Source of the DNA: Favolaschia claudopus
Lineage: Eukaryota; Basidiomycota; Agaricomycetes; Agaricales; Mycenaceae
Assembly: GCA_037176885.1 (NCBI GenBank)
Contig: JAWWNJ010000031.1
Coordinates: forward strand, 186,001 to 250,000
DNA length: 64,000 bases
Direction: 5' to 3'
Part shown: positions 1-64,000 of the stretch, one piece after another
Numbering within the stretch: position 1 is the first letter of the stretch
Layout: the number at the start of each line of letters is the position of its first letter
Notes under the pieces: model-generated
Databases searched by the model: none
Told to the model about the DNA's origin: nothing
The model's input: only the letters and a program-made list of their open reading frames with translations
Position numbers and translations under genes: made by a program

Positions 1-810
1 GTCTCTCGCTGGACGGCGCTTGGTCTTCCCTTTCTTGACGCGATTGGGAATTGCCGGCGGGATAATTATCGGAACATCCTCCGATTTGGAAGGTGGTTGG
101 GGAGGATGCTGCCGCTCAGAGTCAGAATCAGAGCTAATGTCGATGATGTCCATTGCGGAGAGACGTGAACTGGGTCGGGAAGAGGACATGTCGGAGGCAG
201 CGAATGAGAGTGGTGAACCAGGACGAGATGAGGGAACAAATGAGACGAAGCTGCTTGCTCTTGACCTCTGCGCAGGGGCACTTGACGCCAAAGAGGCAGC
301 GCGGGAAGGCACTCGAGAACTCACTGACTGTGAACGCCCGCGCCAGCTGCCAATCGGTCCATCTGCTGAGCGATCCAAGTAGACCGTCAAGGCAAGTGGA
401 TTGATCCAAGCATGCGGGTTTTCCAAACTGAAAAATGAGTGGCCCCGATAATTTTCAGGAAGAATCTTGCGAGAAGGGTTAGCGTGAGTAAGATAAAAAT
501 GGCATAGTGAAGTCCATACATAACTTCGGTATGCCTTCAAGATTCCGGTGGGAATATCATTTGGATCCGACTCGCCTCGCGGATCTTCGGAACTGTGTTC
601 GAGGTACAGTTGATATCCTTGGGATGTGATCCAATCTGGCGCATCCTCAACGGAAAAGTGAGGTTCGTGGGCTGGATCGCTGAGCGCGACAGGAAAAGTC
701 TATACAATCAATTAGCACCATATGAGTACATAATCCAGTCAAAAGAAACTAACAAATGTTCGGTAAGCCTTAATTTCATTGAGGGAGAAGTCCGCTGCGG
801 CTGGAAACAT
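1..810 (-). CDS. Unknown Ser/Arg-rich protein, 3' end off the left edge
   Basis: ATG at 810; exon 1 is 754-810, a 54-bp GT-AG intron spans 700-753 (donor GTTAGT), and exon 2 runs open from 699 to base 1, giving at least 252 residues. The N-terminal ~140 residues look globular and rich in aromatics (around SYVWTSLCHFYLTH and YRGHSFFSLENPHAW). A Ser/Arg/Ala-rich disordered stretch follows, then an acidic IDISSDSDSE patch and a basic VKKGKTKRR patch, which suggests a nuclear or chromatin-associated protein. I do not recognise the family. Support comes from phase-matched splicing and 233 codons without a stop. It could be a transposon-derived gene, because the acidic/basic layout recurs in such mushroom proteins. 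The C-terminus is outside the window. Confidence 0.6.
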
Positions 811-924
811 CGCAGCGACACAGACCGACGAATGGAAGAGAGAGAGAGATGAAAATGAGCGGGCAGATTTACGTATACAAAATCAATGATGCGCTGATTG
901 TCACGGTTGATGCGTTGCCATGCG

Positions 925-1040
925 CCATAGCCGAGTCCCACTGTTGCAACTATGACGGATTAGGAAGATCACACCGAGTCCCACTGTTGAAGAGCCATCA
1001 GTGGGAGTGGGCGAGTCCCACTCCCATCCTTTTGACCATT
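925..1040. repeat. Cluster of CGAGTCCCACT motifs
   Basis: Three copies of CGAGTCCCACT lie near 932, 975 and 1011. The last forms an inverted repeat with GTGGGAGTGGG just before it. The same motif recurs near 3084-3112 and 3590-3680, once with the same downstream context (CCCAC..TT.TG.CCATTCCTC). Probably a decayed short transposable element. The rest of 811-1362 shows no gene that I can support. Confidence 0.5.
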
Positions 1041-1362
1041 CCTCGAAATCAAGACATTCACATTGACATACCAAGTGTGACTTCTGGATCATATCGCTCG
1101 CGAAGGCGCTCTATCATTTCGGAGGCGGTTGGGATAGTTTTGTCCTTTGCATCGATTAATCAATTACTCATGCAGCAGCAATTACAATCGGAGTACACGT
1201 ACTTCACCGAGAACAGCGGCCCATTCATCGTCATGAGTAATCGCAACAGCAACGTCGGCAAACTAAGCCATTAGGCAATTGATAGTCTAGCATGCGAGAG
1301 ACTCACGTTTTCGAGGAGATAATCATTTATTGCATCCGCTGGATGAAACGGCTGCAAATAAT

Positions 1363-2449
1363 TCATTCGTACGTCGACACGAAAGCAGAATGGGTAAGCT
1401 CGACCTTATAGTCCAGATTCGAATCCAAAGTATCCCCAGAGGTCGACCTTGTATTTGACCGAGAGTGTCCACCTATATTCCCCGACCCTCCCCACGAAAA
1501 CGGCATGCCAAACCGACTTCTCGCGATGCTACCTGAGGGATTTTTCACATCTGCAACCGACTGGACGACAACCTTGCCAGATTTCTTCAATGGAGTGGGT
1601 CGAATGGCGACTTTGAAGCCTCGTAAGAAAACGGTTTGGTTGTCCGTCCATACTTCCTCTCCAGGGCTGTATCGTGGACCTGAGTTGGCAAACGAGCTTG
1701 CACACTCCCATTCCCAAGCATACGAAACACTGCCTGACCCAACAAACGCTGGCTTGAGCTTCAGAGACAACTCACAACCATCGTAATTATTCTCCAGCGC
1801 TAACACACTCCAGGAGGTAGATTTGTCCACCCCTGTAACAAGATAAAGCTCGCCGGTCCCGACCATCCGATTAAGCTTGCCGTTCACGAAAATGTACCAT
1901 GATTGGGCATGCTTAATGGCGTAGTCTCGGAATATCTGAAGTGGGCGAAGGTTGCTTCTCGAGGCACCCTGAGGCAATAAAAGAACCGCTGTCGCTTTGG
2001 AAGACGTCGAAATCTCTACCACAGCACCGGCGCCGAGAGGGAAAAATCTAGCGGGAATTGTCAGCGAAAAAATTGAGGCTCTACAAGTTTTATTACACAT
2101 TGCCATCGACCCCAGCTTCGATATCCAGCCGGCGCTTATTGATCTTTGTATTTGATATATCGGTGCCTGGAGAAAAGTACATGTTCTTCGGCGCGATGTC
2201 CTCTCGATTCAGCATCACTTGTTCGAAGTTATCGGGAACACCGAATCGATTGAGGGGGTCGCTGGCAGATTTACAGATGTTGAAAATTGGATCGAACGAC
2301 CCATCAGCAGTCACTGTTCCCACATCCCCGATCTGTGTACCATTTTGGCGAGCTTCAAGCGGTAGATCGTCGTAGGGTTGAGGGTGGAAAAGCGGATATC
2401 CCTGCCCTTTGGCAAGAAGAAGGCGACTGTAGAGAAAGCTATCGGACAT
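1363..2449 (-). CDS. GYPLF-motif protein of an expanded basidiomycete family
   Basis: Two exons, 2097-2449 and 1363-2047, joined across a 49-bp intron (2048-2096) that keeps phase and gives about 345 residues. The N-terminus (SRLLLAKGQGYPLFHPQP, then IGDVGTVTADGSFDPIFNI and VPDNFEQV) matches a family I know from Agaricomycetes. In that family a GYPLW-like N-terminal block precedes a variable C-terminal region, and members are often annotated hypothetical and sometimes fused to signalling domains. Here the C-terminal part has Trp-rich strands (SWYIFVNGK, YAWEWEC) and then a Gly/Ser/Arg-rich tail. No signal peptide or membrane segment is visible. Function is unknown; family assignment is fairly secure, the role is not. 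Confidence 0.75.
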
Positions 2450-3789
2450 TTGGAGGGATTATTGGAATATTGGGTGCAGGACGTACCCGCTAATATATCA
2501 TTTTGCCTCGCGGTGAAGCCACCGCAGGGAGCTGTATGTATTTCCATTGTTTGACATAAGCTCTAGGAGATGCACCTGAGCGCTTGCGATGACAATGAAA
2601 AGCTTCTGGGAATGAGGCGTAGGGAGATTGTAGGACGATAAGTTAGTAACAAGGTCATAATCTCAACAGATGGAATTTACATCTCAAGTTGCGGCGGGGT
2701 GTGGCTCCCGGGGACAGCCTGCCAGTGGGGATCTCACTGCTATTTTGCAGCGCGACCAATCGCTTCGTTAAAGATAACCTCAGAGTAGACTCTCAGATTG
2801 AACCCGAAATTAGTGTAAATGACAGAGCCTCAGTCGATTGCCACAAATCGATCTGAGAAGACACCCCAGAGTACAGCAAAACCACAGCTTCAAGACACAG
2901 CTCATCCAGGCCACGTATACGAGATTTTTCGAGAGATAACACTTGTCGAAGTATGGCTTCGAGTACGCCCAAAATCGCTGAACAAAGCACAGACAATGGC
3001 CGAAGAAAATTCAATGAATTTAAATTCACGTCGTACATGTAGTAGTTGTATGCGGAGATTGAAGGGGAGTATATGCCAGAAGTGTGGGAGTGGGACTCGG
3101 CTATTTAAGCGAGTCCCACTATTGATCGGTTCTGCATGAACTGCAATCAAGTGGCGATCAGCAAATCAAACGTTCATCAATCCCCGGCATTAAGAGCCGA
3201 GGAGTGTATTTTATTTGTTTAATGTCTTTCTACAGTAGTTTCTGTACTAATATATTTCCTGGGGGGAACGTGGTTCCCCCCAGACCCCCCTCCTTTGGCC
3301 TGACGGCATATTTGATTAATTCTACCCACTAACTCGAGTTTTTTTGCTGTTTACTCCGTAAATTTAATTCATGTAGCGCGGGGGAGACCCCCGCGGACCC
3401 CCCTTGACGCTCGCCGCTAGGCCCACTGCGTGGTGCCGTCGCTCGCCGCTGGGCCCACTGCGTGGTGCTGCCGCTCGCCGCGGGGGCCCACTGCGTGGAG
3501 CCAGGAATATTTTAAAGCGTCGGGGCGTGTTTTTTATGCTAATTACGTGCAAATGATTCAGATCATATTTACTGATGTGCCGGCAAGCCGAGTCCCACTA
3601 TCAGAGCTCGAATCTCAACATCCGAGCATCCGAGTCCCACTATCGGCCTTTATCCGGGGTTTACCCGAGTCCCACTCCCACACTTCTGGCCATTCCTCAT
3701 TGAAGGGAGAGGGAGGCCTGAAGTTCGGCAAGGCGGCTGGGCCGTGTGTTTGTGTTGGCGAGGTAGGCCAAGGTAGGCGCGGCTGAATA
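2450..3789. other. Repeat-rich spacer
   Basis: No supported gene. It holds CGAGTCCCACT copies near 3084-3112 and near 3590, 3630 and 3668. There are two GC-rich hairpins with similar sequence, each followed by GACCCCCCTT-like runs (about 3259-3293 and 3378-3404). Between 3411 and 3500 lies a short minisatellite: about three copies of a 31-34 bp unit built on GCCCACTGCGTGG plus GCTCGCCGC. The combination looks like accumulated small mobile-element debris. Confidence 0.5.
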
Positions 3790-4076
3790 CTGTATAATTT
3801 CGTTCAATTCGACAGGGGGTGTGACGCGTGACCCCCCGAAACCGATTCGACAAGTCGACAGGAAGAAAATTTTGCGTGACCAAGCGCAAAATTCGGATGA
3901 AAAAAATTTCTAAACCGCAAAATCTTCTCTTTTTTGCACGATTTGGACACTTTTTTTCTCACCGTGACGCCCAACACGTTCGACAACGGCCGCCGTGACG
4001 CGGGACCAAAACGCGAAGTTCGGATCGACAAGAGGGTGCGTGACGCGGGACATCCGAATTGAACGTAATTATACGG
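3790..4076. mobile_element. MITE with ~22-bp terminal inverted repeats and TA target duplication
   Basis: The left end reads CTGTATAATTTCGTTCAATT; the right end read on the minus strand starts CCGTATAATTACGTTCAATT. Both are followed by CG and, after a short gap, a GTGAC-like stretch. TA flanks both ends (3788-3789 and 4077-4078), as expected for Tc1/mariner-type insertion. The 287-bp element has no coding capacity, so it is non-autonomous. A related 514-bp element lies at 30854-31367. Family placement (mariner/pogo-like) is inferred from the TA duplication and the CTGTA end. Confidence 0.75.
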
Positions 4077-5622
4077 TAGACGGCGTGATCAGAGGAAGGA
4101 GGAAGAAAAACAAACCAGGCACCAACCAGGCACGCACTTTTGCCCGTATACATACACATGGCGGCCGCATCCGTGTAGTGCTTTGAGTGGGCGGCGGGAG
4201 CGACGCCGGCGTGGTACGGCGGCTTTGAGTAGGTTTGAGTGCGTTGTGTGAGGCTGTGTGGTGGTAAGTGAGTGGCAGCAAAAAATAGCCTGTGACGACA
4301 TTGCAGTCACGGTCTCGTGACGTAACGCAACACGTCACCTTTACGCGTTCGTGTCGACCGCCACCATCTCGCGCGCGTTTTTCTGTTGACAATCCTCCGG
4401 ATCCCTTTTTGTTTAGCGCTTGAGTATAGCTGGGCTGCTGTCTACGGCTCAGGTCCCGTTTCCTTTCCTCTGCTCCCCCTCGCCCTCAGATCCCCCTTCA
4501 AGTTCAGTACGGCGCATAGAGCATGCACCCAAAGCTCCCTCCCGTCACACTCTACCTACAGCCGTTGCTGAAAGCGACACGAGCGGTTTTTTCTCCGCAC
4601 ACGAAACTAGCTCGCGGTTCTCCTTACCGTACACTTTGCGCTCCTTGAAGCGACCTCAGCTTATTCTTCTTACCCAGTAGAGCTTCAATGCATCACGGGT
4701 GGGTGTATTTATAACCATCGTCATGGGAGGAAGCGGATGTCTATTCTTTACTCCCGAAGACTCCAGATACCCATTCCTATCCTTAGACGAGGTTTCTTGC
4801 GCAGTACCAGCCTCCCGAGTTACTAGAGGGATGATTTGGCATTGAAACCGGCATAAAGCTTCAGCCTAGAGCCTGGTCATTTCATGAATTGTGGCTGACG
4901 ATCAGGTGTTTTCTCTCTCTTCGTCAACCAACTGGTTTAATGGTGTACCAGAGTCAAATTAGACTGTCAAAAGTTCCCGAATGTTGTTCGGCCGCGCACC
5001 ATCGCCAACCAAACTCTTAACGAATTTTGTTCACGAAATTGATTGAGGAGTTCAAGGTATCCCATCATCATCTTCCTGTTCGTATTTTAAAATTTAAACC
5101 CGCCACTGAGATTTCGATAGCATGCTGCATGCCTCAAGCCACATCTACTTATTTCACGATGTTTGGAGCAAGAAAGATCTGGCCTCCTTCTTTTTCATCT
5201 CAGGACATCTCACCACTCGCGATGGTAATCGGGATCTCACTACGCTCTCCGCCGGGAGTCCAGGACAGGAACTTGACCGAGCGTTGGACAAAGCCGAAGA
5301 AACATTCAGCAAATCCATTTCGGCCGAACAACACGTGCTTAACGCATGCCGTAATCGGCTATCCACTCCTTCAAGTTCTTCACCCACCTTGACCCTTCCT
5401 GTTTCTCGGGTTTCTGGATATTTCCAGCAGCACACTCGCGAATCCTTAGCCTTGCCTTTGACTCCGAGAGCCAAGGCGGTGACTCACCGTGACCGTCGTG
5501 ACTCTGCTTGACATGAATTTCGGAGTTGTGCACAGCCCTTGAAAAAACAAGCATCTCCCACCGGGCTTCCATTGTTTCTTGTACCTTTTCCACCAACAAT
5601 CGTCGTGCTGGGAGGCTCAGCA
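4077..5622. other. Spacer without a supported gene
   Basis: Several open frames of 60-130 codons exist on both strands, but none has recognisable motifs, phase-consistent introns or similarity to a family I know. The open frame at 5122-5511 is the longest on the plus strand and could include upstream regulatory or untranslated sequence of the F-box gene that starts at 5623. Confidence 0.4.
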
Positions 5623-8319
5623 ATGTCCCAACTATCACCCGAAGTCGACGACGAGCTCCTATCCCTGCCTTTCGTGGACGAAGACCCCTGCGGAGAGTTT
5701 GGAGGATCTCAAGGGCGTGTGCGAGATTTGACTCTAGGTAAGTGCTCAGCAACTTACCCTGTCCTGAGCTTCACGGCTCTAGCAGTCAACAATGTGGCCA
5801 TTGAATGCTGGAAGGCCCTCCGCATGCCCCAAAATCCAAACAAACCTGCAGCACAAGACTTGAGTCTCTTCCCGCAAATGCCCATTGACATCTTATTAGA
5901 GGTCGGTTCGCTCGTCTGAATCGTATTTCACGTCCGCTCACTCGTCCGCAAAGGTTCTCGGACATTTGCACCCCCTCGACGTCAGACACGTCGCTCGCGT
6001 GAACAAGGCGTTTCGAGGCCTCCTCCACGGTTCTCACGGTGAAGGCATCTGGCGCAATGCCTTTGTCGATCGCAAACCGCTTCCCGTGTGCCCCACCGAA
6101 ATCTCCGGTCGTCGGTGGACGAAATTGTTGTTTGGCGCGAGAGAGTGCGATGTGTGTTTTCTTTACTTACTTCGCAATCACGACTCACTCACACGACGCA
6201 GCAATGCGGAGCTGCGGACACGGCGCCGGATTATAGGCTATGGCGCCGACTCTGCACGGATTGTATGAACTCGAAGTGAGTGTTCCCCTTTCGCTTAGAA
6301 TATCAAGCTGAGTTTGGGTAGTCTCATAAGCAGCATTTCACCACACGAGCTCAACTCTCTTGTCGTGAAAACATACCGGGAGGGTTCGCACCTTTCTTTT
6401 TTTTTCTGCTAGGGTTCTCGCTCAAACTCCACAGACGGACGCACGTCAGCTGCTGATTCCCAATCCGGACGACTGTGGCCGGCAGACGTGAACGCCGTAG
6501 CCGAAGAGTATGAACGACTCAAAAGCGCCGATGCGGAGGCGTCTGAAGAATTTTCGCCAAACCTTCCAGCGTTCATCGAGGCGCGACGAGAAGCGGTGCG
6601 TGTCATCGAGGAGCGGGCGGAAGAGGCGGAAGCGTGGTCAGACCAAGTCCACGATGATTCCCTTCCGATGTGGGGCAAGCGATACAGGCGCGTTGTCAGA
6701 AGGTGCGTGCTTTTCTTCCTTGCCAAAGTAGCCAAACTGACTCTGACATCCAGCGTGCGGAAACGTCTCATAGAGGAGGGACACGATCCCCGGGACGTCG
6801 AAGACACCGACATGGACGCCAAAATGACCTACCTCGAAAACTTCCCCCGTCTCACCTCCAAGCGGTGGAACAAGGCGCGCCCGCACATCTTGCCTCTCGT
6901 ATACGACGCACGCGCAGAGCGACTGACACTCGAGCGTGTTCAACTCGTCGCAAACCGCACGTCCGCTGCCTGCTCTGCCGTTTCGCACGTCCTGCGAACA
7001 GCACCGGCCGAAACATGGGCTTATATCCCCCCGCAATACACCGTCGAGGCGATGCCGCAGCTGCAGGAGCTCATTCAGGATCCGTCCGACACTCCACTCA
7101 CAGACGATGATCCTCAGCTTGCAGACGCGGTGCTCGAGCTGCCTGCCTTCGTCGCAGCCTGGCGCGAAGAAAAACAAGCTCTTCTCGCCTCTTTGCTCCC
7201 TCTGCCCTCACTTCCCGCAGAGGCGGAATGTGGCCCTTCCTCCTCCTCCTCATCCTCATCCTTCACCCCAATCCCCCCACTCCCAGCCCCCCTTGCACGC
7301 CTCGAACTCGCCACAAGCGTCTTCACCTGCCTCGGCTCCTGGGTCGGCCGCATGTCCGTCACCGCCGGCCGCGCTCTCATCGGCTGGGCCGGCGCAGGCG
7401 CCCACCTCCGCTGCCGCAGCCTCAGAAACTACTGGGAACGCCGACCCCACTACGCTGCCGAAGGCGCTGCCACCGCCGCCGCACTGCTCCGCCTAGTCGA
7501 CTTGGACCCTGCCGTGACGACCGCGAAGCAAATGGACGAGGTGTGCGGGGGCGAGCTGCGCGGGTGCGGCGTGCAGGGGAAGACCGGGGGCCCGGATAAA
7601 CGGTTCGTGTGTCTGTTGTGTCCGGTAGAGGCTTGTCGGGGCGTCCGTGGGCGCCGCGCGATGCGGTGGAGGGAGTGTGTGCAACACTTCATCGAGCGCT
7701 CGAGGGTGGGTGGCGATGTTTCGCATCCGGGGGTGCCGCCTGCGTTCGGGCTGCTTACGGATGAGGCGGTGGATGATTTGCGGAGGAGGGAGGCGCCGGA
7801 TCCGGTTCTTGAGGATGCGGCGTGGGCCTGTGCGTTGTGTTCGGCGCATTATGATAGTCATAGTCGGACGACTTATGAGGGTGTCGAAGAGCATGTGCGG
7901 ACTCGGTGGGTTCTTTTGCTTTCTATCTGCTCTCTCGTCTCGTATGCTCATGCGAAGCAAACAGACACCAGATCGAAGATCCTGAGCAAGGCACGCACTT
8001 CCTCTATGTGGCGGGTTCGGAGCGCACGCCTCGTGTGCCTGCGCTTTTGTCGCAGGAAGGGAACGTCTTGGAGCTACGCTGTAATCGGTGCGTGAAGGGG
8101 AAGCTGCGGTCGTTGCGCGACATCAAGCGGCATGTTGCGGATAAGTGCGTCTTCCTTTCCTTTCCTTAGTGAGGGTGGAGCAGCTTAAGCTGAATCGATC
8201 CACGTAGACACGAAATTTCGTCCCCGAGTGGGGCGGACTGGACGAAGGTAGAGGTAATACTGCGGACAACCCCCCGTCCGTTGACTGAGGCCGAGGGCGA
8301 GGACCTCCATCTCGACTGA
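5623..8319 (+). CDS. F-box protein with zinc-binding motifs
   Basis: Nine exons: 5623-5737, 5786-5901, 5954-6151, 6202-6275, 6322-6364, 6413-6702, 6754-7905, 7965-8144 and 8208-8319 (759 residues; all phases match). The F-box is at about residues 68-110 (DLSLFPQMPIDILLEVLGHL, then LDVRHVARVNKAFR), so it probably recruits substrates to an SCF ubiquitin ligase through SKP1. A CDQC pair and an LCTDC pair follow across an exon junction, typical of an expanded Agaricomycete F-box family. The middle is Ala/Arg-rich with a poly-Ser/Pro linker. The C-terminus has a C2H2-like finger (CNRC ... KRHVADKH) whose last His appears only after the final intron is removed. The donor at 6365 (GTGAAA) and the exact start are the least certain points. 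Substrate unknown. Confidence 0.8.
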
Positions 8320-9803
8320 CTGATTAGACGACACACGGAAGACGAGCGCATACTGTACTGGCTCGTCAACGCTGGAAGGACATTGGCATTTGCATGTACT
8401 GATTACTTATTTGGTGCATTAATACTTACTTATTAACCGCTTTGCTTTACCTTGCCTTGGTCTTGGTCTTGGCCTTCGGTCTTTTCGTACTCCCATTCCA
8501 CCTAGGCATATGCAAGTTCTATGAAGACGATACTTGCGGCCTCCGAGCTGAAGTCGGCGCCCCTCCTCTATTTCCGACCTTTCCATTACGAACGGTTGGC
8601 GGACGGCCTTTAAGTTTTTCCCATCTTCCCGAAGTCGTTGCGGCATGCGATTCCGAATTGGGGTTTTCGTTCCCTGGCCTTAACGCTCACTCCCCGTTAC
8701 GACGACGAGTCCAGCCAGGTCCTGCCCTGTCTACCTCCCTGCGCGGGCCAACGTTGCAGCAAGCGACCACACGACCGCGCCCCGTGAACGGGGCTCCGCT
8801 GTCGTTGCAGCCGTCTGATCTCTCGTAAAATTGCATCTGCTTTCCGCTCATACGACGTAGACTGCCTCTTTTCGCCAAATTATTACAGTTTCTGGTGTTC
8901 CTGACTGATTCAAGTCAGTCCTGCGGTCGTTCTTCTGCTCCAAAGCCGCATTATAATCTCGCCCTAACGCTACTTGGCCTGCTTCGGCTTCCGTGCATTG
9001 TTGTTCTCCTTCAAATCCGATCTGCTTTCTTCGTCATACGCCGCGCATGGCCTGTTCCATCGATCAACTCGGGTTTTTTCCCTCTTTTCGCCCATATCGC
9101 TCGAAGAACTGGAAGCCTGATGAAGCATTGTATTCAGTCGATCTTGCCTCTGGGCGCGATGTGGGCTCGATGCGTATACAAAAGACCATCCACTTGCCCA
9201 TCCGCGAAGTTACCTAAACTGGACAACTCGACAAAATGCCGGCCCTGCCGCTCCGGTCTGAGGCATTTTGCCACCAATCGCACACATGCTTCCTGCTAAG
9301 CAACGGAGAGAGCCCCCCTGACCGCGGCTCGTGTCTCTGAGGATCCAAATTCTACGAAGCATCTTTATGTTGCCATTGCATAGGGAATTTTTCGGGAGAT
9401 GATAGCACGGCTTCTACCTTTCGTTTGTGGAGGATGCCGCCGGCTTCCGTTGCGTCAGTTTCTCCCTGTGGAAGATTGAGCACACGCTATAAGATCGAAA
9501 AGGTATGCGTTTCTACACGCCTGTACCAATTACCCCGTGTTTATGGTCGTCTTCAAGCGTATGCAAGGATAATCTGCGGTGCTCGAAGACGCCGGATTTT
9601 GTGAAACAATGGCATTGGAAGACTTCGACTGCATCGGGTCCACATGTTCGGCGTCCAGTCAATTATAATAATTCTAGTCCGGCCTTTTTCCGTACTAGGC
9701 TCGGCAAACTAAACATATTCCACATATAAAAGGTTGGTCGGTTGCCCGTCCAAGCCCCGAGCTACAAGCAGGTTGCAATTCGCCCTCGTTCTAATCACTC
9801 GAC
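8320..9803. other. Spacer without a supported gene
   Basis: Low-support frames only (for example 8442-8828). Pyrimidine-rich segments near 8833 and 9017 share an ATCTGCTTTC..TCATACG stretch and may be relics of a repeat. The final 100 bases (TATAAAAGG near 9726) probably hold the core promoter of the secreted dioxygenase gene that follows. Confidence 0.4.
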
Positions 9804-11178
9804 ATGCGCTTCACATCGTCCCTTTTAACCCTCGCTGTTCTGTGCGGCTTGGTCGCAGGTTCGGTTCATTTTTCAACAGCGCTATTTACGATTCACCGAG
9901 ACTTTTCAGCCGTACCCACTACCCCCGCACCCCGAGACTGCTCGGCGGAAGTAGCGCGATACAACCAGGAACGCAGGGAAGCTCGCGGTCTTAGCAAGCG
10001 GACGTTCTACACTCAAATGTTGAACGTAGGTGTTCTAAAATTGCTAATATGTAAATCGGTCTCATTGCCTTTGATCTAGCTCACTTGCACTTTGGCGCCT
10101 GAGACCATATTGGGTGAGAGACAGCGTTTTCTGAGCACTTGTACATTGTTCTTACCTTTTCTCAGAGGACTACGTTGCCAACCCTGTGATTCCACTCGTA
10201 CAATACTTCATTTTGTCTTCTCATTCGTTTTCAGCCTGTTCGTACCAGCATCACGGAAGGCCAACCGTAATACCGTCCATTTTCACGAGGATCGATTGCT
10301 GAATCCTCTGTTACAGCGGAGTCGCATTCACCGTTGATATTGGTGTGTTGGACACGACCACCTGCAAGCCGCTCTCGGGTGTTCGTATACTTTTCTTCTT
10401 GTTGAGCATGCGTTTGATCGTCATTGAAGGTCATGGTTGAGCTCTGGGGCCGTAAGATGTCGCCTCCAATACATTCATTCGATGACACTCATGATCTGCA
10501 GCCAACGCGGTCGGACAATATGGTTCCACATTCCTCCGCGGCGCAACAGTGACTGGTGAGAAGAAGCTGAATCTATTTTACCTCGCGCTCATCATGATCA
10601 ACGACGTCAGCCTCGAACGGTATTGCCGAGTTCAAGACCATCTACCCTGGATACACATCGGACGCGGCGAACCACTTGAACGTTCTCGTTCACCCGACCT
10701 CCGCAGAATCCGGTGGAGTCGCCCACGTTGGCCAGCTCTTCTTCACCGATCCCTGGACTGGTTAATAATATCTACTGCATCTCACCATATTGAGAAGCTC
10801 AAGTGACTTCATAGATATCATCGGCAAATACACCAACTACAACAAAAACACGAACAGCCGCATGAAGAACGCTCAGGACCCGAACTTCGCCGCTGCAAAC
10901 AAGAATGGATTCAACAGCATCATTGAGTGAGTTCTCTTTGCACCCATGATGCCTGGAAGCTTATGTTCTCTTCAGTGTTGAGTCCATCGGAGACGACTGG
11001 GCTGATGACGAAGGTGCGTTTCGCGAACTAGCCATTTCCCAAGCAAATGAATTGATTCATCGGCTTTCAAGGCATCATCGGATACATCAGTGAGCATATT
11101 AGGTCTCTCCCTTATTCGACGCGACTCATTACGCCTCTTCTAGCTGTCGGAGTTAACCCCAAAAAGCTCGTTGCCTGA
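9804..11178 (+). CDS. Secreted intradiol ring-cleavage dioxygenase-like protein
   Basis: Thirteen short exons: 9804-9858, 9910-10025, 10080-10113, 10166-10185, 10235-10266, 10317-10380, 10430-10451, 10502-10555, 10611-10760, 10815-10926, 10976-11013, 11072-11089 and 11144-11178 (249 residues). Residues 1-20 form a signal peptide. The fold follows the intradiol dioxygenase pattern (CTLAPETIL, then EGQPGVAF, then VELWGPNA, then FKTIYPGY). Known members cleave catechols between the hydroxyls with an Fe(III) bound by two Tyr and two His, and extracellular fungal forms act on lignin-derived aromatics. Here Tyr121, Tyr147 and His154 fit, but the second His of the usual HxH is Asn156. Activity may therefore be altered or lost, although no stop breaks the gene. 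The donor at 10186 (GTGATT) has an alternative 10 bases downstream. Confidence 0.85.
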
Positions 11179-11408
11179 ACGTTGCAGTGTGGATTGAATT
11201 TGTGGAAGATTTCTCGAGTTGTAAAATTTCCTACGCCAATAAAATAGGATGTTCGGGTATACCGTATTTGTACTGTGGTAGTCGGATGTCCCTCTAGGTA
11301 GTATGTAATATTTTTTCTCCGCATTTCGCAGCATTTTCGTGTTCTAACGTGGATCAGCGGTAGACATGTCACACCGTGACATTGTGACTCCCGACCTTTT
11401 GCTCTTTC

Positions 11409-12551
11409 ATGGCGACTGCCCATTCCGCTACGAAGCCACGACAACCTAATCCACAAAACTACACGCCTCGAACTGCGTCTCAGATACAATTTCAGTACAA
11501 ATGGAAAACGTTTCGGGTCCCTCCAAAGATCTTTTCCGATTGCAAAGACTTTCCGTACCACTTAGAGCTGCAACAAGATTATTATTCCGTTCGTTTCCTC
11601 GAGTTTCGTTCCTTCTATGACCCTCCTCCCGATATCGGCAATTCCGGAGACATTTGGCTCAAAGCTTCTCCCCCATATTCGTTGTATGCCCTGAATGCGA
11701 GGAAAGAATGGGTTAAATGGTCAGGACCCGGTCCAGCACTCGCGAAGGAAAATATGATATCGCATCCATATTTACCGGCATACTCTCTTTGGTGTACAGT
11801 GAAGCAGGCGGGTTGGTATCACCGGGACAAATTGGATCGCGATTGGACTCCAGATAAGTTGGATGCGCGGAAAAAGCTGGGAGGTATCGTTTCTGTGGAA
11901 GGGTTGCTGGATCCGTCGGTGGGTGTACGTCTCATCCTTGTACAAGAAGAGGCGGAGAGACAGAAAGGCGATCTGCTGAAATTGGCCCTTGGTCAACTAT
12001 CCACCTCCTCAAGCATACCGAGTGTGCATGAGCCATTGATCGCGACTTTGAGCTGTGGAATCGATGATTGTATGTTGATCTCACTCTTTATCCGATATCA
12101 TGTTTACGCATCGGGATCAGTGCTGGCGGAGAGAAAGAGACTGTCCCAAGAATTATCCGAAGTACAGGAAAGAGCGGCCAAGGCAGAACAGCAACTGGTG
12201 GGGTTAGATGCTGTACGTTTTCTCGTCCGCCGACATCTCAAGATTTTGACGTCGAGCTCCAGATTCAGCCATCGATCGCCACAGCATCGCACCTTGACAT
12301 CCTATTCTGGCCAGCCTCCGGTATACAAGTCAAATACTGTCGCCTTTGCCTGTAAGTTAATGGCTACCCTACCCTATTCTCAACCCATCCGAGTCGATGT
12401 ACTCCACAGAATCGCCTTGTCCACCATCCCCGATGAGGACATCACCACAACGCTCATCAATCATGCGCTCGGAACGCATCCAGACGAGTATAAAGTGCTG
12501 GCAGGCATTTCCGAGAAAGAACTGGAATGGTACCGACGGGAACTGAATTAA
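11409..12551 (+). CDS. Unknown protein with C-terminal coiled coil
   Basis: Four exons (11409-12069, 12121-12212, 12263-12320, 12394-12551; 322 residues) with matching phases. I do not recognise the family. The N-terminal ~200 residues are rich in Trp, Tyr and Pro (PPPDIGNSGDIWLKASPPYS and YSLWCTVKQAGWYHRDKLD). A coiled coil follows (LLAERKRLSQELSEVQERA), and the end is acidic and helical (IPDEDITTTLINHALG). No signal peptide or membrane segment. It runs toward the ATPase gene, with 75 bp between the two stop codons. Retained sense across three introns supports a real gene. A regulatory or scaffold role would be a guess. Confidence 0.65.
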   Translation: MATAHSATKPRQPNPQNYTPRTASQIQFQYKWKTFRVPPKIFSDCKDFPYHLELQQDYYSVRFLEFRSFYDPPPDIGNSGDIWLKASPPYSLYALNARKEWVKWSGPGPALAKENMISHPYLPAYSLWCTVKQAGWYHRDKLDRDWTPDKLDARKKLGGIVSVEGLLDPSVGVRLILVQEEAERQKGDLLKLALGQLSTSSSIPSVHEPLIATLSCGIDDCMLISLFIRYHVYASGSVLAERKRLSQELSEVQERAAKAEQQLVGLDAVRFLVRRHLKILTSSSRFSHRSPQHRTLTSYSGQPPVYKSNTVAFACKLMATLPYSQPIRVDVLHRIALSTIPDEDITTTLINHALGTHPDEYKVLAGISEKELEWYRRELN

Positions 12552-12626
12552 TATTTCTGGATATATCTCAATACGAGAGATAGACAATAGAGAATGTATC
12601 ATAATGGAGCGATTGAAACTACTAAT

Positions 12627-15600
12627 TTACCAAGCGATTTTGGCCAAGAAGGACGACGGATGGGTGCGGTTCCACAATTTGCGCATTTCATCGAGGAAGA
12701 GGACCACCGATCCGTACCTGTGAAACAGCGTATGAGCGGAATACATGCGTTGGAGGGATCAAGAACTGACGCCATGGGAAGGAAAAAGAACTCGGCAGAG
12801 ATACCGCGTGTGAGTAATACTTTCTGAATGCCGGGGATGTATGAGAAGAAGCTATGGCATGGGAATGAGCTAGACGTCTTGGGACGAAAATCGCCCACAA
12901 ACCAGGCCAAGCCCAAAGCGATCAACATCGCAGGGAAAAGGAATAAGTTTCGAGTCGCGGGTGCGAATGGATTCTGCTGGAACAGCGACAGGCGGCGAGT
13001 GCGCGTCGACAACAGGTTGAACCATTGCATGATGACAAGGTTGAAGAAGTCTAGCAATACTCAGGATTGAGAGTCATTGAGGGGACGGTAGAACCTACAC
13101 AGCGACTGAGCTCTGTTGGTCAGCTCGGAAACCAAGTCTGGATCGACATCATATCCTCCGTATTTGCGGTACAACGCAGAGAAAGGGACGCCATGGCGTT
13201 CAAAGCCGAAGTAGAAAGCCCTGTTTAGATAATCAACCTAAAATGAAACGGGCATTCTGGAATTGGCTTACGCTGTCATCGAAGTCAACGACTCTAAAAC
13301 ACCAAGGAAGAAATACGCATGCAGGAGCAGTTTCCAATCTGCAAGACGATCCTTTTTGCGATTCCGTGGCTTCCGAAGAAGCAGGTCGGCTTCAGGCTTT
13401 TCGTACACCATCGAAAGCGCGGGGAGGACGTCCGTCACAACACAAATCTGAAGTACGGTCATAAGCTAAGCTCCGTGAGAGAAAGGGGTGAATGTGTACA
13501 ATGATCATTTGAATGCTGCTCAAAGCCTGCGGGACGCCAGCGAGTACATTGAGGAGGACTGGCATGAGTTCCGAAAAGCTTCCTGTAGATCATTGAGAGG
13601 ATCAATATCTGGGGAGCGGTACGGGAGCTTACCAGCCGGGAGAAGATACAATATGGACTTGCGGAGATTCTCAAAGCAAAGACGTCCGTATTTGATTCCT
13701 GTAACAATAGTCGAAAAGTTGTCGGAAAGCAAGACAAGGTCGGCCGCTTCCTAGATCGAAGTGAATAAACGCAAAGCGACGAAACTGCCGCCGAGTATCT
13801 ACCATCGCAACTTCTGAACCTCCGGCCATAGCAACACCGACATCCGCCTGTTTGAGTGCGGGCGCGTCGTTAACTAAAACGCTTAATTTCAGATTAAGCA
13901 CATAAAGATCAACCTATTCCACTATACCTCCATCTCCAGTAACGGCGACGGTACATCCTCCGCCTTGAAACGCACGAACAATTTGCAACTTTTGTTGAGG
14001 GCTGGTTCGGGCGAAGACGATTTCGTCAAACTATAATTATCGAATATAAACCATTCCCGTCGCACTTGAAGGAAGGAAGGACGATACGTACAGTTAGAAC
14101 TTGCTTCCACTGAGACTCGTTCATCGTCATTATCTCCGGGCCGCTAAGCACGAGACTAGTCAATGGCGCGCCACCATCGACTTTGTCTGCATCATAATCC
14201 GGAATATCCACGAGAGGGGTGTTGAGCGGGAGGTCGGCAAGGTGTTTCAACTCCTTCTCCGGTGTCGTGATGATACCAACCTGGCGTGCAATCGCAGCTG
14301 CAGTAGACGAAAAATCACCTACAAAGAAAACAAAGAAACTCAGTATCAGAGACAAGCCAAGGGCGAATTGGATGTATACCAGTGACCATGGCGAAACGTA
14401 TCCCAGCCCTGCGGCAAATACGTACGGTATCCAGAATTTCAGGCCGTGGAGGGTCGACGAGAGCGACCAGACCGACGACTGTCAGTTCGATGTTGGTGGC
14501 CAGGAGATGGTCCTCTAGGTCGGACACCTCTTTGGGGAGCTCCTCGGAAAGAACCTTCTTCGCCAGAAGGAGAACACGCTGACCGCGAGCAGCGAAATCT
14601 TCCTGAACAGCAGAGATACCAGCGAGGGCGCCTTCGTCTAATGGGAATATGTTTCCCTCGGTGTCCATGTAGCTGGAACAGCGGCGAAGCAAAACATCAG
14701 GAGCCTGATCGTTGAGGTAGTAAGCAAACCCGGGTGTATCTTCACAATAAGTGTGTCACGTACACCTTTCACTACGAGCATGCACTCTCCCGGCTTGATG
14801 CCAGGGAAGGGCTGATTCTCGTCGTACGCAGTGGCGAAGGATCGTGTGAGGCATTTCAAAGCAAACTTGTTTCCTGCGGATTGCGTCGCATCACTATCGC
14901 GTCGAGCTCTCACAATTCATGCAACGTACTGGAGTTGAACGCAATTTTCCCGGATTGCACCCATTGTGCGCGAATATCCAGAGCCGGTGCGATGCTGTCT
15001 GCAAAACGTAGCAGCCCAGTATCTGAAAAGGCATCATCAGTCGGTGGGGAATAAAGTGATCATTCGAGAATCACAAACCAGTTGCATCGCCAATAATCTT
15101 GGGATCCGGGACAGACTTCTCATCATCGTCGGCCCTGAGCTCCATCACAGCGTCGTTGCACAACGCCGCCAACGCCGCAAGCTCTCGAACAGCCGCCCCC
15201 GCTGCACCAGCTTTGGCAGCAAGCAAGCGCGCGTCCTCGACGCTGTACTGTGCGAGCCCGATAGCTACATTGACTGCAGCCATCTTGTTTTGGGTCAAGG
15301 TACCGGTTTTGTCGGATGCGATGAGGTTGACGGCGCCGAGACTCTCGACAGTGGCGAGTGACTTGCATAGGATGGAATTGGAACGCATGGCACCGGCGCT
15401 GTAAAAGGATTCGATGAATCAGTGTTCGAACTACTACTAGTTCGTGACGAAACAAACTGAACTTACATGACCGTCAAGGACAGAGTGACACAAACGGGAA
15501 GACCCTCTATAGATAATAGAAGAATGTGCATCAGTAAGGGTTCACCACATAGATATCGTGGAACTTGAACTCGCCAGGGATGAACGCAACAGCGACAGAG

Positions 15601-17129
15601 ACAACGTCGATAAGGAGTCCAGGCACGGATATGAAGCCGGGGTGTTGCGGACGGAGCCATGCCGCCCACAATACTAGTGAAAAAAGAAAAAGAAACTGAG
15701 TGACGCGACACATGCACGCAGAAAAAACACACGTACTGACGATCAAGATAGAGACCCCCAGCGCCAAACAAGCGATAGTGAGCACAAACCAGAAAATCTC
15801 AATCTCAAGCGTCGTGCGGACGGGCCGCTCGCTGTTGGCTTGTTTTGCAATTCGACCAAAAACCGTGCCGTCTCCGAGGCCCACTGCGATACCGATACCG
15901 CTGCCGCTTGTACAGAGCGTGCCCTGCAGCGCGATATTGCGGGATTCCATGACTATATGAATGGTTGACGATGACTTGGATATGGATAAAAGGAAAGGAC
16001 GCGTTGCATACAGTTCTTGTCGGTGCAGTCCAGTGAAGCGGCGACCTCGACGCTTTCCCCAGTCAAGATGGAGCGGTCGAACCTCAAGTCGGAAGAGATT
16101 TCCAGGAGGCGGAGATCGGCTGGGACTTTGGAGCCTAGGGTGATGGTCACGATGTCGCCTGAGACGAGGTCCGCTGCTGGAAGCCTATGAGAAGGGGTGA
16201 GCTTAAACGGAAGGATGATTACGCGTTGAGAGCGTACTTGATCTTTTCTCCCGCTCGAGTGACGAGGACGTCTGTGGGCAGAAGACCAGCTATAGATGCC
16301 ATGACGTGTCCAGTGGAATAGTCTGTGCGACAGATTGGTGAATGTAATTGATTGCAATGAAACTCCCACCTTGCCATGCATTGAAAGTAGCTTGGACGGC
16401 GATGACAGCGAGCAATACGACGGCCAATGCGAGATTCGGTGCAAAAGGGTGTGGGTCACCCAACGGACGCCTGCATAAGTTTCGCGACTTAGGAGGACTC
16501 TGAAGATAGCAAGAAGCCGCACCATGCAATGAAACAAATTATGCTGGCGACGAACAGCAAACCACCGAACCCTATGAGAGTTGAATGAGTGAGTACGAAA
16601 GAAGATGGCGGGGAACTCACCTCCGAAAATATAGAAAAATATCTTGCGGAAGAGATTCTTGGGCGGACGACTGATAACGTTCTTCCCGTTGGTCGCGAGT
16701 CGTCGTGATGCGATAGCCGTATCCAAACCATGGCTCGGGGAGACGCTGAGGCGGGTGCACACTTCGTCAGCCGCCAGAGTGTGCCATGTGACAGCGGAGA
16801 TAGCTGCAGGAATGAGTGTCGTAGACTGGAATGAATATCACCGCTCTACTCACTCTTGACATTTCCCTTGGTCTGGCCGAAATCCCCTCCATCCTGAGTT
16901 TCAGTGACATGTATACTATAGACAGAGGTATTAGAGCGGATGTCAGAATGGACAGAGCTCTAATTCACCTCAGAGTTCTGAACTCTCCGGGGATCTTGGA
17001 GCGAGGGTTGATAACTCGATTCGAGCCAAAGGACGAGGTGCGTCGAAAGTGGTGTCCTACTGGGGCCGCCTCTAAGGGCTCCGGGAGCACGGTGGATGAT
17101 GCGCCTGCTTCGAAGTCCTTCAAATCCAT
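12627..17129 (-). CDS. P-type ATPase, subfamily IIC-like (Na+/K+-ATPase-like alpha subunit)
   Basis: Twenty-three exons, from ATG at 17129 to TAA at 12627-12629, give 1095 residues, the usual size. Visible motifs: LTGES (actuator), AFIPEGLP (M4), [10 protein letters not shown] with phosphorylated Asp419, FNSRNKF and VKGAP (nucleotide-binding), VDPPRPE, MVTGD and [12 protein letters not shown] (P domain). They continue with M5-M10 ([36 protein letters not shown]), which resemble animal Na,K-ATPases far more than PMCA or ENA pumps. Fungal IIC pumps are known but their ions are poorly defined; Na+/K+/H+ exchange across the plasma membrane is the natural guess. The usual GDHPITA is GDFSSTA here. 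Intron 9 (15507-15574) must use a GC donor to encode PEGLP. No beta subunit is nearby. Confidence 0.92.
15507..15574 (-). other. Probable GC-AG intron in the ATPase gene
   Basis: Between exon 15575-15673 (…FIP) and exon 15467-15506 (GLPVCVTL…) the only join that yields the invariant PEGLP motif puts the donor at GCGAGT rather than GTGAGT. The acceptor is CTATAG. GC-AG introns are a known minor class. All other introns of the gene are GT-AG. Confidence 0.7.
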
Positions 17130-17732
17130 TACACAGTGGGGAATCTGGAAACAAGCTCCCCATCCTTGGAGTTTAAAATAGTGATTATGGAAGCTGAGGG
17201 ATTTATCGGCGTTTGGCGAAATTCGCGCAACTCCTAGTCACTGTCGATATGATCAGAACGAAATACTGATACATTATAAGCTGGGAGAGCCGGAAGGAGG
17301 CGGCGTGGCGAGTTGGATCAGTGCTAGCGAGGATTCCACCCACATTCTATCCCAAAAGACGCCCAAAGTACATTGAAACTTCGGGAAATCTCATTTCCAG
17401 TCAGTGCGTCGGACGTGGGCCAATTTGGGGGGGGCAATGTGTCTGAGAAAAGCGGCGTAAATCGCTCGCTCAATCGAGTTTTATGCCCGGAAGGGATAAG
17501 GTCGCTGGCGGTTATCGGCGGTCTCCGGTGGGTGCCAAGGTCCAGCGGGAAACAAGCTTAGATAATGGTTTCCGGTGACTTTGTCTGTATTTACATCTGA
17601 TCACTGGCCCCTAATTAGAGGCACCGACAACCGCTGGGTCTTGTCGGTTTCTGCTGGCTTTCCGGCCTCCGCCAAATTTCAAATTTGCAAATTTGTAACA
17701 TGGCGTGATCATTCTTATCTTTTCACTGCACC
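17130..17732. other. Spacer and probable left end of the KDZ element
   Basis: The first half should be the ATPase promoter (minus-strand gene starting at 17129). From about 17520 on there are short GGTGGG, CCAGCGGG and CCGCTGGG motifs. CAAGGTCCAGCGGG near 17534 occurs again near 30361, on the far side of the transposase. No terminal inverted repeat could be fixed by eye, so the exact boundary is open. Confidence 0.45.
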
Positions 17733-19917
17733 ATGGCGTCGACCGCCGGAGACCAGTCAACCCCGCCCCCTCCCATTTACACCGGCATCGTCAGCGATCT
17801 TGGAGTCAAAACCCTGCGAGAAATCTGTGATATTCTTGCAATCCCTACAAGAGAAGCTGGTGATACAGGGAAATTGTTAACGAAAGGCGTCCTTGTTCCG
17901 AAGATTCAAGAGGTGCTCTCCAAAGACTCCCAAACATACGCCTCCGATCCAAGGTTTGCTGGGCTTTACAAGGCGGCCGTGAAGGGGAAGAATGTCAAAG
18001 GGAAGGCCGCCAAGTCAAGCCTTCAAAAAACTGCGGAGGAGCGAGCAGAACAGAGCAAACCTTCAAAGCCGTTGACACCGTAAGATTTCCCTACATCGCT
18101 TGCTGTCAGGAATAACCTACCGCAGGGCTGACCTTGCTCTTCACCAAAGGAATACCACTGTTGATCCACCAGGGAGTCTTTTTGCTCTTCGAATCAAGAA
18201 ATCAGACGGGAAACCTCAGGGTGAATGGCCGAAAACAATTTCATTCTCGATACTTACAGTCTATCAGTTGCATCTATGTCTACCAAGTCTCTGTCACCGT
18301 TTGGAAGCGAGCTCACTGCAGACGAAGACATCCCTCCTGATGAAGACGAAGACGAAGATGACAATAAGAAGCAGAATCCGCCTGAAGATAACCCGCCTCC
18401 CGCAATCTCGGACTCTGATGAAGAGGAGGAAGAGCCGTCTAACAAGGGCAAAAAGAAAACTAGTACCACAACCAGCGAACGCACAGGTCTGATTTTCTAT
18501 GAAGAATTTGACCGCTTTCCTCTTACTCTTTCTTCAGTCTACGTTATGCTCAAGGATCCCCGGGATCCCACCAAGCTCCCGGAGGAGGTCCCAGTGACGG
18601 GTGTGCCAGTTACGTCTTACATTACTCCTGGTGGAACAGAGCGGCATGAAGTCAAACTCACGCAGCTTATGCCTGCCACTATCAACACGTACTCGCCAAT
18701 GAGAAGTTGTCCCTGTTTTTATTCACCCCTCTCATATCACTTACTATCAATAGGCGACCTTCGTGGACAGCTGTCGCGTCTCAATCCCAAGGGAACTAGC
18801 ACTACACGTCTTGGAACCATTGCTCAGCAAATGGCGAATGAGATTCCCGACAGAGCAAAATTAGACCGCACTAACATCTTTACCCTGGCTGTGAATGAGG
18901 ATGAGGATTTGCTGTGCGAGATTTTTTATGAGCCCGAGGTATGTATCACAGCAGGAGCTGGTGCTAACTAGCTTACTTACCTTTTGGTACAGTTGCCAGA
19001 CAAAACGGGCAAGGGGAAAGCTTCTAACCCTAATGCCGACATGCATGCTCCAGAATCTCCTTCCCCAGCTCACCGCCCTCTTCCTCCTGCTGCTCAGACC
19101 ACGCTCACAGGGGCAGGGACTGACCTTCCCCTCCACATTGCCCAGAATCGGGAACGCGCACCAGATGAGCATCGCTATAAGGAGGATGACAAAGACTTCG
19201 GAACGTTCTTGCGTGAAGCCTCAGGCCACCCGGCCAAGCTCAAACAGCCCAAGAACACCACCGCAGCTGAGGGCCTAGACAACTTTCGCGAATACGATTC
19301 ATTTTTCAAAGGCTTTCTCTCTTTTGAGCGCAACAAGGGCAAGGGCTACATTGTTTCTCCTCGTGAGTCATCTAGTTTGCGGTAGCTTTCTCACATATTG
19401 AATACGTATCCCTGGAGACTACCAACCTCCGAGCGACATTGTTTTTACGGAGGAGAACTGGCAGCGTCATCGCAACGCCACGTTCACCAAGAACCACATC
19501 ACATGCGCTGCTGGCCTCAGGCCCTCCAGCACAGGAGAAAATCACTCCATCTTCACCCAAGGATCGAAGCTCCGGGATAAGGGCGGGATTGGAGAGTACA
19601 TACGCAATGGGCGAAAGGGCAGTACGGACGAGAAGATTCAGGGTTACGAGGCGGAATACGATGACATGGACTACGGGGCGTTCATCCAGATGGTGAAAAG
19701 GAGGTTGGAGAAGAAGAACTCCAAGAAACCAAGTGGATCCAAACGTCGCAGGCGGGTGGAGTCCAGTGACGAGGATGAGCCTCGTCGCAAGAAGGAGAAG
19801 AAGGGGAGGAAGGACCAGACCAAGAAGAAACCCAAGGCGTCTAGTTCCAAAGCTACAGAGCTGAACTCGGATGACCTCGATAACTCAGAGGACTCTTCTT
19901 CTGACTCTGACGATTGA
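17733..19917 (+). CDS. KDZ-associated passenger protein, function unknown
   Basis: Six exons (17733-18079, 18126-18220, 18268-18705, 18754-18938, 18993-19362, 19418-19917; 644 residues). An N-terminal helical segment (IYTGIVSDLGVKTLREICDI… SKDSQTYASDPRFAGLY) resembles the SAP-like N-terminus of a mushroom family that I recall only as hypothetical. An acidic low-complexity block, a folded central region (YEEFDRFPLTLSSVYVMLKD… IPDRAKLDRTNIFTLAV) and a basic, Lys-rich, Ser/Asp-tailed C-terminus follow (KKEKKGRKDQTKKK… SSSDSDD). The layout suggests a nuclear DNA- or chromatin-binding protein. It lies 90 bp from the end of the convergent TET/JBP gene. The acceptor at 19417 is chosen because it keeps phase with a 55-bp intron. 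Confidence 0.75.
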
Positions 19918-20007
19918 GAATTTCTTGTAGCATTTCATTAGATTCAACTCTACGTTATTTATTTAAAATGAAAACGGATTCAACTCCTATGGGCTTGCGT
20001 GAATACT

Positions 20008-23000
20008 CTACTCGTTGTCGTGTCTAACAATGTGGCAATCCCATCCGTTACGCTTTTGCTCCCAAACCTTTGACTGCCTATCTGAGTGAAGAACAATAGT
20101 AGCTCGATATCCGGTGAAGTGCTGATTGAAATGAGTAATATCGCATGAGGGGAAAGCAATGACATCGCCCAGCTGAATATCAAAGGACAAGCCAAGCTCA
20201 TACAGACAGAGCTGACCGCCCTCGCACTTGCCCGGTGGAATGGCTCCAATCACAAAGCAAAGAATATTATCTCCTTCATCCCGATGACCCCAGCTGCAAC
20301 CCGATACGTTAATAACAAAACCGCCAAAAGGATAGGCGGGAGAGGCGGCACAGAGAGGAAGAGAGTCTGCATAAATGTGGAGCTCCGAATATTGCTCAGG
20401 AAGGTAGTGTTTGAACTGGAACGCAGGTAAGTAAAGCATCAGATCCAGGACAATATTACTTACAGCCACTCGTATGAGCTCAAAGAAATCTGCAAAAGCC
20501 TCGGCGAGCAACGCGTGGTCCTCAGGATTTTGGAAAATCTCTTTGGATTGGTGAGGGAGACGTTGATCGAAATTGACCCGGCCCGTATGGTCTTTACGAA
20601 GATTGTCTGCATGTATGTCGGCTGGGGCCCCGTCTCCCTGTTGGGACAGAGTATCAGCGTTGGGTTGTGATGCTGGGAAACAACAAACCTGTTCAGCAAA
20701 TCTTGCGTACCAAGAATAGTGGCAGGAGAAATATTTGAAGCCAGGGCGCAAAGAATTCTCGTGCTTGAATTCACCTGGCATGAGAGCTTGAATGGTTCCA
20801 AGAGCGTCAGCCAAAGGTTGCCTAAATTCCTCTGGTACGGAAAAATAGAGAGCCATGAGTTTGCCGTCGCAATCTGTGATCATCAGGCTTTTCCTAGAGA
20901 TTCCATTATAGCATAAACATGGTAGTGAGCACATAGAACGTACTCTTGGATAGTATCTCTATTGATTTCAATATAAGATTTGGGTTTGAGTTTTCCGCTG
21001 CAATGCAAGTCATTCTTGATCTGTGAAATACTTAACACTGTCATCTAGCCAGACTTACAACACGTACCATATCCTCTAGCGATCGTAGATCCTTTACAAT
21101 AGGACACCCCTTAGCCAACTCCCTCTGTGTTTGCGTAAATTGGCTTCGATTGGATTTGTTGAGTGGCGATCGAGACTTTGCCAGTTTCAAAGGAGACTTG
21201 ATTTTGTAGAGCGCAGGCAGCTTCACTGTTCGAGGATCTCCGAGACGGGGCCAGTCTATTTTAGATGGGGTATTCCACTCCTCAGCACGCTGAGGCAGCT
21301 TCCAGACACTGAGTATCAACATATCTTAGCACAACACAGGGTACAAAGAAATTCACAAGACGTACTTTGTCTGAACAGAATCGAAGACAGCATCGAGAGC
21401 AGCCACGTTGCTGAAGGTATATATACGGGTTTCCGCAGCCTCCCCCATCCCTTTCGGCACGTTATAGGACAAAGCTAACTGCTGTATAGCACTGGGTGTG
21501 GACATCATGTATTTCAGTGGAACCATGAGTCGGCGGACAAGAGGTAGCCACTGTCCCTCTAAATCCAATGAATCAGGCACACATCAACGACCAACAGAGA
21601 CCACCTACTTTTAACAACACGAATAGCCCCCGCGAGTGATACAATGTCCAACTCCGTACTAGATCTCGGATCCGTGATTTGTGCTTGCATTCCTAACGCA
21701 GCAATTATAGGAAGAACATACATCGAGCCTGGATACGATCAATGAAAACGTCTTCATAGGGCAAGAGAATGATATACTTACCCGCCGCGCAGAGCAGGAG
21801 CAGCCTCATCCCGTTGTTTACCCACGTAGCGAATGTACGGCGGGGAGTTATTCCCGAGTACATGTCAGATAATGCATCCATGGACAGAACTGCCCTACCC
21901 TTCCGCGCCCGATCTGCTTGAAGACTAAGAGGTAACAGTTAGTAATGTGAAGAGAGAGAAGGGTAGGAGAGGTACCTATCAATGTTCAACGCAAGCTGAG
22001 TCAATGTTAACATGCAATCCAGAGAGAACATGGAAGATCGGTATTCTTGGGCACGGAGACGATGCATCACTGAATGAATATCTCCCGCATTGTAGGAAGT
22101 CTCTGTACATGACGGAGGCTCCTGGGGTGGAGTAAGAATGGCATCGAGGACTTGGCGCTTGCTGCGAGTGTAGATCCCAGCCAGGGCAGTCAGAAGTTTG
22201 CCTGCGCGCTGAGTTACAGGAGCTCCAGACTCAAGGTACCGCCATGCATCCGCCTTTGAAGCTCGAGGACCCGCACGTTTCTTCTTGCTTCCCGGTGTAG
22301 AGTTGTCGACATTATCTTCTACCTCACTTTCATCGTACGCGGGCATTCGCCCAATGTCTGCTGGACCTCCGATAGATTGACGATCACCTTTACGATTGCA
22401 TTCATCAGTCCACAGATTGATAGGATTCCCCCCTCCTCCTCCACCTCCACCTCCGCCGCCTCCACCTCCTTGACCGCGCTGGGCACGTCGAGTACGACGA
22501 CCCTGCTGTGTGGATTGCGGACAAGGACGTTGGGCTGCTGCCATTGCTGCGTCAAACAGAGACGGGTCATCCCTGGTTCGCTGAGCGGCAGCGGAAAGAC
22601 CAGGGTCTGCGGACAAGAGACTGAGATAGCCTCCGCGCAGGCGTCGAACTCTCTCCAGCATCTCATCCCGAGTTTCATTGTCAACGTCTTCTTCGGAATC
22701 AACAGCCGCAGCAGACCGTTTGCGAGCCTGTGTATCCTCTGGCAGCCGTAGTGGTGACAAGACACGAGCATGAACTTTGGATGGTGTGATAGTTGCCGGA
22801 TTCTGTTCAGCGGGGGCACTGGAGAGAGTAGATGGTGACAGTGGTGGTGGTGGTAATGGAAAGGATGACCGCGTATGAGAGCTGGGCAGCGCCGGAGTAT
22901 GGGACAATGCAGATGGAGAGGAATTGATAGTTTCCGCTGAAACAAATCACTCAACAACTGAATATTTCAAAGTTCATGCATGAACGTACCTGGAGGAATA

Positions 23001-23281
23001 CGGAAGCTCCCCTGCCGTAAAACCCCTTCCAACTCAACAGGAGCACTGGAGGCGCGGCGATAGATCCGGTTTGAACGCGAGGTAGGAGCAATGAGGCCCG
23101 TTGGTGGCGGCAGAGAAATACTTCCACTGGAGGTGGAGAGAGAGGTGGAGTTGGTTTGTGGCACCCCAGTCAGAATTGTTTGAAGTGCCGCAAAGCCAGG
23201 CAGGGACACGACAGCACCGTTGGTGTCAATGGTGGAGAGGAGATCTTGGACGACCTCGTCCGGAACATAGAAGGTTGGCAT
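20008..23281 (-). CDS. TET/JBP-like 2-oxoglutarate/Fe(II) dioxygenase
   Basis: Ten exons: 22990-23281, 21976-22936, 21782-21924, 21609-21728, 21366-21558, 21068-21308, 20944-21020, 20689-20893, 20464-20637 and 20008-20415 (937 residues). The catalytic domain is C-terminal. The iron ligands fit HRD (His846, Asp848) and the His of DITHFNQH (His897), and Arg906 in GYRATIV fits the 2-oxoglutarate-binding Arg, in the order of the fungal TET/JBP family, which oxidises 5-methylcytosine in DNA. The ~500-residue N-terminus is disordered, with a poly-Gly tract (encoded near 22432-22473) and an acidic patch. A conserved central region holds TFATWVNNGMRLLLLCAAG. The 51-bp and 48-bp introns at 20638-20688 and 20416-20463 are in frame and were judged by splice signals. 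Location next to a KDZ transposase supports the call. Confidence 0.85.
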
Positions 23282-23645
23282 GTCTGGTGGGTGCAGGAGA
23301 CAAGAAAGGCCGAGAATGTGTAGTAGAGAGGAGTTTTGAGGCTTTGAGGCTTTGGCTGCATGCAGCCAAAACGCGTCGCGTGAGTCACGGTACCCGTAGA
23401 CGCGTTTGTTGAACGAACGCGAGTTGGTTCAGGGCAAAAGGTGTTGATTTCCTTTTTTGGAAATCAACACATTTTGCTTCCGTTCGCCTCATCCACACGG
23501 ACCCACAAGACCTGCATCAGCTTGATTGGCCTACCCCGACGATTATACACACTCTCTATGGTGCCAGAAAGCCTTGGAAGGGAGCCAGCTCAACCACAGC
23601 CTCAATCAACTCGACTTGGGACTTTGTTCCCTATCTAGCCTTCCC
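23282..23645. other. TET/JBP upstream region
   Basis: The 5' flank of the dioxygenase gene. A short inverted repeat (GAAATCAACAC / GTGTTGATTTCC around 23442-23471) has a 9-10 bp stem. No gene is supported. Confidence 0.4.
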
Positions 23646-25010
23646 TACTATTTTCGATGTACCTCCTTCAAATCCGGCCCATTTTCTACGAACCAAGACG
23701 CGATCGAAGGCTGTTGATATCTGAAGGCTACTGGTGACATTACCTTGACACCGGAGGCGGGATTTCAGAAGATATAATGCCGGAAAGCCAGGGATACAGT
23801 CAAATAATCACACTGGCAAGTTTTCGATGTTTCTCTTCCAAATTTCTGTATTTTCATTCGAACTAAAGCCTCGTTATTCAGAGGAATGTCTCCCCGTTCT
23901 GCCTGTCTTATTTGTTCGGTGAGAAGATGTAAAACGCGCCGACGCGACATCACACAAGGTTGATGGTGGGAAAGTGGGTGTGCAGGTGAGCTTTGTTTAT
24001 ATCTCTGTTAATACTTGACCGGTTCATGGAAACTAAAGCTTCATTGTGTAGCTGAACATTCTGTCTATGCAGACAGGTAGTTTTCTCGGGTGGAACGATG
24101 GAGCCGCGCCCAAACGATCGGTCACACTGCCGAGGGTTGGAAAACAGGGTGTACAGGTAAGTTTGCATGCTTCTCTATCAATTCTTGCTCGTTCAACGCA
24201 AACCAAGGCTTCATTACATAGCCAGACATCCCCTCTATTCATCTGTACTCTCTCCGTGTCAAGAATTTCTGAAACGCGCCGAAACGATCGGTCACACTAT
24301 TCAGTGTGAGAAAGAATATGTGTACCGTAGGTTTCGCATGTCTCTCTATCAGTTCTTGCTCTTTCAACCCAAACCAAGGCTTCATAACATAGCCAGACAT
24401 CCTGCCTATTCACCTGTACTCTCGTCTCGTCCAGAGATTTCGAAACGCGCCGAAGCGTTTGCGCACAACATGGAGCATGGGAAAAATATGTGGATGGTAA
24501 ATTTTGCATGTTTCTCTCTCATCTCTTGCTCGTTCTACACAAACCAAAGCTCCAGTGAATAGCCAGGTTTCCTCTCCATCCACTCCTACCCTCGCCTCGT
24601 CCAGAAATCCAGAAACGCGCCGAAGCGTTTGCGCACAACATTGAGCATGGGAAAAATATGTGCAGAGTAAGTCTTGCATGTTTCTCTGTCAACTTCTGCT
24701 CATTCAACGCAAGCCAAAGCTCCAGTGCATAGCCAGGCACTCTCCCTATGTACCTGTACCCTCGTCTCGTCAAGAGATTCCGAAACGCACCGAAACGATT
24801 GGTTGCACTATTGAGTGTGAGAAAAATATGTGGATGGCAAGTTTCGCATGTTGCTCTGTCAATTCTAATTCTTGCTTGTTCAAGGCAAACCAAAGCTCCA
24901 TTACATGGCCAGGTGTCCCCTCTGTCCATCCGTACCCTCGTCTCGTCCAGAAACTCCGAAACGATCGCGCACAACAGCAAACTGGGGTACAGTACTGGTA
25001 AGTCCAATGC
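23646..25010. repeat. Tandem array of about eight 170-bp repeats
   Basis: Equivalent points (the GGTAAGT/GGCAAGT-like box followed by TTGCATG) fall at about 23816, 23986, 24157, 24327, 24496, 24667, 24837 and 24998, so the period is 169-171 bp. A more decayed copy begins near 23646. Units share GCAAACCAAAGCTTCATTACATAGCC, in pieces, and a CGAAACGCGCCGAAACGAT-like block. Each unit holds a donor-like GTAAGT and a CATAG acceptor-like site 60-65 bp later. The stretch between acceptor and next donor is open in one plus frame (KRAEAFAHNIEHGKNMW-like). The array lies between the divergent dioxygenase and transposase genes. Confidence 0.85.
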
Positions 25011-25662
25011 TTTTCACATCCGTTTGGGCTCTTTGCTTTCAGCCTGACATTCCATCGTCCAGAGGAGGATTGCATTGCTACTGCAGGACCTTACACTTTC
25101 GTTGAACGCGTGACATTTGTTTGCACGTCTTGTATCCATAAGTCACAAAATGTTCACGTGTTTCTTGATTGTTCTCCTGAACCATCGATCGATACAACCT
25201 CCTCAAACATGCCTTCTGTCGGTCATCTAATATCCATTTTGGATCTGTTTTTCCCCCCCGGCCTTGCTATCCAGCAGGCGTTCTATGTCCTGGGTGTCCT
25301 TGTCTCCCTTTTCCCCATCCTCCAACTGCACATAAATCAGCTCAATGAGGCCAGCCGACAGCGACCCGATACAGGCTGGATGCGTAGCATCAGAGCTCTT
25401 CTGATTCGTGCATTTCGGGATGAAGCTTACAGCGGCGAGGCTTGGCTCACAGGGATCGATTTGGCAGAAGAGTATTCAGATTACATCGCGAGGGACTTTG
25501 ACCGACTCTATCAAATGCTGGGTCTGTCAAGTAATACAACAGACCCTGCCTCCTTCCTGTTCCCCTCCCCCCAGCCTATTCTTTGCACCCGCCGTGTTGA
25601 CTGCAAATTCTGTCCACCCGAACACCGCAATCGGGTGCCATCTATTCGACGTCGTAGCAAGG

Positions 25663-25667
25663 GTAAA
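25663..25667. repeat. Left target-site duplication of the LTR element
   Basis: GTAAA immediately before the left LTR, repeated at 28325-28329 immediately after the right LTR. Five bases is the usual size for LTR retrotransposons. Confidence 0.9.
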
Positions 25668-26126
25668 TGTAAGGCTCCAGGAGCGCTTACGAGGGTCACT
25701 GTCTAACGGTATCCCTGGCGGGAGTGGAAAAGCCTTATTTTGTGGTAAAGACCCTTTCTTGAACGGTCAAGCTCGCAGAGAACTACAGAGAGTCGAATTC
25801 TCAAGCTCTCAGGCGTGGTTCTCTTCAATCCTTCGAAAACGAGAGGATTGGAGTCGACTGAGAGGGTGATCTGTAAAGATCAGTGGAAACAACCGTATAA
25901 CTCAGAGAAATAATGCCTCGCGCCTAGAGCCTCAATTAGAGCCTAGGCAAGGCAAAGATACGACTATCCAGCACCCGTGCCTCTCACAGAGCTTCGGAGT
26001 TACTCAACGAAAGCTGAGGAGGCGAATGGGTGATTTGGTAGAGGTAAAAGTGATAATTCTCATGTGACCTGAGTACATGTGACTTGTAGCTAAAAGAGTA
26101 AAGAAATACGTATATGATACCTTACA
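25668..26126 (-). repeat. Left LTR (3' LTR of the minus-strand element), 459 bp
   Basis: Identical by eye to 27866-28324 over the full length. It contains an internal inverted repeat around GCCTAG…CTAGGC (near 25925-25945). It supplies the last ~41 codons of the internal frame (to 26004). Confidence 0.9.
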
Positions 26127-27803
26127 GAGCCCCCCACTCTTGAGCTGCAAGGAAAAGAACATGTGCGAAGGGAGGGAATGGCGGGAGAAAAAATGAGAGG
26201 AAAAATTTTGCCCTACACTGCACCTTCGAGAAGCCTCCATAGCCGTTGACCCACCTGTCGCGGTTTCAAGGAGTCGTGTTTGCTCGTCTGCGACCTTTTC
26301 ATCCACGGTACGAGTTTTCTTGATTGAGGTGTTGCCCGACTGATACATACAAGCAGTCACCTCTTGCCCCCCAAAGTCGGTCGTGGATGGAATGCTGCTT
26401 ACACGCCCCCCACTCTGGACGCTCCGGCGGTTGATGATGCTAAGAGGGCTGGTTGAGTGGTGGGAGGATGAAATGCCAGTGAGTCGACTCTCCACATCAG
26501 CGCTAATGAGTCGCCGATGTATCATTCGCCCCCCAGACTCGACAGTGGAAGGGCCATTCTTGTCTGTAAGCCCAATGACGCTGGGTAGATGTTGACGAGA
26601 TCGGGAGGGAGCGTTGTGTTTGGTGAGTCGAGCCTTACTGTCAACGTCGCTGGGTTGCTGAATCTTTCGCCCCCCAAGCTCAGCTGCGACTCGGCTAGTG
26701 ACGTGAGGAGGAGCGGGAGGTGAAGCGGAGATGCGAGAGAGTGAAGAGACACTTTGTATGTTTTTGGTGAGTCGCGCCTCCGCGTTAGCGTTGATATGCT
26801 GCTGATAGAGGCTTCGCCCCCCAAGCTCGACCGTACGTTCTGACAATGCAGAACAGGGAGCGGGAGACGACACGGAAGAGGGAGTCGAAGCGGGGGAAAC
26901 TGAAGCTGTTACGGCGTTCTTGATGAGTTTCCGTTCCTCGTTACTGTGAGTCCTTAGCTGATTCAATCGCCCCCCACGATCGACCCTTTCTTCGTGTTTA
27001 GCGGAAGACGGAACGGGAGATGTGAATGGAAGCGAAGAAGACACAGAGGGTGGTGATAATGGAGACGATGCAGAACAGGCAAGTTGCTGCAGTCGTCTTT
27101 CGCCCTTCGAGTTTGCTAAGCGCTCCGCTTTTAAGTGCTGTATCCTGTCGTATACTGATATATATCCCTTTTGGCCCTCACGCTCATCGCCAACGGTCTG
27201 GGCAATGACGCGAGAAGCGGAAAGAGGAAGGGGAGAAATGAGAGGTGGCGCGACAGCGGTTTCGATCCTTTCCGTGAGTCGATGATCTTCTGCCTGGATG
27301 CCAAAGCGGACAAGTAACGCTCGAGGGAGTTGGAAACGGAGTTCAACGGGGAGAGACTTGATCAGACTGCCCATCTGTGTAGGACGTTGAGAGGTTGACA
27401 CCGGATAACCAAACCAAGTGGCTTCAAGATCTGCCATAGCGCCGTATAGTTTGTCGAGGAGGAGCACCCAGTTCTGAACGACTTGATTACGAGTAGCCAG
27501 TAGACCTGTGAGGTTGCATAGGATGTGCAGCTCTTCATGTGCAAATGTCTGGGAGCCATACAACCCAATGTGCGGGAGAGCTAGATAAAGAAGTTGTCCG
27601 AGTGCAGGCACGATGTTTTGAATCACTTCGACAAGTTCTGAGTGTAGCACAAAGCCACCGTGCAGTAGGGAGATGTGGCATGGAAGGAGGACATGCTTAG
27701 TGAGAGAGGAGCATGTCTGGTGAAGTGAATCCATTCCAATCTCGGAACGAGGAGAAGTAATATATTTCGACCAAATGAAATCCAAAGTGTAAGGGTCCGC
27801 CAT
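26004..27803 (-). CDS. Unknown protein of the LTR element with GGR-type internal repeats
   Basis: The first ATG is at 27803 (MADPYTLDFIWSK) and the frame stays open to 26004, about 599 residues; it is also open upstream to the LTR junction at 27865. The N-terminal ~230 residues are helical and hydrophobic-rich (ELVEVIQNIVPALGQLLYL, then TRNQVVQNWVLLLDKL), without signal peptide or catalytic motif. Five to six imperfect repeats of about 45-50 residues follow, each with [LRS]GGR, then an [AE]xRLTK-like block, then a Ser/Pro-rich linker. It has no CCHC knuckle and does not match a gag I recognise. Position and orientation make a structural (gag-like) protein the simplest guess, but a captured host gene is equally possible. 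The last 41 codons lie in the LTR. Confidence 0.55.
   Translation of the reverse strand: MADPYTLDFIWSKYITSPRSEIGMDSLHQTCSSLTKHVLLPCHISLLHGGFVLHSELVEVIQNIVPALGQLLYLALPHIGLYGSQTFAHEELHILCNLTGLLATRNQVVQNWVLLLDKLYGAMADLEATWFGYPVSTSQRPTQMGSLIKSLPVELRFQLPRALLVRFGIQAEDHRLTERIETAVAPPLISPLPLSASRVIAQTVGDEREGQKGYISVYDRIQHLKAERLANSKGERRLQQLACSASSPLSPPSVSSSLPFTSPVPSSAKHEERVDRGGRLNQLRTHSNEERKLIKNAVTASVSPASTPSSVSSPAPCSALSERTVELGGRSLYQQHINANAEARLTKNIQSVSSLSRISASPPAPPHVTSRVAAELGGRKIQQPSDVDSKARLTKHNAPSRSRQHLPSVIGLTDKNGPSTVESGGRMIHRRLISADVESRLTGISSSHHSTSPLSIINRRSVQSGGRVSSIPSTTDFGGQEVTACMYQSGNTSIKKTRTVDEKVADEQTRLLETATGGSTAMEASRRCSVGQNFSSHFFSRHSLPSHMFFSLQLKSGGLCKVSYTYFFTLLATSHMYSGHMRIITFTSTKSPIRLLSFR
26127..26145 (-). 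other. Candidate polypurine tract
   Basis: Read on the minus strand it is AAGAGTGGGGGGCTC followed directly by the TGTAAGG start of the LTR. The position fits second-strand priming. Near-identical GTGGGGGGC boxes recur inside the coding region (about 26404, 26528, 26669, 26813, 26968). Confidence 0.55.
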
Positions 27804-27865
27804 GACGGAGGGAGATCCAAGGAGATCCAGCCAGGGGGTTACGACAGTTCCCAATGTGTCCACTT

Positions 27866-28324
27866 TGTAAGGCTCCAGGAGCGCTTACGAGGGTCACTGT
27901 CTAACGGTATCCCTGGCGGGAGTGGAAAAGCCTTATTTTGTGGTAAAGACCCTTTCTTGAACGGTCAAGCTCGCAGAGAACTACAGAGAGTCGAATTCTC
28001 AAGCTCTCAGGCGTGGTTCTCTTCAATCCTTCGAAAACGAGAGGATTGGAGTCGACTGAGAGGGTGATCTGTAAAGATCAGTGGAAACAACCGTATAACT
28101 CAGAGAAATAATGCCTCGCGCCTAGAGCCTCAATTAGAGCCTAGGCAAGGCAAAGATACGACTATCCAGCACCCGTGCCTCTCACAGAGCTTCGGAGTTA
28201 CTCAACGAAAGCTGAGGAGGCGAATGGGTGATTTGGTAGAGGTAAAAGTGATAATTCTCATGTGACCTGAGTACATGTGACTTGTAGCTAAAAGAGTAAA
28301 GAAATACGTATATGATACCTTACA
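27866..28324 (-). repeat. Right LTR (5' LTR of the minus-strand element), 459 bp
   Basis: A full-length match to the left LTR, with no difference seen by eye, which implies a very young insertion. The promoter of the element should lie here if transcription runs on the minus strand. Confidence 0.9.
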
Positions 28325-28329
28325 GTAAA
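28325..28329. repeat. Right target-site duplication of the LTR element
   Basis: GTAAA directly after the right LTR; partner of 25663-25667. Removing one copy plus the element restores the transposase frame. Confidence 0.9.
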
Positions 28330-30105
28330 GACCAGAGAGTATGGCTCCTTGACGCAAATTTCAGGTGGATCTCGGCGGATCTATTGGTCGGGGAGTGCGC
28401 GCGTTGCAAGGCAATCTATTACCCCGATACAATCACGAGAAAATCACCAGGGAGGAAGCGTGTTCAGGAGTTGGAATACGATGCGGAATACTTGCGCGTG
28501 TCAAAGCATGGAGTCTGGGTTCATCGGAAGATTGCTGAAGCCCAGGAAGCAGCGTTGCTTGACCTACGTTCGGGCTGGTCCAGATGGGCTGACTGGATTA
28601 ATCGGCTCACGAAGGATGTCAATGTCAAATTCACGTACCGTCAATCCCAACGACTATTCATGGAGCATTTCTGTCGGCGACTGCTTGTCTCTCATGGGAA
28701 ATCAGCCGGTTTCACTTGTGAAGCCCATCCGCCCACTCGGGTACTTGCCGAGCTTGTCCGAGAACGAATTGGGAAAAACGGTGGTGTCATTGCTCGGGCC
28801 ATGACACATGGTTGTAAGGATTGTACCCATGTGAAGAGATATAGGGTTGTCGGTGTTGGCGATGAGCAGGATGAGGGGGGAGACAGCACTGGTATAGCAG
28901 GATTTGACTCCACTGCAGACGTGAGTCGCCAATCTTTGAATTGAATCTCTCTAAAGAGCTACTCAGATGGAAACACCTCTTCCACCCAATACGGTGCCCC
29001 AGCCGTTACCGCCCAACCTACCTCAGGCATTACCGCAGCAAGAGGCACCTCCGCCTGGCTCACCTCGGGGCCACGTCCGATTAGGAGTTATGGACGGCAA
29101 GACTTTCAAACACAAGGTAGTCTTGACCAATTCAGAGAAGCCTTGACTCGACTCATGGTTACCCTACAGAAATGTGCTCTGCCTGACTGTGAAGGGCCCC
29201 TTGTTAACTTTAAAAACGGTCGTTTTTGTCAAACTCATTTGGATCATGAAAGTATTTGCGGTATACTGGCTTGCGGCCGCCCTACGGAATCTGCGGAGTC
29301 CCTTACTTGCAATGACCAGGCCCACAAAGACTGGTACAAGCAATATGAGCAACGTTTCCTCCGCCTGTCTTTTCCCGGTGTAAAACGGGTCATTCGCCGA
29401 CAGAACCAGGATGCTGCGGATGAGGAGAATCCAGATCCGCATGGACCAACCCTTCAGGTCAACCTACCAGCCCTGGGGAATACTCCGGGTCAACAGGTGG
29501 TGCACACGTTCAAGGCACGGTCAATCTACTGCATAGAGACCATACAGTGGGCATGCGGCTTTCCTATTGGATGGGGAAAGTGCTACCGCGGAGAGGGCCC
29601 CTCTCAGGTCCTCTCGTTCATCAACAAAGTCTGGGAGGACTATCCTGAAGCACGACCCAACTTCATCGTCTACGACAAAGCATGTGAGCTTCTCCGGCAC
29701 ATCGTTACTCAAAATCCATCCGATGCATGGCTCAATACGACCAAATTCATTGTCGATGCCTGGCATTATATTTCGCACAAGGCTGGGGATGTGTTGTGTC
29801 GTACCTGGTGTAATCCTGCCCCTAAAGATGGATCCCAGCCGGATTTGGTATTGACGGAGGTGGACGACAACGGGACAGCACATCAGACAAGGGCATTCAA
29901 CACGGAAACTGCTGAACAATTCAACTCTTGGCTCAATGGGTTTGAAGCACAGGCTCGTCAAATGACGGACGTTAATTTTGACTTATACATTCACGTTCTG
30001 ATGATGCTTTATATGGAAAAAATGGAGGAAACAATCACTCGCAAGGACCGGTGGCTGACTGAGGATTTTCTGGATGCAGTCAATGGTTTGACGGAGGATA
30101 TTTAG

Positions 30106-30853
30106 CTGACATCTTGTTCTGTTTTTATTATTTACGTCCTACAATACATTCAATTGGCTGAGAAAATCCAACGCACTCCACCGGGACCCAGCGAGAGCCG
30201 GCAGCGTTTGGACCTGGCCAGAACTCACTGGAGTCCAGTGGGACCCAGTGGGTTTCCGAGCCCTTCTTATTCTTGCAGCTGTTTTCATTGAAGAGAAAAC
30301 CGGTGGGTCAAGGCTCAAAGCCAGTGGAATCCGCTGGGGTCCATCGGCTTTCTGCCCTAGCAAGGTCCAGCGGGTTCCGGCAGAATCCAGTGGGTTTTTT
30401 AGACTGAGCACAACCACCGGTTCTTGACATATAAGAAAGAACTGAGTTAAAAACCAGCATGTATGGCTGGATTCTGTTGGATCCCGCTGGTTTCTGCCGA
30501 TACTCACAGCCATTGGAACCTGCTGGGGCTTGCCGGTGCCCACTGAGGTTTGCTGGGCTTGCCAAGAACCCATTCGGGGTAACTGGATGGCCGTTGATTG
30601 TCAATGATGACGATGGATGCCATCAGATTTTGTCGGCCCGCGGGCACTTCGTGCCCGGCGGGCATATTACTGGCTCAATCGACCAATGGCAAAAAGAGTT
30701 TGACGGTGACAGAGAAAACATAAAGGAAAGGCCTTCTGCACGTACGGTATGATCCGATCACTGATTGGTCCTCCTCCAGAGCAGCGGCTTGGCGGCGGCA
30801 GAGCCTCAGGCCTCAGACACCCACAGTGCTGCTTGAATTTATAGCAATAAATA
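30106..30853. repeat. Subterminal short-repeat zone, right side of the KDZ element
   Basis: About 30170-30570 is filled with degenerate CCAGTGGG, CCGCTGG and CCAGCGGG motifs in both orientations, often followed by TTTCTGCC or TTCCGGCAG. CAAGGTCCAGCGGG near 30361 matches the left flank near 17534. Such clusters are typical transposase-binding regions. A GGGCACTTCGTGCCC hairpin at about 30643-30657 may mark the edge. No gene. Confidence 0.55.
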
Positions 30854-31367
30854 CTGTACTATTTCAATCAATTCGTCTGTCACGCGTCACAGGCCCTCGA
30901 ATTGACGAATATTTTCGCGCATGTCACAGGTCACCGCGCCCATTGACGAATGTGACAAAATAGTCGCAAAATCCCGGGAAAATGGCCGAAAAAGAGTATT
31001 TTTTTCCCTGCGCGCTCGACCGCGCGCAAATTGGGGCCGATTCTTTCGCCTGATGGCCCTTGGTACGGAATGACGGCTTTTACCACCGGATCAGGCCAGC
31101 CTGGCCTATCCATCACTGTTAATCAGGCTCTTTTGACGGCGATCTGGGTAATTAGCACTCTTTGCTTTAATTTGTGAGGAAATCATCATTCTTTGCTCTA
31201 TTTTCGCTCCTAGTAAGTTCTTTTACAGGCGGAGGAAAGCGGCTGATTTTCAAAGCATTGACGAATATTTTTGCGTGTCACGGTCCGCTTGGTCCATTGA
31301 CGAATGTCAAATTTCGTTCCGGCGTGTCACAGGTCACAGGCCGGGCGAATTGACCGAAATACTACAG
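30854..31367. mobile_element. Second TA-flanked MITE, related to the one at 3790
   Basis: The left end CTGTACTATTTCAATCAATT and the right end on the minus strand CTGTAGTATTTCGGTCAATT are each followed by CG. TA flanks both ends (30852-30853 and 31368-31369). The 514-bp interior has GTCACGCGTCAC/GTGACCTGTGACAC subterminal blocks and two copies of an ATTGACGAATATTTT.GCG stretch (near 30903 and 31258). The ends match the 287-bp MITE, so both probably use the same transposase. Confidence 0.75.
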
Positions 31368-32531
31368 TAGCATGCGGTTTTGGACGGTCCTCAGCCTAGC
31401 AGCTAATAACATGTGCTATATAGCATTGTTATTAACAATTGAGTTTACAGCACAGCGCTCGGCGTCAAGCTACTACATACGCGTGAGCGGGCAGATGGAG
31501 GCGGAGTGCGATGTCGAGAAGGCAGCAGAGTCGATAAAGATGAGGACGGCGGCGACGAAGGACAGAGATGGCGTAGGCGACGGAGGCGACAAGACGAGAG
31601 AAGAAAAAAAAAAAAAACTCAAGTCAAACAATAGGGAGAGCGAATCTGTCGTATTGGAGGTAAAGTACAGGACTTTATACATGAGTAGAAGACAAGTCCA
31701 AAAAGAGTAGTATAAAGAGAAGTACCGTATAGGAAGTCGGATAAATAGTCGCTGCGAGTGGAGAGATGCGCAAGGAGGAGAACGAGGCTGAACAAAACGT
31801 ACTAAGAGTCCCATAAAGTCCAATAAAATCCTAAATACTCCATTGTAGACCCTTCTGTGCCTTGCATGAGGTCGTATGAAACCGCGAGATGAGGTGCGCA
31901 ACACGCTCGCTGAATCACAAGTGTCGGGCGACCCGAGTGCCGGTGGAGGTAAGTATGGCCGATTGCGAACAAATAAGTGGCGAGACCGAGAGGAACGGAG
32001 AAGCCGAAAACCAAGGGAATTAAAGGCACGAGTCGAGGCGCAAGGTGGATGGTCGGAGAACAGACGGTGCCGGAGGAGCGAGTGGAACGGACGCGTCAAG
32101 GCAGTGGTGGTGGTAGCGAAAGAGGATGAAAATGATCGGTGACGCAAATCAGTCACATCTTGTGATTCTCGGAATCTGCCGTGTACGCGGTCAGCGCCTG
32201 AGCGCGCTGATCATCGGGTGTTAAGTAGCAGTTCAACCCTTGTTTATCCGTGTTTATTTATGGGATTCAACCGTGGGAGATGCTCACGTGCATGTTCAAT
32301 TTCGAACATGGTTCACAGCAAAGTACAAAACCAACATAAATTCCTTAGATACAAATTCGACCAATGAGTATATATGACCCGATAGCAAACAACAACAACA
32401 ACCGGAACCACCACCATCGGTTTTGGCTGGTCGTCGTTCCGCCTGCGTCGTGCCACGGGCTCTCGATTGCGGCCGATAGGTCATAAGCCCAGGACCGTCC
32501 ATTACCCTGGACGAGGTTTCGGCCCAGCACA
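31368..32531. other. Spacer without a supported gene
   Basis: A minus-strand frame at 31473-32156 is long (227 codons) but is simple-sequence in nature (Ser/Arg/Phe-rich, crossing an A-tract at 31600) and lacks motifs, so I do not call it. A CAACAACAACAACC run lies near 32388. Confidence 0.4.
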
Positions 32532-33041
32532 ATGCCCCCAGCCCCAAATACGCGCCCCGCTCAAGAAAACCCCCGCCGACCGTGGCCCCCGTTTCGTCCC
32601 AGACAACCACGAGCAGACACGCCCCACTTCCCTGGCCCGCGCTGGAACCCGCGCACCGCCAAGTTCCTAGCCATTCGCTCGAAGCAGCCCCCGCTCACAT
32701 CGCGCGCTGCATGCGCCCGTTACCGCCTTGGCAGGAAAACAGCGACGTGGCACTACAAGCTCCTGAGACAACTCGAGCACGCCCAAAAACATCTTACAGC
32801 GCTCTGTCAATCCATTTCACTCCTCCACACCCGTATTCTCCTCCCTGCCGACTTCCCTGCGTCCGTCATCCACGATGTCGAGCGCACATCCAGCCTGTGT
32901 CGCACGTTTAGCGCCCCTGCCCCGTCTCATAGCATCTATGGAGACTATTCCTTCACTTCGACTCGGCTTCATGCTTCCTTGGAGCCCCCGCTACCTCACT
33001 GTAGCCCGCCGTCGACAGCGATGGACTTTTTCGATGGATAA
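32532..33041 (+). CDS. Possible small unknown protein
   Basis: A single-exon frame of 169 codons starting ATGCCCCCAGCC. The N-terminal 60 residues are Pro/Arg-rich and disordered. The middle (RLGRKTATWHYKLLRQLEHAQKHLTALCQSI) forms a plausible amphipathic helix. No family recognised and no introns, unusual for this genome, which lowers confidence. It could be a chance frame in a GC-rich stretch. Confidence 0.3.
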   Translation: MPPAPNTRPAQENPRRPWPPFRPRQPRADTPHFPGPRWNPRTAKFLAIRSKQPPLTSRAACARYRLGRKTATWHYKLLRQLEHAQKHLTALCQSISLLHTRILLPADFPASVIHDVERTSSLCRTFSAPAPSHSIYGDYSFTSTRLHASLEPPLPHCSPPSTAMDFFDG

Positions 33042-33238
33042 TTATGTCATTGGGTCACGTGGTTCTGTATATCTGTGATGAGGCATTTTATTTCTCCTTG
33101 GGTTCGTCGAGGTACACGTACCTAAGTAGCTTGTCTACGTAGACGAATATCACACTGTTAAACTGTTAAATCTTGTCGCTGAGCCCGTAGAGTGAGGCGG
33201 TCCTTATGTAATTGTGGAGTGATTGATCGGAATGATGT

Positions 33239-36183
33239 TCACTGCAAAGCTAGACAGCGAACACCGAGGTATGGGACTCAGAGAGATACCTTTGGAACAG
33301 AAATAACTTACAAGGATCGAGAGCATCGTATGCGGGGCAGAGATCGAGCCATTTCGGTGGAATAATCTGCGAAAACGGTCCGGTGCGTTGAGCTGCAGGA
33401 GCTTCGGCGAATACAACTGCCAGTCCGGCTCTGAAAGCTTATTAGACTTCGAACAGAGCAAAAAAAAAAGCGTAAGAAAGCGCACTCGAGATGGAAGTCG
33501 ATATGACTGGAGGCAATCTAGTCGGTATGAGAGCTCAGGAAGAAGTGGGAAACATACCAATGCAAGAACCAAGGTCCCGGGTTGTCAGCTGATGTCGTGG
33601 TCAAGATGCGAGAACAAATAACGTTTTGCGAGACGGCTACCTCTGAAACGAATGATTACACCTCCTTGCTCGACTGCGACAACGTCCCGACGAGGTCTAG
33701 AGCGCTGTCAATCAACCAGAAGTATTTGAGATGGAAAAGCTGACGGATTCTTGTAATTCACCGGACCCGATGCACTTTGCACAACGTCGAAGGCATGCCC
33801 GCTACATTCAATAAGATAGTGCAGTGGAGGTTTCCCAACTACTTACTGGAGGTGGAAGGGGTGAGTGATGCCTGAAAAATCAAAATAACGCGCTGTAAAC
33901 GGCAAAATGATGGCAAAATATTTACCATGATCGGAACCGTGAATACGTAATTCCACAACCTTGTTCTGCTGCAGGATAAAAGTGTGCTCGGAAACAGTAA
34001 AATCAGAAGCAACAGTGGCGCCGTTAATGATCTTGAGGAGGGTTGGGAGGTCAGGAGGGGTGTAAACGATGCCGTTGATTTCCCAGATCTATTTTGACTA
34101 AGTGGGGGAAAAAGCCAGGCAAAACCAACAATTTATAACGTACACCATTCCCAGCCTTATTAAATTTGTGTCAGATCGTGAAGACAAGTCACAGGGAAAA
34201 TAGACTGACCGTGTCGAAGTCAAGATCAATAACGTGGTCAGCGGGTGCAGAACCTCCGGGTGCTCCAGGATTGATGAGGGTCTCGGAGAAGGTCAGGACA
34301 GTAACACACGAGCTTCATGCACTACTTACTGCAAGCTGGAATTCCTGAAGCATGCCCGCACTTCCGCCCCCGTCCAAGGCAACCGGAGAAATGGTGGCGG
34401 ATGTGGAAGGATCTTTAGCAGGGGCTCCAGCATAGCGCAAGATGCCTTTGACATTCTCCTTGTCCACTTCATTTGAGGTGAGCTTCAGTATTTTGAAAAC
34501 GTGAAGAATACTGACGAATTGAACTTGATCCCGCTACAGTCTACGATAGACAGTCAATTATTTTCCAAATACAAATGCAGAACACTCACCATAGGCGCAC
34601 ACATCCAGTAATTATTCACGGGTTGATTGGCAGTAAGCTATATGAATCGTGAACTCGCTTCATCGAGACAGAAGTCGGCGGCTTACCACGATACTATATC
34701 GCTGCGCTGAAATTCCAATGAGACACATCAAAATAACATGGAAAAGCGCGGACCTGCGTGAATCTCAAAGCTGCTGACGGTCAAAGGGACTGTGGCAATC
34801 CCATCGGTTTCTATAACATCAAAGACATGATTATCAACCGAAAAGGTATAAGCGGCGAAGGCGGAAATATTGATAATGCGAAAACTAGTTGCCCATGTCA
34901 CTGTTTAGATACGAGAAATGGGGGACAGATTGGGACATACCGGTATCTATTTTTTCGAGGTGTCAGATGATGTATTCCCGCCGGACGCCAGAAACATGGC
35001 TCACCGCTTCCCTGCAACAACATTCACGACCGCCCATGGGACTGCAGGCCCTCCTTTGTAACGCTGAGAACTAATCAGTGATTCAGATCCTGAATATTGA
35101 GAAGACATACGCCGACTCCGTTGAAAAGACCTGAGGCGGGCACAGGTTCGTGCCCATCCTGCCTGAATTGCGCCATCAATTGTTCGGCGGGAGTGTGGTA
35201 CCTACATCGGCGGTCAACAAATCAAGGCAGCACATTTCTGGAACATACCAATCTGCGAGTGTGATGATTGTTGATGCATCGTCGACATCCCATAGACTTT
35301 TCTGGGGATCATTGGGGTCTTGACCGACGGGAGTGAGTGTCTTCAAAAAATAATTGAGGAGACATACCATCTGTTGTAAGTCGGTTTGCGGTCACTCTCT
35401 CGTATATCAGAGAGCTCACATATGACAAGGGTTCCGCGCTCGCCGTCAACGTATTGCGTGCTATTCAGTTTGACTTAGTACGTTCAAGCGAGGAGTGACT
35501 CGGAATATACCTCAAATGGCTATGATACCAGTAGGTCCCCGTTTGATCGCCAAGACCGAAATTATACTCTATCATCGGGCTTGAGCCAGGGAAGCATTTC
35601 CGAAGCCGTAGACCACTCACGATAAGAAGCGTTGGGGGCTATGGGGCCTATGAATTGCGAACGGATGATTAGGGCTGGGTGCTGTGAGTGATTGATCAAG
35701 CGGGAACACTAACATTGATTCACAAAAGCCGGTCCATCCTCACTCGCAGTCCTGTCTTGAAACAGTCCGTGCCTGCATTTTACAAGGTCAGAGCTACGTG
35801 GGATCCATTGTGAAAGAGTCCCGACCAGTGCTGTATCGATACTCGTCAGTACTATATAGGGATCAAATACGTGTTGATCGCTCACAATACTGGTAGACCG
35901 CCGCATGGTGGGATCGACGAGGTGGTTAGACACATTAATGTGCAGGGTGTCGCCCTTCATCGCTACTATGTTGGTGCCGGGGAACGTCCCCGCCTGGATG
36001 ATGGAGCGCGGAAAACCGTCGGGTGCAACGACAGCGTTTGTGATCTACAAAAAAAAAATGGGTCAGCAGCAACCAGCCAACAAAGAGCGGGCTACTGACC
36101 GGTAAGTCCACGAAAACGTCGGCGGCAAAAGCCTGGCTGACGATGAAAGGAAGGAGCGCAAGAGCTGAGTACTTGAGACCCAT
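33239..36183 (-). CDS. lcc: Laccase (multicopper oxidase), secreted
   Basis: Twenty-seven exons from ATG at 36183 to TGA at 33239-33241 give 529 residues; every junction keeps phase. Signal peptide at residues 1-21. Copper motifs: L1 HWHG (His82, His84), L2 HSH (127-129), L3 HPFHLHGH (427-434) and L4 HCHIDFHLEAG (479-489). Type 1 copper uses Cys480, with Leu at the axial position (490), the medium-potential type. Laccases oxidise phenols extracellularly with O2, in lignin decay, pigment or detoxification. Micro-exons of 5 (35826-35830), 3 (35368-35370), 6 (34941-34946) and 12 (34144-34155) bases are required. The Cys of the usual STQYC is Val135 and its usual disulphide partner is Ala229, so one conserved disulphide is absent; the other pair (in NQCP and LCPAYDA) remains. 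Confidence 0.93.
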
Positions 36184-38822
36184 ATTCAGAGATGAAAAGA
36201 TTTCGAATGAAAGGGAAAAAATGCACCGACTTTATACCATCCAGATTCAAGCATTGTACGGTGTTTGGCAGATCGTTGACGAGAAAACCATTTCATAAAC
36301 AGCAACTCCAACGCATCCAATGGGGATGCTCGTGGGAGCACATTCCTCTCTGCTGGCGTTGACTTACAAATTTGCATCCGTTCTTATTTGGGAACAAGAA
36401 AGAAGGCTAGTCTTGGATTGCATCCCTTGGCACCCGCATGGAGAAAATGGCCCCGGTGTGAATCAAACCAGAGTAGATCATTCAGTGGCGGATTGGAGAA
36501 TCTAGAAAATATCGACCACTGAGCCGGGCAGGCTTCTGGAAATTTAGCACTAAACTACCCCATGTAGAGCCGCAGAAACGAATCATTTTATTAATTTTGT
36601 TGCCGCTCGAGAGGTAGATATGGTGTCAATATGGACTCTGGTGTACAGTACTCCGACTCGGAGTCGAGTGCACTGTGCGGATGACGGTGACGAGCAAGTG
36701 ACGAGTCCTATTTACCATAGGGCCACGGTGTCAGTCATGCTCCAAGGCGAAGGGAAAAAGTTCCTACCTGCGTTTGTTTCGGTGGAATGGTAGGGATGAA
36801 CGATAGAGGTGCTATTGAATGAAAAGGGTCGACGAAAAAATCTGTTAGATTGATCGGCGTGAAGGAAAGACGAGTTTGACAAGCGTGAGATTATGTCGGT
36901 CCGACCACCGTGTTTCAAAGTTGAACAGTGGGAAAATGCAGGTCAACTTCCTCAACCTCAACCTTCAAGTTGGTACAGTCGCCATCGAAGAACTTTATCA
37001 AGAACAGCCTGAGCCAAAAAAGTGCTCGAGTCGCGGACCCCGTGGCCCAACGATATGCTCGCGGGTTTACTATTTGCCACTTCTAACGTGCGAGAAATCG
37101 CAGCTGGCTTCTCTGACATTTATCAGACAGGATCAGACATATCCATGTCATACGGCGGCGACTTTTCTTCCGTTTAGTTATGGTGGAATAAAAATGCCTC
37201 TGACTTCTGAGCATAGGTATATTAAACTACTAATAACGGTCAAACCCAGGACCCTCGGACATCCGTCAGACCTGCCTCAATTTATTAAGCGAGCCATTCC
37301 CTCGAAGTCTCGATAGTAACAACCGTCCCGGCATTCCCGCCACAACATATTTACTGTATGTTGCAAGGGCGGCGACCTGATAACCAGCAGAAAAATGAGC
37401 TGGCAATGGCGACGTTCAAGGCTTCTAGTCAGGATGGGGGTCACGAGCTCGGGCACGCTGCGGCGCCTGCTTTATTGTGGATATACAATGTTTTCGGTGA
37501 TTGACAGGTTGCCCAAAGACAAAGGAACAAGAAAAAATGATTAGTATGAACAACTTTTGAATTTGTACCGCATGGTTGGAAACCCGAACGGAGAAGGATC
37601 CATTGACTTGTAGCGGCTTGGCGCCCCAGACCCATGCATTCGGGCAGTCCTTATCGTATGTTCCACCCAATTGGTGTTCTGCCGAGGCGAGTTCCTGCCA
37701 CCGTACAATTCAATCCGCCACTATAGTGGGCTTGGCATAGTTAACGTTCAACAACATCTGGCCCCGAAACCATGGGACTACTCTACACCTGCTAATGATG
37801 GGTACCTTCCCGCCACTAAACGTTAGTTACCTAACCTCTGGAAACACATACTATACGGGATTCCGATCCTGTTCCTTGGACTCGTTCCACGAAAATCGGC
37901 TATCCGTTGGAGTGGGAGCTGGAACCAGAGTTATGGACCCCGTTGTACCTCCGCGACATATCTATCTCTGTCCTCTTCGGACGCGACGTCGTTTATATTT
38001 AGCCCTCTTGAGAAATGAGTGCTCGTCTTGATACAGTACTCGAATCCTACTCAATCACCCTTCTCCGCTAACGATAGAGTATTTTCAGGCCCAATTGCAA
38101 GCCGGCCGAGATTTTGTTGCCCCAAAAAATTTGTTCAAACTTCAACCAGAGCGACCGGTCGAAAGGATTTCAAAAGTCCATGCTGGAGTCTTCTGAATTA
38201 GCAGCCGCGCTTGACGATTCAGGCACTAACTATTGAATAGTTCAAGCGACAATTAGTAACATTACTCAAGTATTGAAGTCTCTTCCGGCGCCCGTGGCTG
38301 CAGAGCCAAAGTACACCGAAAAGGATGCTCTGTCGGGGTCCATATGAATTCATGTCATCTTCAACGAGACTCCATATTAGCCACTGGCAGATTTCAATTC
38401 CTGTGGCTGTCGTATTAAATAGATCTCCGGCCTGCATAAGGAGCGAGTGAGGCGAAAGAAAATAGCGCAAACTTACCTCACTCGCGGGACAGAAATTTCT
38501 TGGTAGGCTGAAGGGAGATAGCGACTTGCGTTTGCTAGTTACTGCCTTAGTTTACTATAGGGGATGGCGGACAAGAAAATCGACGTCTCATTCAGTTGTA
38601 TTGAACAAGGAACCACGCTTGACCCGCATAGCCGGTCGTATCCATCTGTCCAGGCGTCGAAGAAATCTAGAAAGTTATGTGACAAGCCTTGGAAAAGCGG
38701 AAGGGACATGAAGGGCTTAACTCTACCACGAGCGCACACTCAGCAGGTGATAATCGAGATTTGTGTGATCGTGAAAAAAATATCGTAACAACAGGACGTC
38801 GCGGAAAATCACAAACTAAGTC
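36184..38822. other. Long spacer, one weak small-gene candidate
   Basis: No firm gene. Near 38016-38345 (+) there are pieces that read like exons: a short start with an intron ending TTTTCAG at about 38089, then AQLQAGRDFVAPKNLFKLQP, and further on VQATISNITQVLKSLPAPVA before a stop. The joins between the later pieces are not clean, so this may be a decayed gene. The first few hundred bases up to 36600 should hold the laccase promoter. Confidence 0.35.
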
Positions 38823-41717
38823 CTACTGTTTCTCATCCAGCACCTCCACAGTTCCGTCTGCGTTTAGCTTGACCCCGACTTTTTGTGTGCTGGCCCGTGC
38901 GGGCCATGAAGCGTCAAAGATTTCGTCGAGTTCCTCCAGCGTTCTGCCGACCTGCCGAAGAGTCCAAGAGAGATCAGAAACCATTCTCTTCCGATGAAGA
39001 ACTATACTGACCGTCTCGACACCGAGGAAGTACCATAAGACAGAAGCAACAAGATCCCATGCGACGAAGCTGCCGATGGACGACCGTCAGATACGGGATT
39101 ATCATGACCAAAAATCTTACACGAAGTAGTACTTCCAACTGAGCTTCTGCAGCCCAACGCTATTGGCGAAGGTGTTGATGAACCTGGGATTGCTCAATAA
39201 ATTACTACATCGAGCAAGAGGTTCATGGGTTCTGGGCTCACCCGGCAATGTTGGAGATAAGGATATGGACTATAAGCAGGTGCGTTCAGTAGTGTCAAAA
39301 TAAATTTCGCATAAACTTACCGGCCATGCCTTTGGCACGCATATCTTGGCTCATAACCCTGGTTGATTCATACATACATCCGGTCAGCGTCGTCTCCCCC
39401 AGACCAAACACGCATAATAGCGGACTGCTCACTCTGCGCAGTACAGGGCCTGGAGCGGCGTATACGTGAAAGCGTAGACAATTCCGAAAACAAAGATCAT
39501 CGCAATGGAGGCATGAGCACCCGCGATGTTGGTGTTGCCCTTCTTGCCATCTTCCGTTATGGATTAGGCAGTCGTTCAGCGAAGATGAAATTTCGGCTTA
39601 CACTTGGATGACAGAGCGGCGACGATAGCGAGGAGGCAGGCGAGGGCAAAGGACCCGATGTAAAGGCGTCGTCGACGGCCGATTTTGTCCGCCACAGCTG
39701 CGCCCTATCAATCGACCAATGGTCAGCGAATTCTCAGAGCTTTATACGGATGCCAAGTACGGTAAATGCCCCGAATGCGGAGAGGATCGAGTTGGCGAAA
39801 TTGCTTGAAGGATATTTAAAAAGCAAAGCCAGGAACGCAAGATATGAAGAGCGCACTAAACGAGTTGTGTATGTGTTGACGTGACGCCGGCATTTGCGAA
39901 TACGACGGGTAGGAAGTAAGTAATGAGCTTTGGAACGGATTAGGACCAAAAAATCGATCACAAAGCGAGAACGTACCCCGTTACCAGCCAGTTGTCCATT
40001 GATACACTAACAAAAGGGATCCCATTTAAGCTGATTTTGGGGATAAACCATAAATTACCATCAGTGTCAGACAAACCATCCGCCATCCTAGTCCAGTCGA
40101 TTCAAAATCAGGTTTTGGACAAACAAACAACAGAGACATACGGTGATTGCGAGTTCTGAAAAGCACCCGATAATCCCAGAACTAATCAGGCAGTGTCAGC
40201 AAGGAACTTGATTGATTGCTGAACGAGAATGAAACGCACCGCATCTTCACGCTTGACCGCGATCTGTTCTTGGAATTCGGCCATTTCGAGCTATATGTTA
40301 TTTGAGTTCAGATCTCATGCTAGCCCACTAGGTCATCGTCAATGCAGCGCACCTCAATCACCGGGTTCGTCTTTCCGTCGTTGGAGTGATAGTCGATGAG
40401 GATTTGACGCGCCTCTTCGGTGCGACCGCGGGAGATGAGCCAACGTGGGGATTCGGGGAGGAACCAGACACATGTCATGACGATTAGCTGGAGAGAGTAT
40501 CAATAAGGTATGAGCGATACAACCGAGCAGGCAACTTACAGGAGGGCAGATCTGGAGAAGGAGCGGAAGCCGCCAGGCCCATGTTGTGCTCATCTTCTGT
40601 GTGCCAACCATGGCGCCAGTGGCTGGAATGCTGCCGATGAAAAAGCATCTAGAAGAAATGAACAAGAAAGTCTCAGTTGCAGGATGCTCAACGTGACTGA
40701 AAGATGCGTACGAATTATACAAAGCTCCTAGACGACCTCGCCACTGAGGTGGTGCGAGCTCTGTTACCCACGTCGGGGCTCTGCAGCTCCGTTGAATATT
40801 TATGGAAAAAATCTCTGTGACCGAAGACGCACGCTGTGGTTGAAATTGCGATACCGAAACCCAGAACAAACTACGCTCTGCTGTCAGAACAAATTATTAG
40901 ACAGAGCTGAGGGAACGCACGCGGCCACCAATGAAAGCTTCTCGAGTCTGAGCCGTGACGCTCACCACCGAGCCTACAAGGATGAAGAGACCGCCCTAAG
41001 TTTCATCTTTTAGCTGCCGGGCAATAGTCCGACGGGCGAGTATCGGCGTACTAGGAACATGCCACCCCGTCTTCCCCACTGCATCCGAGTCAGTCTTTGC
41101 CGTTTAACAGGAAAATCATGGAATGGTGCTCACTTTCTCAGTAGCAGGACCAGCAAAGAAAGCTCCGACACAGTTCCCCGTTACGCTGAATTATATTTAG
41201 ATCAAACTTGTAGAGTTGTCGCATGAAACGCACTATATCATGAACACAATACCCTTTGCAAGAGAGTTCAGTCGTTCAGATCAAATGGTCAAGATTGTGG
41301 ATACACACCGTTGCCTTTCCACTAGTTTGGTAGTTGAACTTTGGGATCCGCTCAAAATCGTTTCGGGATTTGAGATACAAGCACATACGAAATTGAGATA
41401 TTGAGGCATAGCGTTAATTCCACCCATCAGACTGCCATCGAAGCCGGAGGATACAGCGTTCAAGAATCCAACCATAACGATGAAGTACAGCTAAGTATGT
41501 GTATCCTTGAATGCAGCAATCTTTGAAGGTGAAAGGGGGAATCTGGACATACCATAAAACTACGCCTGCTGAACGCATTCAGGCTGTCCGACTTCTCTAT
41601 CGCAGCCTTGAAAGCGGGATTATACACCTCAGCAGCCGCGACTTGTGCGTCCGTCGCGTCTGGCGCTGATTTGACATCTTCGTCGAAGGACTTCTTCTCG
41701 TTGTACTGAGAAGACAT
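38823..41717 (-). CDS. MFS sugar transporter (lactose-permease/hexose type)
   Basis: Starts at 41717 (MSSQYNEKKSF…) and ends at TAG 38823-38825 after …ADGTVEVLDEKQ. Many exons; only some junctions were fixed. Recognisable parts in order: first helix with SSGFDGSLMGGINAMPQYL (exon ending near 41395), APTWVTELAPPQWRGRLGALYN, the PESPRWLISRGRTEEARQIL signature, then DKIGRRRRLYIGS, TNIAGAHASIAMIFVFGIVY and VMSQDMRAKGMA, and the end typical of the family (FLGVETVGRTLEELDEIF). Such proteins have 12 helices in the plasma membrane and import sugars by proton symport; substrate not predictable. One intron (about 41175-41393) is much longer than usual. I saw no stop inside the recognised exons, but full integrity was not checked. 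Confidence 0.8.
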
Positions 41718-42549
41718 GGCGATAGAGCAAAGCGTCTGTAGTGGCCGGAACTAAGCTCAGCTCCACGTCGGACGGAGGTCGTCTCTATTTATGTCGTGTG
41801 TAACGAAGTTGATAAGAATTGTTGCGGCGCGGGGTAAAAGATGGCGGGCCGTTCGGGAAGAAGACCGATAAAAGATAACCCTTATCTCGGCGAGCGGAAT
41901 CATAAAACTCAACGATATGATTGAATCCAATTCTTCATCGTTTGCGTCTGGATGAAGCTATATATTCAGCTTGCATTTGTCCAGTTTCCGACGAATTCCA
42001 GATGCTTTTGCCAAGGTTTATTAGACTGCAGTCTTGAACAAGTTGAGTCCCGACTGCTCCTAGTATCCAACCCCCTTTCACGATACACATTCCTCAATTA
42101 ACAGTGATCTTGACTGGCGTTGAGGCGCTGTTTCAACGTTGTTTCAATTCCGAATTTGGTCTGTGGCGTTGCAGCGCCGGGCCGCTTGGTTGAGGTATTG
42201 GTTATTCGCCGCTATTACTTATCTTGCCCCGATTTATGTGCGTAACTGGGACTTGATATTTAAGGTGGAAGTTGAACCAAAGTTGAATAGCGTGATAGTA
42301 GCGTGATGGTGTACTGATGTGACTGTGACGACAGAATATGACACAATACGTCACGCATGTGACTGTCCCTTTTGCGGAAACTCTACGAAGAACTGGGAAC
42401 TTCTATTCGCATTTTTGGGCTCTACTCTCAAAACATTGGTCCCCGGATCGCTAGATTACTGGACTGCCCATCTCCGAAGCTTTGCCACCAAAAAATCTTT
42501 GCTTTTTGCAGTCACCGTGGCGCTATCGAGGCTCTATTCGTTCTTCGGG
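41718..42549. other. Divergent promoter region, transporter / MAU2
   Basis: 832 bp between the divergently transcribed transporter (-) and MAU2 (+). No supported gene. It includes TTCAACG/CGTTTCAA-type short repeats near 42120-42150. Confidence 0.4.
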
Positions 42550-45500
42550 ATGGACGATAGTCCTCGTCCACAGAAGAGAGCTCGAAATACACCCCCCAGC
42601 GACGAATCACCCCGTAAAGGTCCAGAAAATCAACTACATGGTGCCCAGCTTCTTCTCGCGCTACCTTCACTGCTGGTACACCCACCAACGAATGGAGAAC
42701 ATAAAAGAGCTCTTCACTTGTCTTTACTTGCTCTGAGGCGCTGTTTGGGACTGCAGAATCCCGCTAGGGACGGCAAAAAGACTTCCTCGGCAGCGGCAGG
42801 AGGATCATTGGATCTCTCGCAGCCGGACGAATGTCGTGCGTGGTGCGCACTGGCGGAGATCGGGTTGTGTATAGTGGAGGGCGGGTTTGCGGACGAACCA
42901 TGGGCGTTTGGGATAGAGCATGAGATAGAGAAAGCTTTAGGGAAAGCGGTACGTCGCTTCGCTTCGTTTTGTGTCGGCGTCTTCGTGGGAGTTTTCTGGA
43001 GTGGACCAAGGCCTGTTGGCAGTTGGAATCGCAGCAAAGGGCAAATATCAACGCATATGAGCTACGTGTGCCGGTAAAGCACACTAGCAGTGCACTCGGG
43101 GTATCTGCGCGCTTAACAGCGTAAGGAATCGCGTTGTCGGCACACTTTTCGTGTGGATCAGCTTGTGCCCCCAGTGTTACCCCAGCGCTCGGCTGATTAG
43201 CAGGCAGAAAACCGTAGAGCAGCTAATCAGTGCTCTCGTCAAAGCAGCTTTCTTGCTTCAGCATCGAAACATCAAGTTTCCCTTGATTTCTCTTCATTTC
43301 ACCCTTTTCTTTCCGGGTTGGAGTCCTAGCAGCCATACCAGATTTGCATCTGGCTCATTGTCTCGTTTTAGCGAAGAAACTTGTTTCTGACACCCTTTTC
43401 AGCTTCCAATTGCACAAAAACACCCATCACTTGCGTCTTACCCCCCATATCTCACCCGCCTATCCGCACGAGCAGCCCCCCACCGAGCGCGGCAGCTTCT
43501 CCGGCCGTCGGCCTCAAATCTCGGTGGATCCGCTATAGCCAATGCCGGTGGCACCACATCATATTACTACACCCACCTCGCATGGGCCGACTACTTGCTC
43601 CAAGCCATGCTGTATCCGACCTCATTCTCACCTCCGGCGACGGCCAAGAAACAGCCCAAAGCCTTTGGCACTCCTGTCAAGGCAGCCGTCACATCCACCC
43701 GCGAAAAAGAGACTCAGCGCGATCTGGCAGCCATGCGGTCTGCCCTTTCCCCGCTCCTTTCTGCCCCGCATGCCAACGTCGTGCTGCTTGCCCGAGTTAT
43801 CGAGCTGCGGGCTTTCATTGCGTTGGGACGGTGGGCAGAGGTCGGTGCGGCGCTTGAACGCGCAGAGAGCGTTGTGGGGATCGCTTTTCCTTCGCCATCT
43901 CCACCAGACCCAACCACGAACCCAGATCCCTCTCTATACACCACCTCTCCCTTCCACGCCGCCCTCGTCGTGCATATCCTGGTTTTGGGCATCGTGTGGT
44001 TCACGTATTCAGCGACGCCAACTTCCGCACCGGCTGCAAATGGCGTAGAAGTCGCAGGTAAAGAGGGAGCCAGCAGTTCCCCCGTTTCGCTCCGCCTTGC
44101 CCTTTTGTACACGCTTCTGGATGCGGGGGTGTACAATGGCAAGTGTCGTGCCGCCACAATGCAAGATGGACAGCCGAATGTAGACATGGGGCTGGAAAGC
44201 GAGGGTATTTTGGAGGTACGAGTTTCCACTTCGTATCAATTTTAAGCCATTCTGAGTGATATATAGGTCCCCCTAGACCCTTCAACACCCGCGCTATACA
44301 TACGCACAACCCATCCGCGAGTGCTGTATGTACTAGGGTATCTTATCAGCGCGGTAGCGCGGCGTGATTTGGTGAGCGCGCTTCCATAGTTCTTTGACCG
44401 ATCTTCCTGACCGTCGATGAAGGTGGGTCGCAAACCCAAACGGAAGACTTTCGTGCTCGAGGGACTCGGTGTTGTTGATCGCGAAGCCCAGCGTGAGCTT
44501 CGACGTGCGTTGCTCCTACTTCGTTTTCATACGTCTTGATGTTCATGACACCATAGTCCCTCGCTGGGCAACTGCGGGCGACGTTCAGGCGGTGGAGGGG
44601 CAGATGGCGAAGCTCAAGGCGGACCTGATGTGTGAACTCATTGCTGTCTCCATTATGCGGAGCGAGTTCGACGATGCTGAGCGGGTGCGTCGCCTCTCTA
44701 TTCCCTTACAGCTTCAAATCGAATTTTCCTTGATCTTTCTTTCTAGACACTCGACGCAGTCATTGCCCACGCTCGCAACCACAGCCTATTCGGCGGCGCC
44801 CTCGCCCATCGCATCACCCTCCTCCACGCGCAGCTCGCACACGCGCTGGGACGAGCTGTGCGCGCGCGAACATGCTATCGTGTCGCAGCGGCCCTGGCAG
44901 AGGACGTTGGCGATACTGCAGGGGCGGTCGCTGCACGGGCGGGGGAGATCGCTTTGTTCGTTGGGATGCGTGCTCGAGCGAAAGCACGTACAGGCGGGCG
45001 CTCGTTAGGTCCGCCGCTAGCCGAGGACATGGAGGCGGAGGGAATGTTCCAGGACAGCGATGACGAGCTAGCTCAGACAGCCAAGGAAGTTGTGGGTGCG
45101 TGCCGCGGGCTAGGGGGTGCGATGCGCGCGGTAGGGGAAGTGCTCGAAGGTGTTCTGACATTGGAGATTTTGAAAGCCAAGTGCGTGTTTCTTTTCTTTT
45201 CGATCATGGTCAGCTCATTTCTTGCGCTTACATAGACAACATTTCAAGAATGCCCTTGGCTATGCCACAGAGTGTCAAGATAACCATTTGCGGGCGCTCA
45301 TCTTGGCACTCATTGCGTCGCATTATCTACACACGGCGGGGGAGCAGGCGCAGAAGATGCTCGCTACGTGCGAACAGCTGGCTGCTGGGCTGGGTGCTCC
45401 CGGGAAGAAGGGCAAGGAACGAGCCGATGCGGTCGGCAACGCCCCCCTGCGTTTATGGATTGGCGAACGTTTTCTGGGTCTGTTCTTTTTCTCGTTTCTT

Positions 45501-45664
45501 CTCCTGACACGCATATTGATCGGTCATCCTGTTCTTCAGAAATGCACAAACGTGACGGGCGGGAAGACGTGATTCAGAAACGCGAAGAGGCCAATGACTT
45601 GCTCAGAGGGGCCGTTGTTTCTCTCGGCCTCCGTGGCAGCTCCGAGACAAGGATGCCGCGATGA
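42550..45664 (+). CDS. MAU2: Cohesin loading factor MAU2/SCC4
   Basis: Eight exons: 42550-42948, 43403-44215, 44267-44371, 44423-44504, 44557-44684, 44747-45180, 45236-45477 and 45540-45664 (775 residues, phases match). The protein partners NIPBL/SCC2 and loads cohesin on chromatin. It is built of TPR-like helices: an N-terminal block (LHGAQLLLALPSLLVHPP, ALHLSLLALRRCLGLQ), a central region (HLAWADYLLQAML, NVVLLARVIELRAFIALGRW) and the conserved C-terminal part (FKNALGYATECQDNHLRALI, AQKMLATCEQLAAGLGAP). A Pro/Arg-rich N-terminal tail precedes it. Intron 1 is 454 bp, about nine times the local norm. The exon joins after 44371 and 44504 follow canonical donors but cross a poorly conserved linker. 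Confidence 0.85.
42949..43402 (+). other. Oversized first intron of MAU2
   Basis: 454 bp from GTACGT to TTTTCAG. Contains a 9-bp stem hairpin (CTGATTAGC at 43193-43201 with GCTAATCAG at 43222-43230). Could hold a remnant insertion or regulatory sequence; no target duplication was found. Confidence 0.6.
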
Positions 45665-45980
45665 ATTTATCCGCAGCAGAGAGGGGTCCACATTTCATCT
45701 TCTACCCAGCATTTTCTTGCTATCCCTCCATTGTAAATTACATACACTCCAACTACCACTCTTTCTCTCATGCAACGTGTCTGGTCTGTATATCTTGACG
45801 GACGACGAAAAGTGCGTTTCTGTTCACTTGAGTGAATGAAAATTGACGACCTCCCCTCGTGTATTAGCGGCGGGGCTCATCGTGAGTTGTAATGTCTTTG
45901 TTTCTGGTGATTTATCTTACAGCCTCCACAGTGCCTCTGACGCGCAGTCAACAGTGTCCCAAACGGCATCCACTCGCCAC

Positions 45981-47190
45981 ATGTTACCCCACACTCCACT
46001 CGAGCCGCCGCGAGCTCCATTTGCGTCCTCCAGCACCCCCAGCTCCAGTCGTAGCAACTCTCCAGGCCCGTCCGGCAGCTCAGTTTCCTTGCAAATCAAT
46101 TATGTTCCTGTCAAATTCTCTTCCCCCGCAGTACACCAACGCCTCCACGGCAGAGGAAAGGCACCCATAACGAAGCTCGGCGGCGGCGTCGATGCGTTTC
46201 GTGCAGGCGAGTCTCGTATGCCCGCATCTAATGAACGTGATTACGACGGCGTGGACGTACGCGGCAAGTCACGTCGCAAAGCAAAATGGAATCGATTTAA
46301 ATGGGTCCTTGTCTGCTCAAATACAGTTGTATGTGTCCTACCGTCCCACTGATATCTTTTTGCGCTCATATAAATGCAGTATACTTCGGTCGCCCTCGCG
46401 GCGCTTGGCTTCACTCTCACAACCTGGCTGGGTGTACAGACGACGGCGGATGTCGTACGAGTCGGGAACCATGCAGAGCTGATCCTAACAACACTTGCGG
46501 CATCCACCGCCCTCCTCACATCACTCATCGGTTGGGCTGGAATCCTCCTCAATAACAGAGGCTTTCTTGCCGTCTACACATTTCTCCTTTGGATCTCCTT
46601 CATCTTCCTCGTCATTCCAGGATACATCACATATAAGAAGTTCACCTTCAATCTCGATGGAAAGATCAGCAAGCAATGGTCCCGGGAAATCGGTACCCGA
46701 GGGCGCCTTCGCATACAGAATCAGCTCAAATGCTGCGGGTTCTTCAATCCTTTTGTGGAGGCCACCTTGAGCACGACTTGCTACTCCCGTAGCGTTCTTC
46801 AAGGATGTAAGGAGCCTTATTTGGACCACCAGAAGCGCGTCCTTCAGCTCTGGTTCACCGCCATATTCAGCTGTGTACCAATCACGATTGCGGCGATTGT
46901 CGCTGGACTGCTTTGCTCGAATCATATCACTTATCGCTTTGGCAAAGGCATGATGCCTAAGGCGTACCGCCTGAACGCGGAAAGTATGGCTCAGATCATG
47001 GACTCCTACGCTACGTGAGTTTTATCGTTCGTCGCATTCTTCTGCAATACTCAGGCGATACACCAGGAGACTTGCGGAGGAATATGGATCGGACCAACCT
47101 GATGAGGTTCTCAGGCTGCGTTCGCGCTCACTCAGTACTAGTACCTCCGACCTTGACCACCAATTAGTCACCGAGAGAAAAGTGGACTAG
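45981..47190 (+). CDS. Tetraspanin-like four-helix membrane protein
   Basis: Three exons (45981-46328, 46380-47014, 47055-47190; 372 residues). A Ser/Pro-rich and then basic cytosolic N-terminus of about 110 residues precedes four membrane segments (YTSVALAALGFTLTTWLGV; LILTTLAASTALLTSLIGWA; FLAVYTFLLWISFIFLVIPG; LWFTAIFSCVPITIAAIVAG). The large loop has the CCGF signature and two further Cys (TTCYS, QGCKE), as in tetraspanins. The C-terminus is charged and cytosolic. Tetraspanins organise membrane microdomains; fungal members act in polarised growth and host penetration. The last intron is only 40 bp. An upstream in-frame ATG at 45843 is possible, but 45981 is preferred because the preceding stretch looks untranslated. 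Confidence 0.85.
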
Positions 47191-47490
47191 ATGATCCCAA
47201 TACACAAAATAGTAACAATGCATATTACAATTCCTGTCCTTGTTCGCTCCTCCGAAAATCGATGTCCTTGTTCTCTCCGTCATAGTCTCCCTAGTGGTGC
47301 AACCCCGCCCGCCGTGGACAAACGAGTATCGTCAGTAACGCGGACGTTGCAAGGGATGGGTCGACTCTCTCAAGTCTTCGTCTTCCTCCGCCTAAGTAAC
47401 TAGACCTCGTTCCTCGATTCAACGGTAATCTCGATCGTTCTTACCCCACACTGGGGCCCCGGATCTTCAGAAACCCCACAAGCGGGGAGT

Positions 47491-47853
47491 TTGAGCGTCG
47501 GTTGCTGCACACAAATGCGCGTAGATGCGCGTCTGCTGACGATCTATTGTCTGATTACTACGGGGAACCATATGGTTCACATGTGGTACATTGTGATGTT
47601 GCTACACTATTGGTCGTTTCTCGCTGTTCCGGTCGTTCGTGTCGTCATGAATCGTCCATCCAGGCGTATCCCATCATCTCATCGCGCGTTTCTCCGTCCA
47701 AGGAACCTCGTCCACAATCCCTGGAACGCATTCCGCAGATTCTGGTACAGGCCGAATGCGGCGAGATTGAGAGCAGAGCTCGTATTGCTTGGCGCAGGAG
47801 GGCTCGTACTAGTATTCGTAGCACTCGGTGCGGTTGGTGGTGGCCTTCATTGA
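47491..47853 (+). CDS. Possible small membrane protein
   Basis: 120 codons. Two hydrophobic stretches (MWYIVMLLHYWSFLAVPVV and LVLLGAGGLVLVFVALGAV) flank a strongly basic Arg/Pro segment (RPSRRIPSSHRAFLRPRN). No family recognised. It sits between the convergent tetraspanin and ceramidase genes, where 3' untranslated sequence is also expected, so it may be chance. Confidence 0.3.
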   Translation: MSVGCCTQMRVDARLLTIYCLITTGNHMVHMWYIVMLLHYWSFLAVPVVRVVMNRPSRRIPSSHRAFLRPRNLVHNPWNAFRRFWYRPNAARLRAELVLLGAGGLVLVFVALGAVGGGLH

Positions 47854-47911
47854 GGGTATATAAATAGATTTTACTAAGAATGAGAAAACCCAAAGTCCAA
47901 TTTTTTGTTTC

Positions 47912-50898
47912 TTACGCTACAGTAAAGTTGCCCGAGGTACCGGTGAATGCAGAGATGGACCCAATGAGGGGCTTGGAGTCACCGAAGTACCGCAACCGGT
48001 AGGTGCCCGCTGTGGGGAAGGGTCAGAGCTGGAAACGCAAAGGGACCGAAGTATGATTACTAACCTGGTGTACCAGACTCGATTGTCCATGAGACGTTCA
48101 CAGTGCTCGTACCCAGGATGGTGCTGGTACGGTTCCACTTGTACAGAGTCGACGGGTGCGAATCCGAGCGCACGGCGGTCCACGAGCTGCCGGACAGGTG
48201 GTCTACGGACAGGAAGGTGCCTTCCAGGTGCAGATTGTTCTGTATGTCAGGTTGAGGATTATCGAACGGGGATTAAGAACGCGAAAGGCATACACGAGGG
48301 TTGGCACCAACGAACTGCGCAACAACGGTGTCGCCTGCCTTGTACGCGGTCTTCGCGACATCGACGAGGACCTGTCCGAAGCTCTTGCCAATGGGGGCAG
48401 CATCCAAAACGACACCGGTCAGGAGCGAGATGGCGCTGGATTGGAGTTGGGGTGGCGCGGGATCTGTCTGGGGGGAGCCACTGGGCGAGTCAGCCAGGAA
48501 GGGAACGAGGCTCGAGTATTTCTCGATGTAGGCGTCGAGAGTGGCTGAAGAAGCCTCATCAGTATTGACATAGAGAAAGTCTACATTGACCTACACGGTC
48601 CGAAGATGGTAGAAGCTCCCTCGTAGCGCTGGTGGGAGTACTCCTCGCGGGTGGTGATGTAGTGGCCGTAGGTGTTGGCGGGTCTGAGAGATTCCATTAA
48701 GCCGCTCAATACGAGACATAGAAAACACAAGGATCTCACCCTGTGACCACGACGTAGGCGCTATCGTCGATAACCTTCTCAGAGATGAGTCTGGCACGGA
48801 CAGCATTGCTGCAGAAAAGAATGAGGATATATCGAGTAAACTGGGGCGAGGCACGCACCGGAGACGGCGACCGGCCATGGTGGTCAGTTCACCCGGGACG
48901 ATGATCATCACCAAGTTGCCCACTTTGAACATCTACCACCATGTCGGTCAAAACGCGAAACAAATACGGATTCGGTAGAGTCTCACCTGGATATCGACTG
49001 TGCTAGGGGACCAAGAGTACGGGAAGGTAGCGTAACCCTGTAGTACGGTGATTCAGCATACTGGGAACCAGATCACAGGAGGCGAACTGACGGTATTGAG
49101 CAGAATGGGTTTCGGGGCATGGCAAGCTTTCTGCTCACTGGAAGGAATGGGCGTGATGAAGGACTTGACAATTTCCCATAGAGGGTTCCTGGGCGCGATA
49201 TATGAGTACAACGCTGAGCGGAAGGAATGAGATATAAACAGCTTACTGTGAGGTCGAGTTGTCTCCCTGAACGAAGTCGAAGGCGCCGGGGCCATCACTG
49301 CGATAGGCGGGTCAGTCGGACCATGACCAAAGTCACAAGGAAACGCACGTCGTTCCACCAGCGAAGGAGAAGCCCATAGCAGGAGGGCAGGTCTTCGCCG
49401 CCGTACCGTTGGGGAGATTGAAGGTGTGGTTGGCCCTATACCACCACGATCAGCAAACGCCTAGCTTAGAAGCAAGAAATACGCGCATATTCAAGTTGAT
49501 GTGGACACTGCGGACGGAACCCGAAACCGGCGCAAGGCTCTTGCTCATGAGCGACTTGGCAGCGTCGACTTGAATCTGAGCGATCATCTCGTTGGAGTGG
49601 AAGCCGAATGAGTCGAGCGTGAAGCCGGGGCCGCGGCCGTGGCAGTCGGTGACTGTGCCGCCACAGGTGGAGGAATTGGCCTGGCAGGGCTGGCCGTCGT
49701 AGGGCTGACCGGGAGATTCACAGAAAGCGCCGAGGCTACGGGTACGGGACTGAGTAAATGACTGCACACGAGAGAGGAAGTCGGCGTACGTGTTAGGGCT
49801 GGTGTCTCCGACGTTGGCCTGTGCGAAGCCTGCGACGAAGGTCTGGCTTCCGGGCATGGCATTGGGTTCGACGGATGCTGTGAAGGAATTTAGCCCTGCA
49901 TCAGACCAGCGTATGACACGAAAGGTGAAACTTACCTTCATACAAATAAGCCGCCATTCCCTTGTTGTCCGTGCTGACGAGGGTGTTGTTCTGTCAAGGA
50001 AAATAAGTTCAATGAATGCAAATATTGATTCGTTTAGAACACACCTCGTAGATGCTTGTTCCGTGCACAGGGAACCAGCTCAAGAAACCACGAGATCCAA
50101 AGCTCAGGAGACTCATGATCTTGTCCTGATCCCCACCCTCGTTCACATACAACGCGCGCTCCTCAGCAGGGTTAGCCAAATACGCAGTAGGGCTGCGATT
50201 GATGTTTCCCCCTGTGACCGTGGCGTTACCGAGTGTCAGAGTGCCGGGCTGGAGAGAGGCGTGCGCGCGGTCAATAGCAAGAACGACACCGGTTACGATT
50301 GCATCGTAAGTCTGCTTCACGAATCCCAGAGCAGTCAATTGGGGAAGCAAGTTCTCCAAATATCCGCCAACCTACGCTCTGCGTGAGTTTTGCATAAAAA
50401 AAAAAGGTGAATTCGGGACATACTCCGGAATGCTGGTGCGTGCTGGAGATAGCGACATTCTGCGCGTTATACAAGTTTCCGTACTTAGCCGATAGAGCAG
50501 CAAGAATTGCCCGGCGGATACCAGTGTCCCCCATAGCAATATCAGCGTTGACAAAGACGACACGGTTGGCGGTGGTGCCGGTTTCACCAATGATCCACGC
50601 GCGTGCGCGTTGACGCTGGTGCAATCCACTCCCTGTCTGGGGCAAGTTCGCGTACCCCATGAAATTCACCTACAGTCGCTCGTAAAAATCGTCACAGTCT
50701 CCAGACAGTGAATAGGGGCTCACCTCCACAACAGGACCTGTCCAGAGTCGCAGAAACAAGTCAGTCAGTAGAAATTGGATGAAAGGCAACGCAGAGACCT
50801 GTGATATCCGCAATACCAAGTCCAAGAAGGTACTGAGACTGTGCAACGGCTTGCAAAGCGACACTGGCCAGGGCCAGGAATGAGAACAGGCGCGCCAT
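47912..50898 (-). CDS. Neutral ceramidase, secreted
   Basis: Starts at 50898 (MARLFSFLALASVALQAVAQ signal peptide) and ends with …SGNFTVA and TAA at 47912-47914. Multi-exon; most of the family-conserved protein can be read. Motifs in order: GLGIADITGPVVEVNFMGYA, the zinc-site block STHQHSG, WFPVHGTSIYE with STDNKGMAAYLYE, ANVGDTSPN holding the catalytic Ser, GRGPGFTLDSFGFHS, FKVGNLVMIIVPGELTTMAG and a C-terminal beta domain (WTAVRSDSHPSTLYKWNRT). Neutral ceramidases hydrolyse the amide of ceramide to sphingosine and fatty acid, at the cell surface or outside. Length (~730 residues) fits the family. Not every junction was fixed. Confidence 0.88.
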
Positions 50899-51781
50899 TA
50901 TGCCAGGAGGAGCGACGACAAGCTGGCAGTGGGGGGAAGAAGCGAGCTATGCCAGGAGAGCAACGTACATATTTAGCCCCGGAACAACGTGAATCATGAT
51001 GGCAGCGCGCACATGGCGACGTCAGCCATACGACGTACGTGTGGTCTCCAGCCCAGAGACGCAGCAGAAGCGTGATGAGGCATATGAGCTGTTGAGCTTC
51101 GAGAGCAAGACTCACTGCTCAGAAGGAGGCTTGAGAGCAGCGAGCTATTCAACTGAAGCTAGCTCAGCTGTTGAAACGTTATGTCTCGACGAGGATGACC
51201 AATGGAATTCCTCTAAGCAAGCAGAGTGTCCGGAGCTATAGTGTTGGCTTAAGCTGAAGCTTCAGCCGCATATGGCGGCTATAGCAAGTTTCTGGAGCTC
51301 AAGAATGTAACTCGGTACTATAGGTAAAGCAATAGTTTGTTGATGGACTTCATTCAGGTCAGAAAGACATGGAATATACCTGAAATATTGACCCATAGAG
51401 ATTCATGGAAATCATTCGACGATTTCCGAAGTTCAACCGTTCCAGAAGCCCAGATACAGTATTGAACTGTATTGGTTCTCGCAGCGAGGGAGATGCGTAG
51501 TCACAGCCCGTCACACCGTTTACGTAACCTCGCGGTCACGTTATGACTGTGCTCGCGTACGTTTCATGAATTTCGTCCGTTAACTGCGTTCCTTAGCAGT
51601 TTTCCCGCTTGAGCTGGAGGTGTACGCGCGTCGAGCCGGGAAGTACACGTGTAAATACAATTTCCCACATTTGTTTCATCTACAAACTTTTCCAACGTCC
51701 GTCATCACAGCACCGTTCAAGGGTCCAAGCAGGTAAATCATCGAACAGCAACCCATTAGCGTGCAAGGCGTACATTCAATA
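50899..51781. other. Spacer, ceramidase upstream / P450 downstream
   Basis: No supported gene. It should contain the ceramidase promoter on the minus strand. Repeated AGCT-bearing words (GAGCTGTTGAGCTTC, GCGAGCTATTC, GCTAGCTCAGCTG) cluster at about 51088-51170 without clear structure. Confidence 0.4.
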
Positions 51782-54113
51782 TTATGCTACATACGCGACA
51801 CCCTCCTGGAGATTCTCTTGCAGTGCCCGAACCACCATCAACAATTCCGTTTTACGGCCTACCATCCTCGGTCGAGGAAGTGTCCCTCCTGTTGTCTCGA
51901 TGGCAGTTTGTGGTCCATCCGGAAAGGAAAGCGTAAAGTTGCCCACGATTACACACAATACGACCTAACACGAGCTTAAAAAATCATAGAACTATGTGAA
52001 AAATCATTTACTTTGATGAGCGCCAACGAAAATTCGGCTCCGATACAACTTCGTGGTCCATCTCCAAAGGCAAGATGCCGATTTCCAGGAAAGCTGTTGT
52101 TGCTCTGGTCCTGCCACCACCGTCCGGGATCGAACTTGTCAGCGCCAGCGCCCCAGAACGTCTCGCTGGTGTTGATATATTGGATCGGTGCTGTCACTAG
52201 AGTGCCTTTCGCGACACTGATACTCCCCACTGTGTCCGAGTCAACAAGGATAGGGGAACTGAGGGGAATTATGTCATCTGTTGCTGCCTAGTACAATCCG
52301 TCCGTCAATTTCGAGTAATCTTAAACTCGAGTCGCACCATTCTAGTCGTTTCGGCTATCGGAGGATGTAGGCGAAGTACTTCATTGACTACAGCCTGGAG
52401 GTATGGCAGTTCGGCTAAGTCTCTGTATTGAATATCGTCGACTTGATGTAGTTCCTGTCGGAGTTTGTCCTGAATATCCGGATTCCTCGCGAGTTCGATG
52501 AATATCCACTTCGAAGATACGGTTAGAAAGGTGTGCGAATTCGCGTTCTGACAACGCACGGTGAGGCTGACTGGTGAATCGAACAAGTGGGCTGTCAAGT
52601 CCCTTCTCTGCCGTGTATGAAGAAACTCACTAGCTGTAGTTTCGAATCCTGGTTCAGGGAGATTAATGCCTGGTTGAAATGGGAAAGGGGGAACGCACCA
52701 GAGAATAAGAGAGTGTTCTAAATGAAAGGAAGATTGAGTTGGCCAGTGACTTGAGCAACTGCAGCACTCACAATCTGTACAATTCTTTTCAGTTTCATAA
52801 TATTTTGAAAAACCAAACAAGACAAACCTGAGATACAATCTCGGCATGCGACAAACGATATTCCCCACCCGGATGTTCGGCCAACGATTTGACTGCAAGT
52901 GATTTCAACTCACTGTACACAGAGAACAGCAGTACCCACGAACTCAACAATCCAAGCATTGATTTGTCCCCGCTGTTGCCTTTGCTTGCATCTCTCCCTA
53001 GAACCTCCTCGGCCACATTGCTGATGTTACACTGAAAGTCTTTCATGAGACGATTTCTTGCTGTAGGAATATGTCTCAAAATAGGGAAACTAGACGCCAG
53101 CCTCGATATAATTCCCGAAAAGGTCTTCGTATCTTCAGTTCGGAGCACGTAAAAAGCTGCGGTGACGGTGCAGAAGCTTCCTTTCAAAGAATCAAAATTG
53201 TGCTGGAATCCAGCAACCCCGAGGCTATCCAGTCTGAGGGTTTATAGTCATGAGCACAATGGATAAACTGACGACAGTAGACGATGTCTCACACAACACT
53301 GTTCGCCCTTTCAACGAAGTTAGACATCTGGAATTCAGAGCACTCTTTGGAAACGTACCAGTGTTGAATATCAACGATGATTCCGTGCGGCCGGGAAGGC
53401 AATGCGTCGTCCCACATTTGTTTGATCTGTCGCTGAAGAAGTTACCCAGCCTGCACAGGCATAGAGTTAGACCAGACCTTGCTCGCCATAGAGTAGAAGA
53501 CGGGGAAATAATGCTCTGCGACGGCCGCATGGCTAAACATCGGGGCAAGAGCTTGTCTGTGGCTACAATTAATTTGTTCGGACTGCGGATAACGAATGGA
53601 AAATGTACACGAACAGAGGATGCTGGTCCGCATCGGCCCATGTCAATCCTTGTCCTACCTAGTGTCGTCAAAGTTGGCAATGGCATATCATCGACTATGC
53701 GTGGCTCACTAGGTTTCGTACAGATCTTCGAGCCGATGGCGTCAACCGATACACAGTCGGCGCGTTTGCGTAAAAGTGGGCTAGGTAGGTGAGACCAAAA
53801 TCAGATATGAAAGCGCGTGACTCATACCGATGGCGGTGGGATCACACAAGACAATTCTGTTGGTGAACCTGCTTGCTGGGATGGAGAATACTGGACCGTA
53901 TCGTTCAGCTAATTGCGTGGTATCTCGGCACCAGGCCGCCGATCGCGGAGCGCTAGGTAGTCGGGTCGTGTACAAAGCTCTGCGCAGCGCATGGAAGACT
54001 GTGAGGGATGCCCAGGTGATCAGCAGCAGAGCCAGGGTGTAGACAAGCCATAGACTGGCAAGAAGAATCAGGCGATCCTGGGTGTCCATGAGGCTTCTGC
54101 ATCTTCCGAGCAT
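51782..54113 (-). CDS. Cytochrome P450 monooxygenase
   Basis: Starts at 54113 (or the in-frame Met at 54089) and ends at TAA 51782-51784; several exons. An N-terminal membrane anchor (LILLASLWLVYTLALLLITW) is followed by the family's RQALAPMFSHAAVAEHYFPVF block. Next come helix K with the ExxR motif (VVNEVLRLHPPIAETTRMV), the DKFDPGRWW segment and the heme-binding FGDGPRSCIGAEFS with the axial Cys. The last exon continues FTLSFPDGPQTAIE and LPRPRMVGRK, as in basidiomycete P450s. P450s use NADPH-P450 reductase and O2 to hydroxylate lipids, xenobiotics or secondary metabolites at the ER; substrate unknown. It overlaps no other gene and is not in an obvious cluster. Confidence 0.85.
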
Positions 54114-54317
54114 TGGGTGAGCAGCTTTTCAATGTGCCCGCTTCCGAATAGCTGCTATACAATAGCAATTAATCGGCTCTTTAAATTCGACTCCATTGAC
54201 AGCGGGGGGGTCTAGCATTCGGGCTGAGTTCGGGTCTCCTGCGCTGTTCAATCTAGCACCTGTGTTGCTGAGTGTGAAGGCTCGAATCTACATTTCGGGT
54301 AATATACAATATATCGC

Positions 54318-54945
54318 CTACTCCAAAGCCACTTGCATCTCGTTTATTTCGTTTCCTTGCGACGAAGACGAGAAAACGTCGGCCCCAGAGGCCAGTGAGT
54401 CGATCAACAAAGCTAGTCGGGAGGAACCAAGATTCGGCTCCTACAATTCTAGGTTAGCAACTGAAAATGTGATGCCACGTCACGCTCACTTTTACTCGAA
54501 TTTCCTCGAGATCGTCCTTGAAGCCATCAGCAACTGAAGCCATCCAGAACTTTTTAAACCTGGCTTTCATCAACTGCTCCGCATCCTCGCGATTTGGGTC
54601 ATCAGGCGGGGGGAGAAAAGTGGGAAGAGCTCCCGACGGAGGAGGAGGCGAAGGGGAATCACGTCGTGGTACAGCAGTAGGTTTCGGTTTGGCCGAAGAG
54701 GTTCCAACGGCCGGTGTATGATTGGGTTCAGATTCTGAGTCGGAATCTGATTCAGATGAACTTGAAGAGGATGAGCTGGAAGAATCCTCTGTTGAAGACT
54801 CCGCAGGTGGAGGCTGAATGGGGGCTTTTGGCACCACTTCTGTGCTGGAATCTGAATCTGAATCCGACGAGGATGAAGATGAGACAGAAAGGGCGCGTCT
54901 CTTGCGCTTTCTTGTCCTTTTTCGCGCGTTTCCTTCCGGCGCCAT
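54318..54945 (-). CDS. RSA3: Ribosome assembly protein 3 (RSA3)
   Basis: Two exons (54496-54945, 54318-54440; 190 residues). The N-terminus is basic (RKRTRKRKRR) and then a long Ser/Asp/Glu-rich acidic tract, as in nucleolar proteins. The C-terminus has the RSA3 domain: ALPTFLPP, then ARFKKFWMASVADGFKDDLE, then SSRLALLIDSLASGADVFS, the last part after a 55-bp intron. In yeast RSA3 works in early nucleolar maturation of the 60S subunit. The start at 54945 is preferred over 54990 because the family begins near the basic block. Divergent from ADE2 with 149 bp between the start codons. Confidence 0.85.
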
Positions 54946-55094
54946 GGAGGCGGAGGTCAAGAAAACTTTGAGAAGAGTGCTGACGATCATTTGTTGACAG
55001 TTGACAGGGCCTAGGCCCTGTCAAAAACTGCCTTGTCAAGAAACTATCAGGACAATCAGCCGAAGAATCTGGTTTTCTTCTTGTTGACAACAGA
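54946..55094. promoter_or_regulatory. Shared divergent promoter of RSA3 and ADE2 with perfect palindrome
   Basis: A perfect 24-bp inverted repeat at 55001-55024 has half-site TTGACAGGGCCT. Further TTGACA/TGTCAA words lie at 54994-55000, around 55030-55040 and at 55083-55089, just before the ADE2 start. The dense half-sites suggest a dimeric transcription factor acting on one or both genes. The factor is not identifiable from sequence. Confidence 0.55.
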
Positions 55095-57033
55095 ATGCCC
55101 GATAAGTCTGTGGGGATTTTGGGTAAAGTAGGCGTATAGTACCTTTTAGATGCGGTGTCTAAATCCTCGCTTAGATTTCCGCCGATTCTGCGTTCAAATC
55201 CATTGTAACGTTCTCCAGGTGGGGGCCAGCTTGGTCGTATGCTAGCGGCGGCAGGATCCCTGCTGAATATTAAAATCGTCATTCTGGATGTCGGAGAACA
55301 CGCCCCAGCAAAGCAGGTTCTCGCCCCATTATCCAGCCAATATTCCCACATCGACGGCGCGTTCACGGACTCTGCTCGAATTCAAGAACTTGCAGCCAAA
55401 GTGGATGTGCTAACCGTTGAAATTGAACATGTCGATGCAGATGCGCTAGCTGAAGCGAAATGCGACATTCACCCCCGGCCGTCCACGATCAAACTCATAC
55501 AGGACAAATTCGCGCAGAAACAACATCTACAGGCTCGTGGGTGCCCAGTCTCTGAATTCATGGCCGTGGATTCGACAGTCGAGTCCATACAAGTTGCGGC
55601 GAGCAAACTCGGACTCCCACTGATGCTGAAAAGTCGTACTTTAGCTTACGATGGGCGAGGAAATTTTGTTCTGCGCGACGTCTCACAAGCATCAGACGCG
55701 CTGGCTGCTCTCGGTGATCGCCCTTTGTATGCAGAAAAGTGGGTGCCTTTCACCCACGAAATTGCCGTCATGGTGGTACGGGGCACAAGTGGCGAGGTGA
55801 AGGCGTACCCTGTGGTGGAAACGGTTCACAAAGACAATATCTGCCATCTTGTTTTCGCGCCTCTACGGAGTCGGGACGGGACTTTATCTCGCCGCGCTCA
55901 AGCTGTCGCCGAGAATGCCGTCAAAACTTTTGAAGGCGCCGGCGTATTTGGTGTTGAAATGTTCCTCATGAACGACGGTGACCGTTTTCTCCTACTCATG
56001 TCCCGAAAAAATCCTTAAATCATTCAGGCAGTATCTACATCAACGAAATAGCTCCTCGGCCGCACAACTCAGGACACTACACAATCGAAGCTTGCGAAAC
56101 CTCACAGTACGAGAACCACCTTCGGGCGATCCTGTCTCTTCCTCTCGGTTCAACTGCACTCAAAGTTCCGTCCTGTGCCATGTTGAACATCATCGGCCTC
56201 TCTTCTTCGATGACGGAAATCACCCACCTCACAGACGTCGCCCTGACCGTTCCCGGCGCAAGCGTCCACCTCTACGGCAAATCCGAGTGCCGAAAAGGAC
56301 GCAAAATGGGGCACATAACCGTCGTCGCCGAATCCGACGCCGAACTCCGCACCCGGCTGCGCACCCTCTTGAAAGCTCTCCCATCAAGCCCAATAGACGA
56401 GACAGATCTATACGCTCCCGCCGCACAGATCCCCGGCTCGGGATTCTCCAGCCAGCACCCCCTCGTGGGCGTCATCATGGGCTCCGACTCCGATCTGCCA
56501 GTCATGCTCCCGGCCGCGCGTATCCTCGATCATTTCCGCATCCCGTACGAGCTCACAGTCGTATCTGCGCATCGCACCCCAGACCGGCTCGTCGAGTATT
56601 CGCGCTCTGCGGCCTCACGCGGGTTGCGCACGATCATAGCAGGAGCCGGAGGCGCTGCCCATTTACCAGGCATGGTCGCCGCGATGACCGCCTTGCCCGT
56701 TATCGGTGTTCCGGTCAAGGGCAGTACCCTCGACGGAGTGGACTCTCTGCATAGCATCGTGCAGATGCCTGTGAGTTTGCCTCCATCTTTCGAGTTTCCT
56801 GTGTCTTGCGGCGGCGACTAACGTTTTGTCATAAGCGTGGCATCCCAGTTGCGACTGTCGCCATTAACAATGGAACCAATGCCGGGCTGCTTGCTGTTCG
56901 TATTCTAGCCGCTGGTATACCCCGCCTCATAGATGCGATGGACGCATACCTCAAAAATCAGGAGAACGAGGTTCTTGAAAAGGTGGAGAAACTCAAAGAG
57001 GAGGGATGGGAGAATTATGTCGTCAAGAAATAG
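55095..57033 (+). CDS. ADE2: Phosphoribosylaminoimidazole carboxylase (ADE2)
   Basis: Four exons (55095-55122, 55219-55977, 56028-56770, 56836-57033; 575 residues, the usual length). The N-terminal PurK-type ATP-grasp half begins [16 protein letters not shown] and includes [30 protein letters not shown] and [15 protein letters not shown]. The C-terminal PurE half has [22 protein letters not shown] and [20 protein letters not shown]. It catalyses carboxylation of AIR to CAIR in purine synthesis; in fungi both activities are fused and cytosolic, and loss often gives red or adenine-requiring cells. The first exon is only 28 bp. Divergent from RSA3, so shared growth-linked control is plausible. 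Confidence 0.95.
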
Positions 57034-57330
57034 CCGAAAGATTGTCATGTATAATGAATGTATCGCATCGTGAACGAGCCCTATTGTGCTGTAGTTTTGT
57101 ATTCAACGTCGGCGAAATGGAATTCGAGTTGAACGAAAGATCTTCCGTGGTAATAAGTAGGCTCGCGGCCTTGCTAAATTTATGATTCCTATTGTACTCG
57201 TTCATCAAAATGTGGTACTATACAAAAAGACCGGAAAACAAAGACGAGAGCGCTAATCAGACCGTTATTACTCAGAGATTAATAGATGTGAAGAACTTTT
57301 GAACGGGACTCGAAGATCTCGACTTTCGAC

Positions 57331-58678
57331 CTATAGCTTGCTGTGAATCCCCTGCTGATTCTGACTGTCCGTTACCAGCGCGTCGTATATGGTCTTCGCC
57401 AGACGATCCGGTACTTCCTGCGCCACCTACATACATAGACATCGATATCAAGTCGGAACAATGAATTGCGAGACCAAGAATAAAGCGTACCAGATGACCT
57501 GCGCCTTGTATAACCGTCACCGACGCGTAAGCACCCACGTCGACGATCGCCTTGTGAACTCGCGGCGGGCTGGGATGGAGAAAAGCACAGGTAGAAGAAC
57601 GCACTGAGAAAGCCGCACTTACAGGAAATCGGCCACTTCGCCGAGAACCAGGTGGACGGGATGCGTACGACAGAGGCGGGTGAGAGTTCCCACAGCTTTT
57701 GTAGCTCCTTCGGGATCGCGGTACATGGCTGCTTCTTGGTCCCGAGTGCACGCGAGGGTTACCCCTTTATACGCACCCGCTGGATATCGTCCACCGGCTT
57801 TGCAATCGGTGAGCTGAGGGCTGGAAATTAACTAAAAAAAAGCATACGGTGCTCAAGAATCCCGTATTTCTACATTCCATCAAACGACCGGTAAGGTTAT
57901 GGTATCAGCAACAATGAAGAAAACGTACGACAAACGTGTCGATGACTCTCGGATCCCATTTCTTGGTACGCTGGCGGCGAGCGAGTGATGCTAGAGCTTC
58001 CTTCCTATCTGGCCATACGTCGCGTCGCTCGTAAGCACCCTTGACGAGCATCTCGCGGAGGCGGCGCAAATGATGACCTCCGGCAGGACTCAAAAGAGGC
58101 TCGATGAGCACGAACGAAGTAAACGGAAATAGGGGCTCGATGTCCTGGAGCATCGTCCTTCAAAGAAATAAAGAGTCAGAGACCACAGAGAGCAAGATGT
58201 AAAGCCCACATTGCAACGCCTCCCAGGCTATGTCCCACACCAACAAGCTTTCCTTTCCGTGTGTCGATACGGCCAATGGAAAGAAAGTGATGTACTGCTT
58301 GCGCATATTTTTCGCATGAAACTGTGTGGTTTTTCAATCTCAGAGCGCAGCGGCGACAAGATACTCACAATTGAGGAAAAATTCAGGCTGCAGCAGGATA
58401 TAGGCGTTGAGCTGACCTGATGCACCGTGATTAGGACAGTCCAAGGCCCAAGCTTCACGAATTTTGATCGGACTGCGCTCGGACGAAGCTAGTGCGAAGA
58501 GGGTGTCTACAGTCGGCATCCATGTCTCTTTGTGAAAGCTCGTAGAATGTAGAAAGAGAAGTGTCAATGCATTCGGGTCATCCACGTTCGCCTCGAAGGC
58601 AGGGAGCCAGTAGCGCTTCGCAGTGAGGTAAAGCGGATATGCGCTGGTAGGCGCATAAGTTACGGATTCTTCCAGCAT
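57331..58678 (-). CDS. Peroxisomal alpha/beta-hydrolase (LPX1-like)
   Basis: Starts at 58678 (MLEESVTYAPTSAYPLYLTA) and ends at TAG 57331-57333; several exons with 50-60 bp introns. Signs of the fold: TLLFLHSTSFHKETWMPT near the N-terminus, LDCPNHGAS, the nucleophile elbow VGHSLGG, then FVLIEPLLSPAG, and a late VTVIQGAGHLV supplying the catalytic His. The last three residues are SKL, a type 1 peroxisomal targeting signal. This matches fungal LPX1-type lipases/esterases of peroxisomes. Substrate unknown; a role in lipid or epoxide turnover is inference. Not all junctions were fixed. The minus-strand region beyond 58700 looks like promoter. Confidence 0.75.
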
Positions 58679-59299
58679 CCTGTGGGGGGTAATGAAGAGT
58701 GGGCTATCTCATCCCGTCGTCAGTCCTTGTGGTAGAAGAAAAGAAGCTCAGCCTCACCGCCATCATGATCAAGTTCCATTTCCGTCCTGCCGAGAGGATT
58801 TCGAATTCTTTTGGCCTTTGGACAAATTCAGAGAAACTGTGTAATTGTGATCAGGGGCACAGATTGGAAGGCGGAATGGACTAAATGATAGGTCAAATTT
58901 CTTTCATTTTTGGTATAATAATGAGTGCCAACAAAGTTGCAAGCGAGAAAAAATTACTACTTCCAGCTCAAGGGCCAGCAGTAAGGTTCCATGTTCCGAA
59001 GCTGCATTAGCCCGAGATCGGCGAAACATCTTCGGTAGGCTGAGGATACCAAAGGCTGTAAAGCCGCGTATGGCGCTGCTCGGTGATGAGCAGGTGCCGG
59101 TCCATGGTTGAAAGCTCGAGAAATCAATAGAATTTGCTGATTTGAGCAACTGGAAGATATACAAGGTTTGCTGAAGTGCCATAGAAGGGGGATACCGGCG
59201 AGAGATGGTGAGAGGAGATGGTGGTAGCGGAAAGAAAGGCATTTCGTCACGGTAACGGTCACGTGTAGCGTGATTGTCACATATTGAACACGTCGCGTC
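58679..59299. other. Spacer without a supported gene
   Basis: A minus-strand frame at 58904-59242 starts MPFFPLPPSPL and has no recognised motif; I do not call it. Multiple GTCACGGT/ACGGTCACGTG words occur near 59247-59276. Confidence 0.35.
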
Positions 59300-59437
59300 C
59301 TACGTGTTCCCTGCGAGAAGGAGAGAAAGACACGTCGAGGAGGTGTATCCTGAGATCAGCCCACCGTTGAGGTTTTTGCAGCTGATTCGAGTGTAACAGT
59401 TAAACATTGTGTTCCTCGTTAAAGTTCTTGAGACGTG

Positions 59438-59445
59438 CTCAGAAA
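59438..59445. repeat. Left 8-bp target-site duplication of the hAT-type MITE
   Basis: CTCAGAAA, repeated exactly at 60237-60244. Eight bases is the diagnostic length for hAT transposons. Confidence 0.85.
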
Positions 59446-60236
59446 TAGTGTTTTCCGGGTCGGGTCGGGCCGCAAAGCCCGGGCTTGGGTCGGGTCTTGG
59501 AGGGTCGGGGTCTAACTTGAGCGCCCGACCCGACCCAGGAGGTAGGGTCGGGTCGGGCTCGGGTCGGGTCAGGGTCGCGACCCGGGTCGGGGAGGTGAGA
59601 AATTTATTACAACGCAGGACATGTAATACAATGTTGATCGCTCTTACCAGAAGCTGAATGAATGCTCTGAACACTCGGGGACCGCAGAAACGAAGTAAGT
59701 TCATGAACAACACCTCTGTTCCTGCGCAATCTGCGATAAGTTTGCTGATTTTAGTTCCTAAAAAGGGTACTGTCAGAAAAATATCGAGAACGGCGACATA
59801 TTCACCTACCCAAGGCTACCTTCCATGAAAATGCCCTTGGCTATTCAAAAGAGTTCAGTTTACCACCCGCTTTGATTGCGCTTTGAATTTCTTTCGTCCA
59901 TTTATCTACTATTAGCAATAATCTAATCAGGAATGACGAGTCTTCGGGACATGATGTTGGCTGAAAAACGTTCTCAACCTGAATTGTCGCTTCATCTCAA
60001 GATTTGGTGAGTTCTGAGTATCGAGAAAATGGTTAATACTTACATATTTCATGTCCCCAAGTCCACCAAAATCCCAGGGCCCGACCCGGGTCGGCGACCC
60101 GGGCCTAGGGTCTCTCAAATCTTCCGACCCGACCTGCGACCCTGGTTGAAGTAGGGCTTGGGTCGGGTCGGGTCGGGCTTCAAAGCCCGGGCTTGGGTCG
60201 GGTCTAGGGTCTTCGACCCGACCCGGCAAAACACTA
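59446..60236. mobile_element. hAT-type MITE, 791 bp
   Basis: The ends are TAGTGTTTTCCGGGTCGGGT at left and, on the minus strand, TAGTGTTTTGCCGGGTCGGG at right, flanked by the CTCAGAAA duplication. Both arms are built of GGGTCGGG/CCCGACCC repeats with internal CAAAGCCCGGGCTTGGGTCG copies (near 59473 and 60180). The core (about 59600-60070) is AT-richer with no coding capacity. Ends and duplication size place it in the hAT superfamily; it needs a transposase supplied elsewhere. Confidence 0.8.
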
Positions 60237-60670
60237 CTCAGAAAGCGTCTGGACTTTAGTGGATGCAGTCAGTTCCTCTCCAGAACCAGAACCACGCATA
60301 GACGCAAAACACCCACCCCAATCTGAAAGGATTCTCGCAGTTCCACGAGACTCGAAGTTTAGGTTGAAGGCAGTGACGAGGCGGTACATGGCCGACACAC
60401 GCCAGAACAAGCGTAATATGTGTTGAATAGTCGGAAACTTCAATTCCCGAGGTTCAATCGTACGCTGATGTGCGTCGGTGTGGCTTAGATCGAATGATTT
60501 GTGTTCAACATTTGGATCACATTCTCGTATTCTGAGTAAAACTGTTCAAATTCACTCATCCACTGATGATACGACGAAATCGGCACAATTGAATGGAGCC
60601 AACTACAAATACACTTGCAAATGCAACTACCAGAAATCTGGTTCAACGAGACAGTAACGTAAAAAAAAAA

Positions 60671-63600
60671 TCAAGCCGTATCACGCCCAACAACACCACG
60701 CAACTGGCGGTAGATATAGCTCTCGCGGAACTTCTTCTGTTCGGCGTCCTCTTCCGACTCCAAGCCTTCCTCGTCCCGACGGTGCGAACGGCGATAGCTT
60801 CTGCGCGAGTAACGGTCGTCGGGATCCTCCTCTTCAGGCTCCTTCAATTTTTTCAAGCTGCTCTGCACAGACGTCTGCACGTCAACGAGATGAACCAACT
60901 CGCGACGACCATCGACAACGCCCATGAGGCTTCGAACGATGGAGAGCGCTTTCGCGATATCGACCTTATCCTTGCTCTCGTCGGCTTTGGAATTCGCTTT
61001 GGTCCCGATCAGCCCCGCAAACGCATACATGTCGGTGGCGGCCTTCGTCCCCATGTTCAACAACCCAGAGGAAACGAGATGATCAAGCGTCGCACGATAC
61101 TTGTCCTGGCTCTCGTCGCCTTTGAACTCCACATTGCCCGCCGCTTTGGCCGCGATCAACTTCCACTCCATGTACTCCGCAAACGCATACATGTCGGTGG
61201 CCGCCTTCGTCTCTTTGTTCAACACCCCGGAGGCAACGAGATGATCAAGAGTCGCGCGATACTTCGGCAGTTCCACGTCGAGCTTGTCGATGTCGAATCG
61301 TGGAGGAGTGTCTTGCACGCCCTGCTGCAGCTCGTAGGAGTTATTCCCATAATGATGTTGAGAGAGACTCGTATTTCTCTCAACGAGGTCGCGAAGTCGA
61401 GCGATTTCGAGCGGGGTTTCACCGACACCGTTCTCCATGTAGAGCCCGGAGGGTGCGGCATCGACGAGGAGCTGTATGATTTCAAGATAGCCGGCCCGGG
61501 CCGCGCTGTGAAGAGGGATAGATCCTTCGACATCGCGAACGAGAGCTGTAGCTCTGGAGAATTCGACGATGAGTTTCACCGCTGTCTTGGATCCTTTCTT
61601 GACCGCGAGATGCAGCGGCTATAGATTGAAAATATTAGTGACGCGATCGTAATCTTTGTTGAATGGACGAACCGTATTCAGCCGTCCTTTCGACTGTTGA
61701 GCCAACAAAGCTTCCACAACATCGCGAGGCAGCTTGCCAAGGAAATGCTTCAGCAATACGTGATGGTTCTGATCGCACATGTAATGGAAGATATTCCAAC
61801 TACGGACAACTGATGAGTCGCGAACGACGAAGAAAGAATTACATGTATCACATACCCGCGAGTCTGATCATTTTGAGCAGGCGACACGGACTTGGCAAGG
61901 AGGAAATCGATCATGGCTGGCTGGTGTCCAAGGTACACTGCAATCATAAGCGGATTCACGCCGAGGAATTTGACACTGAAAACATCGTGAGCATCGGATC
62001 CATGAAGCACGAAGATACAGATCTTTACCGTTCATGGAGACACGACGCCATGAGCCGCGGCGATTTCTCGAACAACCTCTCGAGCATGCCCAGCCTTCCC
62101 GAAGTGACGGCGACGGTGAGGGGAGACTCGTTCAACGGCGAAACGGACCATCCAAGCCAATCCGGAAGGACCTTTGCCAGATTGGTAGGGCGTTTCAAGA
62201 GTATGGCGGTTTCAGTGTTGTAGCTAGATGCGTAATGTTTATAGGCAGCTAACGGCCGATCGCTTTGGAGGTAATCCAGGATGCCAGTCGCTCCCGAAGT
62301 GATGGCTTCCCAAACGAGGGGCAGGACAAGCTTGTTGTCGTTTTGCGAGGCATCTGGATCGTTCTTGTTGGCGAGATCGGTCCGCTTCTTCCCGTGAACA
62401 TTCAAACCAAGGTAAACCTTGGTCTTATCGTTCACGACAGGAATGGGGTCATCATCGGAACTCGAGGTCAACTGAATCTGGACTCCAGAACCTGTGCGTC
62501 GAATAAATTCGTCCAACATTTCTACGCGATCCTTCTGAGCTATTGAGCTTAGGACGTAGCCGGGCAGCGAGACGTGTTTGGGGCAGTTTTTATAGAGGTC
62601 GAGCGTTTTGACGAAGGCTTCGAGGTCATCGTCATCAATGGCCTTGCGAAGAAGGCTACGGTCGGCATGGTCATACGCAGCGTGGACGAGGTCCTTGGGG
62701 TGTGTGTTGCATTCGACTCTGGACGAACGATTCGCGATGTCGACAAAATTGATTGTGTCTTGTTCGACAGTGTCGTCGGAGTTGTCGGAGTCATAAGACT
62801 CGTTATCCGAATCATCGTCTGAGAAACATAATAAGCAATCTTTTCTCGAAAGTGAAGTCAAATTTACCGAAATCGATGTCGGATGTTGTGAAGCGACCAG
62901 TTTTTTCAACAGGTTTATATTGCGCGGAAGCAATGACCAGAACTAATCGGGCGGTATCCCAATGACGTCCGGCTATAGCAGCGAACAGAGGAGTGAGGCC
63001 TGAAGATTGTTTAGTATTTGAATTGCGCAGAGATTCAAGCGAATGGATAATACCTGAACGTGAGTGACGGTTTCCTTCATCGGCAACAGACACCGCAATC
63101 TGAAGAAGCGTCGCGTCCTTGCTCGGTTTGTCCGCGGGCAGACACAATTCTTGTACTTTGTCGTTGTCTCCAGTGAAACAAGCCTCAAACAGTTGGTCAT
63201 AGAGGGCGTTCTCGAAGGAGGGTACGGGCTCCTGATTCCACTGATTGAGAAGGCGTAGATACTGAACATCGCTGTCGTCGTTTCGACCTCGGCGACCGAA
63301 AGTGAACGGGACGTTGCCGAATTGGTCGACCTTCTGGTCGGTTGCAGTGGAGATCGTGTCAGGGTAAACAACACTCCATGGTTGTGCTCCGCGTTCGAGA
63401 AGGAACTTCTCCATGTCGGTGTAATACTCCCTCACTGCGATCAACCTATCACGAGCGAGTTCTTCCCAGCTGGGTTCTGTTTTCTCCAGCTTATACTTAG
63501 CGCTCCTGGCTTGCTTCTCGCGATGCGAAGTCTGCAGGTATCCTTTCCATCCAGGAAGTATATCGGAGGAGGACTCAGGTTCGGAAGGATTGACCTCGAT

Positions 63601-64000
63601 TTTCTTGTCGTAGTCGGAAATCCGAGCGGGTAGGTGATCTTTGATCGCCCATCGGACCCATTCAACCAGAGTGCGGCGCTCGTCGGGGCGATTGTTTCTG
63701 AACGATACGAAATTAGCGGGAATTGTATGCAATACCGACATCGAACATACCCCAAAGCCCTCATCGTGCCAACATTGAAGGCTCCTCCCAAATCAACGAG
63801 GAGACGAACGACATCGTCGTGTCGGCCGAGAGCACACTCCACAGGATTCAAGTACTGCTTGTCTTGAACGTAAGAATAGGAACTGCGCGTAACAGCAATT
63901 TCAGTATCATTTTACCTGAAGTTTGGAAAGAAACGTACCCAGCTGCAAACGCGCGTTCGACGTCCTCCTGGGAAGGTACCATCTTGACCCCATGGGCAAC
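60671..64000 (-). CDS. Ankyrin-repeat protein, 5' end off the right edge
   Basis: Stop at 60671-60673; exons continue beyond 64000 (…MVPSQEDVERAFAAG at 63940-63980). At least 900 residues. Ankyrin-type units are visible: NPVECALGRHDDVVRLLVDLG, DATLLQIAVSVADE, GLTPLFAAIAGRHWDTARLV, SPLTVAVTSGRLGMLERLFE, VNPLMIAVYLGHQPAMIDFL, then PLHLAVKKGSK and SIPLHSAARAGYLEIIQLLV near the end. An acidic SD/ND-rich insert is encoded near 62760-62830. A 54-residue unit (KAATDMYAFA…) is tandemly duplicated at about 61019-61340, followed by a basic/acidic C-terminus. Ankyrin arrays bind proteins; the partner is unknown. Similar long ankyrin proteins are abundant in mushrooms. Junctions only partly fixed. Confidence 0.75.

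Follow-up and report, generated by a model that had tools for sequence, protein, structure and literature searches.

The window, a 64,000-nucleotide stretch of the Favolaschia claudopus genome, contains an LTR element which, together with both copies of its GTAAA duplication, occupies nucleotides 25663–28329 and interrupts a KDZ-associated CxC5 reading frame. The features of the element and of the interrupted frame are collected in Table 1.

Table 1. Features of the LTR element and of the CxC5 reading frame that it interrupts (positions in the window).
Feature	Position	Strand	Remarks
CxC5 (KDZ-associated) reading frame, 5' part	25002..25662	+	
GTAAA target-site duplication, left	25663..25667	.	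letter comparison
3' LTR in the sense of the element	25668..26126	-	459 bp, sense TGTAAGG...CCTTACA; identical to the other LTR; genome copies found
Conserved 3' block	26122..26240	-	119 bp, the first five being LTR; 93–99% identity to other copies
Polypurine tract (PPT) AAGAGTGGGGGGCTC	26127..26141	-	abuts the 3' LTR (AAGAGTGGGGGGCTC followed directly by TGTAAGG); same junction in the long copies
Single long ORF, 599 aa	26004..27803	-	ATG at 27803, stop 26004–26006; ends inside the 3' LTR
Internal TGGGGGGC PPT core copies (six)	26366..26373, 26405..26412, 26528..26535, 26669..26676, 26816..26823, 26969..26976	-	
PBS-like stretch AAG-TGGACACATTGGGAA	27848..27865	-	adjoins the right LTR; 15 bases complementary to tRNA-Ala(AGC)
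5' LTR	27866..28324	-	459 bp, letter-for-letter identical to the 3' LTR
GTAAA target-site duplication, right	28325..28329	.	letter comparison
CxC5 reading frame, 3' part	28330..28944	+	

A preliminary description of this DNA had proposed two 459-bp TG...CA direct repeats without differences, a perfect GTAAA duplication, a purine tract beside one repeat and one long interior frame lacking polymerase motifs. All four were recovered: the repeats are identical, the duplication is perfect, the tract adjoins the left LTR on the minus strand, and the 599-residue frame, also on the minus strand, gave no Pfam match at E≤1. The paired LTRs with TG...CA ends, the short target-site duplication and the PPT beside the 3' LTR are those of an LTR retrotransposon. 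Since the PPT beside the left LTR and the PBS-like stretch beside the right LTR both read on the minus strand, this strand is taken as the sense of the element. Within the interior the stop-free run of the ORF extends over 579 codons, against a maximum of 427 in 100 order-2 simulations.

When the flanks are joined at one GTAAA a single open frame results, as had been claimed, and the match to CxC5 (PF18718) improves from 42 bits (profile 31–115) to 50.3 bits (profile 5–115). The suggested order of age, with the host gene first and the LTR insertion later, also holds. The host had been called a KDZ transposase; the KDZ-associated clusters CxC5 and CxC6 were matched, but the KDZ catalytic domain was not found in the frames scanned. 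The interpretation of the element as a very young LTR insertion is supported. The identity of its two LTRs would also suit an artefact of assembly, which is extremely unlikely in view of the perfect duplication, the restoration of the host frame at the empty site, and the occurrence of like architecture at many places with different target-site duplications.

Relatives were sought with the LTR (40 of 138 candidates scored) and with the interior (55 matches; 40 of 113 candidates scored). Many LTR matches form pairs 7–8 kb apart, and the relatives with the LTR of the window element are elements of 7.1–8.1 kb, their LTR identity being 92–97% in ten and 83% in one (C66). The two LTRs of each of the 11 complete long copies differ at no more than one position; counted over 12 elements, ten pairs are identical and a one-site difference exists in C81a and C47t2. 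Ten long copies tabulated have ten distinct, perfect 5-bp duplications, and a sister LTR type (L049) shows the same build as the long elements. In the interior search the 2.66-kb form was the sole full-length match. Approximately 4.5–5.4 kb is missing from it, from mid-ORF to the final 119 bp, which fuses the ORF to the conserved 3' block and the LTR, while the LTRs, leader, PBS and PPT are retained. The window copy looks like an internally deleted relative of the 7.1–8.1-kb elements. That the element is non-autonomous, as the preliminary description had it, is supported, but the 2.66-kb form, found once and resembling a deletion derivative, does not define a family. The search for further copies and a partner, which that description had recommended, yielded long copies with the same LTR but no autonomous partner with matching LTRs. 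If the deletion preceded the jump of the window copy, the lost part is dispensable in cis, and the cis signals for movement are narrowed accordingly. No paper on Favolaschia (claudopus) and transposons, nor any report of this element family, was found in a literature search whose scope took in little of the subscription literature.

Each of the 11 complete long copies possesses one long ORF of 802–1528 aa on the sense strand, with the same start and a conserved end, REGIGT/REGVGT; the 599-aa ORF of the window evidently represents the N-terminal part of this longer protein. In L049 the start codon of the frame was not located. The protein matches to the ORF (P0001–P0006) all came from F. claudopus. 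Over the N-terminal 150 alignment columns omega is approximately 0.23, and this part of the ORF is under purifying selection; in later windows omega is 0.51–0.88, with dS there near saturation. Across the whole ORF dS is approximately 0.8–1.2 in the eight copy pairs tabulated, and the ORF stays open between copies. A splice donor at the conserved end was rejected, as GTACGT, GTAAGT or GTATGT does not occur there in the four copies searched. The evidence for hairpins at the ORF stop is modest: 88.6% of alignment cells are paired, a value reached by none of 500 shuffles, but changes on both sides occur in only 2 of the 14 pairs, a number that 367 of 500 shuffles also reach, and the aligned rows are related; the RNAalifold covariation term (+1.21) is unfavourable. 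Rfam gave no match at gathering scores in L029, L031 and L049.

The long protein might be a diverged Gag, making the family the fungal equivalent of the TR-GAG elements. The position of the single ORF directly after the leader is consistent with this, as are the mostly helical model predicted for the N-terminal domain and the description, in the portion of PMC8704663 available, of TR-GAG as likewise a single-ORF LTR element. We nevertheless regard it as doubtful, though not far-fetched. Neither the window ORF nor 7 of the 11 long ORFs gave a Retrotrans_gag or zinc-knuckle match, while the genome's own Ty3 gag gives Retrotrans_gag at E=1.1e-4, just under the cut-off; this same Ty3 gag found no match in the elements by tblastn (E≤1). 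The N-terminal model (mean pLDDT 68, from 7 sequences) has no PDB fold match at E≤0.001, so that a Gag-like nature of the protein is a guess.

No copying enzyme was recognised in the family. Pfam gave nothing above the family cut-offs in the 7 of 11 long ORFs scanned or in 10 ORFs lying downstream in two long copies, and tblastn searches (E≤1) with three single probes, a Ty3 gag, a Ty3 pol and an RT of Ngaro type, matched neither the 12 elements nor L049. The absence of polymerase claimed earlier thus extends from the window ORF to the 11 complete long copies, in which the reverse transcriptase, RNase H, integrase and protease of an autonomous LTR retrotransposon were not found. With no recognisable copying enzyme in the full-length copies read, the elements are therefore probably dependent on others. 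Two polymerase matches lie close to family features. At C7:1946333, a PBS site of the same class, the same strand has an RVT_1 match (C7:1953550, frame of 1015 aa) 7.2 kb further downstream, and no family PPT or stop motif is listed for the region; the place may hold a nested element or may be a family member bearing pol. The match in L040 falls within a copy in which 23.7 kb separate PBS and PPT. It is read as a nested element, a reading that falls short of proof.

Among the 150 of 2109 RVT_1 candidates scored, no enzyme donor for the lineage was identified. The long elements have a PBS core in common with L052, a Ty3 element that is apparently autonomous. By the marks of a partner used in PMC9744471, an identical PBS and identical LTR termini, L052, which was read in pieces, was rejected as the matched partner, its LTR start (TGTCATGG) being different and a CCA complement being present. 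In a search for helpers by common PPT, the GTGGGGGGCTCTGTGA class had resembled a partner; it was rejected, L050 containing, by eye, a nested Ngaro/DIRS-type RT and L051 non-coding repeats without exact GTGGGGGGCTCTGTGA. Another proposal is that gag-pol resides in members of approximately 11.4 kb whose LTR start is related and which share the unusual PBS, the 5–8-kb copies being their parasites. Four class ii/iii PBS sites (C15:451103, C71:119675, C7:1241718 and C8:2831654) have a PPT-like match 11.3–11.7 kb downstream in the right orientation, a length sufficient for gag and pol. However, these matches contain one mismatch (C15, C71) or two (C7, C8), and the PPT pattern at up to two mismatches gave 272 matches versus 154 in the control; single matches are weak for this reason, and it is the equal spacing that carries the argument. 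Nor does any of the 150 scored RVT_1 candidates (of 2109) fall there. We consider this proposal a real possibility, though somewhat short of an even chance; it is compatible with the explanation preferred below, for which it names a donor.

The complementarity of the PBS-like stretch to tRNA-Ala(AGC) reaches base 73, with AAG in place of the complement of CCA; in L049 this triplet is AGG. Reading the stretch from TGGACAC as the 3' end of a tRNA was rejected, as base 61 would be G. A shift by CCA gave the canonical end, and tRNA-Ala(AGC) genes with that end, ...GTTCAATTCCCAATGTGTCCA, were found. Self-priming as in Tf1 was likewise discarded, the LTR-leader complement being only 7 bases.

The PPT core TGGGGGGC is repeated through the interiors, ten of which contain 7–13 copies each on the sense strand, counting the PPT, and none on the antisense strand. 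Leaving the PPT aside, 53 copies lie in the ORFs and 28 in non-coding 3' DNA (ten elements; non-coding in nine). That all 53 ORF copies are in the same phase, and that spacings of 129–150 bp are common, would be explained if the repeats merely reflected, at the DNA level, a recurring motif of the protein (LGGR/GGQ/GGL). This is unlikely, since 28 copies are found outside the ORFs, several of them at comparable distances from the PPT, and GGG makes up 151 of 240 codons in Gly-Gly pairs against 97 of 571 Gly codons elsewhere; the copies being related by descent, these counts are not independent.

The window feature is probably a recent, internally deleted copy of a diverse, apparently active non-autonomous LTR lineage in F. 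claudopus. RNA would be made from the LTR, and from it would be translated the long protein, possibly a private Gag-like or RNA-binding protein. Reverse transcriptase and integrase would be supplied in trans, most likely by a Ty3-type element; tRNA-Ala(AGC) would prime the minus strand, and the repeated TGGGGGGC would provide additional primers for the plus strand besides the 3' PPT. A bolder version, which we hold to be speculative and rather improbable, is that of long-lived polymerase-less retroelements having a private structural protein unlike known Gag, CCA-less tRNA-Ala priming and many internal plus-strand starts at PPT cores; if such priming and starts were true, the plus-strand starts would also explain mosaic genomes. 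With a long ORF open, no pol detected and LTRs identical, the family makes it possible to test what protein a retroelement lacking polymerase requires, where its enzymes come from, and whether plus-strand initiation and recombination are driven by PPT cores in the interior.

As a rule, LTR families that are non-autonomous either degenerate into shells without coding capacity or retain a gag that can still be recognised. LARDs are generally characterised as non-coding and, by definition, have no long conserved ORF inside, whereas a long ORF is kept here. The LARD of Laccaria bicolor is, from the part of PMC3411680 available, likewise a large element of LTR type that lacks pol and occurs in an agaric. 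The best reading is a non-autonomous LTR lineage that would be mobilised in trans, for which wheat RLG_Sabrina and TR-GAG offer parallels. The available part of PMC9744471 describes RLG_Sabrina and RLG_WHAM of wheat and barley as entire populations lacking RT and integrase, in which some variants possess ORFs of their own, and with a PBS common to an autonomous Ty3 family that otherwise resembles them little. Sabrina_SA, according to the same part, encodes GAG-protease, whereas no gag or protease was recognised in the ORF of 802–1528 aa; here, too, PPT cores run through the ORF and no matched partner was found. The plant TR-GAG elements, as far as the available text of PMC8704663 goes, are LTR elements with one ORF and no pol, but have a recognisable GAG akin to an autonomous relative; neither was found here, and a recognisable GAG as only ORF is lacking, with no fold match. 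Several identical copies of a PPT octamer per element are also known from Sireviruses (PMC2829016, in the part available); these are plant Ty1/copia elements with pol, in which the additional PPTs are concentrated close to the 3' LTR and seldom occur in other parts, whereas here they run through the ORF too. Two copies of TGGGGGGC, on one strand, were also observed in each of L050 and L051, which belong to another repeat family.

The window (G000:C31:186001-250000) comes from a 264.6-Mb genome and contains a real, young, non-autonomous LTR insertion at 25668-28324. Sequence comparison confirmed the preliminary description of its ends: both LTRs are 459 bp long and identical to each other, and the flanking GTAAA duplication is perfect. 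The claim that the interrupted frame is restored without the element also held, the flanks once joined giving a single open frame in which the CxC5 match covers profile positions 5-115, versus 31-115 for the downstream part alone; the element therefore sits inside the CxC5 domain. As for the KDZ transposase reported as host gene, CxC5 and, after it, CxC6 were detected, but the KDZ catalytic domain was not found in the frames scanned.

Other features of the window
Feature	Position	Remarks
P-type ATPase fragment	15956-16762	ordinary gene, Pfam
Tandem repeat	24156-24963	unit 170 bp, ~4.7 copies, 75% matches; ends shortly before the CxC5 frame
Tetraspanin	46374-47015	ordinary gene, Pfam
ATP-grasp enzyme	55239-56015	ordinary gene, Pfam

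On the minus strand, the purine tract AAGAGTGGGGGGCTC adjoins the left LTR and AAG-TGGACACATTGGGAA borders the right LTR on its inner side; the sense strand is therefore the minus strand. The ORF runs from an ATG at 27803, 59 bases past the start of TGGACAC, to 26004, within the LTR.

A genome search with the window LTR gave 40 matches scored among 138 candidates, many paired 7-8 kb apart. Twenty regions were examined and 11 complete long copies (7109-8072 bp), named by contig, were tabled, with C69a/C69b and C47t1/C47t2 as equal-length pairs. LTR identity to the window copy is 92-97% in 10 of them and 83% in C66. Counting the window copy, the LTR pairs show no difference in 10 of 12 elements and a one-site difference in two. 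Ten tabled long copies have ten different 5-bp duplications, all perfect; C47t2 was omitted from this comparison, having unlike flanks and a position within a tandem array. This array (G000:C47:1098186-1115718; L037, L048) consists of LTR-interior-LTR units of ~8.5 kb, which suggests that a segment was duplicated after insertion. On C69, the equal-length elements L033 and L034 lie ~15 kb apart in opposite orientation, with different target-site duplications. Identity between C33 and C69a varies along their length (80% in the initial 1.7 kb, then 93% at 3626-4714, 99.5% at 5358-6020 and 97% from 6021 onwards), suggesting recombination between family copies.

The window interior gave 55 genome matches, the sole full-length one being itself. 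Identity to other copies is 93-99% over query bases 1-119, 94% in a single block (119-314) and 70-84% in parts of the ORF. With the 5' LTR included, identity is 80.5% to C26 over 1663 columns and 87% to C47 over 1019 columns. About 4.5-5.4 kb of the long copies is absent, with the deletion junction near ATGGAGGCTTCTCG. From these partial matches, the window copy is read as having arisen by deletion from a type-B lineage, its direct parent not being among the copies seen. The deletion may have preceded or followed insertion, either order fitting a single copy. While the non-autonomous character described earlier stands, the short form was seen once, and the object of interest is the family of longer copies behind it. 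Non-autonomous LTR retrotransposons are a known kind; unusual here are the long ORF, the dispersed PPT cores and the deviating PBS.

Complete ORFs from the family ATG encode 802-1528 aa (nine distinct copies and two duplicates). Among partly read loci, ORFs are of 228-322 aa in C4, C36, C81b and C215, 842 in C29 and 1120 in C2; in C26b the locus ends within the ORF. The N terminus is of two types, M[AV]NPYLDWIWS or MADPYTLDFIWS, apart from minor variation. The C33 frame (1099) far exceeds the maximum of 418 among 100 simulations. Nei-Gojobori omega was 0.23 over alignment columns 1-150; later windows gave 0.51-0.88 (12 windows, each with at least nine pairs) and 0.34 and 0.40 (two windows, with one and seven pairs). 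pS was 0.52-0.79.

Seven of the 11 long ORFs were tested against Pfam and had nothing over cut-off (E was 0.026-0.21 for the weaker matches, which were to UBM, DUF4611 and an omega-toxin model); 10 ORFs lying further downstream in C33 and C34 likewise had none. Three protein searches, over 5.8 billion sequences and with only the ~8000 candidates sharing most words scored in the first two, returned six proteins, all F. claudopus by name. The N-terminal 207 residues of the window copy, modelled from seven sequences (mean pLDDT 68), had no PDB fold match at E<=0.001. On a contig as long as C8, gene model P0001 joins an Spt5-NGN protein to the family ORF, apparently an annotation across an insertion.

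At the ORF stop, most of 10 aligned copies can form a pairing of CCTGCGTC with GACGCAGG and a second one, further downstream, of CTGAC with GTCAG; one G-C/A-U double change is present in four rows. The stop motif at up to two mismatches has 58 sites versus 12 control sites. Since shuffle controls of the pairing gave a mixed outcome, an RNA structure at the stop codon is suggestive only.

In each of 10 elements, the sense strand of the interior has 7-13 copies of the core TGGGGGGC, the PPT among them, and the opposite strand none, against expectations of 0.03-0.17 (order-1) and 0.48-0.98 (order-3; simulated maxima 2-5). The 61,333 window bases outside the element hold none on the plus and one on the minus strand. 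Leaving the PPTs aside, ORFs contain 53 cores, which share a single phase, and the 3' non-coding DNA of nine elements contains 28. Additional plus-strand priming might occur at these internal cores. Plant Sireviruses, as described in PMC2829016, likewise carry multiple PPTs, and the trait as such is therefore not new.

The PBS TGGACACATTGGGAA has 191 exact genome sites (control 0). ARAGORN identified tRNA-Ala(AGC) in L056 and L060, with the 3' end GTTCAATTCCCAATGTGTCCA; after addition of CCA, the expected PBS is TGGTGGACACATTGGGAA. At the CCA-complement position, L052 and L053 have TGG, the 12 tabled family elements AAG, and the sister LTR type L049 AGG. A tRNA with CCA would tend to rewrite this triplet during reverse transcription, and for this reason priming from a CCA-less tRNA end is proposed. 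L057, L058 and L059 have tRNA-like 3' ends elsewhere; that of L059 ends in CCACCA, possibly a PBS for which the copying of the tRNA ran past the usual length.

L049 (C26:1254414-1260400) has LTRs of ~372 bp, a stop-free frame of 1098 codons whose start codon was not located, and a C-terminal motif and PPT shared with the long copies. It contains six TGGGGGGC (PPT included) and one G7, and had no Pfam match at E<=0.1. Probes of Ty3 gag, Ty3 pol and Ngaro-type RT (tblastn, E<=1) matched neither L049 nor any of the 12 elements; among nine other loci only L040 matched (22% over 406 residues, E 1e-21), and since its PBS and PPT are 23.7 kb apart this is read as a nested element. Downstream of 31 of 80 listed PBS sites, a stop motif and then a PPT follow within 30 kb (25 of the 31 within 9 kb), and no RVT_1 place fell inside these units among 150 scored of 2109 candidates. 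Against this pol-free picture counts C7:1946333, a same-class PBS with no stop motif or PPT listed: at C7:1953550, 7.2 kb further downstream and on its strand, lies an RVT_1 place with a frame of 1015 aa.

Partners were judged as in wheat, by PBS and LTR termini, following PMC9744471. A Ty3 element at C4:2809650-2819046, read in pieces (L052, L055 and L054; 6.25 kb), belongs to a family with five LTR pairs 9.2-9.4 kb apart. Its pol frame is open, and RT, RNase H and the beginning of integrase can be recognised in it by eye; Retrotrans_gag (E 1.1e-4) falls slightly short of cut-off. The element has no TGGGGGGC, its PPT being G7 with one further internal G7. It is not a matched partner because its LTR termini differ. 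Better candidates are four sites where a PBS and a PPT-like match, with one or two mismatches, lie 11.3-11.7 kb apart, although the control count in that search was high (154, versus 272 matches).

L050, L051 and C21:1156499 belong to another repeat family, for which there are 336 candidate places and many of whose copies have the PPT GTGGGGGGCTCTGTGA; L050 and L051 contain two TGGGGGGC each, on one strand. To the eye, the RT frame of L050 (2429-4714) resembles Ngaro/DIRS; the direct repeats of L050 are split (2264-2493/4970-5199 and 4857-4976/5285-5404). L051 contains long non-coding repeats. Contigs C13 and C25 gave matches at equal coordinates near both starts, as if contig ends were duplicated.
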